From an uncultured Acidobacteriota bacterium (GTDB lineage Bacteria > Acidobacteriota > Vicinamibacteria > Vicinamibacterales > CAVVIG01), in assembly GCA_902825985.1 (NCBI GenBank), contig CADEDC010000009.1, positions 51,255 to 107,539 on the forward strand: 56,285 bases of DNA, written 5' to 3'. Below are positions 1 through 56,285 of the stretch, in pieces (within the stretch, counting starts at the first letter, position 1; every line of letters begins with the position of its first letter). Under the pieces are notes generated by a model. That model searched no databases, had not been told where the DNA came from, and saw nothing but the letters and a program-made list of their open reading frames with translations. Both the position numbers and the translations under genes were made by a program.

Positions 1-517
1 CAGCCGGCGGCGCGGCGGCCGGGGCGCCGGCCGGCGCCCCGCGGTAGCGGTGCGTGGTCTGGAGTGTGACCGTCGGCGTGCCGCCAAGCGATTGGAGGTA
101 CGCAATCACGCAGAGGATCTCCTGATCGGTCAGCCCAATCGGCGGCTTGTTGATCGCCGGCATCCCGGGATTGAACCCCGGCACGATGTAGCTGTCCGGT
201 TCGTACAACGCCTGGGCGAAGTACTCCACGTCGCTGAGGCCGTCGACGCGGGTCGTCGCACGGCCGGCCACCCCGTCGAGATCGGGGAACCGGAGGGCGC
301 CCGACTTACCCATCGTGTGACAGGTGAAGCACAGCCCCTTGCCCTCCATGATCGTGCGGCCCACCGTGACCATTTCGGGCGTCGTCAGGTCGCTGCTGAT
401 CGCCACCTCCTCAGGAGGCAGCACCTCCTTCTGAGGCACCAGTTGACCGACATACCCGTAGAACGCGGTCGTCGCGAGCGCGAGCACGCCGATCCGGAGA
501 CTATGTGGGACCGTCAT
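1..517 (-). CDS. Cytochrome c of the ActAB/CydA-like cluster (3' end outside window)
   Basis: The gene reads open from an ATG at 517 to the window edge, giving 172 residues so far. An N-terminal hydrophobic stretch (about residues 8-24) can anchor or export it. A CFTCH heme c site sits at residues 63-67, and a likely distal Met lies in the GMPAIN stretch near residue 117, so it has one class I cytochrome c domain. The sequence then becomes Ala/Pro/Gly-rich, which looks like a linker towards a further domain beyond the edge. Its ATG overlaps the TGA of the upstream CydA-like gene (ATGA, 514-517), so the two are co-translated. It is probably the electron entry or exit cytochrome of this complex. 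A strong Shine-Dalgarno is not needed because of the coupling. Confidence 0.85.
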   Translation of the reverse strand, partial: MTVPHSLRIGVLALATTAFYGYVGQLVPQKEVLPPEEVAISSDLTTPEMVTVGRTIMEGKGLCFTCHTMGKSGALRFPDLDGVAGRATTRVDGLSDVEYFAQALYEPDSYIVPGFNPGMPAINKPPIGLTDQEILCVIAYLQSLGGTPTVTLQTTHRYRGAPAGAPAAAPPA

Positions 518-2415
518 GACGTCCTCGCGGCTTCATGAACATCTGGGCCAAGCAGGGGCGTGTGGGACGGCACGTCGGTCCGCCGCGCGAAATCCGGCCG
601 GTCGTGCAGGCTGGCAATCCAGAAGACGAAACCAATCAGCAGGAAGAAGACGAGCACCGTCACCGACACGATCTGCGTCGCGAACCCGAGCGTCGGCGTG
701 AACGCGTCCGGCGAGTTGTCGCGGATGACGCCGTACACATGCCAGTGCTGGCGCAGGCCTGACCGCACGTAGCCCATCAGCCCCATCAGCCAGGTGAAGG
801 TGATGGCGATGAAGATCAGGACGTACTGGGAGACCGCCGGCATCTTGCCCCACCGCACCTCGCCCGTCTTCTTCGGGGCCCGGAACAGGAACGTGTCGAT
901 GATGGTGATCGCGACCATGGCAACCAGAACCGACCCCACCTGCGGCACCGACAAGCCGATCCGAACGCTTGCCTCGACGAAATACCCGTAGATGCCAAGG
1001 AAGATGACGATTATCGCCGCGGCCGCGAAGATCGCAAGCTGAACGATCTGACCGGTCTTCGCCCAGGCCACCGTCGCGATCTTCCCCGTGCGCTGATAGA
1101 GGAGGAAGCTCATGAAGGTCGTCAGGATCAGGATGTTCACGGCGGTGTTCTTGGCGGACATCACGCCGAGGAAGCCGAGGATCGGGTGCGCCCCGCCGCC
1201 CATCGCCCGGACTTCCGAGACCGTCGCGATGATCGAACGCGGCGTCGCCCAGACGATGAAGCAGAGCACGATGGCGGCGAGCAGGTACTTGACGAACCGC
1301 TGAAACGGCTGCGCCCCCTCGACCCGCCCCATCCCGAGCCACAGATAGTAATTGGCGGCCAGGAAGAGGTTGCCGATGAGAACCGCCTGGATGATGAAGA
1401 GCCACGAGAACGCCCCGCCCATCATCGTCAGCCCGAGCGTCTGCGAGTAGGCGTAGATCTCCTTCGCAAGCCAATAGCCGGCGAACGGCAGCGGCAGGAA
1501 GGCGCTGATGGCGACGAAATTCCCGATGTATCCCATCCAATCGTAGTGGGCACGCTCTTCGTCGGTCGTCGCCTGGAGGAACTTGAAGGCCGCGTAGGCC
1601 GCTGCGACCGACCCCCCGAACGCGATGTTGGCGATGAACCGATGCACGTTGATCGGCATCCACGTGTAGTTGTAGATCGCGTCCGACAGCGAGATGAGCG
1701 ACCCCTGGCTCGAGATCCCGTTCGGCGACATCATGAACGTGGTCCAGGAATTGGCGATCATCATGATGGCGGTGCCGACGACATTGAGGCCGAGCCCCAG
1801 GCCCAGATGCACCAGCGGATGGAACTTCCCCCAGCCATAGTAGTAGGTGTAGAGGAAGAAGGCCTCCGCGAAGAACAGCAGGACGTACGGAAGGAAGGTC
1901 GGAGAGAACACGCTCATCAGGTAGTTGGTGAACTTCGGATAGAGAATGATGAGCAGGAACGTCAGACAGGCGCCGAAGGTGGCGGTGAGCGAGAACGAGA
2001 CCGACAGGAGCTTCGAGAACTCGTGCGCCAGTCTGTCGTAACGCGGATCGCCGGTCTTGTAACCGATCGCCTCGATGATGATGGCGAAGATCGGGACGGC
2101 CAGGACGAACGCGGCGAACAGCAGGTGCAGCTGCGCCACCACCCAGATGGCCACGCGGCTGCCCACCACCGGAAACGCCCGGTACTCGGCCTCCGTATAG
2201 GGTGTCGCCTCGGCCTTGCTGTCGGCCTCGGCCTTCTCGGCGGCCAGCCCCTCGGCGCGGGGCGTGGGATCGACGGTCGCGACGGGGGCCCGGTAGGCGT
2301 CCCGATACTCCTGGCTCATCAGCCACGAGACCATCCGGACCGTGCCGCCAAACATGACCAGAACGACGACGGGACCGATGAGCGCCAGCAGCTTGCGGTT
2401 CATCACGACGTTCAA
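514..2415 (-). CDS. CydA-like (cytochrome bd subunit I family) membrane protein
   Basis: A 633-residue polytopic membrane protein. After a first helix (10-33) and a charged periplasmic insert (about 36-80), residues 86-260 align by eye with the first four helices of CydA. His97, Glu184 and His258 fall where E. coli CydA has His19, Glu107 and His186. The position of Glu99 is Pro176. The GRQPW heme b595 motif is degenerate (LRQHW, 554-558), with Ser552 where Glu445 should be. No quinol-binding Q-loop signature is visible. It probably still binds heme, but it is not a standard quinol oxidase. There is no CydB gene next to it. The start is TTG at 2415, spaced 7 bases from a GGGAGG; an ATG at 2403 is the alternative. 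The assignment to the bd superfamily is by pattern, not by search. Confidence 0.8.
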   Translation of the reverse strand: MNVVMNRKLLALIGPVVVLVMFGGTVRMVSWLMSQEYRDAYRAPVATVDPTPRAEGLAAEKAEADSKAEATPYTEAEYRAFPVVGSRVAIWVVAQLHLLFAAFVLAVPIFAIIIEAIGYKTGDPRYDRLAHEFSKLLSVSFSLTATFGACLTFLLIILYPKFTNYLMSVFSPTFLPYVLLFFAEAFFLYTYYYGWGKFHPLVHLGLGLGLNVVGTAIMMIANSWTTFMMSPNGISSQGSLISLSDAIYNYTWMPINVHRFIANIAFGGSVAAAYAAFKFLQATTDEERAHYDWMGYIGNFVAISAFLPLPFAGYWLAKEIYAYSQTLGLTMMGGAFSWLFIIQAVLIGNLFLAANYYLWLGMGRVEGAQPFQRFVKYLLAAIVLCFIVWATPRSIIATVSEVRAMGGGAHPILGFLGVMSAKNTAVNILILTTFMSFLLYQRTGKIATVAWAKTGQIVQLAIFAAAAIIVIFLGIYGYFVEASVRIGLSVPQVGSVLVAMVAITIIDTFLFRAPKKTGEVRWGKMPAVSQYVLIFIAITFTWLMGLMGYVRSGLRQHWHVYGVIRDNSPDAFTPTLGFATQIVSVTVLVFFLLIGFVFWIASLHDRPDFARRTDVPSHTPLLGPDVHEAARTS

Positions 2416-2427
2416 AACGGGGCCTCC

Positions 2428-3021
2428 CTACCTGACACTGCCGGGACCACCGGCCAGCCGTTTGCGCTCGAGCTCGCGAACGTAGGCGACGATCGCCCAG
2501 CGGTCCGCCGGAGGAATCGGCCAGCGATACCCCGCCATCAGCCCTGTCCCGTTCGTGATGACGTCGAACACCCGCCCGTCTGGGTATTTGACGATTTCTT
2601 CCTGATGCATCGAGGCGGTGGGGACGTTGCCCCGCTGATAGAGAATCCCCCTCCCGTCTCCGCGCGCATCATGGCACGGCTGGCAGTAGATCACGTAACG
2701 CTGGCGGCCGCGCTCGACAACCGCCTCATCCACGTTCACCGGGCTCGTCGCGACGAACTCCCCGTCGGCGCCCTTGCCAGTGTGGAAGGCCGTGTCCTCT
2801 TTCAGCCCGTCAATCGCGACGGTGCCGGGAATCGGCTGCCGCATGGAGGCGCCGTCATAGAAGAACGCACTGGCCGACTGTGGCAGCGCCTTCGGCTGGT
2901 CGTCCATGCTCGGATTGATGTGAATGGGGGGGCGAGCTGACGTGCAGCCCCGCGCGCAACCGGCGGTGACCAGGGCGGTCAGCGCCAGCGCCCCCAGCAC
3001 CTGCGACCGGCGCGCGATCAT
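2428..3021 (-). CDS. ActE-like monoheme cytochrome c lipoprotein
   Basis: A 197-residue protein with a lipoprotein signal peptide (lipobox Cys22) and one CQPCH heme c site (Cys113, Cys116, His117). The stretch YPDGRVFDVITNGTGLMAGY after the heme supplies a plausible Met ligand and closely resembles ActE of alternative complex III, which carries the same FDVITNG block. Its ATG overlaps the stop of actB (ATGA, 3018-3021), and the CydA-like gene follows 12 bases later. In the family this subunit is a lipid-anchored periplasmic cytochrome that relays electrons from the ActA/ActB side. That it does so here is inferred from the neighbours. Confidence 0.85.
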   Translation of the reverse strand: MIARRSQVLGALALTALVTAGCARGCTSARPPIHINPSMDDQPKALPQSASAFFYDGASMRQPIPGTVAIDGLKEDTAFHTGKGADGEFVATSPVNVDEAVVERGRQRYVIYCQPCHDARGDGRGILYQRGNVPTASMHQEEIVKYPDGRVFDVITNGTGLMAGYRWPIPPADRWAIVAYVRELERKRLAGGPGSVR

Positions 3022-6000
3022 GCAACCGGCCTCTCGTTCTGGCCTGCCGAACGGGCGCGCGCATCGGTCCGCACGCCCTCCAGATCCGGATTCGGATTGC
3101 GCACCTTGGTCAGATACGTCGTTCGCGGCTTGGTATTCAGTTCCTCGAGCAGCGCGTAGTGCCGTGCCTCGGCCTTCGCCTTCACGACCCGACTCTCGGG
3201 GTCGCGCAGATCACCGAATTCGATGGCCGACGCCGGGCACGCCTGCTGACAGGCCGTCTTGATGTCGCCGTCGCGAAGCGCACGCCCGGCAAGCTTCGCG
3301 TCGAGCTTGCCCTTGCTGATCCGCTGCGTGCAGTACGTGCACTTCTCCATCACGCCGCGGGCCCGCACCGTCACGTCCGGATTCATCACCAGCTTGAGAA
3401 TGTTCGGCGTGTCCTTGGTGAAATTGAAGAAATTGAAGCGGCGCACCTTGTAGGGACAGTTGTTCGAGCAGTAGCGGGTGCCGATGCAGCGGTTGTAGAC
3501 CATCACGTTGAGCCCTTCGCTGTCGTGGACGGTGGCGGCCACGGGACAGACCTGCTCGCAGGGCGCGTCCTCGCAGTGCATGCAGGGAACCGGCTGGAAG
3601 ACGACGTCGGGGCTGCCGGACGGCTCGCCGGAGAAGTATCGGTCGACGCGGATCCAGTGCATCTCGCGCCCTTTCGACACCTGATCCTTGCCGACGACCG
3701 GGATGTTGTTCTCGGTCTGGCAGGCCACCATGCACGCGTTGCACCCGATGCACGAGTTCAGGTCGATGGACATCCCCCACTGGTGGCCCTGATCGTAGGC
3801 GTGCTCCTTCCACAGCGAGAAATGATGCGGCTCTGCCTCGAAGACGCCGAGTGGGCCGACAACGCCTCCGCCGTTCGTGTCGTGCGGCGCCTCTTCCGCA
3901 TGCGCGGCCTCGCCCGCCGCTCCTGAGGCCCCTGCCGCTTCGGCGCTCGACCGCAGCTCGGTCAGCGTCGACTCGCGCACGAGCGGCCGCCCCTCCATGC
4001 TGCCGTGCTCCTGGGTCGCCGCAATCGGGTAGCGGCGGCCGAGCCTGGTGAGCCGGGCGCCGCCGCCGAAGCCGAGGGCCTGCGAACCTCGCACCGTGTA
4101 TGTGTTGAACCCGACGCCGGTGCCAACCCGGCCGGCCCGCGCCCGCCCGTAGCCAAGCGTGAGGGCGACCACACCGTCCGCCATCCCCGGCAGCACCCAG
4201 ACCGGCAGTTCGAGCGACCGGCCGGCGAACTCGAAGCGGACGACGTCCTCGCTCGCCACGCCGATCGTCTCGGCGGTCCTGGGACTCACGAGCGCGGGGT
4301 TGTCCCACGTGATTTTGGTCAGGGGATCCGGCAGTTCCTGCAGCCACGCGTCGTTGGCGAAGCGGCCGTCGTGCAAGGCGGGAGAGGGAAGGAAGACCAC
4401 CTCCAGGCCGCCGTCCGACCCACCAGCGGCGCCTCCGGAGCCGGGTGCGCCCGCGCCGGCACCAAGCGATCGCGCCAGGTCCGCCAGGGGCTGCACCGAG
4501 GATTCGGGAACCACCTCCGGAAGCTCGCTCTCGGACAGGAAGCCATCGTGCAGGACGCGGTTCCACTTCCGGTCGAAATCGTCGCCCAGGATCGGGGCCC
4601 AGGTTTCGCGCACGATGTCGTAGCCGGGGCGTTCCTTCCCGCCGGCCAGCAGCCCCAGCACTTCGACGGGGGTCCGGGCGCCGAACAACGGGAGAATCAG
4701 CGGCTGCACGACGCTCAGCGTGCCGCCGGCGGCACGCGCATCGCCCCACGATTCGAAGTAGTGCGCCCGCGGAATGTGCCAGGTCGCCGCGGCGGACGTT
4801 TCATCGACGGCGTGCGCGACGGCGATCGTCTCGGGCACCTTCGCCATCGCCGCGGCAAAATCGAGGTCGGCGGGGGCATCGTAGACGGGGTTGCCACCCA
4901 GGATGACGAGGGTCTTGATGGTGCCGGCCTGCATCGCGGACACCAGCGAGGCCAGCGCGCTCGCACTCGGCAGCGCCGCGTCCGTCGTCTCGTGATAGCT
5001 GAGCGTGCGGCCCGTGTTGTCGAGAAACCCGTTCAGCGCGCAGACCGCGGCGTGGACGACGGCGGGCTGCCGATCTCCGGCGACGATCAGGCTCTTGCCG
5101 CGGTTCGCCAGCAGGTCCTTCGCCAGCGCTTCGATCCAGCGCGGGTCGACGCCGGCGACGTCGGCGCCCGGCAGGCTGACGCCGGCGTCGGACGGAATCA
5201 GGCGCGCCGCCAAGGCGGCGAGAAAAGGGGCGATCTGCCGGCTTTCGAGACGGAGTCGATGATCCGCCACGGCTCCGGTCAGCGAATAGACCCCTTCCAC
5301 CGCGTAGAGGCGGTTCATCGCGGCACCCGAGGCGCCGGCCCGCCGGCCGGCGGCAAAGCCTCGCGCATTCCGGATCATCTCGGGATCGGTCAGCAACGGG
5401 TCGGCATCCAGCGCGAGGATGACGGACGCCTGATCCATCCGTAGCGTCAGGTCGAGGTCCCGCCCGGTGGCCGACCGCAGACCTGCGAGACGGTTCTCGT
5501 CACTGACCGCCTCGTAGGTGGCCCAGGTCGCCCGCGGATAGCGGGCGCGGAACTCGGAGGCCAGGCGCGCCAGCGTCGGTGAGGCGAAGGACTCACACAG
5601 CACGGCCAGTCCAGCACCACCATCCGCCGCGTGCGGCTCCGCCAGCTGCGCCCAGGCGGTGACGAAATCACTCCACGACTTCGCTTCCCCGCGCAACGTC
5701 ACCGTCCGGGAACGGTCCGGATCGTACAGCCCCAGCACCGACGCCTGAACGATGGAGCCGGAAGCCCCACGGGTCGAGGGGTGCGTGGGATTGCCTTCGA
5801 TCTTGGACGGTCTCCCTTCGTGGCTCTCGACGACCAGCCCATACGCGCTCCGCCGGAACGGCATGGTCGTGGCGTAGTAGCGGGGGTTCCCGGGGACGAC
5901 ATCCTCGGGAGCCGTGACGAACGGCACAATCTCCTCGACGGGGCGACGGCACCCGGCGCTGCCCGCGAGCGAGAGCGACGCGCCGAGGAGCGCCATCATG

Positions 6001-6122
6001 TCGCGCCGGCTGACACCCTCGGGAAGCTCGGAAGCGCCCTCCGGGAACTCCCGTTCCAGGAACGCCCGCGACTCCGGGCGGTCCTCACGCTGCGCGAGAC
6101 TCCGCCAGTATTGCCGTGTCAC
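3018..6122 (-). CDS. actB: ActB-like molybdopterin-family/iron-sulfur protein (first copy)
   Basis: A 1034-residue fusion of an N-terminal molybdopterin-oxidoreductase-like domain and a C-terminal ferredoxin-like domain, the architecture of ActB in alternative complex III. A Tat-type signal (SRRDMMALLG) lies near residue 40, so the folded protein is probably exported. The C-terminal part (roughly 785-1000) carries four cysteine clusters, including CIGCNACMVAC, CMHCEDAPCEQVCP, CIGTRYCSNNCP, CTYC and CQQACP, enough for several Fe-S clusters. I see no obvious Mo ligand, as in known ActB. The GTG at 6122 overlaps the TGA of actA (GTGA, 6119-6122), so I prefer it over the longer open frame that reaches 6281. 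It would carry electrons between the hemes of ActA and the membrane subunit. Confidence 0.9.
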   Translation of the reverse strand: MTRQYWRSLAQREDRPESRAFLEREFPEGASELPEGVSRRDMMALLGASLSLAGSAGCRRPVEEIVPFVTAPEDVVPGNPRYYATTMPFRRSAYGLVVESHEGRPSKIEGNPTHPSTRGASGSIVQASVLGLYDPDRSRTVTLRGEAKSWSDFVTAWAQLAEPHAADGGAGLAVLCESFASPTLARLASEFRARYPRATWATYEAVSDENRLAGLRSATGRDLDLTLRMDQASVILALDADPLLTDPEMIRNARGFAAGRRAGASGAAMNRLYAVEGVYSLTGAVADHRLRLESRQIAPFLAALAARLIPSDAGVSLPGADVAGVDPRWIEALAKDLLANRGKSLIVAGDRQPAVVHAAVCALNGFLDNTGRTLSYHETTDAALPSASALASLVSAMQAGTIKTLVILGGNPVYDAPADLDFAAAMAKVPETIAVAHAVDETSAAATWHIPRAHYFESWGDARAAGGTLSVVQPLILPLFGARTPVEVLGLLAGGKERPGYDIVRETWAPILGDDFDRKWNRVLHDGFLSESELPEVVPESSVQPLADLARSLGAGAGAPGSGGAAGGSDGGLEVVFLPSPALHDGRFANDAWLQELPDPLTKITWDNPALVSPRTAETIGVASEDVVRFEFAGRSLELPVWVLPGMADGVVALTLGYGRARAGRVGTGVGFNTYTVRGSQALGFGGGARLTRLGRRYPIAATQEHGSMEGRPLVRESTLTELRSSAEAAGASGAAGEAAHAEEAPHDTNGGGVVGPLGVFEAEPHHFSLWKEHAYDQGHQWGMSIDLNSCIGCNACMVACQTENNIPVVGKDQVSKGREMHWIRVDRYFSGEPSGSPDVVFQPVPCMHCEDAPCEQVCPVAATVHDSEGLNVMVYNRCIGTRYCSNNCPYKVRRFNFFNFTKDTPNILKLVMNPDVTVRARGVMEKCTYCTQRISKGKLDAKLAGRALRDGDIKTACQQACPASAIEFGDLRDPESRVVKAKAEARHYALLEELNTKPRTTYLTKVRNPNPDLEGVRTDARARSAGQNERPVA

Positions 6123-6766
6123 CGGTGGCACCCGGAACAGTCGGTGGGCGGGTTGACCGGTCGGTCGCGCTCGAGCTGGGCCACGAGAGCCCGGGCGTCG
6201 CGGGGCGGCGTCCACTTCATGTTGGTGACCTCGGAAACGGGGCGTCGGTTGGGACCGGGGTTGCGATGACAGTCGAGGCACCAGCTCATGCTGAGCGGCG
6301 TCGTCTGGGTGACCACATCCATCTCGTCGATACGACCGTGACAGGAGACACAGCCGATTCCGGCCGCGACGTGCGCCCGGTGGGCAAAAAAGGCGTAGTC
6401 GGGCAGCTTGTGGACACGGACCCAGCGCATGGGCCGGCCGCTGGTGACGCTGTCGCGAATCGGCGCGAGCAGCGGACTGTCACGCTTCACCAACTGGTGG
6501 CAGTTCATGCAGGTCTGCGTGGGCGGGATGTTCGCGACCGCAGAGATTTCGACCGACGCGTGGCAGTACCGACAATCCAGCCCCAGCTCGCCGACGTGCA
6601 GCTTGTGGCTGTAGGGAACCGGCTGAACCGGGCGGTAGCCGACGTCCGTGTACCACGGAGAAAAATAGTACCAGACGCCCGCGATCGCGAGCAGCGGGCC
6701 GAGGCTGCCCGCGATGGCAGCCATTATCGGCAACTTGTTCCACCAGGGCGGGAAGATCTGAGCCAA
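6119..6766 (-). CDS. actA: ActA-like pentaheme cytochrome c (first copy)
   Basis: A 215-residue protein with one N-terminal membrane helix and five CxxCH heme sites (CRYCH, CMNCH, CVSCH, CLDCH, CSGCH), the hallmark of ActA of alternative complex III. I choose a TTG start at 6766. It gives an N-terminus M-AQIFPPWWNKLP that matches M-SQIFNRSANTIA of the second ActA copy in this window, and the frame upstream has no better candidate. No convincing Shine-Dalgarno is visible before it. It is the first gene of a coupled cluster (actA, actB, actE-like, CydA-like, cytochrome c). About 180 bases of non-coding DNA precede it, in which I recognise no promoter. Confidence 0.88.
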   Translation of the reverse strand: MAQIFPPWWNKLPIMAAIAGSLGPLLAIAGVWYYFSPWYTDVGYRPVQPVPYSHKLHVGELGLDCRYCHASVEISAVANIPPTQTCMNCHQLVKRDSPLLAPIRDSVTSGRPMRWVRVHKLPDYAFFAHRAHVAAGIGCVSCHGRIDEMDVVTQTTPLSMSWCLDCHRNPGPNRRPVSEVTNMKWTPPRDARALVAQLERDRPVNPPTDCSGCHR

Positions 6767-6943
6767 TTTGATTGGGGCGATTATCCACAATCTCGGCCGG
6801 GGGTCAAGCGGGCCGCCGCATCACCGTCCGAGTCGGTCGATGGCGCGCGGGCAATCGGGGCGGCGAACGCACCCCAGGACGTGGTCAGACGAGTGAAACC
6901 CGAGTCGGAAGCGCGGCGCGCCGGCGGGCGGGCGGTGCGTCCC

Positions 6944-7369
6944 CTATTTCGTGCAGCCCCCGAGCCGCTTCCCCTCGTACGCCATCGTCATCGTCTTGCC
7001 GTCGCGGGTGAAGGTCATCGACCCCTTGTAGGAGTGCTCGTCGGTGTAGGTGATCTCGCCGCTGCCGGACATCGGCTGTGGCTTCTCGCACGTGAAAGCC
7101 CACGACACCTTGTGGCCCTCGACCTTGTGGTCGGAGACGGAGCAGCTTCCGGGCAGGTCGTGATGGCCGGGGATGGCCCCCTTGCCGGCAGCCGCCTCTT
7201 CCGTCGTGATGCACTGGGTCATCGTGCGGGCGGGCACCTTCCCGGCGGCGCCGTCGAGCACGAGCTCGATGGTGATCTCCCAGTTGCCATCTCGGCGGGG
7301 TGTCTGCGCGCCGGCTGTCGCCGACAGGGTGAGCAGACCGGCTAGCGATGCGGCGAGGCAGAACTTCAT
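6944..7369 (-). CDS. DUF3617 family exported protein
   Basis: A 141-residue protein with a clear signal peptide (about residues 1-21, ending AGA-Q). The mature part has WEITIE near its start, two pairs of cysteines (CITTEEA, GSCSV, FTCEKP, GGCTK) and a SGSGEITYTDEHSYKGSMTF stretch typical of the DUF3617 family of small periplasmic proteins, whose function is unknown. I start at the ATG at 7369, because the signal peptide begins there; the frame is open a further 12 codons upstream. It lies 86 bases downstream of purK on the same strand, with a hairpin between them, so it is probably transcribed separately. Confidence 0.75.
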   Translation of the reverse strand: MKFCLAASLAGLLTLSATAGAQTPRRDGNWEITIELVLDGAAGKVPARTMTQCITTEEAAAGKGAIPGHHDLPGSCSVSDHKVEGHKVSWAFTCEKPQPMSGSGEITYTDEHSYKGSMTFTRDGKTMTMAYEGKRLGGCTK

Positions 7370-7435
7370 GGGCGATGACCGCCGCCGGCGCATGAGCGCC
7401 GACACCCCATGGTGAGGGAAGGACGCAGCGGATGC

Positions 7436-7455
7436 AACCCCGGATATCGCCGGGT

Positions 7456-7456
<1 letters not shown>
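7436..7456 (-). terminator. Hairpin after purEK
   Basis: A short GC-rich inverted repeat (CCCGG at 7439-7443 and CCGGG at 7450-7454, extended by AA/TT) follows the purK stop. There is no long T-run, so termination here is only suggested. Confidence 0.35.
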
Positions 7457-8615
<1,159 letters not shown>

Positions 8616-8619
<4 letters not shown>

Positions 8620-9122
8620 GACGGCGTCGCGTGGCGGCGCACCGCCGCCGTCGCCGCGTCACGGTAGGCTTCGAGTCTCGCCCGCAGGTCGGGCCGCGAC
8701 GTCGCCAGGATGGCGACCGCCAGCAGTCCGGCGTTGACGGCGCCGGGCGCGCCGATCGCCACCGTCGCCACCGGCACGCCTTTCGGCATCTGGACGATCG
8801 ACAGCAGCGAATCGAGCCCGTTCAGGGCCGCGCTCTGCACCGGCACGCCGATGACCGGCAGCACGGTGTGGGCGGCGACCATGCCCGGCAGGTGGGCGGC
8901 ACCGCCGGCGCCGGCGATGATCACCTGCAGCCCGCGGTCGTGGGCGGTGGTGGCGTACTCGGCCATCCACGCCGGCGTGCGATGGGCGGACACGATTCGA
9001 CATTCGTGCGAGACGTCGAACGTCGTCAGGATGTCGGCGGCCTGACGCATGGTGTCCCAGTCGGACTGGCTGCCCATGATGACGCCGACGAGCGGACGAA
9101 CGTCCGGACGTACCTCTGCCAT
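8616..9122 (-). CDS. purE: N5-carboxyaminoimidazole ribonucleotide mutase
   Basis: A 168-residue class I PurE, which moves the carboxyl group of N5-CAIR to give CAIR. Signature blocks are visible: [13 protein letters not shown] near the N-terminus, SAHRTP, and [13 protein letters not shown] with [11 protein letters not shown] after it. The ATG at 9122 is used; longer readings upstream lack PurE similarity. It heads the purEK operon and is divergent from the M16 peptidase gene, with about 90 bases of shared upstream DNA in which I see no riboswitch. Confidence 0.96.
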
Positions 9123-9211
9123 GCGGCCTATTTCATCACATTCGTCACAGGGAAATCTGCCCGCCGCAATCCGGAGCCCGAAATGCCGCAGCTTTCCCTT
9201 AAGATCGCTCC

Positions 9212-10606
9212 ATGAAACGCGTCGTCCTTCTACTCGCGGCCGCGGGCGCGATGGGCTGGCCGGCCGCCGTGCTGGCGCAGGCCCCGGCGGCGGCAACCCC
9301 GGCGGCGGACTCGGCCCGGCTCCAGCTGCCGTACACGCACTTCACGCTGGCGAACGGCTTGACCGTCATCCTGCACGAGGATCACAGCGTGCCGGTCGTC
9401 TCGGTGAACGTCTGGTACAACGTTGGCTCGGCCCGCGAGCGGACCGGGCGCACCGGTTTCGCACACCTGTTCGAGCACCTGATGTTCATGGGCTCCGGCC
9501 ACGTCAAGCCGGGTGAGTTCGACACCTGGCTCGAAGGGGTCGGCGGCTCGAACAACGGCTCGACCGGCAACGACCGGACCAACTACTTCATCAACGTGCC
9601 GGCGAACGCGCTCGAGCTCGCGCTCTACCTCGAGTCCGATCGCATGGGCTACCTGCTCGACACGATGACCCCGCAGACCGTCGACGCGCAGCGCGACGTC
9701 GTGAAGAACGAGCGCCGCGAGCGGGTCGAGAACGAACCGTACGGGATGGCCGACGTCGTCCTCAACGAACTGCTCTATCCGGAAGGCCATCCGTACCACT
9801 GGCCGGTCATCGGCTACATGCCGGATCTCACCGCCGCCAGCTACGACGACGTCGTCGCGTTCTTCAAGACCTACTACGCGCCGCAGAACGCCAGCCTGGT
9901 GGTCGCCGGGGACATCGACCCGCCGGCGGCTCGGGCGCTGGTCGAGAAGTACTTCAGCGACGTGAAGCCGGGCCAGCCGGTTCCGCCGATGGCGATCCCG
10001 GGCGTGGCGCTGACCGGCGTGACCAGGAAGACGATCACCGATCGCGTCCAGCTGCCGCGCCGCTTCGTGGCCTGGCTCACCCCGATGCGATTCGCGCCCG
10101 GCGACGCCGCGCTCGACATCGTCGCCGACGTCCTCGCCGGGGGGAAGAACTCGCGTCTCTACAAGCGGCTCGTCTACGACCTGCAGATCGCGCAGAGCGT
10201 CTCGGCCTATCAGAGCTCGATGGCGCTCTCGTCGTCGTTCATCGTCGACGTCATGCCGCGACCGGGTCATACGCTCGACGAGCTGCAGGCGGTGATCGAC
10301 GAGGAAATCGCGAAGCTGCAGCAGCAGCCGCCGAGCGACCGCGAGATGCAGCGTGCGATCAACCAGATCGAGTCGTCGTTCTACAGCCGGATGGAGCGGG
10401 TCGGCGGCTTCGGCGGCAAGGCCGATCAGCTGAACGGCTACTTCGTCACCACCGGCAACCCCGACTGGTTCAACGAGGACATCGCGCGCTACCGGGCGCT
10501 CGGCCCGAACGACGTACGGGCCGCCGCCGCCGCGTTCCTGCCGGCCGGCCGCCGCGTCGAGTTGACGGTCGTTCCCGAAGGCAAGGCCGGCGGCCAGCCG
10601 CAGTAG
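9212..10606 (+). CDS. M16 family zinc peptidase, active subunit
   Basis: A 464-residue exported M16 (pitrilysin/processing peptidase-like) protein. A signal peptide (about 1-22, ending VLA-Q) is followed by the inverted zinc motif HLFEH (His85, Glu88, His89) and the downstream Glu in the [13 protein letters not shown] block. The C-terminal half carries the SRLYKRL substrate-side motif. It belongs to the short, bacterial two-subunit type: the next gene encodes the partner that lacks the zinc motif. The physiological substrate is unknown. The two genes are separated by 54 bases and read as one unit. Confidence 0.93.
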
Positions 10607-10660
10607 GCCGGGCGACGAGACGACGCATTCAGGCACGGGCACACAAAGAGTCGCGGACAT

Positions 10661-12145
10661 ATGGCCAATCGCAACCGGTGGAGCGTACGACTCGTCGTGA
10701 TTTCATGGCTGGCGGTCGCCGGCCTGCTGACCGCCGCCACGGCGTCCGCACAGGCGGTCGACCGTTCGTCGCCGCCGCCTCCCGGTCCGGCGCCGGCACT
10801 GAAGCTGCCGGCGATCCAGAAGCGGCAGCTGTCGAACGGCCTGCCGGTGTGGATTGTCGAGATGCACGAGGTGCCGGTCGCCCAGGTCAACCTCGTGCTG
10901 CTGGGCGGCACCTCGGATGACCCGGCCGGGAAGTTCGGTATCGCCAGCCTCGCCGCCGCGATGCTGACCGAGGGGGCCGGCAGGCGGACGTCGCTCGAAA
11001 TCGCCGACGCCATCGACTTCCTCGGCGCCGACCTCGGCGCCGCGGCCGGCATCGACTCCACGGCGGTGCGGCTGCACGTGCCGGTGGCGCGGCTGTCCGA
11101 GGCGCTGCCGATCATGGCCGACGTCGTGCTGCGCCCGACCTTCCCGCGCGACGAACTCGAGCGGCTGCGCCAGCAGCGGCTCACCGGCCTCATCCAGGCG
11201 CGCGACGACCCGGCGACGATTGCCGCGCTGGCGTTCTCCCGCGTCCTCTTCGGGCCGGCCCACCGCTACGGGACCGCGACCATGGGCAGCGCCGACACGA
11301 TCAAGGCGTTCACCGTGGCCGACGTGCAGGCGTTCTACGCCAGCACCTACCGGCCCGAGCGCGCGACGCTGCTCGTCGTCGGCGACGTGACGCCCGACAC
11401 GGTCGTGCGGCAGCTCGAATCGGCGTTCGGGTCGTGGAAGGCGCCGGGTGGGCCGCCGCCGCGCATCAGCCTGCCGGCGGTGGCGCAGCCGCCGACGCGC
11501 GCCGTCTACTTCGTCGACATGCCGGGGGCGGCGCAATCGCAGATCCGCATCGGCTGGCTCGGCGTGCCGCGCTCGACGCCGGACTATTTCCCGCTCCAGG
11601 TGCTGAACACGATTCTCGGCGGCGCCTTCAGCTCGCGTCTGAACCTGAACCTGCGCGAGAAGCACGGCTACACCTACGGCGCGGCCTCGGCGTTCGACAT
11701 GCGTACGACGGCTGGACCGTTCTACGCCATGGCCGGCGTGCAGACCGACAAGACGAAGGAGTCGCTGCAGGAATTCTTCGTCGAGCTGAACGGCATCCTG
11801 CAGCCGGTGCCGGCCGAAGAGCTGGCGCGCGCCAAGAACTACGTGGCCCTGCGCTTCCCGGGTGGATTCGAAACCACCGGCGACATCTCGCGGCGCCTCG
11901 AGGACGCCCTGACCTATCGGCTGCCCGACGACTACTTCTCGAACTACGTCCAGCGGATCCAGGCGGTCACCGCCGCCGACGTGCAGCGGGTCGCCAGGCA
12001 GTACATCGATCCGGCGAAGCTGGCGGTGGTGGTGGTGGGCGACGTGAAGACGATCGAGGCGGGGGTGCGGTCGCTCAATCTGGGCGCGGCGAAGACGCTC
12101 GCCATCGACGATGTCTTCGGTGCCGCGCCGCAGATGAGCCGTTAG
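10661..12145 (+). CDS. M16 family protein, inactive partner subunit
   Basis: A 494-residue exported protein of the M16 fold. The signal peptide covers about residues 1-31. Where the zinc motif HxxEH should be, the sequence reads LAAAMLTEGAG, so no metal site is present. The C-terminal half retains the R/Y pair motif (SSRLNLNLREKHGYTYG) that contacts substrate in the non-catalytic subunits of bacterial M16 heterodimers. With the preceding gene it therefore looks like an alpha/beta peptidase pair acting in the periplasm. A hairpin at 12151-12168 follows the stop. Confidence 0.9.
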   Translation: MANRNRWSVRLVVISWLAVAGLLTAATASAQAVDRSSPPPPGPAPALKLPAIQKRQLSNGLPVWIVEMHEVPVAQVNLVLLGGTSDDPAGKFGIASLAAAMLTEGAGRRTSLEIADAIDFLGADLGAAAGIDSTAVRLHVPVARLSEALPIMADVVLRPTFPRDELERLRQQRLTGLIQARDDPATIAALAFSRVLFGPAHRYGTATMGSADTIKAFTVADVQAFYASTYRPERATLLVVGDVTPDTVVRQLESAFGSWKAPGGPPPRISLPAVAQPPTRAVYFVDMPGAAQSQIRIGWLGVPRSTPDYFPLQVLNTILGGAFSSRLNLNLREKHGYTYGAASAFDMRTTAGPFYAMAGVQTDKTKESLQEFFVELNGILQPVPAEELARAKNYVALRFPGGFETTGDISRRLEDALTYRLPDDYFSNYVQRIQAVTAADVQRVARQYIDPAKLAVVVVGDVKTIEAGVRSLNLGAAKTLAIDDVFGAAPQMSR

Positions 12146-12150
12146 CCGGA

Positions 12151-12168
12151 CCGGGCCTACAGGCCCGG
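12151..12168. terminator. Convergent hairpin terminator candidate
   Basis: A perfect 8-bp inverted repeat (CCGGGCCT, 2-base loop, AGGCCCGG) lies between the convergent M16 and PilX-like genes and includes the PilX-like stop codon. On the plus strand it is followed by a pyrimidine-rich stretch. It could stop transcription from both sides. Confidence 0.55.
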
Positions 12169-15100
12169 ACGCTTCTCTTCCGAGAAGCCCAGGGTGTCGA
12201 TGTCCCTGAACACCGGCGTGAGCGGCGGCAGGGTGGCGGGATTCAGGAAGTCGGTGTCGAACTGGAAGGCGCGTTCGGCCGGCACCTGGTACACCGCCTG
12301 CTGCGCCCCCTTGAAGATGCCGGTCGCCTGGCGACTGAAGAAGAACGTGACCAGCGATCCGCGGTAGTTGATGCGGTCGGGCGCGGCGCCGTCGCCTTCG
12401 AGGAACCGCAGGAACGAGTGTGCGCCACCATCGGTGCCGAAGGTCGAGCCGGTGCTGACGCTGGACGGGCGCGGGAAGATCGGATTCTTCCCGCCGATGA
12501 TCGCCAGGCGGAAGAAGGTGTTCGCGCCGCGCGGGCGGTTCGTCACGGTCCACGGCGACGACAGGCCGGGGCCGAACGAGTTGTAGTCGTTCCAGCCGGT
12601 GGTCAGCATCGTGACCGCATCGGCGATGACCGAGGCGGCGACGTGCGGATCGGTGTAGCCGGCCGCTTCGGCGTTGTAGTGCCCCTGGAGGTAGACCGGG
12701 TTCTCGCTCACCACCGTGAACCCCGGCGTCGGCAGGTTGCCGCGCGCGCCGTTCACGAGCTTGAGCGCGCGCCGGAAGAAGATCGCGCGGTTGACCTTGG
12801 CCGCCGGCGGCGCGATCTGCGTCGTCGGACGGGCGGCATTGTTCAGCGGCGCCGTGGTCAGCGTCGTGTTGTAGACGCCGTTGTAGCTCGGGAACTGGCC
12901 GTAGACGTTCAGCTGCGTGTCGGCGTTGACGTCTTCGCCGGCGTCGAGCGTGGCGTTCGGCGCGCCGTTCGCATCAGCCGGGTTGATGATGTCCTCCCAG
13001 CCGTATTCGCCGGTTTCCTCGTTCACGGCGTTCCGGTTGTTGCGGCGGTCCGAGAAGTAGACCGAGTAGCCGGCGCCCCCCGCGTTGTTGGAGCCTGGCC
13101 CGGACCCGCCGGCATAGACGCCGGTGCCCTCGAACCACGCCTTCAGATTGGCGACGTCGAGCGCGATGTAGTGCATCACGCCGCCGAGCGTCACGTTGGT
13201 GTGGCCCGGAACCGTGTCGCGATGGTTGCCTTCGCGCGGATCGAACAGCGTGTTCGGCCAGTAGTTGAACGCATCCTGGCTCGACGGATCGGCGCTCGTC
13301 GCGTAGTGGCAGGCGCTCGGGCCGCCGTTGTTGTCGCGCAGCCGCTGGATCCGCAGGATCGCGTTCTGGTGCGTGCCGGCGTTGTTGCAGATCGTCCCGG
13401 CCTGGTTCGGCGCCGAGATGCCGTAGCCGAGAATCTCGTAGGTGACGTCGGTCCAGTTGCCGAGGTTGTCCTGCCGCTCGATCTTGATGAAGCCGCCGAC
13501 CGGGCTCGGCTGCGTTCCGGCGTTCACGTAGGAATGCGTGCTGATCACCGTGTTGCCCGGAATCGTCGACACGAACAGGCAGCGCGACATCTGGTTCGAC
13601 GTCGGCGTCGCCGTCGAGCCGTTGCCGAGGCAGGTGACCTGCTGGTTGCCGGCCCAGAACCAGCTTTCCATCAGCGGCCGCGAGTCCGGGTCGTTGCTGT
13701 CGATGCGGACCTCGGCGCCGATGCCGCCGGTCTCGGTGACCGTGGCCGCGACGCTGCTGATCGCCGTGACGTAGGTGAGGCCGTTGATCGTGCCGCGAAT
13801 CGGCGTGCCGATCGGCAGGATGATCGTGCCGGCGCCGGCCGCCGTCCGGCAGCCGGTGAACTTCCAGACCAGCGGTGCCCCGGTCAGCGTGCCGTCACGT
13901 CCGGCGCAGTTGATGATCCAGTCCACCCCCAGCACCGTCGCGGTGAGCTGCACCGGACGGAACGCCGCCGGCACCGCCGCGGTCAGCGGGATGACGGCAC
14001 CGTTGGCGTTCACGGCCACGTTGGCGGCGGTCACCTGGGCGGTCACGAGGTCGCGCTGCCGGGCGATCGGCGGCTCGCTGCCGCTAATCGGTCCGTAGGT
14101 GGCGGCGCCATCGGTCGGCGGCGTCGTGTTCCAGTTGCCGTCGAGCAGCACCGGCGCACCGGCGCTCACGCCGGGCAGCGTCGTGATGTCGGCGGCGGTA
14201 TCCGACAGCAGGATGCGCAGGCTGGTCTGCACGAACAGCCGCTGGCTGAGCAGAGTGGCGTTCGTCGTCCCCTCGTCCGCCGGTGGACGTCGGATCAGGT
14301 CGGTGTTGGTGCCGCCAATCGTCAGCAGCGGCAGCTGCAGCGCGCGGGCGCCGGTCGTGCCGTTCTTGATGTAGCCGCCGTAGGTCGTCAACGAGATGGT
14401 CGGCCACGAGGTGTTCACCGAGCTGCCGAGCGCCCCGGTGACGCTGCCTTCCGTGTCGGCCAGGGCCCGGTACGAGCCGGGCGCCCGCAGCATGTTGACG
14501 GTGCCGGTGTGACCGGAGTTGACGATCAGGTTGCCGTTCGACAGCGCCTTGCGGACCACCTGGCCGACCGCCGTGACGCGGTCGCGCAGCCACAGCGTGC
14601 TGCCGCCGCCCTGGGCGACGTAGAGGTTGCCGTTGGTGTGCACGCGGCCGCCGAAGTCGAAGTCGTCGGCGGCGTTGAACGCGAGGTCCACCGACGAGAA
14701 CATGCCGAACTGGAACACCGGGATGGCGACGGTGTCGACGCGGCGGGTCAGATGCACCTCGCCGCCGCCCACCGTACGCGCCGTGCTGTCGATGTCGTAG
14801 AACGTCTTCAGCGCGTAGAGGCCGCCGGCGATCGGATTGGTCTGGCTCACCAGCGTGAACTGGGTGCCACGCGGCGTGATCTTCAGGCCGGCCGTTCCGT
14901 CGGCCGCCGTGTAGGAGATGCCGGGAATCGTCGGCGGGGTGTTCGCCAGGTTCTGCAGCGCCGTCGTCGACGGCGCGATTGCCGTCCGGTAGAGGTTGTA
15001 GAGATCGACCGTCATCTTCTCGATGCCGGAATGGGCGGCGTAGAACGCCTGGGTACGGTCACGGTCGATGCCGCGGAACTTCTGGTCGCTCATGACGACG

Positions 15101-15219
15101 GTGGTGAAACCCACCGCGAGCGCGGCCATCAGCATCATGACCAGCATGGTGGCGACCAACGCGATGCCACGGTCGTTACGGGTGCGCATAGAAGCTCGAG
15201 TCATGGGTAAGTTGCTCAC
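12157..15219 (-). CDS. Very large PilX-like type IV pilus minor pilin/assembly protein
   Basis: A 1020-residue protein, far longer than the roughly 200 residues usual for PilX. The N-terminus has the PilX pattern: a basic lead, then GIALVATMLVMMLMAALAVGF (about 18-38), then the FYAAHSGIEKM block (about 60-70). PilX-type proteins share this block with GspK-like tip proteins. The remaining 900 residues look extracellular: Thr/Asn/Gly-rich and beta-type, with Cys pairs and an acidic DANGAPN...DAGEDVNADTQ stretch near residue 760 that resembles a calcium loop. It follows pilW by 11 bases. The start is GTG at 15219; ATG at 15204 is possible. It probably sits at the pilus tip or in a pseudopilus. 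Confidence 0.75.
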   Translation of the reverse strand: MSNLPMTRASMRTRNDRGIALVATMLVMMLMAALAVGFTTVVMSDQKFRGIDRDRTQAFYAAHSGIEKMTVDLYNLYRTAIAPSTTALQNLANTPPTIPGISYTAADGTAGLKITPRGTQFTLVSQTNPIAGGLYALKTFYDIDSTARTVGGGEVHLTRRVDTVAIPVFQFGMFSSVDLAFNAADDFDFGGRVHTNGNLYVAQGGGSTLWLRDRVTAVGQVVRKALSNGNLIVNSGHTGTVNMLRAPGSYRALADTEGSVTGALGSSVNTSWPTISLTTYGGYIKNGTTGARALQLPLLTIGGTNTDLIRRPPADEGTTNATLLSQRLFVQTSLRILLSDTAADITTLPGVSAGAPVLLDGNWNTTPPTDGAATYGPISGSEPPIARQRDLVTAQVTAANVAVNANGAVIPLTAAVPAAFRPVQLTATVLGVDWIINCAGRDGTLTGAPLVWKFTGCRTAAGAGTIILPIGTPIRGTINGLTYVTAISSVAATVTETGGIGAEVRIDSNDPDSRPLMESWFWAGNQQVTCLGNGSTATPTSNQMSRCLFVSTIPGNTVISTHSYVNAGTQPSPVGGFIKIERQDNLGNWTDVTYEILGYGISAPNQAGTICNNAGTHQNAILRIQRLRDNNGGPSACHYATSADPSSQDAFNYWPNTLFDPREGNHRDTVPGHTNVTLGGVMHYIALDVANLKAWFEGTGVYAGGSGPGSNNAGGAGYSVYFSDRRNNRNAVNEETGEYGWEDIINPADANGAPNATLDAGEDVNADTQLNVYGQFPSYNGVYNTTLTTAPLNNAARPTTQIAPPAAKVNRAIFFRRALKLVNGARGNLPTPGFTVVSENPVYLQGHYNAEAAGYTDPHVAASVIADAVTMLTTGWNDYNSFGPGLSSPWTVTNRPRGANTFFRLAIIGGKNPIFPRPSSVSTGSTFGTDGGAHSFLRFLEGDGAAPDRINYRGSLVTFFFSRQATGIFKGAQQAVYQVPAERAFQFDTDFLNPATLPPLTPVFRDIDTLGFSEEKRPGL

Positions 15220-15230
15220 GGCTGCCTGCC

Positions 15231-16346
15231 TTACTGGTAGGTGTCGCGGGCCGCCAGGCCACGCAGACTGACGACGGTCGTGGCGTGATGCCGCAGATAG
15301 TCGCCGTTCAGTGTCGACTTGGATTCCGATCGGACGCCGACGTGCACGTTGACCTTGCGCACCTGCGAGCCGTTCAGCTGCAGGGCGCCGATGGTGTGCG
15401 GCAAACTGGTGATCTGAACCGGGTTGGTATCGCCGTCGAACAGGTCGTAGGTCAGATTCAGATCCTCGACGACGCCGGCCAGCGCCTGCGGCGTGAAGTG
15501 GTTGATGCGGCGCGTCAGGCGCGGGGCGTGGTCGGTCGTCGCATCGTCGACGTAGTAGGTGAGGATGTGCAGGCGGACGACCTGCGTCGCCGAGAAGACG
15601 TTCGCCGGCGACATCCCCGAGGTGTTGCGAATCTGCATGATCGAGCCCTGCAACACGCTGCGCTGGTTGAAGTTGAAGACGTCGTTGGGCTCGAAATAGA
15701 CGGTGTTGCTGGCGATGCGCGTCACCGTCTGGATGGCGCTGCCGAGGCTGTTGGTGAACAGCAGCACGTCACCGACCTTGATGCCGTTCACCGCATCGGT
15801 GATCCAGGTGGTGAACTGACCGGCCGTCAGGCTGCTGCCGTCGGCGGCCAGCGTCGGATACGGCGTGGTGAGGCCGGCGGCCGGCGCCGGGTTCGCGGTC
15901 AGCGGGCTCGTCGAGCCGACCGGAAACGCGACGTACGATGTCGGATCGATCATCAGCATCGTGACGATGTCGGTCTCTTCGCCGTTGAGCGTCGGGCCGA
16001 GCTGGTAGCCCGACACGATCGCCGGCAGCATGGTCTCGGTCGTGTTGTTGAAGTAGAGCTGCGTGTCGGTCGGCGACGGCCGCTTGAGCGCCGTGGCGCC
16101 GGTGCCCGACGGGATCGGGACGCCGCCGATCGGGACGCCGCGCCCGGTCTGCATCAGATCGCGCACCAGCATGTTGGTGCCGGCGCGCAGGTTCTGGTTC
16201 GAGTCCGAGACCAGGGTGGCGGTGTCGTTCAGCGTCAGCGCGTTCTTGAACGTCGACATCGCCACGGCGAGCACGACCAGCGTGATGCTGGTCGCCATCA
16301 TCAGTTCGACCAGGGTGAAACCGTCTTCTCGATGCAGGGTTCGCAT
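15231..16346 (-). CDS. PilW-like minor pilin
   Basis: A 371-residue prepilin. A short basic leader ends in the type III cleavage motif G-FTLVELMMATSI, followed by the hydrophobic helix (about 9-30). The rest is a globular beta-rich domain typical of PilW. An AGGT-type ribosome site lies just before the ATG at 16346, which is 8 bases from the stop of the PilV-like gene. PilW helps nucleate type IV pilus assembly together with FimT/GspH-, PilV- and PilX-type proteins, all encoded here in order. The prepilin peptidase and the motor genes are not in the window. Confidence 0.85.
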   Translation of the reverse strand: MRTLHREDGFTLVELMMATSITLVVLAVAMSTFKNALTLNDTATLVSDSNQNLRAGTNMLVRDLMQTGRGVPIGGVPIPSGTGATALKRPSPTDTQLYFNNTTETMLPAIVSGYQLGPTLNGEETDIVTMLMIDPTSYVAFPVGSTSPLTANPAPAAGLTTPYPTLAADGSSLTAGQFTTWITDAVNGIKVGDVLLFTNSLGSAIQTVTRIASNTVYFEPNDVFNFNQRSVLQGSIMQIRNTSGMSPANVFSATQVVRLHILTYYVDDATTDHAPRLTRRINHFTPQALAGVVEDLNLTYDLFDGDTNPVQITSLPHTIGALQLNGSQVRKVNVHVGVRSESKSTLNGDYLRHHATTVVSLRGLAARDTYQ

Positions 16347-16354
16347 GTGGGACC

Positions 16355-16903
16355 TCAGGACCGATTCGACATGTAGGTGGTCAACGTGAACATCCGCGTC
16401 GACTCGCCGGACTTGAACGACACATCGACGGTGATCGTGCGGAGATCGCTCCGTCCGCTGACGTCGCGGATCGTGATCTTCCGGCTGTAGCCGTCGAGCG
16501 TCGTGATCTTGTCGTCGGTGGTGAGCAGGGTGCCGTCGGGTCCGGGGTAGCGGACCGTCTCGACGGCGCCGTCGTCGGCGGTTCCGACGAGACCGTCGGC
16601 GCCCGGCACTTTCAGCGCACTCGCCGCGTCGAGGAAGATGCCGCCGTCGGCGCCGCTGCCACCGGCGACGTTGCGCAGCTGCGACCAGGTCAGGGCGCCG
16701 GAGTCGCGGGCGCTGAAGACGGTCTCGATGGCTTCCTGGGCCTTCTGCGTCGCCATCAGGTCGCCGGGCGAACTCTTGGTCTTCTCGGCGCCCTGGGTGA
16801 ACAGGGCGGCGGCGCCCATGGCGCCGACGCTGAGCACCGCCAGGGCGATCATCGTTTCGATCAGCGACGTACCGCGCTCGCTGGAACAGGTGTGCTTACG
16901 CAT
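16355..16903 (-). CDS. PilV-like minor pilin
   Basis: A 182-residue prepilin with leader ending ERG-TSLIETMIALAVLSVG, the PilV pattern. The downstream domain has an acidic block (GADGLVGTADDG, PGPDGTLLTTDD) resembling calcium-binding loops. The start at 16903 is set by a GAGG ribosome site 6 bases before it; the open frame extends 11 codons further upstream into the previous gene. It is 2 bases from the stop of the GspH/FimT-like gene and 8 bases before the PilW-like gene, so it is part of one operon. Confidence 0.85.
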   Translation of the reverse strand: MRKHTCSSERGTSLIETMIALAVLSVGAMGAAALFTQGAEKTKSSPGDLMATQKAQEAIETVFSARDSGALTWSQLRNVAGGSGADGGIFLDAASALKVPGADGLVGTADDGAVETVRYPGPDGTLLTTDDKITTLDGYSRKITIRDVSGRSDLRTITVDVSFKSGESTRMFTLTTYMSNRS

Positions 16904-16905
16904 GA

Positions 16906-17475
16906 TTAACCTCTGACCCACGTGCCGCCGCTCCACTTGAAGCCGCGGATGCGGCCGGTGGCGCCGAGAATGGTCACCGCCCGGGTCGTCTTCTCCATCG
17001 TGGGTATCCGCAGGAAGACGGTGCCGTTCACCGGGGCGCCGGCGGCGTCGATCAACGTCCCGTCGGTCGTGAAGAAGGCGCTGGTTTCGCCGGCGAACGA
17101 TACCGGCAGGCTGGCCCCGAACGCGTCCGGCGTATCGGGAACGCCGGGCGACAGCTGGAACTGGGCGCCGCCCTCGATCGGAATCTGCGCCAGCGTCGTC
17201 GTGCCGGTCGGATAGTTCTGCCGGACCAGGGTGATCAGATTGCCGCCGGTGAACGAGATCTGGACGTTGCGACGTTGTGCAATGGCGGTCTCACGGGCGG
17301 TGTTCAGCTGTGAGATGACCGCGCGCATGGCGCCGTCGCCCTTGTAGTAGGCGCGCGCGTCGCCGAACAGGAAGATGGCCATCGAGGAGACGACCCCCAT
17401 GACGCCGACGACCATCAGGAGCTCGATGAGCGAATAACCGTTTTGTAACCGTGAACGCTGAAGAACGCGCTGCAT
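16906..17475 (-). CDS. GspH/FimT-like minor pseudopilin
   Basis: A 189-residue prepilin with leader ending QNG-YSLIELLMVVGVMGVVSSMAI, then a long amphipathic helix (ARAYYKGDGAMRAVISQLNTARETAIAQRR) as in GspH/FimT, and a beta-rich C-terminal domain (residues 80-189). It is the first gene of the minor pilin operon. Two starts are possible: ATG at 17475 and GTG at 17487; neither has a good ribosome site, and I take the ATG. The 145 bases upstream (to 17620) hold no recognisable promoter. Confidence 0.85.
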   Translation of the reverse strand: MQRVLQRSRLQNGYSLIELLMVVGVMGVVSSMAIFLFGDARAYYKGDGAMRAVISQLNTARETAIAQRRNVQISFTGGNLITLVRQNYPTGTTTLAQIPIEGGAQFQLSPGVPDTPDAFGASLPVSFAGETSAFFTTDGTLIDAAGAPVNGTVFLRIPTMEKTTRAVTILGATGRIRGFKWSGGTWVRG

Positions 17476-17620
17476 GCGATGAAGCACAGCAAGCGCGGCG
17501 CCGTTTCCGCCTGGCGGGCTAAACGACTGACGTGCGGCAGGTTCCGGGGATGATGCGCAACGACATGAAGACGGCGCGGTTACGAATCCGTGGCCGCACG
17601 TCTCCGTTCAGCACACGGGC

Positions 17621-19273
17621 TCACGAGCGGCCGCGATCGGGGGACAACACGCTGATCGTGAGGCCCACCACGCACACCACCGCCGCCCCGATCAGGTTGT
17701 GCCACAGGAAGGCAATCGACGTCTGGAAGGCGACGACCAGGACCACTGCCATCCCGGCAATCAGTCCCCAGAAGGCGCCGCGCGCGGTCGCGCGGGTCGT
17801 GAGCATCGCGAGCATGAACACGCCAAGCAGTGAACCGTAGAAGAACGATCCGTAGCGGTTCACCACCTCGATGAGCGAGCCCTGGTTGGAGGCTGACATC
17901 GCGATCACGCAGGCAAACAGGCCCCAGCCGATGGTGGCCAGCTTCGAGACACGCAGGTAGTGCGCGTCGGCGGCGTCGGTGACGAGGTGGCGACGGTAGA
18001 AGTCGATGATCGTGACGCTGGCCAGGGAGCTGAGCTCACCGGCCGCCGTCGACATCGCCGCCGCGAACATCGCCGCGATCATCAGTCCGACCAGCCCGAT
18101 CGGCATGTGCGTCGTGATGAAGGTGGGGAACACATAGTTGACGTCGGAGTACTGCGCATCGCCGCTGGCCGCCTTCACGAGCGTCACCGCCTGCGACCGG
18201 ATCGCCATGACCTCGCGGTCGCGGTCGAGGAAGGCGCCGCGATTGCCCGCTTCGGCCGCAACCCGGCGCGCCGCGACGGCGGCCTGGAAATCGCGTTCGA
18301 GCGCCGCGTACTCCCCGGCCCGCGGGCTGGCGGCCACCGTGCCGTCGTGCACGCGATTGAACAGCATCGGCGGCGGCTGGAACAGATAGAACAGGAACAC
18401 CAGCACCCCGGTCGTCAGGATCAGCAGCTGCAGCGGAATCTTGTAGAAGCCGCTCATCAGCAGCGAGTGCCGCGCCTCGTCCACCGACTTCGCCGTCAGA
18501 TAGCGCTGCACCTGGCTGTGATCGCAGCCGAAATAGGCCAGCATCAGGAACAGCCCGCCGATGAGCCCGTTCCAGAACGTGTAGGTTTCGCGAAGATCGA
18601 AGCGGAAGTCGAGCGCCTGCAGCCGGCCGGTGGCGCCGGCCAGGCTGAGCATCTGCCCGATGCCGATGTCGCGCGGAATGCCCATGTAGAGCACCACCAC
18701 CGCCGCCACGACCCCGAACACGATGATGACCATCTGCTTGACGTCGGTCCATGCCACCGCCTGCACGCCGCCGAACGCGGTGTAGACCACCATCGGCACC
18801 GCCAGCACCAGCACGGTCGTCGGGATGCTCCAGCCGACGATGCTGGAGATGACCACCGACGGCGCCGCGAGGACGACACCGAGGGAGAACGTGCGGCCGA
18901 GCAGGAACAGAATCGCGGCAAGCGTCCGCGTGCGGTTGTCGAAGCGCTGCTCGAGGTACTCGTACGCCGTGTAGACGCCAGCGCGATGGAAGAACGGCAC
19001 GACCGTCAGCGACAGGATGATCATCGCCAGCGGCAGACCGAGATAGAACTGGATGAAGCGGAAGCCGGTCGCATAGGCCTGGCCGGTGGTGCCGACGAGC
19101 GTGATGGCGCTCAACTGCGTCGCCATCACCGACAGCCCGACCGCCCACCAGGGCAACGACCGGCCGGCGAGGAAGTAGCCCTCGACTTCGTTGGTGCGCG
19201 TCGAACGGCGCAACCCGTCCCACACCATCCACGCCAGGTAGAGGACGACGATGACCCAGTCTATCGGATGCAT
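17621..19273 (-). CDS. Sodium/solute symporter family transporter
   Basis: A 550-residue integral membrane protein of the SSS family, with about 13 hydrophobic segments. Typical blocks are the N-terminal GYFLAGRSLPWWAVGLSVMATQLSAITLVG (substrate and sodium site region) and FGGVQAVAWTDVKQM near residue 170. A soluble loop with many Ala/Arg residues lies around 310-370. The substrate cannot be read from the sequence. It lies downstream of argH and of a 30-residue membrane ORF on the same strand, which suggests import of an amino acid or other organic acid, but this is inference. Confidence 0.88.
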   Translation of the reverse strand: MHPIDWVIVVLYLAWMVWDGLRRSTRTNEVEGYFLAGRSLPWWAVGLSVMATQLSAITLVGTTGQAYATGFRFIQFYLGLPLAMIILSLTVVPFFHRAGVYTAYEYLEQRFDNRTRTLAAILFLLGRTFSLGVVLAAPSVVISSIVGWSIPTTVLVLAVPMVVYTAFGGVQAVAWTDVKQMVIIVFGVVAAVVVLYMGIPRDIGIGQMLSLAGATGRLQALDFRFDLRETYTFWNGLIGGLFLMLAYFGCDHSQVQRYLTAKSVDEARHSLLMSGFYKIPLQLLILTTGVLVFLFYLFQPPPMLFNRVHDGTVAASPRAGEYAALERDFQAAVAARRVAAEAGNRGAFLDRDREVMAIRSQAVTLVKAASGDAQYSDVNYVFPTFITTHMPIGLVGLMIAAMFAAAMSTAAGELSSLASVTIIDFYRRHLVTDAADAHYLRVSKLATIGWGLFACVIAMSASNQGSLIEVVNRYGSFFYGSLLGVFMLAMLTTRATARGAFWGLIAGMAVVLVVAFQTSIAFLWHNLIGAAVVCVVGLTISVLSPDRGRS

Positions 19274-19313
19274 GAGCAGCGGGGTGTGCGGCGGGCGCCG
19301 GCGCGACGCGTCA

Positions 19314-19406
19314 TCACGAGTAGGTGCGTCCGAACCACCAGAGCGCGACGACGATGGCCGCCTCCAGCAGCATGATCTTCACGTAGGTGCCGGTGAGGTT
19401 CTCCAT
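19314..19406 (-). CDS. Small single-helix membrane protein (30 aa)
   Basis: A 30-codon ORF between argH and the symporter gene, starting 5 bases after the argH stop and ending 40 bases before the symporter start. The product has a polar N-terminus (MENLTGTYVK), one hydrophobic helix (IMLLEAAIVVALWWF) and a short basic tail (GRTYS), a plausible topology for a small transporter accessory protein. There is no clear ribosome site, and it could be read by coupling from argH. I do not recognise a family. It is supported by position, reading frame and helix only. Confidence 0.5.
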   Translation of the reverse strand: MENLTGTYVKIMLLEAAIVVALWWFGRTYS

Positions 19407-19411
19407 GGCCA

Positions 19412-20866
19412 CTACAGCGAGGCGCAACGGGCCTTGAGCCGCTTCTCCGCCTCGGCGAGCGCACCGGTGCGGCCGTTCAACCACGCCTCGTCGCTGTCGA
19501 ATTCCTTGCGCGACGCCGCGGCGGCGCGGGCCGTCTCTTCGGGCGCCGGCCCGCCGAGCGTCCGGCGCACCTGGACGAAGTTCCTCGGGCTCAGGATCTC
19601 GGCCAGCTCCGCTTCGGTGTAGGACAGCGCGGCGCCGTGGACCGCCAGGGACGCGTCGGCGACGAGCTGTGACAACGGCGCCTGCGGATCCCGTTCGCGG
19701 CCGGCCATCAGGCGGGCGGCAATGCCGTGCGCCGTCTTGAACGGCACGCCGTGGTCGCGCACGAGCCGATCGGCGACCTCGGTCAGCGTCGACCAGCCGC
19801 CGCCGGCCCGCGCCTCGAGCTTCGCCCCGTCGAACTCGGCGGTGCGCAGCGCCGCCGCGATCAGCGTCACCGTGCGCATCGCGTCGCGGAACATCGAGTA
19901 CACCAGCGGCTGCAGATCGTCCTCGGTATCGACGATGTCGCCGAACGGCGTGTTGTGCACGGCCATGACGACCGCCTGCGCCTGCCCGAGCGCCTTGCTG
20001 CCGATCGCGCGCGCGTGCTCGACGGCCACCGGATTCCGCTTCTGCGGCATGATGCTGCTCGACTGCACGAAGCCGTCACCGATCCGGACGTAGTCGAACT
20101 CGGCCGTCGACCACAGGAGCAGATCCTGGACGAAGCGGCCGACCCCGGTGAGCAGCACCATCGACGCCGAGACGCTCTCGAGCAGGTAGTCCACCGTGGC
20201 GATGCTGCCGTAGGTGTTCACCGTCGGCCCATCGAAGCCGAGCAGAGCCGCCGTCAGATGGCGATCGATCGGGAAGCCGGTGCCGGTGATGGCGCAGGCG
20301 CCCAACGGACTCCGGTTCGTCCGCTCGTAGGCACCCTTCAGGCGGATGGCGTCGCGCTCGAGCTGTTCGACGACCGCCAGCAGGTAGTGGGCGACGGTGG
20401 TCGGCTGGGCGCGCTGGGTGTGGGTATGGACCACGAAGATCGTGTTGCGGTGCCGGCCGATGAGGTCGAGCAGCGCCTGCCGCATGTCGAGGGTGGCGGC
20501 GAACAGTCCGAGGATGCATTCGCGCTGCCGCATCCGGTAGACCGTCATCGCGATGTCGTTGCGGCTGCGCGCCGTGTGGAGCCGGCCAGCCGCGTCCTCA
20601 CCTGCGTCGGCGATGATCAGCTGCTCGATGTAGAAGAAGAGGTCTTCGCAGCCGCCGTCGTAGACGACGGACCGGAGATCGAGCCGGCTGACGGCGTCCA
20701 GCGCCACCCGCACACGGTGGGCGTCAGCGGCGGAGATGATCCCCTCCTCCGCGAGCATGACCAGATGGGCGTAGTTCTGTGCCAGCAGGGGCCCCAGGAA
20801 CAGCCGCTTGGCGTCCTCGAAGTTCTCGGTCAGGACGTGGGTGACGTACTCCGGGGCAAACCGCAT
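19412..20866 (-). CDS. argH: Argininosuccinate lyase (fumarase superfamily)
   Basis: A 484-residue lyase. The superfamily signature SSSIMPQKRNPVAVEHARA (about residue 275) contains the catalytic Ser loop. The HTARSRNDIAMTVYRMR block near 95-111 and HTHTQRAQPTT near 146-156 are the ArgH versions of conserved regions 1 and 2. It would split argininosuccinate into arginine and fumarate in the cytoplasm. No other arginine genes are nearby; the partner here is a symporter, so this may be a paralogue with another amino-acid-derived substrate. The length is normal for ArgH. Confidence 0.85.
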   Translation of the reverse strand: MRFAPEYVTHVLTENFEDAKRLFLGPLLAQNYAHLVMLAEEGIISAADAHRVRVALDAVSRLDLRSVVYDGGCEDLFFYIEQLIIADAGEDAAGRLHTARSRNDIAMTVYRMRQRECILGLFAATLDMRQALLDLIGRHRNTIFVVHTHTQRAQPTTVAHYLLAVVEQLERDAIRLKGAYERTNRSPLGACAITGTGFPIDRHLTAALLGFDGPTVNTYGSIATVDYLLESVSASMVLLTGVGRFVQDLLLWSTAEFDYVRIGDGFVQSSSIMPQKRNPVAVEHARAIGSKALGQAQAVVMAVHNTPFGDIVDTEDDLQPLVYSMFRDAMRTVTLIAAALRTAEFDGAKLEARAGGGWSTLTEVADRLVRDHGVPFKTAHGIAARLMAGRERDPQAPLSQLVADASLAVHGAALSYTEAELAEILSPRNFVQVRRTLGGPAPEETARAAAASRKEFDSDEAWLNGRTGALAEAEKRLKARCASL

Positions 20867-20894
20867 CGCTGTCGAGTATAGCGGCGAACCGTGC

Positions 20895-21917
20895 TCAGGC
20901 GACTTCGCGGCTCCACTGCGGCTGCCGCCCCGACATGCCGCGCACCGTGATCGGCGTGTGGGTTCCGATGAGCCGGCCGAGTTCTCCCGCCACCGCGACC
21001 AACTGGATGCCGGCCCTGAGAATCAGGAAGTGCAGCTCCTGCGGTTCGCTGCCCTCGGCGAACTCGACGGCGAGGCGCGCCACGGGGGCGTCGGCCGCCA
21101 GGCGCGGAATCGTCATGAGGATGGCTTCGGCGCCCGCAACCTGCTGGTAGCTGCCGGAATCGGCCAGCCGAATCGCCCGCGCCGGCACGACGTGGCGCAG
21201 GTGCTCCTCGATCGCCAGCATCAGCGCCGTCGCCGTCGGCGTACGTTCGAAGGCGCCGGCCACTGCCTGGAACAGCTCGGCGAGCTCTTCGGCCAGTTCC
21301 CGGCCGGCACGCCGGCCGCCGCTGCTGTCCAGGGTGGCCAGCGCGGCGTCCAGCGCACCACCCAGCGCGGCCTCGGTACCGTCGGGCGCGCCGCCGGTAC
21401 CGAACGTCACCCGGGCCAGAACCGACCGCAGCTTCTCGAGTTCGGCGGCCGGGTCGAGCGTGCCGGGGTCAGGCTCCGCTGCTGCATCGTCGATCGCCTC
21501 GTCCTCGGCCGTGATGCCAACCCTGCCCACGTCGAACGGCTGCTTGAACACCAGCGCACCACGATAGATCGGCTCGGGGAGCAGGCTCGCCAGCTGGCAC
21601 CGGAGCACCTTGGCCGGAATCGCCAGGTCGCCGCCGGCGGCCGTGATCTCGACCACGACGGTCGACCCCGGCTGCATGCGGTAGTTCGTCGTCTCTATCT
21701 GGGCGCCGCCGTTGGATAGGTCGATGAGGGCCACGGCCGGCCCGTACTTGAGTCGGACCTTGCTGATCGAGGGGATGTCCGCCAGGGGATGCCGGCGATG
21801 CTCCCGCCGATCGGCACCGGTTTGATCCGCCGGGCTCGCCGATGGCGCGTTCTCCATTGACGGCTTCGTGGCCGGAGCCGTAATCACAAGTGGGCTGGCG
21901 AGCGCCGCTTTCGACAT
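20895..21917 (-). CDS. PilZ domain protein
   Basis: A 340-residue cytoplasmic protein. Residues about 35-125 form a PilZ domain with the cyclic-di-GMP pattern RREHRRHPL followed by DLSNGGAQIE (the RxxxR and D/NxSxxG motifs). The rest (about 150-340) is Ala/Glu-rich and helical and matches nothing I recognise; it may hold a GAF-like fold near the C-terminus (ARAIRLADSGSY...RLAVEFAE). It is divergent from the small AAA-like gene at 22147. It presumably responds to cyclic di-GMP; the output is unknown. ATG at 21917 is the first start giving the PilZ domain a short leader. Confidence 0.75.
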   Translation of the reverse strand: MSKAALASPLVITAPATKPSMENAPSASPADQTGADRREHRRHPLADIPSISKVRLKYGPAVALIDLSNGGAQIETTNYRMQPGSTVVVEITAAGGDLAIPAKVLRCQLASLLPEPIYRGALVFKQPFDVGRVGITAEDEAIDDAAAEPDPGTLDPAAELEKLRSVLARVTFGTGGAPDGTEAALGGALDAALATLDSSGGRRAGRELAEELAELFQAVAGAFERTPTATALMLAIEEHLRHVVPARAIRLADSGSYQQVAGAEAILMTIPRLAADAPVARLAVEFAEGSEPQELHFLILRAGIQLVAVAGELGRLIGTHTPITVRGMSGRQPQWSREVA

Positions 21918-22146
21918 AGGGGACCCTGATTGGCACCAACCCAGTTGCAATTCGCGAACCCGGCGGTGTCTCAGTCCAACCAATCGGCAGGTCAACGAGA
22001 TAACCCAGTCGGCGGGGAGACCGATCGTGCTGCTGTGTAACGGTTCGGAACATCCGGAACGACGTGACCCACCAAAACTGTATGTCGACCCCGACGGGCT
22101 CTCGATGCAGCCGGATGAGCTAATCTGGCATGCTGTGGGGAGTGGC

Positions 22147-22524
22147 ATGCAGAACTCGTCCTTCCGGCTGACGCGCTCCAACATGCTGCTCGTGGGTCCG
22201 GCGGCACGCGTCGAGGCGCTGATCGTCGCCGCGACCGGACGACCGTCCGCCGCGCTTCCCGAGTGGCAGCCGGACCTCGGAGCCGATGGCCCGTCGCCGA
22301 TGCCGGAGACGATCCTCGTCCGCGACGTCCAGAATCTGGACGGCGTGCAGCAGGCCAGACTGCACCAGGCCATTGCCGACTGGCACGGTGTCGTGCGGGT
22401 GCTGGCCACGGCTCCGGCGCCACTCTATCCGCTGGTCGTCCGCGGCACATTCCTCGAGGCGCTCTACTACCGTCTCAACATGCTGTGCCTGGAACCGCCG
22501 CCAGCGCCAGACGCCGGCACCTGA
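22147..22524 (+). CDS. Small degenerate sigma-54 activator AAA-like protein
   Basis: A 125-residue protein that resembles a shortened central domain of NtrC-type activators. ETILVRDVQNLDGVQQARL stands where Walker B and its helix lie, VRVLATAPAPL where sensor I lies, and FLEALYYRLNMLCLE matches the conserved FxxDLYYRLNV block. At the position of Walker A the sequence is LLVGPAARVEALIV, without the GxxxxGK, and the GAFTGA loop is missing. It should not hydrolyse ATP or bind sigma-54. A GGGGAG ribosome site precedes the ATG at 22147; a longer reading from 22105 is possible. It is divergent from the PilZ gene and convergent with the kinase gene. Confidence 0.65.
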   Translation: MQNSSFRLTRSNMLLVGPAARVEALIVAATGRPSAALPEWQPDLGADGPSPMPETILVRDVQNLDGVQQARLHQAIADWHGVVRVLATAPAPLYPLVVRGTFLEALYYRLNMLCLEPPPAPDAGT

Positions 22525-22527
22525 CCG

Positions 22528-24492
22528 TCAGCCGCGACCGAACTCGCGATCGATGCGGGCGCGGATCTCCTGGGGCGAGAACGGCTTGTTCAGCAGCGAG
22601 ATGCGGTGCTCGAGTTCACCCAGGAGGGGCAGATCTTCGGTGAACCCGGACATGACGATGATGCGAGCGGTCGGCCGTTGCTCGATGACCCGCTTCACCA
22701 GCTCGATGCCGCTCATTCCCGGCATGTTCGCGTCGGTGAGCAGAAGGTCGATCTGCGGTTCGCGGGCCAGCACCGACAGCGCCTCGGTTCCCGACGCGGC
22801 GGACAATACCCGGTAGCCGCGCTTCGCGATCGAGACCAGGACGAGATTGCGCACCGGCGTTTCGTCTTCGACGACCAGAATCGTCGGTTCGGCGGGTGGG
22901 ATCGGGGCGGGCGACCGTGCCGACACCAACGGTTCCGGGGCCCCGGCGGCCGCCGCCGGCGGGAAGCGCAGATAGAACGTCGTTCCGTGATCGATGGTGC
23001 TTCGCACGGCGATATAGCCGCCAATCTGCTTCACCGTGCCGTAGACCATCGCGAGGCCGAGGCCGGTTCCCTTGCCCGGTTCCTTCGTCGTGAAGAACGG
23101 CTCGAAGATGTGGGCGACGGTGCCGGGCGGCATCCCGAGGCCGGAATCGCTCACCGACAGCTCGACGTAACGACCGGCGGGAATCGGGTCGTGCGGTGAG
23201 CCGTCTTCCGCCGTAATCATCGCCATCGCCACCGCAAGCTGAAGCGTGCCGCCATCGGGCATGGCGTCCTTGGCGTTGGCCGCGAGATTGATGATGGCCT
23301 GCTCGAGCTGACCCGGATCTCCACTGATCGGCGCGATGTCACCGCGCAACGACACGACCAGCCGGATGCGGTCGCCAAGGAACCGCTGGAGCATGCGGGT
23401 GATGTCGGTGACCGCGTCGGCGAGCGAGAAGACGCGCGGCGTGAGCGGTTGCTTCCGGCTGAACGCCAGCAGCTGGCGTGTGACCGACTCGGCGCGCTCC
23501 GCGGCGCGACGGATTTCGACAACGTCCGGCTGCGCCGGGTGGTCGCTCGCCAGCGCACCGAGGGCGAGTTCGGTGTAGCCGACGATTGACGTGAGGGCGT
23601 TGTTGAGATCGTGCGCGACGCCGCCGGCCAGGCGGGCGACGGCCTCCAGCTTCTGCGCCTGCCGCAGCTGCTCCTCGAGGCGGCGGCGGTCGGTGATGTC
23701 CTGGACGGTGCCGATCAGCCGCACCGGGCGGCCGGTGTCGTCGCGTACGACGTCGGCGCGCGCGTGCACCCAGCGGGTCTCGCCGTCAGGGCGGACGATG
23801 CGGTGCTCGACATCGAACGGCTCCTGATGCTCGGTGGCTCGTTGGCGCGCGTCCTGGACGGCCTGACGATCGTCGGGATGGATGTAACGGTGCAGCGTCT
23901 CCAGCGCATCGACGGCATCGCCGTCGTCGGCGCCGAAAATCTGCTGGGTTTCGCGCGTCCACTGCAGCCGGCTGGCTCCTTCCAGCTCGACGACCCAGCT
24001 GCCGACCTGCGCCACCCGTTGCGCCTGCTCGAGCAGCACGCGGTGGTAATCAAGTGCCCGCTCCGCGTGTTCCGAAGCGGTGATGTCCCGGTAGCTGACC
24101 ACCTGGCCGACGATGCGCTCGCCCAGTTCGTAGGGGGTGACGAGGCGTTCGAAGGTGCGGCCGTCCTTGAAGTGCAGCGTGTCGCGGGCCTCGCGATCCG
24201 GCGGGTTCTCCCAGAAATAGCGGATCTGGGCGGCATCGACCAGCAGGCGCTGTCCCGCCTCGGCGATCGCGGCGACGCCGCGTTCCGCGAGGTCGTCGGC
24301 GTCGAGGCCGAACAGCTCCATATAGGCTCGGTTGCAGCGGACGGAGCGTTGGCGGAGGTCCAGCAGCGCCAGGGGGGTGCGCACACCCTGAAGCGTCGCC
24401 TCGAGCAACGAGGCCGTCTCTTCCAGTGTCCACGAGGTTGGGGCGGCCTGAGTCGGGAGGGGTTCGTCGTCGGCGTGGAGACGATCGATCAC
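22528..24492 (-). CDS. PAS-PAS hybrid sensor histidine kinase with receiver domain
   Basis: A 654-residue soluble protein. Order: PAS 1 (about 28-140, ending YRDITASE), PAS/PAC 2 (about 155-270, ending VQDITDRR), HisKA with [14 protein letters not shown] (His294), HATPase with N box ([10 protein letters not shown], 402-411), G1 (DSGLGM) and G2 ([10 protein letters not shown]), then a receiver domain (about 536-650) with the acceptor Asp587 in [10 protein letters not shown]. No membrane helix is seen, so it senses a cytoplasmic signal. No partner regulator is adjacent. It starts with GTG at 24492 and lies 135 bases downstream of the oxidase operon, after a hairpin. Confidence 0.93.
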
Positions 24493-24560
24493 GACCCGCC
24501 GACAGTATCACAGGCGTGCTGCGACTTGGGTGGATTGCGAGGTCGTCTTGGGTCACCGTT

Positions 24561-24586
24561 CCGAGGATGCCGGGCGGCAGCCTCGG
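24561..24586 (-). terminator. Hairpin at the end of the ACIII-caa3 operon
   Basis: An inverted repeat with stem CCGAGG/CCTCGG, one A/G mismatch, then TGCC/GGCA around a 4-base loop. It lies 42 bases after the stop of the subunit IV gene. No T-run follows, so it may only attenuate transcription. Confidence 0.4.
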
Positions 24587-24627
24587 CCGCTTCGGCGGTT
24601 CGAGCAGGCCTGGTGTCGCGTCGCGGC

Positions 24628-24936
24628 CTAACCGTAGGTGAGCAGGTGACGGGTCAGGTAGTCGTTGAACGTCAGCGCCAACAGGATGAGCAGCCAGAAG
24701 ACGCTGCCGCTCACGACCGCCCAGGTCAGCTTGCTGGCGTACTTCACGTGCATGAAGTAGAGCACCACGAGGGTCGCCTTGGTGCAGGCGATGGCCAGCG
24801 CCACGACGGTGTTGAGGGCGCCGAGATCGATGTAGGCCACCCACACGGTGAGCGCGGTGCCGACCAGCAGGGCCGCGAAGATCGTGTAGTAGACCGACAG
24901 CGGAACGATGTGTGTGTGCTGATGATTCTCTGACAT
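24628..24936 (-). CDS. Cytochrome c oxidase subunit IV
   Basis: A 102-residue protein with three hydrophobic helices. The N-terminus is His-rich (SENHQHTHIVP), and the AIACTKATLVVLYFMHVKYASKL block is characteristic of the prokaryotic subunit IV family of heme-copper oxidases. It is the last gene of the operon, 17 bases after the subunit III gene. It has no redox cofactor and supports assembly or stability of the caa3 oxidase in the inner membrane. Confidence 0.93.
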   Translation of the reverse strand: MSENHQHTHIVPLSVYYTIFAALLVGTALTVWVAYIDLGALNTVVALAIACTKATLVVLYFMHVKYASKLTWAVVSGSVFWLLILLALTFNDYLTRHLLTYG

Positions 24937-24953
24937 CTCGTAATCCGGCCGCG

Positions 24954-25652
24954 TCAGTGCGCCCCGCTGGCGTGCCTACCGATGAGGTACAGCAGGGGAA
25001 ACAGGAAGATCCAGACGATGTCGACGAAGTGCCAGTACAGCCCGCTGATCTCGATGGGGCTCGAGTAGTCCTTGTCGATGGTGCCGTTGGCCGCCCAGAT
25101 GTACATCCACGTCATGATGCCGAGGCCGACGATCATGTGCAGGGCGTGCAGCCCGGTGAGCACGAAGTAGATCGAGAAGAAGATTTGCGCCGTGGCGGCG
25201 AACTGCGGCTCGGCCGAGTAGTCGAACGGCAGACCGAGGCCCGGGATGTGGTGTTCGACGTACTTCTCGTGGTATTCGAACCCCTTGACGACGAGGAAGG
25301 TGGCACCGAGGACCATCGTGATGAGCAGGAACGCCTTGAGTTTGCCGCGCTCGCCGAGCTGCGCGGCATGGACGGCCATCGCCATCGTCAGACTGCTGAC
25401 GATGAGCACGGCGGTGTTCACGGCCCCGAGGGTGACGTCGAGGTGGTGGCTCGCCGAGGCGAACGCGCCCGGATACCAGCTGCGATAGATGGAATAGGCC
25501 ATCAGCGCACCGCCGAAGAACAGGACTTCGGTGACCAGAAAGACCCACATCCCCAGCGTCGCGGCTTCGTTCTGTTCCGCGAGGCTGTCGAAGTGGTGCG
25601 CGAGCGCCGGGTGGTGATGATGTTCCGCGGCGGCGGACGTTTCAGGCGACAT
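24954..25652 (-). CDS. coxC: Cytochrome c oxidase subunit III
   Basis: A 232-residue membrane protein with five to six helices. Family blocks include [20 protein letters not shown] near residue 33, [21 protein letters not shown] near 105, [16 protein letters not shown] near 155 and [18 protein letters not shown] at the C-terminus. It lacks cofactors; in the family it stabilises the proton-pumping core. The start overlaps the end of coxA by 11 bases, so translation is coupled. Confidence 0.96.
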
Positions 25653-27279
25653 GACCCTCCACCCTTGCTGGATATTCGTACGCGTCCCACGTCACGAGCG
25701 GCGTCTCCTCGAAGTTCGCTGTCGGCGGCGGTGACGTGGTCGTCCATTCGAGGCCGACGGCACCCCAGGGATTGTTCCCCGCCACCTTGCCGTACTTCAG
25801 CGAGTAGATCAGGTAGGACAGCGGCAGCGCGTAGCCGACCGCCAGAATCGATGCCCCGGCTGACGACAGCACGTTGAGCATCTGGAACTCGGGCGGATAG
25901 GCGTGGTAGCGGCGCGGCATGCCGAGGTAACCGACGACGAACTGCGGGAAGAACGTCAGGTTGAACCCGAAGAAGATCAGGGCGGCCGAAATCTTCGCGA
26001 GCAGCTCGTTGTACATCCGGCCGGTCATCTTCGGCCACCAGAAGTGGATGCCGCCCAGGTAGCCCATGATGGTGCCGCCGACCATGATGTAGTGGAAGTG
26101 GGCGACGATGAAGTAGGTGTCGGTGAGGTGGATGTCGAGGCCCACCGACGACAGGAACAGACCGGTGAGGCCGCCGATGGTGAACAGGCCGATGAAGCCG
26201 ATCGCGTAGAGCGTCGGGGTCTGCCAGGATACCGCGCCCTTGTACATCGTCGCGGTCCAGTTGAAGACCTTGACCGCCGACGGGACGGCGACGAGGAAGC
26301 TCAGGATGGAGAAGATGAGCGCCGCGTAGACCGACTGGCCGGCGACGAACATGTGGTGGCCCCACACGAAGAAGCCGATGATCGCGATGGCGAGGCTGGC
26401 AAACGCCACGAAGGTGTAGCCGAAGACCGGCTTGCGGCACGACGCCGCCACCAGCTCCGACATCACGCCCATCGCCGGCAGCACCATGATGTAGACGGCC
26501 GGGTGCGAGTAGAACCAGAACAGGTGCTGGAAGAGCACCGGGTCGCCGCCGCGGTTCGCGTCGAAGATGCCGAACGAGAAGATCCGTTCGGCTGCCACCA
26601 GGACCACGGTGATCGCCAGCACCGGGGTGCCGAGGACCATGATCAGGCTGGTCGCGTAGTGCGACCACACGAACAGCGGCAGCCGGAACCAGGTCATGCC
26701 GGGCGCCCGCATCCGGTGGATGGTGACGATGAAATTCAGCCCGGTCAGAATCGACGAGAAGCCGTTGATGAACACGCCGAGCGCCGCCGGCACGACGGCG
26801 CTGGTCGAGGCCACCGTGCTGAACGGCGTGTAGAAGGTCCAACCGGTATCGAGGCCGCCGTTCAGCACCGAGTAGGTACCGAAGGTCGCGCCGATCATGA
26901 ATATGTACCAGCTCGCAAGGTTCAGCTTCGGAAACGCGAGGTCCTTCGCCCCAATCATGATCGGGATGAGGAAGTTGCCGAGCGTCCCGGGGATGGCGGG
27001 GATGAGGAAGAAGAACACCATCATCACGCCGTGCATCGTGAACACTTTGTTGTAGCTGTCGTCGCTCAGCAGGTCGCCGGCCGGTGTCGCCAGCTCGAGG
27101 CGCACGAGCACCGCGAACAGACCGCCGATCACGAAGAAGACCGTGACGGCGACGAGGTACAGCAGGGCGATCCGCTTGTGGTCCCGCGTCAGCAGCCACG
27201 AGGCGACGGTGGTGCCGTCGTTCAGATAGTGCTTCTTCGGCAGCGTGGGAAGCGGCGCAATCGGAGCAGTACTGGCCAT
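25642..27279 (-). CDS. coxA: Cytochrome c oxidase subunit I, A2-type
   Basis: A 545-residue, 12-helix catalytic subunit that reduces oxygen to water and pumps protons. Heme a ligands are His83 and His396 and the heme a3 ligand is His394 (VAHFHY). CuB ligands are His259, His308 and His309, with the cross-linked Tyr263 in HPAVY. Residues 257-260 read YSHP, not GHPE, so the D-channel glutamate is replaced by the Tyr-Ser pair. That motif marks the A2 subfamily, known from the caa3 oxidases of Thermus and Rhodothermus. It lies 3 bases after coxB. Confidence 0.98.
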
Positions 27280-27282
27280 GAC

Positions 27283-28299
27283 CTACCTGTTGACCTCGTT
27301 CGGCGATGGGGTATGCGTTTCACCGGGAGCCGGACCGCCCGAGGCCGGTCGGACCGGCTGGGACTGCGGCTGCGTGCCGAGCGACTTCACGTACTCGATC
27401 AACTGCAGCACGCCTTCCTCGGTGACCAGCCCCTGATACGCGGGCATCACCGGCTGGAAACCCTGTGTGAGTTTCATGTTCGGCGTCAGAATCGACTCGC
27501 GCAGATAGGCCTCGTCGACCGTCTGGCGCCCGCCGTCGCCCAGGGTGATCTGGCGTCCGAACAGCCCCTGCAACACCGGCCCGCGGCCCACCGCGTCGGG
27601 ACGGTGGCAGGTGTTGCACGCCAGATCCTGGAACAGTTTGCCGCCCGCCGACGCCAGGGAGCCTTCGGCCCGCCCGGTGGCCAGCCACGCCTCGTACTCG
27701 GCCGGCTCCTGGACGACGACCTCGCCGATCATCCCGGAGTGCTTGGTGCCGCAGTACTCGGCGCAGAACAGGTGGTAGCGGCCCGGCTTGGTCGGGTTGA
27801 ACCACATGTGCGTGTAGCGGCCCGGCAGCACGTCGGCCTTGACCCGGAAGGCCGGGACGAACACGTCGTGAATCACGTCTTCCGACGTCATGATCAGCTT
27901 GACGTTGCGGCCCACCGGCACGTGCAGTTCGTTGATTTCACGCTGGCCGTTCAGGTGTTGGAACTTCCACATCCACTGCTTGCCCACCACGTAGATGTTC
28001 AGCGTTTCGGCGGGCGGGCGGGTGAAGGCGAAGAACAGATTGGTGCTCCAGCCGAAGATCACCATCGTGATCAGCAGCGGAATCACCGACCAGGTGATTT
28101 CGAGCGCCATCCCGCCCTCGATCCTCGTCCCCACCTGGTCCGGCGATCGGCGGCGATACTTCACGAAGTAGAAGATCACCGTCAGGGCGATCAGGATCGA
28201 GAAGAATGCGGTCAGGCCCACCAGGAACAGGTAGAACGCGTCGACGCGCGGGGCCATGGTAGAAGCGGCGTCCGGAAAGAGCGGGTTTGAAGTCCACAT
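27283..28299 (-). CDS. coxB: Cytochrome c oxidase subunit II with fused cytochrome c (caa3 type)
   Basis: A 338-residue protein with two N-terminal helices (about 23-48 and 67-93), then a periplasmic cupredoxin domain. The CuA ligands are visible: His144, Cys179, Cys183, His187 and Met190. A class I cytochrome c domain follows, with CNTCH (Cys228, Cys231, His232) and a likely Met ligand in QPVMPAY. The tail is Pro/Gly-rich. The fusion means that electrons can come straight from alternative complex III, whose genes lie just upstream, without a soluble cytochrome c. The gene starts 2 bases after the SCO gene. Confidence 0.97.
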   Translation of the reverse strand: MWTSNPLFPDAASTMAPRVDAFYLFLVGLTAFFSILIALTVIFYFVKYRRRSPDQVGTRIEGGMALEITWSVIPLLITMVIFGWSTNLFFAFTRPPAETLNIYVVGKQWMWKFQHLNGQREINELHVPVGRNVKLIMTSEDVIHDVFVPAFRVKADVLPGRYTHMWFNPTKPGRYHLFCAEYCGTKHSGMIGEVVVQEPAEYEAWLATGRAEGSLASAGGKLFQDLACNTCHRPDAVGRGPVLQGLFGRQITLGDGGRQTVDEAYLRESILTPNMKLTQGFQPVMPAYQGLVTEEGVLQLIEYVKSLGTQPQSQPVRPASGGPAPGETHTPSPNEVNR

Positions 28300-28301
28300 A
28301 T

Positions 28302-29198
28302 TCAGCTGCGCTGCAGAGGCTGTGGCGCGAAGTGCGTCGGCGGCACGCCGCGCGCCCGCGCCGACCGCCTCTCGCGGCGAATCATGATGGCGATGAATCC
28401 GACGATGCTGAAGACGGTGGCGACTCCGGCGATACGCAGGACCCTCATCACCATGAGCCCGTAGCGACCGGTCATCGGATCGTAGTGGTAGCAGAACAGC
28501 AGCAGCTGATCGGCCTTCGTGCCGATCTTGCCGGCCGAGGCTTCGACCAGCGACAGGCGCAGATCACGTGGTCCGTACTCGATGCCGAACAGGTAACGCG
28601 CCGGCCGGCCATCCGGGGTGACCACGATCACGCCTGACGGATGGGCGAACTGCTTGGTGTCCTCGTCCCAGGTGTAGCGGAAGCCGGCCGCCGAGGTGAG
28701 CTGCCGAATCGCCGGCGGCTCGCCGGTCAGGAAGTGCCAGCCGCCCTCGGTGCCGGGACGGCCGTAGCGCTGCATGTACTCGGCCTTCTTCTGCTTGGCC
28801 AGCGCCGGCGTCTCGCGTGGGTCGAAGCTCACGAGCACGACCTCGAACTCCTCGCCGGCGCTCAGCGTCATGGTGCGGAGCGATGACGCCAGGGCATTGA
28901 TGATCTGCTGGCAGAGCATCGGGCAGTCGTAGTAGACGAACGACAGCACCACCGGCTTCGTGCCGAAGTAGTCGCCGAGGCGTACCGCCCGGCCGTCCTC
29001 GTCGCGGAAGACGGCGTCCATCGGCAGCGGCTCGTCGAGCTTCTGGTCGAAGCCGATCGCCTGCAACGCCCGCGGCATCGTCGACGCCGGCATACTGGCC
29101 TGCTGACGGTAGCCGGGCATCGGTGCGCCGGTCATCTGCGCTTCGAGCGGTGCCGCCGCCGCTGCGAGCAGCAGCAGGGCACCGAGGAACATCCTCAT
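28302..29198 (-). CDS. SCO1/SenC-type copper chaperone
   Basis: A 298-residue thioredoxin-fold protein. A signal peptide (about 1-20) precedes the domain, which carries the copper ligands Cys92 and Cys96 (CPMLC) and His186 (FAHPSG). A second hydrophobic helix near 252-272 anchors the C-terminus, so the domain is periplasmic and tethered to the membrane. In the family it delivers copper to the CuA site of subunit II, here encoded immediately downstream. The ATG overlaps the stop of the preceding gene (ATGA, 29195-29198). Confidence 0.94.
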   Translation of the reverse strand: MRMFLGALLLLAAAAAPLEAQMTGAPMPGYRQQASMPASTMPRALQAIGFDQKLDEPLPMDAVFRDEDGRAVRLGDYFGTKPVVLSFVYYDCPMLCQQIINALASSLRTMTLSAGEEFEVVLVSFDPRETPALAKQKKAEYMQRYGRPGTEGGWHFLTGEPPAIRQLTSAAGFRYTWDEDTKQFAHPSGVIVVTPDGRPARYLFGIEYGPRDLRLSLVEASAGKIGTKADQLLLFCYHYDPMTGRYGLMVMRVLRIAGVATVFSIVGFIAIMIRRERRSARARGVPPTHFAPQPLQRS

Positions 29199-29656
29199 TT
29201 CGTCTCGCCGCCCGCCTGGGTCGGTTTGGCGGTCTCGGCCGGCACGGCGGCGTCGGCCGGCGTCGCCGAACGCACCGGCAGTCCCTGATCGATGACCTTC
29301 TTGATCGCCAGCTCGATCGGGATGCGGACCGTCCCGGCGTTCTTGTCGATCCAGCTGTAGCCCTCGAGCTTCAGACGATCGCGTTCGCGCGACGCCGCCA
29401 GGTCTTCGCGTGGCAGCGTCTGCAGCCGCGGCTCCGGCGGCAGCCGTTCACCCTGCTCGATGGCGAGCGGATAGCGAATGACGTCGCGGTCGGCCATGTC
29501 GGCGGTGATGCGGCCCATCAGCACCCAGACGTAGCCGTGGACGACGACCGTCACGATTGTCAGGTAGATGATGAACTTCACGATCGCGCCCATGTTCAGG
29601 TGGTCTTCCTGAACCTTCGGGTTCGGTCGTGCGCCGACGTGTGTATCGTGAGCCAT
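29195..29656 (-). CDS. Small membrane protein of the ACIII-caa3 operon
   Basis: A 153-residue protein with one membrane helix (about 25-49, VKFIIYLTIVTVVVHGYVWVLM). The periplasmic part has a PPEPRLQT...EGYSWIDKNAGTVRIPIELAIKKVI region, then a low-complexity Ala/Pro tail. The SWIDKNAGTVRIPI phrase is familiar to me from small proteins beside actF in ACIII operons; I do not know a function or an agreed name. It begins 10 bases after actF and overlaps the SCO gene. A role in assembly or in contact between the two complexes is plausible but unproven. Confidence 0.8.
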   Translation of the reverse strand: MAHDTHVGARPNPKVQEDHLNMGAIVKFIIYLTIVTVVVHGYVWVLMGRITADMADRDVIRYPLAIEQGERLPPEPRLQTLPREDLAASRERDRLKLEGYSWIDKNAGTVRIPIELAIKKVIDQGLPVRSATPADAAVPAETAKPTQAGGETK

Positions 29657-29666
29657 GGTTCGTCCC

Positions 29667-30872
29667 CTAGTGCGCCGCGTGGTGGCCGTCGGCGAGGCTT
29701 GGAATCGCGTCGGCGAACTGCGGGTCGTAAATCGGCAGCAGTGGACGGCCGCGCAGCTGCCAGACGAAGCAGCCGATCCACAGCGCCACGAAACCGGCCG
29801 GAAGCGTGACGTCCATCCAGCTGATCGACAGCGCGTCCGGATGGAAGTTCGGCGCGATGAGCCAGAAGAGATCGACGAGGCGCATGAAGATGAGGAAGGC
29901 GGCGATCGGCACCAGCCGCGACGCCACCCGCTTGTTCTTGCGGAACAGCAGGATCAGGAACGGCACCGCGAAGTGCGCGACGATCAGGAACTGACCGACG
30001 ATGAGCCAGCTGGTGTTGAGACGGTGCATGTACCAGGTGATCTCCTCGGGCAGGTTGCCGGAGTAGATGATCAGGTACTGCGAGAACGAGAAGTAGGCCC
30101 ACAGGATGACGAACGCCAGCATCAGGTTCGCCAGGTCGTGGAAGTACTGCGGCGTCGCCGCGACGTTCATCGGCTCGCGCTTGCTCAGCCAGTTCAACGC
30201 GATGATCGTCACCGCCATGGTCGTCAGCCCCTGCCCGCCCATGACGAGGAAGCCGTAGATGGTCGAGAACCAGTGCGGGTCGAGCGACATCAGCCAGTCG
30301 AACGCGGCGAACGTCATCGTCATGCCGAAGATCAGCAGGCCGCCGGCGCTGAGGCGCTCCATCCGCTTCGCAATCGCCGGGTCGCCGGTCTGATCCTGCT
30401 CCAGCGACCACTTGTTCAGGAGGAACACCAGCGTGTTCCACACCAGGAAGTAGAGCACCGCGCGGCCGATGAAGAACGGCACGTTCAGCCACGGCGACTT
30501 GTGGGTGAGGATCTCGTCGCCGGCCACCGCGTCGGCGTGCGACCAGTGGTACAGATGGCCGATGCCGAGCAGAATCGGGATGAACAGGACCGTCAGCACC
30601 GGCAGGATGCGTGACGCCGCGCCGAGAATGCGGCGGATGACGACGCCCCACTTGCCGCCGGAGAGCTGATGAATCATCGCCAGCGCCAGCGAGCCCATGG
30701 TGGCGCCGAGCACCAGCATGTAGCCCATCAGATACGACTGGAAGAACTGCGCCGGATTCGCGACGTAGCCGGCGACCGATACCGCCAGCAGTCCGCCGCC
30801 GGCGATGAGGAACCGCTGTTGGTGTCCCGCGAGCTCGGGAATCAATTGATCGGCCGTTTGCCGGAAACGCAT
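29667..30872 (-). CDS. actF: Alternative complex III subunit ActF (NrfD-like membrane protein)
   Basis: A 401-residue membrane protein with about ten helices, the NrfD/PsrC-like fold of ActF. ATG at 30872 is chosen; the frame upstream overlaps actE and has no membrane character. Helical blocks include YLMGYMLVLGATMGSLALAMIHQLSGG near 45-70 and WYMHRLNTSWLIVGQFLIVAHFAVPF near 280-305. In structures of ACIII, ActC and ActF are homologous membrane halves: ActC forms the quinol site and ActF a possible proton path. It starts 14 bases after actE. Confidence 0.95.
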   Translation of the reverse strand: MRFRQTADQLIPELAGHQQRFLIAGGGLLAVSVAGYVANPAQFFQSYLMGYMLVLGATMGSLALAMIHQLSGGKWGVVIRRILGAASRILPVLTVLFIPILLGIGHLYHWSHADAVAGDEILTHKSPWLNVPFFIGRAVLYFLVWNTLVFLLNKWSLEQDQTGDPAIAKRMERLSAGGLLIFGMTMTFAAFDWLMSLDPHWFSTIYGFLVMGGQGLTTMAVTIIALNWLSKREPMNVAATPQYFHDLANLMLAFVILWAYFSFSQYLIIYSGNLPEEITWYMHRLNTSWLIVGQFLIVAHFAVPFLILLFRKNKRVASRLVPIAAFLIFMRLVDLFWLIAPNFHPDALSISWMDVTLPAGFVALWIGCFVWQLRGRPLLPIYDPQFADAIPSLADGHHAAH

Positions 30873-30886
30873 ATCAGATCTGCCCT

Positions 30887-31507
30887 CTAGTGCTGCTGCT
30901 CGTGACCCGCGGCGGCCGCCGGAGTCGCCGGCCGGTCGAGCTGCTCGCGCTGTTCCACCGGCACATCGTTCACTGTCCCGCTCGCGCTCGCCTGCAGGGC
31001 GCGGACGTAGGCGGCGATCGCCCAGCGATCCTCGACCTTCACCTGCGCCGCGTGATCCGGCATCGCCCCGAAGCCATTGGTGATGACGTCGAAGATGTGG
31101 CCGATCGGCCGTTCCTTCACGCGGTCGGTCCACAGCGCCGGCGGCCGGGTGTAGCCGCGCAGTACCACCATCCCGTCACCGCTCCCGGTCAGGCCGTGGC
31201 AATGCTGACAGTAGGCGTTGAACGCTTCTTGCCCGCGGTGCATCACGGCTTCGGTCACCGGAAACGGCATCTCGCTGGACGGCTCGTCACCGACCTTGCC
31301 GGTGTAGAGCAGCGTGTCGTCGCGCAGCTGGCCCCGCGCGACCGTGCCGGCGACCAGCGGCCGCGCCGACGCACCGTCACCGAAGAACGTCGAACCGCGC
31401 AGCGGGACGTACTTCGGCTGGTCGTGCATGTCCTGGCGGCAGGCGGCCGTCGCCAGGGCGAGCGCCACCGCGGCCAGCAGACGTCTGGAAGAGGGCCTAG
31501 TCCTCAA
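30887..31507 (-). CDS. actE: Alternative complex III subunit ActE, monoheme cytochrome c lipoprotein
   Basis: A 206-residue lipoprotein (lipobox Cys23 in TAAC) with one CQHCH heme c site (Cys100, Cys103, His104) and the ActE block FDVITNGFGAMPDHA supplying a Met ligand. The C-terminal tail is Ala/Pro/Glu-rich and ends HEQQH. The start is TTG at 31507, overlapping the last 11 bases of actD. It is anchored to the outer face of the inner membrane and passes electrons from the ActA/B hemes to the oxidase. It is the counterpart of the gene at 2428-3021. Confidence 0.93.
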   Translation of the reverse strand: MRTRPSSRRLLAAVALALATAACRQDMHDQPKYVPLRGSTFFGDGASARPLVAGTVARGQLRDDTLLYTGKVGDEPSSEMPFPVTEAVMHRGQEAFNAYCQHCHGLTGSGDGMVVLRGYTRPPALWTDRVKERPIGHIFDVITNGFGAMPDHAAQVKVEDRWAIAAYVRALQASASGTVNDVPVEQREQLDRPATPAAAAGHEQQH

Positions 31508-32045
31508 CGGTCGTGACCTCCCGGGACCCGAGCGTCTGCAGGAACGCGTGCGTCCGGTCCAGACTGAACTTGGGGTCCCGCGCCTCGATGCACAGGAAGA
31601 ACTTGTCGGTGCTCGCCGCGGCGAAGCGCGGGTGGTTGAAGATCGGGTGATACGGATGCGGCAGCCCGTTGAGCGCCAGCATGCCGAACACCGCCGACAG
31701 CGCCGCTCCCAGAATGGTGCACTCGAACGTCACCGGGATGAACATCGGCCAGGCGATGAACGGTTTGCCGGCGACGTTGAGCGGATACGCCACGGCGTTC
31801 GCCCACGATTCGAGCGAGAAACCGGCGATGCAGCCGATGACGCCGCCGATGAGCACGATCATCGGCAGCTTCGAGGGCGGCGCGCCGATCGCGTGGTGCA
31901 GCTCCTCGATCGGGAATGGCGCGTAGGCGTCCATCGCCCGGTAGCCCTCGGCGTGTGCCTTGGCGGTTGCCGCTACCAGCGCGTTGGGATCGTCGAACTC
32001 GGCAACGATCCCGTGGAGGGTGCTGATCGGTGTGGATGAGGCCAT
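31497..32045 (-). CDS. actD: Alternative complex III subunit ActD (DUF3341)
   Basis: A 182-residue protein with a soluble N-terminal part (HGIVAEFDDPNALVAAT...GYRAMDAYAPFPIEEL, the DUF3341 signature) and two membrane helices (about 61-81 and 98-124). This is the usual ActD, which packs against the membrane subunits and has no cofactor. It lies 15 bases after actC. The first cluster of the window (1-6766) has no counterpart. Confidence 0.95.
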   Translation of the reverse strand: MASSTPISTLHGIVAEFDDPNALVAATAKAHAEGYRAMDAYAPFPIEELHHAIGAPPSKLPMIVLIGGVIGCIAGFSLESWANAVAYPLNVAGKPFIAWPMFIPVTFECTILGAALSAVFGMLALNGLPHPYHPIFNHPRFAAASTDKFFLCIEARDPKFSLDRTHAFLQTLGSREVTTVED

Positions 32046-32060
32046 GATTCGCCGCGTCCC

Positions 32061-33464
32061 CTAGTGTCCGTGCCCGGGCGACTGATTCACCTTCGCCGAC
32101 GGCAGCAGCGTCCGAATCTCGAAAATCGAGATCATCGGCAGGAACCGCACGAAGAGGAGCATCAGCGTCATGAACATGCCGATGGTGCCGAAGTAGGTGG
32201 CGAAATCCCAGATCGTCGGCTGGAAGCGGCCCCACGACGACGGCAGGAAGTCGCGGTGCAGGCTGGTCACGACGATGACGAAGCGCTCCAGCCACATGCC
32301 GATGTTCACGATGATCGAGATCACGAACAGCGCGCCGACGCTCGTCCGCACCCGCTTCGACCACAGGAACGTCGGCGTCACGACGTTGCAGAGGATCAGC
32401 AGCGCATACGACCACCAGTAGGGCCCCGTCATGCGGTTCCACATCATGAAGGTCTCGTACTTGTTGCCGCTGTACCACGCCATGAACGCTTCCAGCGAGT
32501 AGCCGTAGCCGACGATGAGGCCGGTCGCCAGCATGACCTTGGCCATGTTCTCGATGTGGCGCATCGTGATGAAGTCCTGCATGCCATAGGCAGCGCGCAG
32601 CGGAATCATCAGCGTCAACACCATCGCGAAGCCCGAGTAGATGGCGCCGGCGACGAAGTACGGCGGGAAGATCGTCGTGTGCCAGCCGGGCAGCACCGAC
32701 ACCGCGAAGTCGAAGCTGACGACGCTGTGGACCGACACGACGAGCGGCGTCGACAGGCCGGCGAGCAGCAGGTAGGCGATCTCGTAGTGCTGCCAGTGAT
32801 ACGCCGAATTGCGCCACCCCATCGCCAGCAACCCGTAGATCCGCCGACCGACCTTCGACTTCGAGCTGTCGCGCAGCGTCGCCAGATCGGGAATCAGCCC
32901 GGTGAACCAGAAGAGCGCCGACACCGTGAGATAGGTCGAGACGGCGAAGACGTCCCAGACCAGCGGACTCTTGAAGTTCGGCCAGAGGTCCATCGTGCTC
33001 GGATACGGCAGCAGCCAGTAGGCGAGCCACGGCCGCCCGGTGTGCATCAGCGGGAAGATGCCGGCGCACGCCACGGCCGCGAGCGTCATCGCTTCGGCGA
33101 ACCGGTTGATCGACGTCCGCCACTGCTGCCGGAACAGCAGGAGAATCGCCGAGATCAGCGTGCCAGCGTGGCCGATGCCGATCCACCAGACGAAGTTGGT
33201 GATGTCGAAGGCCCAGCCGACCGGCTGGTTGTTGCCCCAGATGCCGATGCCCGTCAGCACCAGGTAGGTGAGCGCCGTCGCCAGCGCGCCGGCAATCGCC
33301 AGGGATGGCGCCAGTGCGAGGAACCACCCGAGCGGGGTGTCCTTGCGCAGCACGACCTCGGTGATCTTCTGCGTCACCGTGGCGAACGAGTGGCCCGGTG
33401 CAATCACCGGGACCAGGGCCGGTCCGCCACGCGCCTCAGGAATCGCTTGAACGCTGTCTGCCAT
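32061..33464 (-). CDS. actC: Alternative complex III subunit ActC (NrfD family, quinol-oxidising)
   Basis: A 467-residue, ten-helix NrfD-family protein. Diagnostic blocks are WGNNQPVGWAFDITNFVWWIGIGHAGTLISA near 75-105, NRFAEAMTLAAVACAGIFPLMHTGRPW near 118-145 and SVHSVVSFDFAVSVLPGWHTTIFPPYFVAGAIYSG near 245-280. Its acidic and His residues line the quinol site in ACIII structures. It oxidises menaquinol or ubiquinol and hands electrons to the Fe-S clusters of ActB. It starts 67 bases after actB. Confidence 0.97.
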   Translation of the reverse strand: MADSVQAIPEARGGPALVPVIAPGHSFATVTQKITEVVLRKDTPLGWFLALAPSLAIAGALATALTYLVLTGIGIWGNNQPVGWAFDITNFVWWIGIGHAGTLISAILLLFRQQWRTSINRFAEAMTLAAVACAGIFPLMHTGRPWLAYWLLPYPSTMDLWPNFKSPLVWDVFAVSTYLTVSALFWFTGLIPDLATLRDSSKSKVGRRIYGLLAMGWRNSAYHWQHYEIAYLLLAGLSTPLVVSVHSVVSFDFAVSVLPGWHTTIFPPYFVAGAIYSGFAMVLTLMIPLRAAYGMQDFITMRHIENMAKVMLATGLIVGYGYSLEAFMAWYSGNKYETFMMWNRMTGPYWWSYALLILCNVVTPTFLWSKRVRTSVGALFVISIIVNIGMWLERFVIVVTSLHRDFLPSSWGRFQPTIWDFATYFGTIGMFMTLMLLFVRFLPMISIFEIRTLLPSAKVNQSPGHGH

Positions 33465-33531
33465 CTGTTACCAACGGGGCGGACGCGAAGTCCGCGTTGC
33501 TCTTCACCGGTCTTCCCTCGCCAGGCCGGCG

Positions 33532-36500
33532 CTAGCCGCCGAGCTCGGGGTTGACGTTCCGCACCGCCGCCAGGTACGTCGTGCGCGGTCGGGTGTTCAG
33601 CTCGGCCAGCATCGCGTAGTTGCGCTGCTCGGCCTGCATCCTGGCCACCCGGCTGTTGGGATCGTTGAGGTCGCCGAAGACGATGGCCTCGGTCGGGCAG
33701 GCCTGCTGACAGGCCGTCGCAATCTCCCCGTCCCTGACCTTGCGCATGGCCTTCTCCGCCGTGATCTTGGCTTCGTTGATCCGCTGCACGCAGTAGGTGC
33801 ACTTCTCCATCACGCCGCGGCTGCGGACGGTGACGTCGGGGTTGCGTCCGAGTGCCAGACTCGGGGTCGTCCAGTCCTGGTACAGCAGGTAGTTGAAGCG
33901 CCGGACCTTGTAGGGGCAGTTGTTCGAGCAGTAGCGCGTGCCGACACAGCGGTTGTACACCATGTCGTTGAGCCCTTCGTGGCTGTGCACCGTCGCATTG
34001 ACCGGGCAGACCACCTCGCACGGCGCGTTCTCGCACTGCTGGCACGGCACCGGCTGGAAGTAGGTCTCGGGGTTCTCCGATTCGCCGCGGTAGTACGAAT
34101 CGATGCGCAGCCAGTGCATCTCGCGACCACGCATCACCTGGTCCTTGCCGACCACGGCGAGGTTGTTCTCGGCCTGGCAACCGATGACGCACGCGTTGCA
34201 CCCGGTGCAGACGTTGACGTCGATGGCCATGCCCCACTTGTAGCCGTCGTACTTGTACTCGGGGACGAGGGTCAGCGTGCGCGGCGGCGTCTCGAAGCCG
34301 TGGTGCACCGCTTCCGGCTCCCTGAGGAACTCGTCCTTGGTGAGCGCGCGAACCATGCCGCGCCCTTCCATCGAGTGATGGCCCTGCGTGCAGGCGAGCG
34401 AGTAGCGCTCGCCGGTCGGCGTGATCTCGACGCCGCGGCCGACCTGCGGCGCGTCGGACGTCCGGATGGCATAGGCGTCGAACCCGGCGCCGCGCACCAG
34501 ATGACCGCCGCGACGCCGGCCGTAGCCGAAATGCACCGTCACCGCATCGTCCGGGTGGCCGACCACCGGAAACAGCGCCCCGCGTACGGAACGGCCCTTG
34601 TACTTGACCTCGACGATTTCGCTGACCTGCTGCCCGCGTTCACCGCCCTGCATGGCCGGGTAGGGCGAGATGCCGACCGCCGCAGCGGTCTTCGGCGACA
34701 CCAGCACCGCGTTGTCCCACACCAGTTTGGTGATCGGCTTCGGCAGTTCCTGCAACCAGCCGTTGTTCGCGAAGCGCCCGTCGAGCACCGTCGGGTCGTT
34801 GCGGAACTGGATGTCCATGCCGGTGCCGGACAGCGCCGACCCGGCGCCCACCGCACCGGCATGCAGCGTCACCGCCTTCGGCGCGAAGGCGGTGTCGGGC
34901 ACCACACCCTCGTGCAGCCATCCCCGCCACAGCCGTTCGAATTCCGGCGTCGAGTCGTCCTCGTTGCCGGGCACACCGAGCCCGGTCTGTTGCAGCCAGT
35001 GCTCGCGGATGATGTCGTAGCCGGATTTCTCCGGCGTCGCGCCGAAGATCGCCAGGATTTCATGCGCCGAGCGGGTCGCGTAGAGCGGCGCGATGAGCGG
35101 CTGGATGATCGACACCGTGCCGTCGAACGCCCGCACGTCGCCCCAGCTCTCGAGGAAGTGCGACTGCGGCACGTGCCAGTGCGACAGCTCGGCCGTCTCA
35201 TCGTCGTACGGGCTGAAGTAGAGACGCAGCGGCACCTTGCCCATCGCCGCCGCGAATTCGAGGTCGGCTGGCGCGCTGTAGACAGGGTTGCCACCCATGA
35301 TGAGCAGGATGTCGACCGAGCCAGCCGCCATGGCGGTGGCCAGTTCGCGCAGCGACTGCGCATGATCCACCGGACTCGCGACCACCGGTTCGGTGTGGAC
35401 CACCGTCTCGCCGACGTTCCCGAGCGTCACGTTCATGGCATGCGCCAGCGCATGCACCGCGGCCGGCTGCGACTCGCCGACGACGACCATCGACCTCCCC
35501 TTGTGGGCCTGAAGGTCGCTCGCCACCGCCGCCACCCAGGCGGCCGCCGATGCTGCCGCGTCGCCCGACACCGCCCCGCCCGCGGACACGCCGGCAACGC
35601 CGACGGCGACCGCCAGCTGTCGGGCGAGCCCTTCGATGTCACCTGGCTTGACCGGCAAGCGATGATCGGCCTGCGCCCCGGTGCCGGTCGGCATGCTCTC
35701 CGCGGCATAGAGCCGGTTCATCCGATCGGCCTCCGACGGCCGGCGGCGCGCGGCGAAGTGCCGGGCATTGCGGAGCGAGCCGGGACCGCTCGTCAGGAAA
35801 TCGGCATCGAGCGCGACGATGACGTCCGCCCGGTCGAGACGATACTGGGTTTCGACCGGCTCGCCGAAGGCGAGTCGGGCACCCGAATAGACCGCGTCGC
35901 GGGCCGCCGGATCCCACTGGTGCCACCTGGCCTCGGGATACCGCTGCAGCACCTGCTGCATCTGGGCGACCAGCGTCGGCGAGCTGAACGACTCGGTGAG
36001 GATGCGCAGGCCGGCGCCCTTCAACGGCTCCTGGCCGGCGAGCGCCGCCCGCACCGTCAAGAGCAGGGTCGGCCACGGCCGGATCTCGCCGACGTTGGTG
36101 ACCGCGCGTGCCCGGTCGGGGTCGTAGAGGTCCAGCACCGACCCCTGCGCGAACACATCGGTCGCGCCCAGGCTGTCGGGGTGCGTCGGATTGCCCTCGA
36201 CCTTGGTGGGCCGCCCTTCGTGGCTTTCCACGAGGAGGCCGACGCCGACGCCGCCAAGCGGCATCGCGGTGGCGAAGAACAACGGTTTGCCGGGGATGAG
36301 CTCCTCCGGCTGACGCACATACGGAACGATCTTCTCGACCGGCTGCTTGGTGCACGCGGTGACACCGGCGAGCCCGAGCGACGCACCCATGAGCTTCAGG
36401 AACGAACGGCGCTCGACCGGATCGACGATCGCTTCGACAGCGGTGGGGAACTCGTTGTGCAACCGCGCGCGGAAGGCGGGATCATCCGCCAGCTCATCGA

Positions 36501-36537
36501 GCGATCGCCAGAATTCGCGGGCGTCTTTTCGCTTCAT
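33532..36537 (-). CDS. actB: Alternative complex III subunit ActB (second copy)
   Basis: A 1001-residue periplasmic fusion of a molybdopterin-oxidoreductase-like domain (without a visible Mo site) and a four-cluster ferredoxin-like domain. The cysteine blocks are CTGCNACVIGC, CQQCENAPCEVVCP, CVGTRYCSNNCPYKVRR, CTYC and CQQACP. The N-terminus begins MKRKDAREFWRSLDELA; a signal-like helix follows RRSFLKLMGASLGLAG near residue 44, a Tat-type pattern. The ATG at 36537 overlaps the actA stop (ATGA, 36534-36537); the open frame further upstream lies inside actA. Its C-terminal third is closely similar to the copy at 3018-6122. Confidence 0.97.
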   Translation of the reverse strand: MKRKDAREFWRSLDELADDPAFRARLHNEFPTAVEAIVDPVERRSFLKLMGASLGLAGVTACTKQPVEKIVPYVRQPEELIPGKPLFFATAMPLGGVGVGLLVESHEGRPTKVEGNPTHPDSLGATDVFAQGSVLDLYDPDRARAVTNVGEIRPWPTLLLTVRAALAGQEPLKGAGLRILTESFSSPTLVAQMQQVLQRYPEARWHQWDPAARDAVYSGARLAFGEPVETQYRLDRADVIVALDADFLTSGPGSLRNARHFAARRRPSEADRMNRLYAAESMPTGTGAQADHRLPVKPGDIEGLARQLAVAVGVAGVSAGGAVSGDAAASAAAWVAAVASDLQAHKGRSMVVVGESQPAAVHALAHAMNVTLGNVGETVVHTEPVVASPVDHAQSLRELATAMAAGSVDILLIMGGNPVYSAPADLEFAAAMGKVPLRLYFSPYDDETAELSHWHVPQSHFLESWGDVRAFDGTVSIIQPLIAPLYATRSAHEILAIFGATPEKSGYDIIREHWLQQTGLGVPGNEDDSTPEFERLWRGWLHEGVVPDTAFAPKAVTLHAGAVGAGSALSGTGMDIQFRNDPTVLDGRFANNGWLQELPKPITKLVWDNAVLVSPKTAAAVGISPYPAMQGGERGQQVSEIVEVKYKGRSVRGALFPVVGHPDDAVTVHFGYGRRRGGHLVRGAGFDAYAIRTSDAPQVGRGVEITPTGERYSLACTQGHHSMEGRGMVRALTKDEFLREPEAVHHGFETPPRTLTLVPEYKYDGYKWGMAIDVNVCTGCNACVIGCQAENNLAVVGKDQVMRGREMHWLRIDSYYRGESENPETYFQPVPCQQCENAPCEVVCPVNATVHSHEGLNDMVYNRCVGTRYCSNNCPYKVRRFNYLLYQDWTTPSLALGRNPDVTVRSRGVMEKCTYCVQRINEAKITAEKAMRKVRDGEIATACQQACPTEAIVFGDLNDPNSRVARMQAEQRNYAMLAELNTRPRTTYLAAVRNVNPELGG

Positions 36538-37184
36538 TGATGACACGTCGAACAGCTCGTGAGCTTCTGAATCTCGTATTCGGCCACCAACCGCGTGCCC
36601 AACTCGAGCTGATCGGCTGGCGGCTGGTAGCTGACCGAGAACACGGCATTGCGTGGCCGGACGTACTGCTCCGGGTTGCGATGGCAGTCCAGGCACCACT
36701 CCATCTGGAGCGAACTCTCCTGCCACATGAGCGGCATGCGGTCGACCGGGCCGTGACACGTCGTGCAGCCGACCCCCTTGCTGACATGGATGCTGTGATC
36801 GAAGTGCACGAAGTCCGGCAGATCGTGCACGCGATTCCACTCAATGGCGCGGCCGCTCTCGAAGGCGTCACGCACCGGCTTGAGGTACTGGCTGTTCGCA
36901 AAGACCTCGGAATGGCAGTTCATGCACGTCTTCACCGGTGGAATGCCGGCGAACTTCGAGTCCTCGACCGACGTATGGCAATAGCGGCAGTCGATGCCGT
37001 TGCCGCCGACGTGGCGTTCGTGACTGAACTGAACCGGCTGCTCGCGGGCGACGCGCTGGTCGGTGTTCCAGGCTGAGCGATGCATCAGGGCCACCAGCGA
37101 CAGCAGCCCGGTGATCACGAGTACCGCGCCAAGGATGCTGACGCGGGCGATGGTATTCGCGCTGCGGTTGAAAATCTGCGACAT
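36534..37184 (-). CDS. actA: Alternative complex III subunit ActA, pentaheme cytochrome c (second copy)
   Basis: A 216-residue protein with one N-terminal helix and five CxxCH sites (CRYCH, CMNCH, CTTCH, CLDCH, CSTCH). The start is the ATG at 37184, which gives the family N-terminus MSQIFNRSANTIARV; the open frame upstream does not look coding. It is the first gene of the twelve-gene ACIII-caa3 operon that ends at 24628. A CRP/FNR-like palindrome lies about 120 bases before the start. Confidence 0.97.
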   Translation of the reverse strand: MSQIFNRSANTIARVSILGAVLVITGLLSLVALMHRSAWNTDQRVAREQPVQFSHERHVGGNGIDCRYCHTSVEDSKFAGIPPVKTCMNCHSEVFANSQYLKPVRDAFESGRAIEWNRVHDLPDFVHFDHSIHVSKGVGCTTCHGPVDRMPLMWQESSLQMEWCLDCHRNPEQYVRPRNAVFSVSYQPPADQLELGTRLVAEYEIQKLTSCSTCHQ

Positions 37185-37304
37185 CAGTTTCGGGAGCGAC
37201 TCGCAGGCATCCGAACGAGGCAGATGCTCCTGCTCGGGGATCACCGACGGGTGCCAACTGCAAGGCAGCTTACTATTTTTGGGTAGAAAGCGCGACAACT
37301 ATTT

Positions 37305-37320
37305 TGTGAAACATTTCACG
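37305..37320. promoter_or_regulatory. CRP/FNR-family operator candidate upstream of actA
   Basis: TGTGA, 6 bases, TCACG: nine of the ten fixed positions of the CRP consensus TGTGA-N6-TCACA. It is centred about 128 bases before the actA ATG, in a locally AT-rich stretch. On the minus strand a weak TTGTCG lies just downstream of it, with a poor TAGTAA 17 bases further on, as possible -35 and -10 boxes. Confidence 0.5.
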
Positions 37321-37414
37321 TAACCTCGTGATTCCGGCCAAATTGGTCGGATTTGAGCAGAAAACCGCCGCGTCGGCGCCGGATTCCCGTCACCGCACCC
37401 GATCCGGCCGCCGC

Positions 37415-37861
37415 CTACTTGAAGAGGTCGTCGAAGGCCTGGCGGGCGCTCGGCTGGCCGGTCGCGACCGCCGTGCCGGTCTGCCGTTCGACGGTCGTCC
37501 GTGGCGCAAACCAGGCGCACGCGTTGCGCTCGTCCTTCGGCGCCACCCGCGCCGTCAACGCCGGCTGATTGCACTCCCACCGCGCACCGGTATCGAACGC
37601 GACGCAGTTGACACAGCTGTGCACGTCGACGCCGCAGCGCGGGCAGCGGCTGTCGGCGGCGACCTCCGCCGACAGCTTGTTGCCGCAGCGCGCGCAACGG
37701 AAGATCTCGTGCGACGCCATCAGGTTTGGCGTCCGCGGGCCGGCGGCGTCCTGCAGGGGACGGCCGGGGGCGCGTGGTTCGGGCGCCGGTTTCGGGCCGC
37801 GGGGGGCGCGCTCGCGCGGCTCATCCTGGTAGCCGTGCTGACGATACTTGCGGTCACTCAT
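37415..37861 (-). CDS. Small zinc-ribbon protein
   Basis: A 148-residue protein. The first 48 residues are polar, Pro/Arg-rich and probably disordered. Residues 56-115 carry eight cysteines: CARC (56, 59), CPRC (73, 76), CVNC (83, 86), Cys97 and Cys115. This is enough for one zinc-ribbon (56-76) and a second metal site. The tail ends RQAFDDLFK. ATG at 37861 is taken. No enzyme motif is seen; the function is unknown. It is divergent from the selenoprotein gene, sharing a 54-base upstream region. Confidence 0.7.
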   Translation of the reverse strand: MSDRKYRQHGYQDEPRERAPRGPKPAPEPRAPGRPLQDAAGPRTPNLMASHEIFRCARCGNKLSAEVAADSRCPRCGVDVHSCVNCVAFDTGARWECNQPALTARVAPKDERNACAWFAPRTTVERQTGTAVATGQPSARQAFDDLFK

Positions 37862-37915
37862 GCGGGCATCGTGCAGCAAGTCGCCGGAACGGCGCAATAG
37901 GGGCGATAATCAAAT

Positions 37916-38599
37916 ATGCCGTTGCTGGCCCCCGCTGACCAGGACCGCCTGCGCGCCGAGTTCTCGCTCATGACGCGCCGCGTCCACCTGCTGTTCTTCA
38001 CGCAGGCACTCGGCTCCGAGACCTGCCTGCTGACCCGGCAGATCCTCGACGAGTTCCCGCCGCTGTCCGATCGCGTCGTCATCGACGAGGCCAACCTGGT
38101 CCTCGAGCCGGATCGCGCCCGCCAGTACGGCGTCGACCGCGTGCCGGCGATTGCCGTGCTCTACGAGGACGAGACGGCGACGCTGCAGCCGCTGCCGGCG
38201 AGCGGCGCCGCGCCGCCGCTCGACTCGCGGATCCGCTTTCTCGGCATGCCGGCCGGCTACGAATTCGTCTCGCTGGTGCAGGCCATCCTGCTGGCCGGCG
38301 GGCGCGGGTCGCAGCTGTCGGCGGCATCGCTGGAGCGCCTCGCGCTGGTCGACAAGCCGGTCGTGATGCAGGTGTTCACGACACCGACATGACCGCACTG
38401 CCCGCGAGCCGTGACGCTCGCGCACGAGATGGCCTTTGCCAGCCCGCAGATCACGGCGTACGCGGTCGAAGCCACCGAGTACCCGGACCTCGCCCGTCGC
38501 TACCGGGTCACCGGCGTGCCCAAGACCGTCGTCAACGAACACATCGAGATCCTCGGTGGCCTCCCGGAGGATGCCTTCATCGAACAGGCACTGGGCTAG
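37916..38599 (+). CDS. Protein disulfide oxidoreductase, probable selenoprotein (UPHC active site)
   Basis: Two tandem thioredoxin folds, 227 residues if the in-frame TGA at 38390-38392 is read as selenocysteine (residue 159). The frame continues without a break to the TAG at 38597-38599. The residues around it (QVFTTPT-U-PHCPRAVTLAHEMA) match the second active site of archaeal and bacterial glutaredoxin-like disulfide oxidoreductases, where the family has CPYC or CPHC. Sec would therefore replace the attacking Cys, with Cys162 resolving. A cis-Pro follows at 202 (GVPKT). The N-terminal fold has SETC (34-37), so its first Cys is lost, and a cis-Pro at 78. A bSECIS-like hairpin is at 38403-38422. 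It is cytoplasmic, with no signal peptide. A sequencing error in a Cys codon is the main alternative. Confidence 0.85.
38403..38422 (+). promoter_or_regulatory. Bacterial SECIS-like hairpin after the in-frame TGA
   Basis: A perfect 7-bp stem (CGCGAGC at 38403-38409, GCTCGCG at 38416-38422) closes a 6-base loop CGTGAC. The loop begins 17 bases after the TGA, and has G then T at its second and third positions. A spacing of roughly 16-37 bases and a G among the first two loop bases are the known features of bacterial SECIS elements bound by SelB. Confidence 0.75.
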
Positions 38600-38640
38600 G
38601 CGCCGGGAACGGTGCACCAGTGGCGTTGTAGAGTGATGCT

Positions 38641-40497
38641 GTGGCCCGCGTGATCTGCACCGCCCTGCTTGCCAGCCTGCTCGTCGCCGGCGCACCGGCC
38701 TGGGCGGCGGCACCGGTCGAGTACCGACTGTCCTTCCCCGCCCCCGAACATCACTGGATGCAGGTCGAGGTGCGGGTGCCGGAGGTCGGCGCCGGGCCGG
38801 TCGACCTGCGCATGAGCCGGACGTCGCCCGGCCGCTACGCCCTGCATGAGTTCGCCAAGAACGTCTACGACGTCCGCGCCTTCGACGCCAACGATCGCGA
38901 GATCCCGGTCGTCCAGCCGGATCCGTTCGGCTGGCGCGTCGAACGCCACGGCGGCGTCGTCCGCGTCGAGTACAAGGTGTTCGGCGACCGCGTCGACGGA
39001 ACCTACCTGGCCGTCGATCCAACGCACGCGCACATCAACATGCCGGCGGCCCTCATGTTCGCCCGCGGCCTCGACGACCGCGGCGCGATCCTCACCTTCA
39101 CGCCGCCGGCCGGTCGCGAGACATGGCAGGTGGCGACGCAGTTGCTGCCCGGCCGGCACCGGCTCGAGTTCACCGCGCCGAACCTGCAGTATCTGATGGA
39201 CAGTCCGGTCGAATTCGGGCCGGTGGCGCTGCAGACCTTCGTTCTCGATGGCCGCACGTTCCGGTTCGCCGCGCACCACGACGGCACCGGGGCCGAGCTG
39301 GACAGCTTCGTGCGTGACGTGCGCGAAATCGTCGCCGAACAGCGGACGATCTTCGGCGAGTACCCCGCCTACGATTCCGGGCACTACACGTTCCTCGCCG
39401 ACTACCTGCCGTACGCGAGCGGCGACGGCATGGAACATCGCAACAGCACCGTGATCAGCGCCGCCGGCTCGATTCGCCAGGATCGGGGGCGGCTGCTCGG
39501 CACGGTGGCGCACGAGTTCTTCCACAACTGGAACGTCGAGCGAATCCGGCCACGCGCGCTCGAGCCGTTCGACTTCGAAGCCCCGAACATGTCGGGCGAG
39601 CTGTGGCTCGCCGAGGGGTTCACCCAGTATTACGGCCCGTTGACGCTGAGCCGCGCCGGACTCGCCGATCTGTCGACGACGGCCGCCACGCTCGCCGGCC
39701 TCATCTCGACCGTCGCCCTCAACCCGGCGCGCCTGGTCCGTGGCGCGGACGCGATGAGCCGCATGGCGGTCTTCACCGACGGCGGCCGTCCGATCGATCC
39801 GACCAACTGGTCGACCACCTACATCTCCTACTATCCGTACGGCGCCGCCATTGCGCTCGCCCTCGACCTCACCTTGCGCGAGCGATTCGACGGTCGTGTC
39901 ACGCTCGATGACTTCATGCGGGCGATGTGGCGGACCTACGGCAAGCCGGGTGGAAGCCGGGTCGGCTACGTGGACCGGCCCTATACGCTGGCCGACGCCG
40001 AGCGGAGCCTCGCCGAGGTGACCGGCTCACCGGCGTTTGCCGCCGAGTTCTTCGCTCGCTACGTCACCGGCCACGAAGCGGCCGACTACGAACGGCTGCT
40101 CGCGCCGGCCGGCCTGCTGCTTCGCCGCCGTCAGCCCGGGGCCGCCTGGATCGGCGACGTCCGTTTCGCGAGCGGCACCAGCGGCTTGCGCGTCGACAGT
40201 GCGACGGTGCCGGGGAGCCCCCTGTACGATGCCGGCATCGACCGCGGCGACGAAGTGGTCGAACTGGCGGGACGTCCCGTCGCCGATGCGCGGGCGCTGG
40301 CGGCCGTGGTGTCGGCGGCGGGGCCCGGCGACCGCCTCCAGGCGACGATCGCCGACCGTGCCGGCACGACACGCCGCGTCACGCTGACGCTCGCCGGCGA
40401 CCCATCGGTGGAACTGGTAGCGGTCGAAGAGGCCGGCGGCCGGCTGACCGAGGCTCAGCGGACCTTTCGCCGCCGCTGGCTCGGGTCTCAGCGATAA
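38641..40497 (+). CDS. M61 glycyl aminopeptidase family protein with PDZ domain
   Basis: A 618-residue exported protein. A signal peptide (1-23) leads into the M61 N-terminal beta domain, then the gluzincin catalytic domain with GDGMEHRNS (261-269, the GAME-like loop), HEFFH (His291, Glu292, His295) and the third ligand Glu325 in WLAEGFT. Residues about 500-590 form a PDZ domain (PGSPLYDAGIDRGDEVVELAG). M61 enzymes cleave N-terminal small residues, mainly Gly or Ala, from peptides. It acts in the periplasm. The start is GTG at 38641, 41 bases after the selenoprotein gene. Confidence 0.94.
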   Translation: MARVICTALLASLLVAGAPAWAAAPVEYRLSFPAPEHHWMQVEVRVPEVGAGPVDLRMSRTSPGRYALHEFAKNVYDVRAFDANDREIPVVQPDPFGWRVERHGGVVRVEYKVFGDRVDGTYLAVDPTHAHINMPAALMFARGLDDRGAILTFTPPAGRETWQVATQLLPGRHRLEFTAPNLQYLMDSPVEFGPVALQTFVLDGRTFRFAAHHDGTGAELDSFVRDVREIVAEQRTIFGEYPAYDSGHYTFLADYLPYASGDGMEHRNSTVISAAGSIRQDRGRLLGTVAHEFFHNWNVERIRPRALEPFDFEAPNMSGELWLAEGFTQYYGPLTLSRAGLADLSTTAATLAGLISTVALNPARLVRGADAMSRMAVFTDGGRPIDPTNWSTTYISYYPYGAAIALALDLTLRERFDGRVTLDDFMRAMWRTYGKPGGSRVGYVDRPYTLADAERSLAEVTGSPAFAAEFFARYVTGHEAADYERLLAPAGLLLRRRQPGAAWIGDVRFASGTSGLRVDSATVPGSPLYDAGIDRGDEVVELAGRPVADARALAAVVSAAGPGDRLQATIADRAGTTRRVTLTLAGDPSVELVAVEEAGGRLTEAQRTFRRRWLGSQR

Positions 40498-40507
40498 GGG
40501 AGTGCCG

Positions 40508-41095
40508 ATGCCCGTCCCCTGGTTGCGCGTCCTCGACACCGTCCTGAGTCTGGCCGAACTCACCCGCAAGGTGAACCGGCGGCCGGCGGCGGTCATCGGC
40601 GAGGCGGCGGACGCCACCGCCCTGCCATCGGCCGCTTCGCCGATCGAGGCCCGTCTCGCCGGCGTCGTGGTCGCCGCGTTGAAGGAGGCCTTCGACCGCG
40701 ATCACCAGCGTGTGCAACTGGAACGGGAACAGCGCGAGGCGGACCATCAGCGCGCCGAGCGGCTGCTGCGTCTCGAGCTCGTCCGGCAGGCCGGTGAGCG
40801 GGAGCTGGCGCAGCTGCGGCTGGTCGCCGTCATCGCCGGCGGGAGCTGGCTGGCGACGGTGCTGTTCGCGGGATTCGCGGCCGATCTCAACGTCGCGACG
40901 CGCGTGCTGCTCGGCGTGGGCTGGATCCTGCTGCTGGCGGCGCTGGCGACGGCGTTCGCCGCGCAAACGGCGGTGGCGGCGTGGCTGGCGCATCCGCCCG
41001 AGCGGGTGGTCCATCCGGGCGGCGCCGGCGTGGCGGCGCCGTGGCTGCTGCTCGGCGGCCTCGCCATCACCGCAGTGGCGGTCCTCGTCCGCTGA
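40508..41095 (+). CDS. Two-helix membrane protein of unknown function
   Basis: A 195-residue protein. Residues about 55-105 form a charged helix rich in Arg, Glu and Gln that may be a coiled coil (KEAFDRDHQRVQLEREQREADHQRAERLLRLEL). Two or three hydrophobic helices follow (about 107-125, 133-157 and 174-194). I recognise no family. An AAGGGAG ribosome site supports the ATG at 40508, ten bases after the M61 stop, so the two genes are probably co-transcribed. Confidence 0.65.
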   Translation: MPVPWLRVLDTVLSLAELTRKVNRRPAAVIGEAADATALPSAASPIEARLAGVVVAALKEAFDRDHQRVQLEREQREADHQRAERLLRLELVRQAGERELAQLRLVAVIAGGSWLATVLFAGFAADLNVATRVLLGVGWILLLAALATAFAAQTAVAAWLAHPPERVVHPGGAGVAAPWLLLGGLAITAVAVLVR

Positions 41096-41112
41096 CGTCG
41101 GCTGACGTGCGT

Positions 41113-41137
41113 GCCCACCGGCCGGCGCGGCCTGGGC
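41113..41137. terminator. Convergent hairpin
   Basis: A nested inverted repeat (GCCCA/TGGGC outside, GGCC/GGCC inside, 5-base loop) between the convergent membrane protein and FAD oxidase genes, directly next to the latter's stop. No T-run follows, so termination is not certain. Confidence 0.35.
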
Positions 41138-42745
41138 TCAGAGCCCGAGAACGCCCGGGGCCAGCACGCCGCGCGGGTCGAGCGCCCGTTTGACCCGACG
41201 CATGGCCGCCAGCCCCTCGCCGCCAATCCACTCGTGCACCAGCTGCCGCTTGATCGGGTTGCGCCCGACGCCGTGTTCGGCGCACGGCGCCCCGCCGCAG
41301 TCGATCGCCAGCCGACCGAGTGACAGCACCGCGTCCTTGCCGGCGATCAGCTCGGTGGCACTGCGCGGCATCACGTTCGGGTGCAGGTTCCCGTCGGAGA
41401 TGTGGCCCCAGACCGCGCCGTCCAGGCGGCGCTGCGCGAACTCCTGTTCGACCGCCGCCATGAAGTCGGCGAGGCGCGCGAACGGCACGATGACGTCGGC
41501 GGCGACCTTTTCGATGGCCGGGTCGATCGTGCGTTGCGCCAGCCCGACGCGCTGATTGACGGCGGTCGGGACCGCCTCGCGAAACGCCAGCAACGCCGCC
41601 TGGCGCCGGTCGCCGGGGAGCGCGATTTCGGTCCGCTCCAGCAGGCCCGCCCGATCGAGCAACCGGCAGAACCGCACGAGCGGCGTATCCGTCGCCTCGG
41701 CGGCGAGCGCGCCGCCGATCTCGGCGAAGGCGTCGCGCGCGGTGATGTCGGCCGGCAGTTCCAACGTCACGAGCAGCGCCAGGGCGGCGTCGCCCGGCAC
41801 CGCGATGTCGCAGGCGGCGTCGACGCCGTCCTCGTGCAGCAGCTCGAGGCAGCGACGGTCCATGTGCTCGATCGCCGAGACGTCGAGGCCGCGGCGGTCG
41901 GCCGACTGCCAGGTGTCGCGCGCCTGCGCCCGCAGCTGTCCCACCAGCGCGATCGCCTCGGTCCGCGAACGGCAGGTGACCCACGCCAGCGCCGTTGCCG
42001 GCCGCGGCGCCGCCGTGCGCAGCGTCGCGGCGGTGACCACCCCGAGCGTGCCTTCGGCGCCGATGAACAGATCGATGAGGTCCATGCCCGGGGCGGCGGC
42101 GTAGCCGCACGACACCTTCGGGAGATCCGGCCAGCGGTACGGCGGCACCTCGACCCTTACCCGCTCCGCCGACAGCTCGATGTCGAAGTAGCCGTCGGGA
42201 TGCGCGTGGACGGCGCCGCGCTCGACATCCAGCACGTCGCCGGTCGCGAGCACGACGGTGAGGGCCTCGACCCAGGCCCGCGTCGTCCCGTACTTGAACG
42301 TGGCGGCGCCGGCGGCGTTGGTCGCAATCACGCCGCCGACGGTGGCGCCCGGGTAGGTCGGCGCCGGCGGATACCAGGCGCCGCGCGGCCGCAAGGCGGC
42401 GTCGAGCGCCGACAGCGTCGCGCCGGGCTGGACGATCGCGCGATCGAGGCGTGCGTCGATCGCCGTCATCGCGGCGGTGCTCAGCACGAGGCCGCCGGTC
42501 GGCGTGGCGCCGCCGGTCAGCGACGACTGCGCGCCGACCGCCAGCACCTGGGGCGCCGACACCAGCAGCGCCGCCACCTCGCCTTCCGTGGCGGGTGTCG
42601 CGACCCCTTCGGCGCGGCCGCCCGGCACACGGGCCGCGTCGACGAGGTGCGCGTGGATGCGAGCGGCGTCGCGTGAAATCTCCGGCAGCGTGAGCCGGCC
42701 GCGCGGCAAGCGGCCGCGAATCGCGTGGGTGGCGGGCGAGGACAC
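41138..42745 (-). CDS. FAD-linked oxidase (GlcD/D-lactate dehydrogenase type)
   Basis: A 535-residue flavoprotein. The FAD-binding PCMH domain covers about 30-230, with QSSLTGGATP, PGATLSALD, PGATVGGVIATNAAG and FIGAEGTLGVVT. The C-terminal FAD-oxidase domain has GHISDGNLHPNV and ends with CAEHGVGRNPIKR, as in glycolate and D-2-hydroxyacid dehydrogenases. No Fe-S domain is fused. The likely substrate is a D-2-hydroxyacid. GTG at 42745 is chosen because a GGAG lies 11 bases upstream; the frame reaches 42841 but would overlap the divergent gene. Confidence 0.88.
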   Translation of the reverse strand: MSSPATHAIRGRLPRGRLTLPEISRDAARIHAHLVDAARVPGGRAEGVATPATEGEVAALLVSAPQVLAVGAQSSLTGGATPTGGLVLSTAAMTAIDARLDRAIVQPGATLSALDAALRPRGAWYPPAPTYPGATVGGVIATNAAGAATFKYGTTRAWVEALTVVLATGDVLDVERGAVHAHPDGYFDIELSAERVRVEVPPYRWPDLPKVSCGYAAAPGMDLIDLFIGAEGTLGVVTAATLRTAAPRPATALAWVTCRSRTEAIALVGQLRAQARDTWQSADRRGLDVSAIEHMDRRCLELLHEDGVDAACDIAVPGDAALALLVTLELPADITARDAFAEIGGALAAEATDTPLVRFCRLLDRAGLLERTEIALPGDRRQAALLAFREAVPTAVNQRVGLAQRTIDPAIEKVAADVIVPFARLADFMAAVEQEFAQRRLDGAVWGHISDGNLHPNVMPRSATELIAGKDAVLSLGRLAIDCGGAPCAEHGVGRNPIKRQLVHEWIGGEGLAAMRRVKRALDPRGVLAPGVLGL

Positions 42746-42832
42746 GCGCGATCTTACTCCGACAAAATCGTCCCGGCACAGGTGACAAAAGCGTCTGCGG
42801 ATCGCATCGCACGCGTTTGTTAGACTCGCGCC

Positions 42833-44083
42833 GTGGATCACGCCGCGTTCGTCCCTTCACTCATCTGGATCGCCCCGTTCGCCACGCTGCTCCTCGGTAT
42901 CGCGATCGTCCCGCTGCTGCTGCCGCACTTCTGGGAACCGAACCTCAACAAACTGATCGTCTCGGCGGCGCTCGGTGTCCCGGTGCTGATCCTCTACCTC
43001 CAGCATGCGCCGCAGGCGCTGCGGCACACGGCGGTCGACTACCTGTCGTTCATGGTACTGCTCGGCAGCCTGTTCACCATCTCGGGTGGCGTGTTGATGG
43101 ACGGCGACCTCGAAGCGACGCCGCTGACCAATACCGGCTTCCTCGCCGTCGGGGCGCTCCTCGCCTCGCTCGTCGGCACGACCGGCGCGTCGATGCTGCT
43201 GATCCGCCCGCTGCTGCACACCAACAGCGAACGCCGCCATGTCGTCCATACGGTGGTGTTCTTCATCTTTATCGTCTCCAACGTCGGTGGCTGCCTGACG
43301 CCGCTCGGCGATCCGCCGCTGTTCCTCGGCTACCTGCAGGGCGTCCCGTTCGCGTGGACGCTGCGCCTCACGCCGGCCTGGCTCACCACGGTGACCATCC
43401 TGCTGGCGGTCTACTACTGCTGGGACCGCCGGGCGTATGCCCGCGAACCGCTGATCGCGTTGCGCGCCGACAAGGGTCACGTCGAACCGCTGACGGTCGC
43501 CGGCAAGGAGAACCTCGTGCTGCTCGCCGGCATCGTCGCGTCGGCGGCATTCCTCGATGCCCCGTTCCGCGAGGCGGCGATGGTGCTGCTCGCGGCGATC
43601 TCGCTGGCACGGACGCCGAAATCGCTGCGCGACGCGAACCACTTCTCCTTCCATCCGATCCTCGAGGTGGCGGCGGTCTTCGCCGGCATCTTCGCGACCA
43701 TGATTCCGGCGCTGGATCTGTTGCGCGCCAACGGTGCCGCGCTGGGGGTGCGCGACCCGTGGCAGTTCTTCTGGGCTACCGGCGTGCTGTCGTCGTTCCT
43801 CGACAATGCGCCGACCTACCTGACCTTCCTGGCGCTCGGACAGGGGCAGAATCTCGGCACCGACGTCGTCGGCGTGTCGCACCAGACCCTCACGGCAATC
43901 AGTCTCGGCGCCGTCTTCATGGGCGCCAACACCTACATCGGCAACGGCCCGAACTTCATGGTCCGCTCGATCGCCGAAAGCCGCGGCGTCAAGATGCCGG
44001 GTTTCGGCGGCTACATGATGTACAGTGGCGCGGTTCTCATCCCTGTGTTCGTGCTCGTGACGTTCCTCTTCTTCAGGAGCTGA
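42833..44083 (+). CDS. Sodium/proton antiporter or anion permease of the ion transporter superfamily
   Basis: A 416-residue protein with about eleven helices. The two hallmark loops of the NhaD/CitM/ArsB superfamily are present: NVGGCLTPLGDPPLFLGYL near residue 152 and LSSFLDNAPTYLTFLAL near 322. The family uses sodium or protons to exchange cations or carry organic anions; the substrate cannot be read here. It starts with GTG at 42833 and is divergent from the FAD oxidase gene (87 bases between). The dienelactone hydrolase gene follows 52 bases later. Confidence 0.85.
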   Translation: MDHAAFVPSLIWIAPFATLLLGIAIVPLLLPHFWEPNLNKLIVSAALGVPVLILYLQHAPQALRHTAVDYLSFMVLLGSLFTISGGVLMDGDLEATPLTNTGFLAVGALLASLVGTTGASMLLIRPLLHTNSERRHVVHTVVFFIFIVSNVGGCLTPLGDPPLFLGYLQGVPFAWTLRLTPAWLTTVTILLAVYYCWDRRAYAREPLIALRADKGHVEPLTVAGKENLVLLAGIVASAAFLDAPFREAAMVLLAAISLARTPKSLRDANHFSFHPILEVAAVFAGIFATMIPALDLLRANGAALGVRDPWQFFWATGVLSSFLDNAPTYLTFLALGQGQNLGTDVVGVSHQTLTAISLGAVFMGANTYIGNGPNFMVRSIAESRGVKMPGFGGYMMYSGAVLIPVFVLVTFLFFRS

Positions 44084-44135
44084 TGCTCCGGCAGCGGACG
44101 CCGGTACGTCCGGATGAGACGCCGGAGAGCCGCCG

Positions 44136-44873
44136 ATGGAGCAGACGATGACGGTCGACACCCCCGCCGGGCCGATGCAGACGTTCGTGGTCCTGCCCGC
44201 GCGGGACGAGCCCGCCGCCGCGCTCATCGTCGTGCAGGAAGCGTTCGGCGTGAACAGCCACATCAGGAACGTCTGCCGCCGGCTGGCCGCGGAAGGCTAC
44301 GCGGCGTTCGCGCCGGAGCTGTTCCATCGCCTCGGCGACGGCGTCGACCTGCCGTACGACGACTTCGCCAAGGTGATGCCGGCCTTCGTCACGCTGACCA
44401 ACGAGCAGCTGCTCGCCGACATGTCGGCGGCGCTCGCCGCCGCCCGCGCGCATCCGCGTGTCGATCCGGGCCGCGTCGGCGTCATCGGGTTCTGCGTCGG
44501 CGGCTTCGCCGCGTTCCTGGCCGCCGAACGGACCGACGTGAAGGCCGCGGTCGCCTTCTACGGCGGCGGCATCGTCCACGAGCGGCCGGGCATCGCCCTG
44601 AAGCCGCTGCTCGCCGACGTCGACGGCATCCAGTCGCCGGTGCTGCTGGTCTTCGGCAGCCAGGACCAGTCGATTCCCGGCACCGACATCGACGCGATCC
44701 AGGAGAGCCTGGCGAACGCCGGCAAGCCGCATACGATCGTCGTGATGCCGGAGGGAGGTCATGGCTTCGCGTGTGACGAGCGGGCCGCCTACCATCAGGC
44801 GTCGGCCGACGAGGCGTGGCGCATCACGTTCGAATGGCTCGACCGCCACCTGCGGCAGTCCGGGCACTGTTGA
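44136..44873 (+). CDS. Dienelactone hydrolase family protein
   Basis: A 245-residue alpha/beta hydrolase. The family's Cys nucleophile is Cys120 in GFCVGG, the acid is Asp177 (GSQDQS) and the base is His209 (GGHGF), with the Glu36 of the QEAFG motif. Dienelactone hydrolases open cyclic lactones, but many family members have unknown substrates. It is cytoplasmic, with no signal peptide. No catabolic genes surround it, so the true substrate is open. The following 137 bases hold a short GC palindrome (44907-44920) and no gene. Confidence 0.9.
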   Translation: MEQTMTVDTPAGPMQTFVVLPARDEPAAALIVVQEAFGVNSHIRNVCRRLAAEGYAAFAPELFHRLGDGVDLPYDDFAKVMPAFVTLTNEQLLADMSAALAAARAHPRVDPGRVGVIGFCVGGFAAFLAAERTDVKAAVAFYGGGIVHERPGIALKPLLADVDGIQSPVLLVFGSQDQSIPGTDIDAIQESLANAGKPHTIVVMPEGGHGFACDERAAYHQASADEAWRITFEWLDRHLRQSGHC

Positions 44874-45010
44874 CATCGGTCAGCGCACGGCTGAGGCACG
44901 GTGTGCGCGGCCCCGGCCGCGTCATGCCGGGCTTGCCTTTCGCGCACGGCCGGTTCACTCTATGGGGCTTGTAAGGTTCACAGTTTTTCGTTCCGGCTCG
45001 GAGGGCTGGC

Positions 45011-45841
45011 ATGCACACATCCCGAATGTCGCGTTCGCTCGTTGCTACCCTGATTGCCTGCGTCGCGTCGACGCAGCTGTCCGTCGCGCAGACGCAGACG
45101 GCGAAGCCGTTCGAGCCGCAGGTCGGTCAGGCCGGCAAGGACGTCGTCTGGGTGCCGTCGCCGCAGACCCTGGTCGACAAGATGCTCGACATGGCGAAGG
45201 TGACGCCCAAGGACTACGTGATGGACCTCGGCTCCGGTGACGGCCGCACGGTCATCACCGCCGCCAAGCGTGGCGCCACCGCCGTCGGCATCGAGTACAA
45301 CCCGGACATGGTGGAACTGTCGCAGCGCAATGCCGTGGCGGCCGGAGTGACCGGCAAGGCGACGTTCATGAAGGCCGACATCTTCGAGACCGACCTCTCG
45401 AAGGCGACGGTCATCACGATGTTCCTGCTGCCCCAGATCAACCTGAAGCTGCGGCCGAAAATCCTCGACCTCAAGCCAGGCACCCGGGTCGTCTCGAACA
45501 CGTTCACGATGGACGACTGGACGCCGGACGAGACGTTCACCATCTCGCAGCCAGAGGGGAGCACCGAACCCTGCATCAGCTGGTGCACGGCGCTGCTGTG
45601 GATCGTCCCGGCCAAGGTGGATGGCACCTGGAAGCTCGGCCAGGGCGAGCTGACACTGACCCAGACGTTCCAGAACGTCAGCGGCACGCTCAAGAACGGC
45701 AGCAACTCGACCGCGGTCTCCGGCAAGTTGAACGGCGAGGAGATCGTCTTCAACGCCGGTGCGACCGAGTATCGCGGGCGCGTGTCCGGCAACGGCATGC
45801 AGGGGACTTCGGCAGCCGGCAACTGGTCGGCGTCCCGATAG
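45011..45841 (+). CDS. Exported FAM173-like methyltransferase-fold protein
   Basis: A 276-residue protein with a signal peptide (about 1-26, ending SVA-Q). A class I methyltransferase domain follows: VVWVPSPQTLVDKML (45-59), motif I MDLGSGDGRT (71-80), the acidic end of motif II at Glu95 (GIEYNP), and ADIFETDLSKATVITMFLLPQ. These blocks resemble the FAM173 protein-lysine methyltransferases. The last 100 residues are a beta-rich domain (GQGELTLTQTFQNVSGTLKNG). A secreted SAM-dependent enzyme is unexpected, because SAM is cytoplasmic. A GGAGGG ribosome site precedes the ATG at 45011. Confidence 0.8.
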   Translation: MHTSRMSRSLVATLIACVASTQLSVAQTQTAKPFEPQVGQAGKDVVWVPSPQTLVDKMLDMAKVTPKDYVMDLGSGDGRTVITAAKRGATAVGIEYNPDMVELSQRNAVAAGVTGKATFMKADIFETDLSKATVITMFLLPQINLKLRPKILDLKPGTRVVSNTFTMDDWTPDETFTISQPEGSTEPCISWCTALLWIVPAKVDGTWKLGQGELTLTQTFQNVSGTLKNGSNSTAVSGKLNGEEIVFNAGATEYRGRVSGNGMQGTSAAGNWSASR

Positions 45842-45861
45842 TCGCGCCGGCCCACCTCGCA

Positions 45862-45892
45862 GACGGCGTGCCGCTCACGCGAGCACGCCGTC
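45862..45892. terminator. Convergent hairpin terminator candidate
   Basis: A perfect 9-bp inverted repeat (GACGGCGTG and CACGCCGTC, 13-base loop) lies at the junction of the convergent methyltransferase-like gene and the small gene at 45875. Its right arm lies inside the latter's last codons. No T-run is present. Confidence 0.45.
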
Positions 45893-46312
45893 CCACTCCG
45901 GTCCCTTCACCAATCTGTAGCGATTGCTGCGTGTGCCGGCGGGACCGGCGAGGCTGCCGCTGGCCGTCGTTCCAGCTCCCGGACGGCCCGCATCGTCGTT
46001 GTCGAACACGAACAGCAGTTCGTGATCGTCGAAGTGGGTGAGCCACTCGTCCCAGTCGATCGGCCGGAATGCCGCGACGCCGGGAAAGTTGAAGCGCAGC
46101 CCGGCGCCGCCGTCGACGACATGGAGATCGCCGGGCGGCCCGGACGAGCTCGCCTCCCCCGTCGCCGGTTGGGCCTGACGGGCGGCCGCCCATCCCTTGA
46201 TTACCCGATGATCGCGGGTTGCCAGTGTCGCCGCCGTCCAGCTGGTCGCGTCGTCATTCGTGACCCGGGCGACGTCGCCGCGCCCCGGCAAGAGCGGTCC
46301 TTCGGTTTTCAC
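45875..46312 (-). CDS. Small conserved protein of unknown function
   Basis: A 145-residue protein. The core LATRDHRVIKGWAAARQAQPATGE (about 29-52), then LRFNFPGVAAFRPIDWDEWLTHFDDHELLFVFDN (about 69-102) and RSNRYRLVKGPEWDG, follows a family of small soluble bacterial proteins of unknown function that I know by pattern only. The start is GTG at 46312, supported by AGGAGG six bases before it. That ribosome site sits in the loop of a small hairpin (AGACA/TGTCT). It is 147 bases downstream of the sigma factor gene on the same strand. Confidence 0.7.
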   Translation of the reverse strand: MKTEGPLLPGRGDVARVTNDDATSWTAATLATRDHRVIKGWAAARQAQPATGEASSSGPPGDLHVVDGGAGLRFNFPGVAAFRPIDWDEWLTHFDDHELLFVFDNDDAGRPGAGTTASGSLAGPAGTRSNRYRLVKGPEWDGVLA

Positions 46313-46459
46313 AGACAACCTCCTGTCTTCACGGACACCCGCCTCGCGTGGTTGCGATGGTGACGAGCAAGATGTGCGCCGCAGCCGTCGGGGCAACGAC
46401 GGCTGGGCCATACCCTGAAGACGCACGGAGGTGGAGTCCCGTCGGCGGGAGCAATGCCC

Positions 46460-47212
46460 TCAGTTGACGTCGGCGGCCAGCGGCGCTGCCTCGACGCCAA
46501 GCGAGACCATGTGATGGCGCAGCGTCTTGAGCGCACGTTCGATCCGGCGATAGAGCGGCTTCGGATCGGTGTGCAGGGCGTCGCCAATCGCACGAACGGA
46601 GCAGGCCCCGCCGTAGCGCAGGGCGATGAGACGGCGCTCCTCGGGATCGAGCGCCGCACACGCCTGCTGCAGCGCGCGGCGGACCGCACGCCGGCGGCGG
46701 CGTTCGTCAGCGGCGACCACCGGATCCGCGAAATCGAGGTGACCAAAGGCTTCGTCGGCGAGGTCGCGGACGAATGTCCGACGGGCGCGCGGCGGCAGTT
46801 GGTCGGCGATGCGGGCGAGAACGGCCGCGCCGCCATCCGCCGGGCGCCGCGACGCGATCATCTCAATCGCCTCGTCACGGTGCAGCCCGTCGCGATGAAT
46901 CAGCCGCTCGAGCGCAACGGCATGCTCGCCGAGCCGAACGGCCGCCGCCGACGGCCGCCACTTGCCGCGCGTGGCGTTCCGCCAATCGAGGAGCAGCCGG
47001 GTGACGACCACCGTCAGGAAGGTCGACAGCGAGCTGCGCCCTTCGTAACTGTCGAACACATCGTAGGAGCGCTCGAGCAGCTTGACGTGGACGGTCTGAC
47101 CGAAATCCTCGGCGTCCTCGGGACTGAGCCGGTTCGAGCGTGCGACGGAACGGATGACGCGCTGGAGCAGGGCGAAATGCGCAGACGACAGGGGGACCGC
47201 AGGCAGGGACAT
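46460..47212 (-). CDS. ECF-type sigma-70 family factor
   Basis: A 250-residue sigma factor with region 2 at about 15-85 (LSPEDAEDFGQTVHVKLL, then SSLSTFLTVVVTRLLLDWRN) and region 4 at about 185-240 (LDPEERRLIALRYGG...SVRAIGDAL...LYRRIERALKTL). The linker of about 100 residues is longer than usual for ECF factors. No anti-sigma gene is adjacent. The ATG at 47212 has an AGGAGG ribosome site eight bases upstream, which excludes the longer open frame. The regulon is unknown. Confidence 0.85.
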   Translation of the reverse strand: MSLPAVPLSSAHFALLQRVIRSVARSNRLSPEDAEDFGQTVHVKLLERSYDVFDSYEGRSSLSTFLTVVVTRLLLDWRNATRGKWRPSAAAVRLGEHAVALERLIHRDGLHRDEAIEMIASRRPADGGAAVLARIADQLPPRARRTFVRDLADEAFGHLDFADPVVAADERRRRRAVRRALQQACAALDPEERRLIALRYGGACSVRAIGDALHTDPKPLYRRIERALKTLRHHMVSLGVEAAPLAADVN

Positions 47213-47394
47213 GACAAAGAACCTCCTTGCCTGTCTAAAACGCTGCGCGCGGGAATTCCGAACAGGAGGCGCGGCGGGCGCCGGCACCATGCCACGACGG
47301 CGCGCCGCGTTCCCGGGCCGCTCGCCGTCGGCCGCGCCACCCGGGACGACCGAGCCGCGGCGGCGACTGCCGCGGCCGGCGACGGCACGGGCGA

Positions 47395-48522
47395 TCAGCG
47401 GCGCACGAACTTCTGGACGCGCCGGCCATTGCCGACTTCAGCTGTGTAGATGTTCCCCTTCGAGTCTGTCGCGACGACGTGGAGGAAGACGAACTGGCCG
47501 GCGTAGCGGCCGATTCGCCCGAACCGCCCGACCTCGGTGAGGGACGCGCGGTCATAGATGCGAACCGCACCATTGCCGGCGTCGGCGAGGTACAGGAACT
47601 CCTGCGCCGGGTCGGGTGAGAACGCGACCGAAAAGGCGGTGCCGAGCAGCTTCGTCTTTCGTTCGATGAAGATCTCCTTCTCGAACGTGCCCGCGAGCGA
47701 AAAGACCTGGAGGCGGTTGTTGCGGCGTTCGGCGACGTAGACGTGACCATCGTCCGACACGCGGATGCCGTGGACGAGGTTGAACTGCTGCGGCCCGGGC
47801 CCGTCGTAGACCGGGCCGTTCGGCGCAGTGTCGTCCGGCACGTTGCCGTAGGCGCCCCACATACGCTTGAACGCCCCGGTGTCGGCGTCGAGGACCATGA
47901 CCCGCCGATTGACGTAGCCATCGGCGACGAAGACCTCGTTGGTCTTCTGGAACACCTGGATATCGGCCGGGTTGTTGAAGTTCGCGGTATCGAGGCTCCC
48001 CCGGCTCGCCCCTCGTTTGCCTACCTGCAGCAGGAACCTGCCGTCGCGGGTGAACTTGAGGATCTGGTTCTCGGTGCGCTCACGCAGGCGCGGCCCGCCG
48101 GCGGACGTGATCCAGACGTTCTGCCGGTGGTCGACATGGATGGCGTGTTCGTCGGCCGGCCATTCGTAGCCGGGCCCGGGGCCGCCCCAGCCCTGGATGT
48201 AGGTGCCGTTCTCGTCGAACTCCATGACCGGCGGCGCCGCGGTGCAGCAGGCAGCCTCCGGATTCTGCGCCTTCTCATCGTCCTGAATCGACCAGCCACG
48301 GTGCAGGACCCAGACGTGGTCGCGCGCGTCGATGGCGACGCCGGTCACCTGGCCGAGGGTCCACTGCGGCGGCATCTTCGGCCAGAACGGGTCCACCTGG
48401 AACGTCGGGACCTGTCGTTGCGCAGACGCCGCCCGTTCCAGCGTCGTCGCCAACCCGGCGAGCACGAGCACGCAGGCCACCCCTGACACCACCGGTTTCC
48501 ACACCCGGCCGCGAGTCGACAT
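47395..48522 (-). CDS. Exported NHL-type beta-propeller protein
   Basis: A 375-residue protein with a signal peptide (about 1-34, ending ASA-Q). The rest is built of NHL-like blades (for example VTGVAIDARDHVWVLHRG, ADEHAIHVDHRQNVWIT, NNPADIQVFQKTNEVFVADG, LVHGIRVSDDGHVYVAERRNNRLQVFS), which resembles the six-bladed peptidyl-glycine lyase propeller. A CC pair (about 91-92) lies in an early loop. The catalytic His/Tyr set of the lyase cannot be confirmed by eye. It is periplasmic or secreted; the ligand is unknown. Confidence 0.85.
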   Translation of the reverse strand: MSTRGRVWKPVVSGVACVLVLAGLATTLERAASAQRQVPTFQVDPFWPKMPPQWTLGQVTGVAIDARDHVWVLHRGWSIQDDEKAQNPEAACCTAAPPVMEFDENGTYIQGWGGPGPGYEWPADEHAIHVDHRQNVWITSAGGPRLRERTENQILKFTRDGRFLLQVGKRGASRGSLDTANFNNPADIQVFQKTNEVFVADGYVNRRVMVLDADTGAFKRMWGAYGNVPDDTAPNGPVYDGPGPQQFNLVHGIRVSDDGHVYVAERRNNRLQVFSLAGTFEKEIFIERKTKLLGTAFSVAFSPDPAQEFLYLADAGNGAVRIYDRASLTEVGRFGRIGRYAGQFVFLHVVATDSKGNIYTAEVGNGRRVQKFVRR

Positions 48523-48581
48523 CGGCTTCGTCTCCCGCGCCTACTCTACCGGAGGTTGGGGGCCGTCCGGTCCACCAGCCG

Positions 48582-48605
48582 GTCAACTCCTAATTATTTA
48601 GTTGA
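48582..48605. promoter_or_regulatory. BlaI-type operator candidate 1
   Basis: An imperfect palindrome with outer arms GTCAACT (48582-48588) and AGTTGAC (48599-48605) around an AT-rich centre that contains CTCCTAATT and TTTAG. It shares this core with the second site 56 bases away and lies in the region between the divergent propeller gene and the BlaI-like gene. Confidence 0.55.
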
Positions 48606-48640
48606 CGCCCCGCGAGACTCCGCGTATCGTCATGGCACTT

Positions 48641-48658
48641 CTCCTAATTTTTTAGGAG
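48641..48658. promoter_or_regulatory. BlaI-type operator candidate 2
   Basis: A perfect palindrome CTCCTAA, 4 T residues, TTAGGAG, ending 20 bases before the ATG of the BlaI-like repressor gene. An operator overlapping its own gene's promoter or leader is usual for BlaI/MecI repressors, so autorepression is likely. Confidence 0.65.
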
Positions 48659-48678
48659 TTTTGGGGAGCCGCCTCACG

Positions 48679-49116
48679 ATGGCCCGACGGCAATCGCCCG
48701 CACTGACCGACGCCGAGCTGCGCATCATGCGGGTGCTGTGGGAGCGGACCCGTGCGACCGTTGGCGAAGTCGTCGGGCTGATCGAGGGACCCGACAAGCC
48801 GGCATACAATTCCATCCTCACGGTGCTGCGGATTCTCGAAAAGAAGGGTTACGTCACCCACGAGAAGGAAAGCCGCGCCTTCGTCTACCTGCCGATCATC
48901 AATCGCTCGCAGGCGCGCCGCCGGGCGGTGTCGCAGCTCATCTCCCGCTTCTTCAACGGCTCTGCCGAAGCGCTGGTGCTCGACCTCCTGGGGCACGAGC
49001 ATCCCACCGAGGACGAGCGATCGCGCGTGCGCGAACTGATCGGCGACGTCGGCCAGGCCGACGCGGCGTCGATGGCCGCGCGCCGGCTCGGCTCGAGCCC
49101 GCGAGGCGGACGATGA
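48679..49116 (+). CDS. BlaI/MecI family transcriptional repressor
   Basis: A 145-residue winged-helix repressor. The N-terminal domain (LTDAELRIMRVLWERTRATVGEVVGLIEG...YNSILTVLRILEKKGYVTHEKESRAFVYLPII) is typical of BlaI/MecI; the C-terminal dimerisation helix follows (AVSQLISRFFNGSAEALVLDLLG). These repressors are inactivated by cleavage through a membrane M56 sensor, encoded directly downstream with an ATGA overlap (49113-49116). The open frame upstream of 48679 runs through the operators and is not coding. No beta-lactamase gene is nearby, so the pair likely controls something else. Confidence 0.92.
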   Translation: MARRQSPALTDAELRIMRVLWERTRATVGEVVGLIEGPDKPAYNSILTVLRILEKKGYVTHEKESRAFVYLPIINRSQARRRAVSQLISRFFNGSAEALVLDLLGHEHPTEDERSRVRELIGDVGQADAASMAARRLGSSPRGGR

Positions 49117-50597
49117 CGGCACTGGTGCAATGGCTGTGGCAGGGGACGGTGCTCGCCGTGGCGGTCGCGGTCACACTGCGGTGCGTACCGAGGGCGAACG
49201 CCGCGACCCGCCATGCGATATGGTGGCTGACGCTGGCGGCAACCCTCGCCCTCCCGGTCGCCGCCTCGCTTCCCGGCCTGCCGTCGAGGCTGCCGCTCAC
49301 GATCTCGAATGCGGCCGCCGAAGCGGGTCCGACGACGGCGCGCGCCGGTGGCGACGTGACATCGGCGTGGCTGACGGTTCCGGCGGCCGCCGACGGGCTC
49401 GTCGCCTGCGGCATCGGCATCTGGCTCGGCTCGGTCGTGTTCGCCGTGCTCCGGCTGGTCGCGGGCATCAGCATGGTCCAGCGGCTGAAGCGGCAGTCGC
49501 CGCTGGCGCCGGCATGCCTGACAGGCTCGCTTCCGAACTGGCAGGCACATCAGCAGTCCAGCCGCCACCTGCCGCCGGCGCGGCGGGTGGAATTGCGGAC
49601 GTCGTCGACCATCAGCGGTGCGTGCGCCCTCGGTTTGACCGGACCTCCGGCGGTGGTCGTCTCCGGCCGGCTGCTGACCGCTCTGAAGGCCGATGCGCTC
49701 GATCTGCTGGTCCTCCATGAACTGGTCCACCTGCGCCGCTTCGACGACTGGCTTCGGGTCGTCCAGTCGGGCGTCCTCGCGCTGACCGGCCTGCATCCGG
49801 CCATCCGCTTCATCAGCGGGCGGATCGATCTGGAGCGCGAAGCCGCCTGCGACGAGGCCGTCGCGGTGGCGAGCGGCGAGCCCCGGCGCTACGCCTCCTG
49901 TCTGGCGGCGGCAGCCGACCTGATCGCCGGTTCCGGCACTCCGGCGCCGCTGATCGTCCCGAACGCCGTGGGCCATGGATCGCTCGTCACCCGGGTTCAG
50001 CGCCTCCTCGAGCCAAACGTCTGCCGCGACGCGTCGCTGCAGGCGATGCCCATCGTTCTCTCGGCCATCGTTCTGGCGGGCGCCACGGCAGCTGGGGTCA
50101 CGGTGGGTGATCTCGTCGCGGTCCAATCCCGTCCCACGCGCCTGGACGTTAGTACGGCGTCGACGGCGGCACCGCTCAGCGCCGGCCCGGTGGAGCTTGC
50201 CGACGGGCTGCTTCGGTTGGCGCCGGGGATGTCGGGCTCACCCAGGGCGGCGGCCCGCCCGGAGCGAGCCTCGGCCCGGGAGGGGCGCGCCGTTCCGGTC
50301 GCGGCGACGCCTACCGAAGTCACCGTCGACAACCGGTTCGACCGATCGGGTGAACGGGCAGACTCGGCGAGTCCGGGGCCGATCGGCCCGCCAGCAGCGC
50401 TTGAGCTGGCGGCGGTGCCGGCGAAGGTGATCCCGTTCGTTGCAGCGTTCGGTGCATTTCCTGGAAACAGGGTCGGAAACCGGGAAACCTCGGGCGACAA
50501 TGGATGGGCCGCGACCGCGGTTTCGACACGACGGGCGGGAATTGCGATTGGCGCCTACTTCAGCCGCAGTGGCCGGGCGGTCGCACGACAGTTTTGA
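49113..50597 (+). CDS. M56 family membrane metallopeptidase (BlaR1-type sensor)
   Basis: A 494-residue protein. N-terminal helices (about 3-22, 36-55 and 92-118) flank a cytoplasmic loop, followed by the gluzincin domain with HELVH (His202, Glu203, His206) and the third-ligand region DLEREAACDEAVAV near 250. A further helix lies near 318-340. The C-terminal 150 residues are Ala/Pro/Gly-rich and extracytoplasmic, and no penicillin-binding domain is present. So the signal is not read as in BlaR1. It would cleave the BlaI-like repressor encoded just upstream. Confidence 0.88.
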   Translation: MTALVQWLWQGTVLAVAVAVTLRCVPRANAATRHAIWWLTLAATLALPVAASLPGLPSRLPLTISNAAAEAGPTTARAGGDVTSAWLTVPAAADGLVACGIGIWLGSVVFAVLRLVAGISMVQRLKRQSPLAPACLTGSLPNWQAHQQSSRHLPPARRVELRTSSTISGACALGLTGPPAVVVSGRLLTALKADALDLLVLHELVHLRRFDDWLRVVQSGVLALTGLHPAIRFISGRIDLEREAACDEAVAVASGEPRRYASCLAAAADLIAGSGTPAPLIVPNAVGHGSLVTRVQRLLEPNVCRDASLQAMPIVLSAIVLAGATAAGVTVGDLVAVQSRPTRLDVSTASTAAPLSAGPVELADGLLRLAPGMSGSPRAAARPERASAREGRAVPVAATPTEVTVDNRFDRSGERADSASPGPIGPPAALELAAVPAKVIPFVAAFGAFPGNRVGNRETSGDNGWAATAVSTRRAGIAIGAYFSRSGRAVARQF

Positions 50598-50697
50598 CTT
50601 CTAGCGGACAAGAGCGGGTTACTGAAATCTTCTTGAGTCGGCCTCATTCTTTACGAAGGACCAGCGCTCGGGTGGCGCTGCGGGTGGAGACATCGAC

Positions 50698-52230
50698 ATG
50701 CGCGTGTTTCTCGTGAATCCAAGTCACGTTTCATTCGGAACGGCGGTCATCACGCCGCGATGGCTCTACGTGCTCGCCGCGGCGACACCGCGGCAGTACG
50801 GGGACCCGATCATCTGCGACGAGACCCTCGATCCGCTCGACTTCAACCGCATCGAGGCGGGTGACGTCGTCGGCATCGGCATCCACACCGGCAATGCTCT
50901 CCGCGGCTATGAAGTCGGCAAGGCCGCCCGGGAACGCGGTGCCATCGTCGTGTTCGGCGGCATCCATGCCACGCTGTACCCGAACGAGCCCCATGCGCTG
51001 GGCGGTGCGAACGCCGTGGTCCGTGGTGACGGCGACGTCATCTGGTCGACCGTGATCGACGAGTGCGTCGCCGGTCAGCCGAAGCTGGTCTACGAAGCGG
51101 GCCGGGTCAGCGGCGACACCTTCAAGGCGGCGCGCTGGGACCTGCTGCCGAAGGACCGCTACATGTGGGCGTCGATTCAGACGGTTCGCGGCTGTCCGAA
51201 GCACTGCTCCTTCTGTTCCGTCTGGCGCACCGACGGCCAGGAACCGCGGCAGTCGGCGGTCGACAAGGTCATCGGCGAGGCCGTCGAACTGCGCCGCCTC
51301 GGATTCAAGTTCATCGCTCTGGCCGACGACAACTTCTATCCGGTCTCGGTGTCGGATATGGCGATGGCCGATCGCCGCGTCGACAAGTCGCACCTGAACG
51401 AACTCAAGGCGATTCGCGCGCAGCGCTTCGAGCTGATGGAACGGCTGGCGCAGCTGCCGTCCGACATGACGTTCTTCACGCAGATCACGATGGAAGCTGC
51501 GGAGGACGACGAGTTCCTGGACGCCATGCACAAGGCCCGCATCAAGGGTGCGCTCATCGGCGTCGAATCGGTCACGCCGGAAGGGCTGAAAGACGTCTAC
51601 AAGGGCTTCAATCTGTCGGGCGAGGCGCTCGTGGAACGGCTGCGGAAGTTCAAGGAGCACGGGATTCACGTGCTCGGCTCGTTCATCTTCGGGCTGCCCA
51701 GCGACCGGCCGGAGACGTTCGAGGCGACCGCGGCGCTCGCCAAGCGCGCCGGGGTCACCTTCGCACAGTTCGTGATGCTGACGCCGTTCCCTGGCACCGT
51801 GGACTTCGAGAAATGGGAGAAGGACCAGCTGAGCAAGGGGCTGCAGCAGATCGCCGGGGTGCCGATTACGCGCCATTGGCTCATCCCGCAGGAGAATCGT
51901 CCGAAGGTCTACTCGCCGCACCCGGTGATGTCGCCGGACGAGATTCGTCAGCGGACGCAGGCGACCTGGGACGATTTCTACTCATTTTCGAGCGTGTGGG
52001 AGCGTGCCAAGGTCGTGAAGTCGCTGAAGGGACGCCTCGCGTTCGTGCTGATCTCGAAACTGTATCGTCGGATGTACGCCAACACCGGCATCGCCACTGA
52101 TTCGGCGCGCGCGGCGCGGTCGGTGCAGGTGGCGCGCTTCATGGCGAAGCCGTGCCGTCGCTTCTTCACCGGAACGCCGATGCCGCACCTGCAGGTCCCG
52201 TCGTTCAACAGCGCCGCGTCACAGATCTGA
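50698..52230 (+). CDS. B12-binding domain radical SAM protein
   Basis: A 510-residue protein. A Rossmann-like cobalamin-binding domain (about 1-140; GIGIHTGNA near 60 and VVFGGIHATLYPNE near 84) precedes the radical SAM core with CPKHCSFC (Cys166, Cys170, Cys173) for the 4Fe-4S cluster, then GVESVTPEGLKDVYKGF and GSFIFGLPSDRPETF. Such proteins methylate or rearrange unreactive carbons; hopanoid-modifying enzymes have this layout, but nothing here proves that substrate. The 100 bases upstream hold a GGAG ribosome site and no clear promoter. Confidence 0.92.
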   Translation: MRVFLVNPSHVSFGTAVITPRWLYVLAAATPRQYGDPIICDETLDPLDFNRIEAGDVVGIGIHTGNALRGYEVGKAARERGAIVVFGGIHATLYPNEPHALGGANAVVRGDGDVIWSTVIDECVAGQPKLVYEAGRVSGDTFKAARWDLLPKDRYMWASIQTVRGCPKHCSFCSVWRTDGQEPRQSAVDKVIGEAVELRRLGFKFIALADDNFYPVSVSDMAMADRRVDKSHLNELKAIRAQRFELMERLAQLPSDMTFFTQITMEAAEDDEFLDAMHKARIKGALIGVESVTPEGLKDVYKGFNLSGEALVERLRKFKEHGIHVLGSFIFGLPSDRPETFEATAALAKRAGVTFAQFVMLTPFPGTVDFEKWEKDQLSKGLQQIAGVPITRHWLIPQENRPKVYSPHPVMSPDEIRQRTQATWDDFYSFSSVWERAKVVKSLKGRLAFVLISKLYRRMYANTGIATDSARAARSVQVARFMAKPCRRFFTGTPMPHLQVPSFNSAASQI

Positions 52231-52245
52231 TCGTCTCGTCGCCGG

Positions 52246-52272
52246 CGGGCGCGTCGCATCCCGACGCGCCCG
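52246..52272. terminator. Bidirectional hairpin terminator candidate
   Basis: A perfect 11-bp stem (CGGGCGCGTCG and CGACGCGCCCG, 5-base loop CATCC) fills the 68-base gap between the convergent radical SAM and cation transporter genes. No T-run is present on either side, but the position and stem strength suit a shared terminator. Confidence 0.6.
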
Positions 52273-52298
52273 TCCGACCGGCTTGTTGAAGGTGGATC

Positions 52299-53204
52299 TC
52301 AGACCGCAGGGTGCGGAGGCGTCGCAGTCGCCGGCTCGTACGGTTCCATGTGGACGAGCACGTCCTGCACCTTGGGCAGCGCCGCGCGGATGCTGCTCTT
52401 CACCTTGCCGCCGAGCACGTGCGCCTCGTGCAGCGACAAGGTTGCCTCGGCCTGCACGTGAATCGTCACGCGATACCGCATGCCGCTCTTGCGGACGGCC
52501 AGCTTCTCGATCGCCAGCACGCCGGCGACGCCCGATGCGACGCGACGGACGGCGTCGACGATGTCCGGCCCCGGCATGCGGTCCATCAGGTCGGCCAGGG
52601 CGGGCCGCAGAATCAGCACGCCGTTCACCAGGATGATCGCGGCGGCGCCGAGGGCCGCCCAGTCGTCGGCCGACTCCCACCCCGGTCCGCCGAGCAGTGC
52701 GATGCTGATGCCGACGAATGCCGCCGCCGAGGTCAGGGCATCGCTCATGTGGTGCCAGGCGTCGGCCTGGACGGCAATGCTCTCGATCTCGGTGCCGACC
52801 GCGCCGACGCGCCGCGACAGCAGCATCTTGGCGATGACGACGACGATCAGGACACCCAGCGTCCACGGCGCCGGGCCGTGATGCGGCAGCCGGATCTCGG
52901 CAATCGCTTCCACCGAGATGCCGGCGCTCGCCGCGATCAGCATCAGGGCGACGACGGTGGCGGCCAGCGGCTCCGCCTTGCCGTAGCCGAACGGATACTG
53001 CTCGTTCGGATCGCGGACCGACAGGCGAAGCCCGCCCCACACGATGAGTGACGAGAAGACGTCGGCAATCGATTCGACCGCGTCGGCAATCAGCGCATAG
53101 CTGTTGCCGAGCAACCCGGCGAGCAGCTTGACGACTGCCAGCGTGGTATTGGCCAGAATGCCGAACTGCGCGGACCGGATGCCGCGCCGCGCCGACTCAG
53201 ACAC
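52299..53204 (-). CDS. Cation diffusion facilitator family transporter
   Basis: A 301-residue protein with six helices and a cytoplasmic C-terminal domain. The metal sites appear as ADAVESIADV in helix 2 (about 40-49) and ADAWHHMSDA in helix 5 (about 147-156, HxxxD). The PFGYGKAEPLA motif follows helix 2. The C-terminal domain (about 210-290) has the VHVQAEATLSLHEAHVLGGKVKSSI pattern. It exports Zn2+, Mn2+, Fe2+ or a similar divalent ion in exchange for protons. It follows the TPR gene by 3 bases. Confidence 0.95.
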   Translation of the reverse strand: MSESARRGIRSAQFGILANTTLAVVKLLAGLLGNSYALIADAVESIADVFSSLIVWGGLRLSVRDPNEQYPFGYGKAEPLAATVVALMLIAASAGISVEAIAEIRLPHHGPAPWTLGVLIVVVIAKMLLSRRVGAVGTEIESIAVQADAWHHMSDALTSAAAFVGISIALLGGPGWESADDWAALGAAAIILVNGVLILRPALADLMDRMPGPDIVDAVRRVASGVAGVLAIEKLAVRKSGMRYRVTIHVQAEATLSLHEAHVLGGKVKSSIRAALPKVQDVLVHMEPYEPATATPPHPAV

Positions 53205-53207
53205 GGG

Positions 53208-54038
53208 TCAGGGCTTCGCTTTCAACGCCTCGAGCCGGTCCTTGATCCGCGTGTTGGTGGGATACGCCTCGAGGATGGGCTGGAGAACGGCGATGGCGGC
53301 ATCCTTCTGGCCGGCCGCCTCGAACGCGTCGGCCTGCAGGGTCGCCCGCCGCGTGCGCAGGATCCGGTTGTCGCTGGCCACCTGGATGGTGCCGAGCGCG
53401 TCGATTGCCGCCTGTGGATTCCTGCCGTCGATCAGCTTCGACTCGGCGGCGAGCAGCAGCACTTCGGCGTCCTGCGGAAATCGCCTGACGGCCACTTCGA
53501 TCAGGTCGGCGGCCGCCTGGGCGTTGCCGGCGGTGCGATCCTGCATCGACTGATGGTAGAGGCCCGCCAGCAGCAACCGCTCGACGTCTCTCGGATCGCC
53601 CGAGCGGATGCCGACGCCTCCGGCATACCCGTAGACCAGTTCGCCGCCGTGCTCGCCGGCTTCGTAGACGGCGAACACCGCGACCAGCCCGAGCGCCGCG
53701 GCCCCCATGCGGACGTAGCGCACCCTGGCGGAGCGCGCCATCGCCAGGCCGACGAGTTCCACCACGCCGAGGAGCAGCAGGACGTTCCGCGCCCGTTCGC
53801 CCCACTCCTCGTGCTCGACGACGGCCGGACGGGCGCCGGGCGCCCGCTCGACCGGTCCGTGAGCGGCGTCGCCGCTCTGGGTCGACGCGACGCCGGCGAG
53901 CGCGGCGAGCAGCAGCAACGTCGCCGCGGCGGGCGAGGCGAACGCCGGGCGGCCGAGCAGCGAGATGAATCGAAAACCGACGCCGACGATCGCCAGGACG
54001 ATCGTGAAGTGGACGACCTGCGGATGGAGTTCAGCCAT
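53208..54038 (-). CDS. DUF2231 membrane protein with TPR-like C-terminus
   Basis: A 276-residue protein. Residues about 1-140 are four helices of the DUF2231 type (HPQVVHFTIVLAIVGVGFR at the start). Residues about 150-275 are helical repeats of TPR character (AQAAADLIEVAVRRFPQDAEVLLLAAESKLIDGR; DAAIAVLQPILEAYPTNTRIKDRLEALKA). It sits between an M3 peptidase gene 17 bases upstream and a cation transporter gene 3 bases downstream on the same strand, so the three form an operon. The function is unknown. Confidence 0.8.
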   Translation of the reverse strand: MAELHPQVVHFTIVLAIVGVGFRFISLLGRPAFASPAAATLLLLAALAGVASTQSGDAAHGPVERAPGARPAVVEHEEWGERARNVLLLLGVVELVGLAMARSARVRYVRMGAAALGLVAVFAVYEAGEHGGELVYGYAGGVGIRSGDPRDVERLLLAGLYHQSMQDRTAGNAQAAADLIEVAVRRFPQDAEVLLLAAESKLIDGRNPQAAIDALGTIQVASDNRILRTRRATLQADAFEAAGQKDAAIAVLQPILEAYPTNTRIKDRLEALKAKP

Positions 54039-54055
54039 GAAGCTGCCCGGTACGA

Positions 54056-56074
54056 TCAGTTGGCATTGAGCCAGTCCTCGAATGCCTTGAAGCTGTACGG
54101 CCGATCGAGGAACGTCTCGACGAGGTCGGCGGCCGGCCGGGAGCCACCGGGCTCGAGCACCCGGCTGCGGTAGCGCATGGCGGCGGCCCGGCTCATCAGG
54201 CCGTCACGGTTGAAGACGGTGAACATGTCCTTGGCGATCACCAGGGACCACATGTACGTGTAGTAGATCGCCGAGTAGCCGTTCAGGTGGGTGAACGACT
54301 CTTCGAAGTAGGTGCCCTCGACGAACTTGTACGGGGTGATCCGCTCCTGCAGTTCGGCGACGAGCTTCGGCATGTCGATTGTCTTCGGGTCGCGGGCGTG
54401 CAGCTGTGCGCTGAGCGAGGCGTAGAACATCTGCTGGCGCACGAACAGACCTTTGCCGAACTCGTCGGCGGCGCGCATCCGCCTCACGAGGTCGGCCGGA
54501 ATCGGCTCACCGGTCTGGTAGTGGGTGGCGAAGGTCTGCAGCGTGTCGGGGGTCCACACCCATTCCTCGAGCATCTGCGACGGTGCCTCGACGAAGTCCC
54601 ACTCGGTCGCGACGCCGGCGATGCCGGCCCACTTCGTCTGGCCGCCGAGCACGTGATGCAGCAGGTGACCGAACTCGTGGAAGAACGTCTCGACGTCCGA
54701 GTGTTGCATCAGGGCCGGCTCGGCGCCCGGCTTCGGAAAGTTGCACACGAGCACGCCCTCCGGCAGCATCCGTCCGGCTTTGCCGTTGGTCAGCGTGAAC
54801 TGCGCGTAGTGCTTGTACTTGTTGTCACGCGGAAACATGTCGAGATAGATGCGGCCGAGAAGGGTGTTGCCCTCGAGCACATCGTAGACATCGACGTCGG
54901 CGTGCCACACCGCCGCGTCCTTCACCGGCCGGTAGGTGATGCCGAACATGCGGCTGGTGATGTCCATGACGCCGTTCTTCACCTTCACGTACTCGAAGTA
55001 CGGCCGCACCGACTGCGAACTGAAGTTGTACTGTTCGGCCTTGACCTTCTCCTGGTAGTAGCCGGCGTCCCAGGCGTCCACCTGCGTCGCGCCGGGAACG
55101 TCGCGCTGCCGCCGCGCCAGAATCGCGCCGTAGTCCGCCTTCATCCGCGCGTCGGCCGCCTTGACGATACGGTCGATGAAATCGCTGACGTTCTGCTTCG
55201 TCCCGATCATCTTGTCGCCCGTGATGTAGTCGGTCCAGGTCGGGAACCCCAGGACCGTCGCCAGTTCCTGACGGGCCTCCAGCATCCGCCGCAGCACGGC
55301 GACGTTCTTGGGATGGCCGCGCTGCCGGTACAGCTTCCACATGGCGGCGCGGGCGGTGGCTGACGTCGCGTAGGTCAGGAACGGCTGATAGTCCGTGTTG
55401 TTGGTGGTCAGGGTCACGCGGCCGGCGGCGTTGACCGGGTGCGAGCGCTTGAAGTCGTCCGGCAGGCCGTCGAGATCCTTCGGGTCGAGGTCCAGCGAGC
55501 GGACGTCGCTGGCAATGTTCTCGTCGAACTGCTGGCCGAGCTTGACGAGCTCCTCGCGCAGTGCGCGGATCTTCGTCCGGACCGCCTCGTCTTTGTCGAC
55601 GCCGGCACGCCGGAAATCGCGCAGCGTGCGGGCGACGTAGTGTTTGGTCGCGGCGTCGGCGTTCACGACCTCGAGCTTCGACATCCGGTCGTAGATGCCG
55701 CGATCGAGCGTCAGTTCGGTATTGGCCTTCTCGACTTCGGTCTCGCACTCGGCGGCGGCATCGCGCATCGCCTCGTCCGGGTGGACACTGCGCGCCAGGC
55801 TGGCGCGCGCGGCCGCGTCCCCGAGCAGGGCAACGGCGGAGTCGTAGTCGTCGAGCGCGAGCAGCGAATCGCCGGGGGTCGAGCCATTCTTGAAGCGCGC
55901 CGCCCGCTCCTGCGCCTGCGCGATGTCAGCCAGGCACGCGGCCTTGAAGGCCTGTGGGGCAACGACCAGCAGCTTCGACGCTCCCGGCGTGAGATCCGCG
56001 GCAGAGGAAGAAGACGAGGGCATAAGCGTCAACAGGCAGCCGAATCCGAACAGCGTCAACAGGCGCACACGCAC
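54056..56074 (-). CDS. Exported M3 family oligopeptidase
   Basis: A 672-residue zinc peptidase of the thimet oligopeptidase/Dcp family. A signal peptide (about 1-25, SSSSSA-ADL) is followed by the helical M3 fold. The zinc motif FFHEFGHLLHH lies about residue 450, with the downstream Glu in FVEAPSQMLEEW and the substrate-side HLNGYSAIYYTYMWS near 610. It would cut short peptides in the periplasm. The start is set at GTG 56074, with GGAGGT four bases before it; a second GTG lies at 56068. It heads the operon with the DUF2231 and cation transporter genes. Confidence 0.94.
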   Translation of the reverse strand: MRVRLLTLFGFGCLLTLMPSSSSSAADLTPGASKLLVVAPQAFKAACLADIAQAQERAARFKNGSTPGDSLLALDDYDSAVALLGDAAARASLARSVHPDEAMRDAAAECETEVEKANTELTLDRGIYDRMSKLEVVNADAATKHYVARTLRDFRRAGVDKDEAVRTKIRALREELVKLGQQFDENIASDVRSLDLDPKDLDGLPDDFKRSHPVNAAGRVTLTTNNTDYQPFLTYATSATARAAMWKLYRQRGHPKNVAVLRRMLEARQELATVLGFPTWTDYITGDKMIGTKQNVSDFIDRIVKAADARMKADYGAILARRQRDVPGATQVDAWDAGYYQEKVKAEQYNFSSQSVRPYFEYVKVKNGVMDITSRMFGITYRPVKDAAVWHADVDVYDVLEGNTLLGRIYLDMFPRDNKYKHYAQFTLTNGKAGRMLPEGVLVCNFPKPGAEPALMQHSDVETFFHEFGHLLHHVLGGQTKWAGIAGVATEWDFVEAPSQMLEEWVWTPDTLQTFATHYQTGEPIPADLVRRMRAADEFGKGLFVRQQMFYASLSAQLHARDPKTIDMPKLVAELQERITPYKFVEGTYFEESFTHLNGYSAIYYTYMWSLVIAKDMFTVFNRDGLMSRAAAMRYRSRVLEPGGSRPAADLVETFLDRPYSFKAFEDWLNAN

Positions 56075-56140
56075 GGATACCTCCAGGGGCGCAGAGGGCG
56101 GTTCCTTCAAATGATACCTTGCCGGGCGGTTCGCAGGCTC

Positions 56141-56180
56141 GCGGGTTCGCGGGTTCGTGGGTTCGTGGGTTCAGCGGTTC
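56141..56180. repeat. Short tandem repeat, 8-bp unit
   Basis: Four direct copies of GYGGGTTC in a row (56141-56172), with a fifth degenerate copy (AGCGGTTC). It lies in a 190-base stretch between the M3 peptidase gene and the window edge; the rest of that stretch is GC-rich and contains several CCCGGG-like palindromes, no gene. Confidence 0.85.
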
Positions 56181-56268
56181 CAGGCTCCCGGGCACCAACC
56201 CCGGGGCACCCGAGGCCCGGGGAGCCCAGACCCGGGAACCGGCCGCCAAGAACCAGTACTATCTCGTC

Positions 56269-56285
56269 ATGCCCCATCTCTTCGA
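56269..56285 (+). CDS. Possible start of a gene cut by the window edge
   Basis: An ATG at 56269 reads MPHLF to the edge. The N-terminus resembles the start of Old Yellow Enzyme-type flavin oxidoreductases (often M-x-HLF-DP), but five residues cannot support a name. No clear ribosome site is visible. Confidence 0.2.

Follow-up and report, generated by a model that had tools for sequence, protein, structure and literature searches.

On the plus strand of the window (the whole 56,285-nt stretch of DNA analyzed here, which comes from an uncultured acidobacterium), the frame from 37916 to 38599 meets TGA only once, at codon 159, and ends at a TAG terminator (38597-38599). Retranslation agrees with the original prediction that this TGA alone breaks the frame, and the flanking residues QVFTTPT and PHCPRAV were found on either side of it as described, which places the TGA at the first cysteine position of the C-terminal active site. 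The features of the locus, together with the selenocysteine (Sec) genes of the same genome, are as follows.

37415-37861, minus strand: small zinc-ribbon protein, a conserved neighbor that almost all relatives share
37899-37903, plus strand: possible ribosome-binding site AGGGG, 12 nt 5' of the ATG, suggested by its sequence
37916-38599, plus strand: very probable selenoprotein gene for a two-domain protein disulfide oxidoreductase (TIGR02187) of 227 aa with Sec at 159, from the frame, profile match, homologues, and predicted structure
38015-38026, plus strand: N-terminal active site at residues 34-37, degenerate (SETC here, CETC for the genus-mate)
38390-38392, plus strand: in-frame TGA at the first position of the C-terminal UPHC, assigned as Sec159 from the frame and homologues
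38399-38401, plus strand: codon of Cys162, the probable resolving cysteine of UPHC
38403-38422, plus strand: predicted bSECIS hairpin, with stem 38403-38409/38416-38422 and loop 38410-38415
38641-40497, plus strand: M61 (glycyl aminopeptidase) family peptidase with a PDZ domain, downstream of the gene and adjacent to it in many relatives
L120 (G000:C36:11000-20500), positions 669-8554, elsewhere in the genome: sel cluster with tRNA-Sec, selA, selB, and selD

The 227-residue readthrough product matches the TIGR02187 (PDO_seleno_TRX) profile over residues 7-225 with 218.5 bits, above the curated NCBIfam cut-off of 185 bits, and the C-terminal C/UxxC motif of this family is present as UPHC at residues 159-162. 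A phmmer search with the same protein aligns most of its length to the protein disulfide oxidoreductases (PDOs) of Aquifex (2ywm, E 2e-31) and Pyrococcus (1a8l, E 7e-25). An AlphaFold model, built with 12 homologues as input, has a pLDDT of 91 and consists of two fused thioredoxin folds that superimpose over their full length on the Pyrococcus and Aquifex PDOs (TM 0.84-0.86), the next best match being the N-terminal domain of AhpF. Sec159 lies just ahead of a helix that begins at Cys162, and the thioredoxin active site usually sits just before such a helix. The protein had been described as a two-domain glutaredoxin-like enzyme; the two domains stand, while the family is that of the protein disulfide oxidoreductases rather than of the glutaredoxins proper. 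A search of a plasmid collection with the gene returned just distant AhpF-like matches, all below 60% identity.

To follow codon 159 across relatives we surveyed 162 genomes of the order and read 92 homologous genes. The equivalent codon is TGA in 80 of them and TGC or TGT in the other 12, which answers the earlier question of whether homologues carry Cys or Sec at this position, and the second active-site cysteine (Cys162) is invariant (92/92). At the family level, TGA occupies the same codon in 16 of the 21 genomes with a full-length gene. The 80 Sec and 12 Cys homologues make a clean comparative set for the exchange of Sec and Cys, and they also capture an RNA signal evolving within a coding region. 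Two TGA copies of the gene occur in one genome (G113; L063 and L064). The genus-mate record VFZL01000004.1 (L042) is labeled Acidimicrobiia; its family neighbors are labeled Acidobacteria, and it is probably a mislabeled metagenome-assembled genome.

The original prediction proposed that the genome be searched for selA, selB, selD, and tRNA-Sec, and all four are present. In the host genome, a 5.85-Mb draft that is 98% complete in 174 contigs, they lie on one contig within 8 kb; the tRNA-Sec has the anticodon UCA, and the profile scores are 572 bits for selA, 348 bits for selB, and 383 bits for selD. The host selD has an in-frame TGA of its own, in the motif AAGUAAK, with an 8-bp hairpin (loop CGTGC) 32 nt downstream. 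A second tRNA-Sec candidate in the host genome, on contig C63, was rejected as a tRNA-Ser. The disulfide oxidoreductase gene and the sel cluster are on separate contigs of the draft, and the genus-mate (G025) also carries both. Across the survey, selA is present in 74 of 78 genomes with the TGA form versus 3 of 10 Cys-only genomes (Fisher 5e-6, with phylogeny not corrected for). The four TGA genomes in which selA above the cut-off is absent (G021, G050, G116, and G131) likely reflect assembly gaps, as G021 has a selB above cut-off and G050 has a partial selA.

Downstream of the TGA, the RNA can form a hairpin with a 7-bp stem (CGCGAGC/GCTCGCG) and a 6-nt loop (CGTGAC). The stem length, the G at loop position 2, and the 17-nt spacing from TGA to loop are as originally claimed. 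Its energy is -11.8 kcal/mol by hairpin enumeration and about -12 kcal/mol by RNAfold. Published bSECIS limits are a loop of 3-9 nt, a stem of 4-16 bp, a G at loop position 1 or 2, a spacing of 16-37 nt, and an energy of at most -7.5 kcal/mol (PMC13188914), and the hairpin at 38403-38422 falls inside every one of them. A search of the window against Rfam returned no family match for the hairpin, as would be expected since bSECIS elements are variable.

Taken alone, the hairpin is weak evidence for Sec, and it could be a by-product of G+C-rich coding sequence, with Sec inserted through another signal: of the window's 1394 TGA trinucleotides, 51 (3.7%) are followed by an equally or more stable hairpin under the bSECIS model. 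The earlier judgment that the features of this site are hard to explain by chance thus holds for their combination, given 80 homologues with the TGA, and overrated the hairpin by itself. Comparison among homologues makes a by-product very unlikely. Measured against synonymous codon shuffles, the stability of the 24-nt segment from codon 162 has a mean z of -1.79 in TGA genes versus -0.39 in Cys genes, and five control windows treated in the same way give a mean z of about 0, so that the excess stability is confined to this place and to TGA genes. Compensatory synonymous changes point the same way. Among the 4-nt-loop sequences, pair 15-30 links the third bases of the Pro163 and Leu168 codons; 8 distinct sequences have GC there, 7 have CG, and none leaves it unpaired, and the covariation fails in all slid registers. 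Where the loop has 5 nt and there is no bulge, pair 16-30 goes from CG to AU. The stem-loops fall into classes with a 4-nt loop, a 5-nt loop, a 5-nt loop plus a bulged U, and a 6-nt loop (the window genus), with paired register shifts among them, and the spacing from TGA to hairpin is constant across all loop classes. Additionally, Val166 is mostly encoded by GTC in the TGA genes (71 of 80) and by GTG in the Cys genes (9 of 12), a sign of selection on the RNA rather than the protein. These comparisons argue convincingly that the hairpin has been selected for structure at synonymous positions, in the TGA versions only.

A second alternative is that the TGA is a real stop, leaving either a pseudogene or just a one-domain protein of 158 residues. 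The standard code does end the open reading frame at 38392; however, the codons 3' of the TGA are conserved as protein (36 identical, 23 synonymous, and 9 nonsynonymous relative to the genus-mate), the same codon is TGA in 80 homologues and is swapped only for Cys codons, and the genome has complete Sec machinery. The original prediction had held that relatives stopping at the TGA with loss of the downstream domain would speak against it, and none of the 92 homologues read in the order lacks that domain. We consider a real stop extremely improbable. Under the standard code, annotation of dozens of acidobacterial genomes would truncate the gene at residue 158 and lose its catalytic domain. The open frame would also be compatible with the TGA being read otherwise, by near-cognate readthrough or a change of code that inserts Trp or another residue, but relatives without the TGA invariably have Cys there, selA co-occurs with the TGA form, and selection on the hairpin is confined to TGA forms. 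We give this possibility as little credence as a real stop. Finally, a TGC or TGT misread as TGA is conceivable in a draft assembly such as the one that supplied the window, but it is refuted by the identical TGA in independently assembled genomes from many genera and has a negligible probability.

The computed frame, conserved TGA, Sec machinery of the genome, selection on the hairpin, protein family, and fold are best explained by decoding of UGA codon 159 as Sec via the hairpin, yielding a cytoplasmic-type PDO with two thioredoxin folds, and we regard this reading as close to certain. From these results we infer the actual insertion of Sec, the redox direction, and the partners. SelB carrying Sec-tRNA(UCA) would bind the hairpin at 38403-38422 and supply the ribosome with Sec for the UGA, after which translation would run on as far as the TAG (38597). 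In the resulting enzyme, Sec159 would attack a disulfide (or an oxidized thiol) in a partner protein, Cys162 would resolve the mixed selenenylsulfide to give an internal Sec-Cys bond, and this bond would be re-reduced by some reductase. The steps at Sec159 and Cys162 are established chemistry for thioredoxin-fold enzymes with UxxC or CxxC motifs. By analogy with the N-terminal domain of AhpF, the partner may be a peroxiredoxin, and a flavoprotein resembling thioredoxin reductase is a candidate electron donor. The zinc-ribbon protein may also be a substrate, as its gene is adjacent in nearly all relatives.

As originally noted, the N-terminal active site is reduced to SETC at residues 34-37. 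An intact N-terminal CxxC is usual in the TIGR02187 family and is not universal; the change from C to S is private to the window species, with CETC retained in the genus-mate. Both N-terminal cysteines are gone in 22 of the 80 TGA homologues, so an intact N-terminal site is not required for the family, while the C-terminal site has never decayed. This pattern suggests that catalysis most likely takes place at the C-terminal site. The proposal that the enzyme depends on Sec159 and Cys162 alone is plausible, and the loss in 22 of 80 homologues fits it.

The selenoprotein family itself was listed in 2006 as a "homolog of AhpF, amino-terminal domain" (PMC1794560), and it has been reported in Asgard archaea too (PMC11227280). 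A 2026 review places it, with TIGR02187 and UxxC, among those "predicted with high confidence" (PMC13188914). The window gene is a well-supported additional member of this family, which was itself listed as a sequence-based prediction: it shares the profile score over cut-off and the UxxC motif, and differs in having lost the first N-terminal Cys. It also differs from most relatives in its SECIS loop, CGU rather than GGU. The PDOs of Pyrococcus furiosus (1a8l) and Aquifex aeolicus (2ayt, 2ywm) share the two fused thioredoxin folds and align over the full length, but they have Cys where the window protein has Sec, and in the aligned 2ywm the N-terminal site is intact rather than SETC. The N-terminal domain of AhpF (1zyn, 5h29) has the double-thioredoxin fold in common with the window protein and retains CxxC at the second site only; AhpF joins this domain to a flavoprotein reductase, whereas the window protein stands alone and uses Sec.

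Two lineages of SelA (and of SelB) occur inside the family of the window species. In the SelA tree, clade II comprises 11 sequences with 100/100 support; it includes the window genus (G000 and G025) and the family-mate G001, and it is separate from the clade I sequences of five sampled TGA-bearing family-mates (G009, G010, G014, G022, and G024). The operonic clade II SelA of the window genus is ~62-65% identical to the sequences of G001 and of another family, and ~48% identical to those of most family-mates. Both genomes of the window genus have SECIS loops that begin with CGU (CGUGAC in this gene and CGUGC or CGUGU in selD), while 71 of the 80 TGA genes have GGUC loops and the selD of 12 family-mates, G001 included, has GGU. 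With two related genomes and two genes, a link between CGU loops and the clade II machinery is only suggestive. A simple rule in which clade II SelA/SelB causes the change from GGU to CGU was rejected, as clade I genomes (G034, G041, G045, G051, and G054) also have GUG-type loops in this gene and the clade II genome G001 retains GGU in selD. A natural switch of SelB-SECIS specificity in the window genus, which would insulate its SelB and SECIS elements at least in part from the ancestral pair, is a tentative idea that we think more likely wrong than right by a wide measure; should the CGU loops prove to fit a SelB that was replaced, they would be a natural example of SelB-SECIS co-evolution.

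The zinc-ribbon gene adjoins both the Sec and the Cys forms, on the same strand in most genomes and divergently in the window and in G011, apparently through an inversion in place. Farther upstream, a multihaem cytochrome resembling QrcA (36534-37298, minus strand) lies next to a 1102-aa open reading frame (33532-36840, minus strand), and the two look like the start of a cluster of the alternative complex III type.
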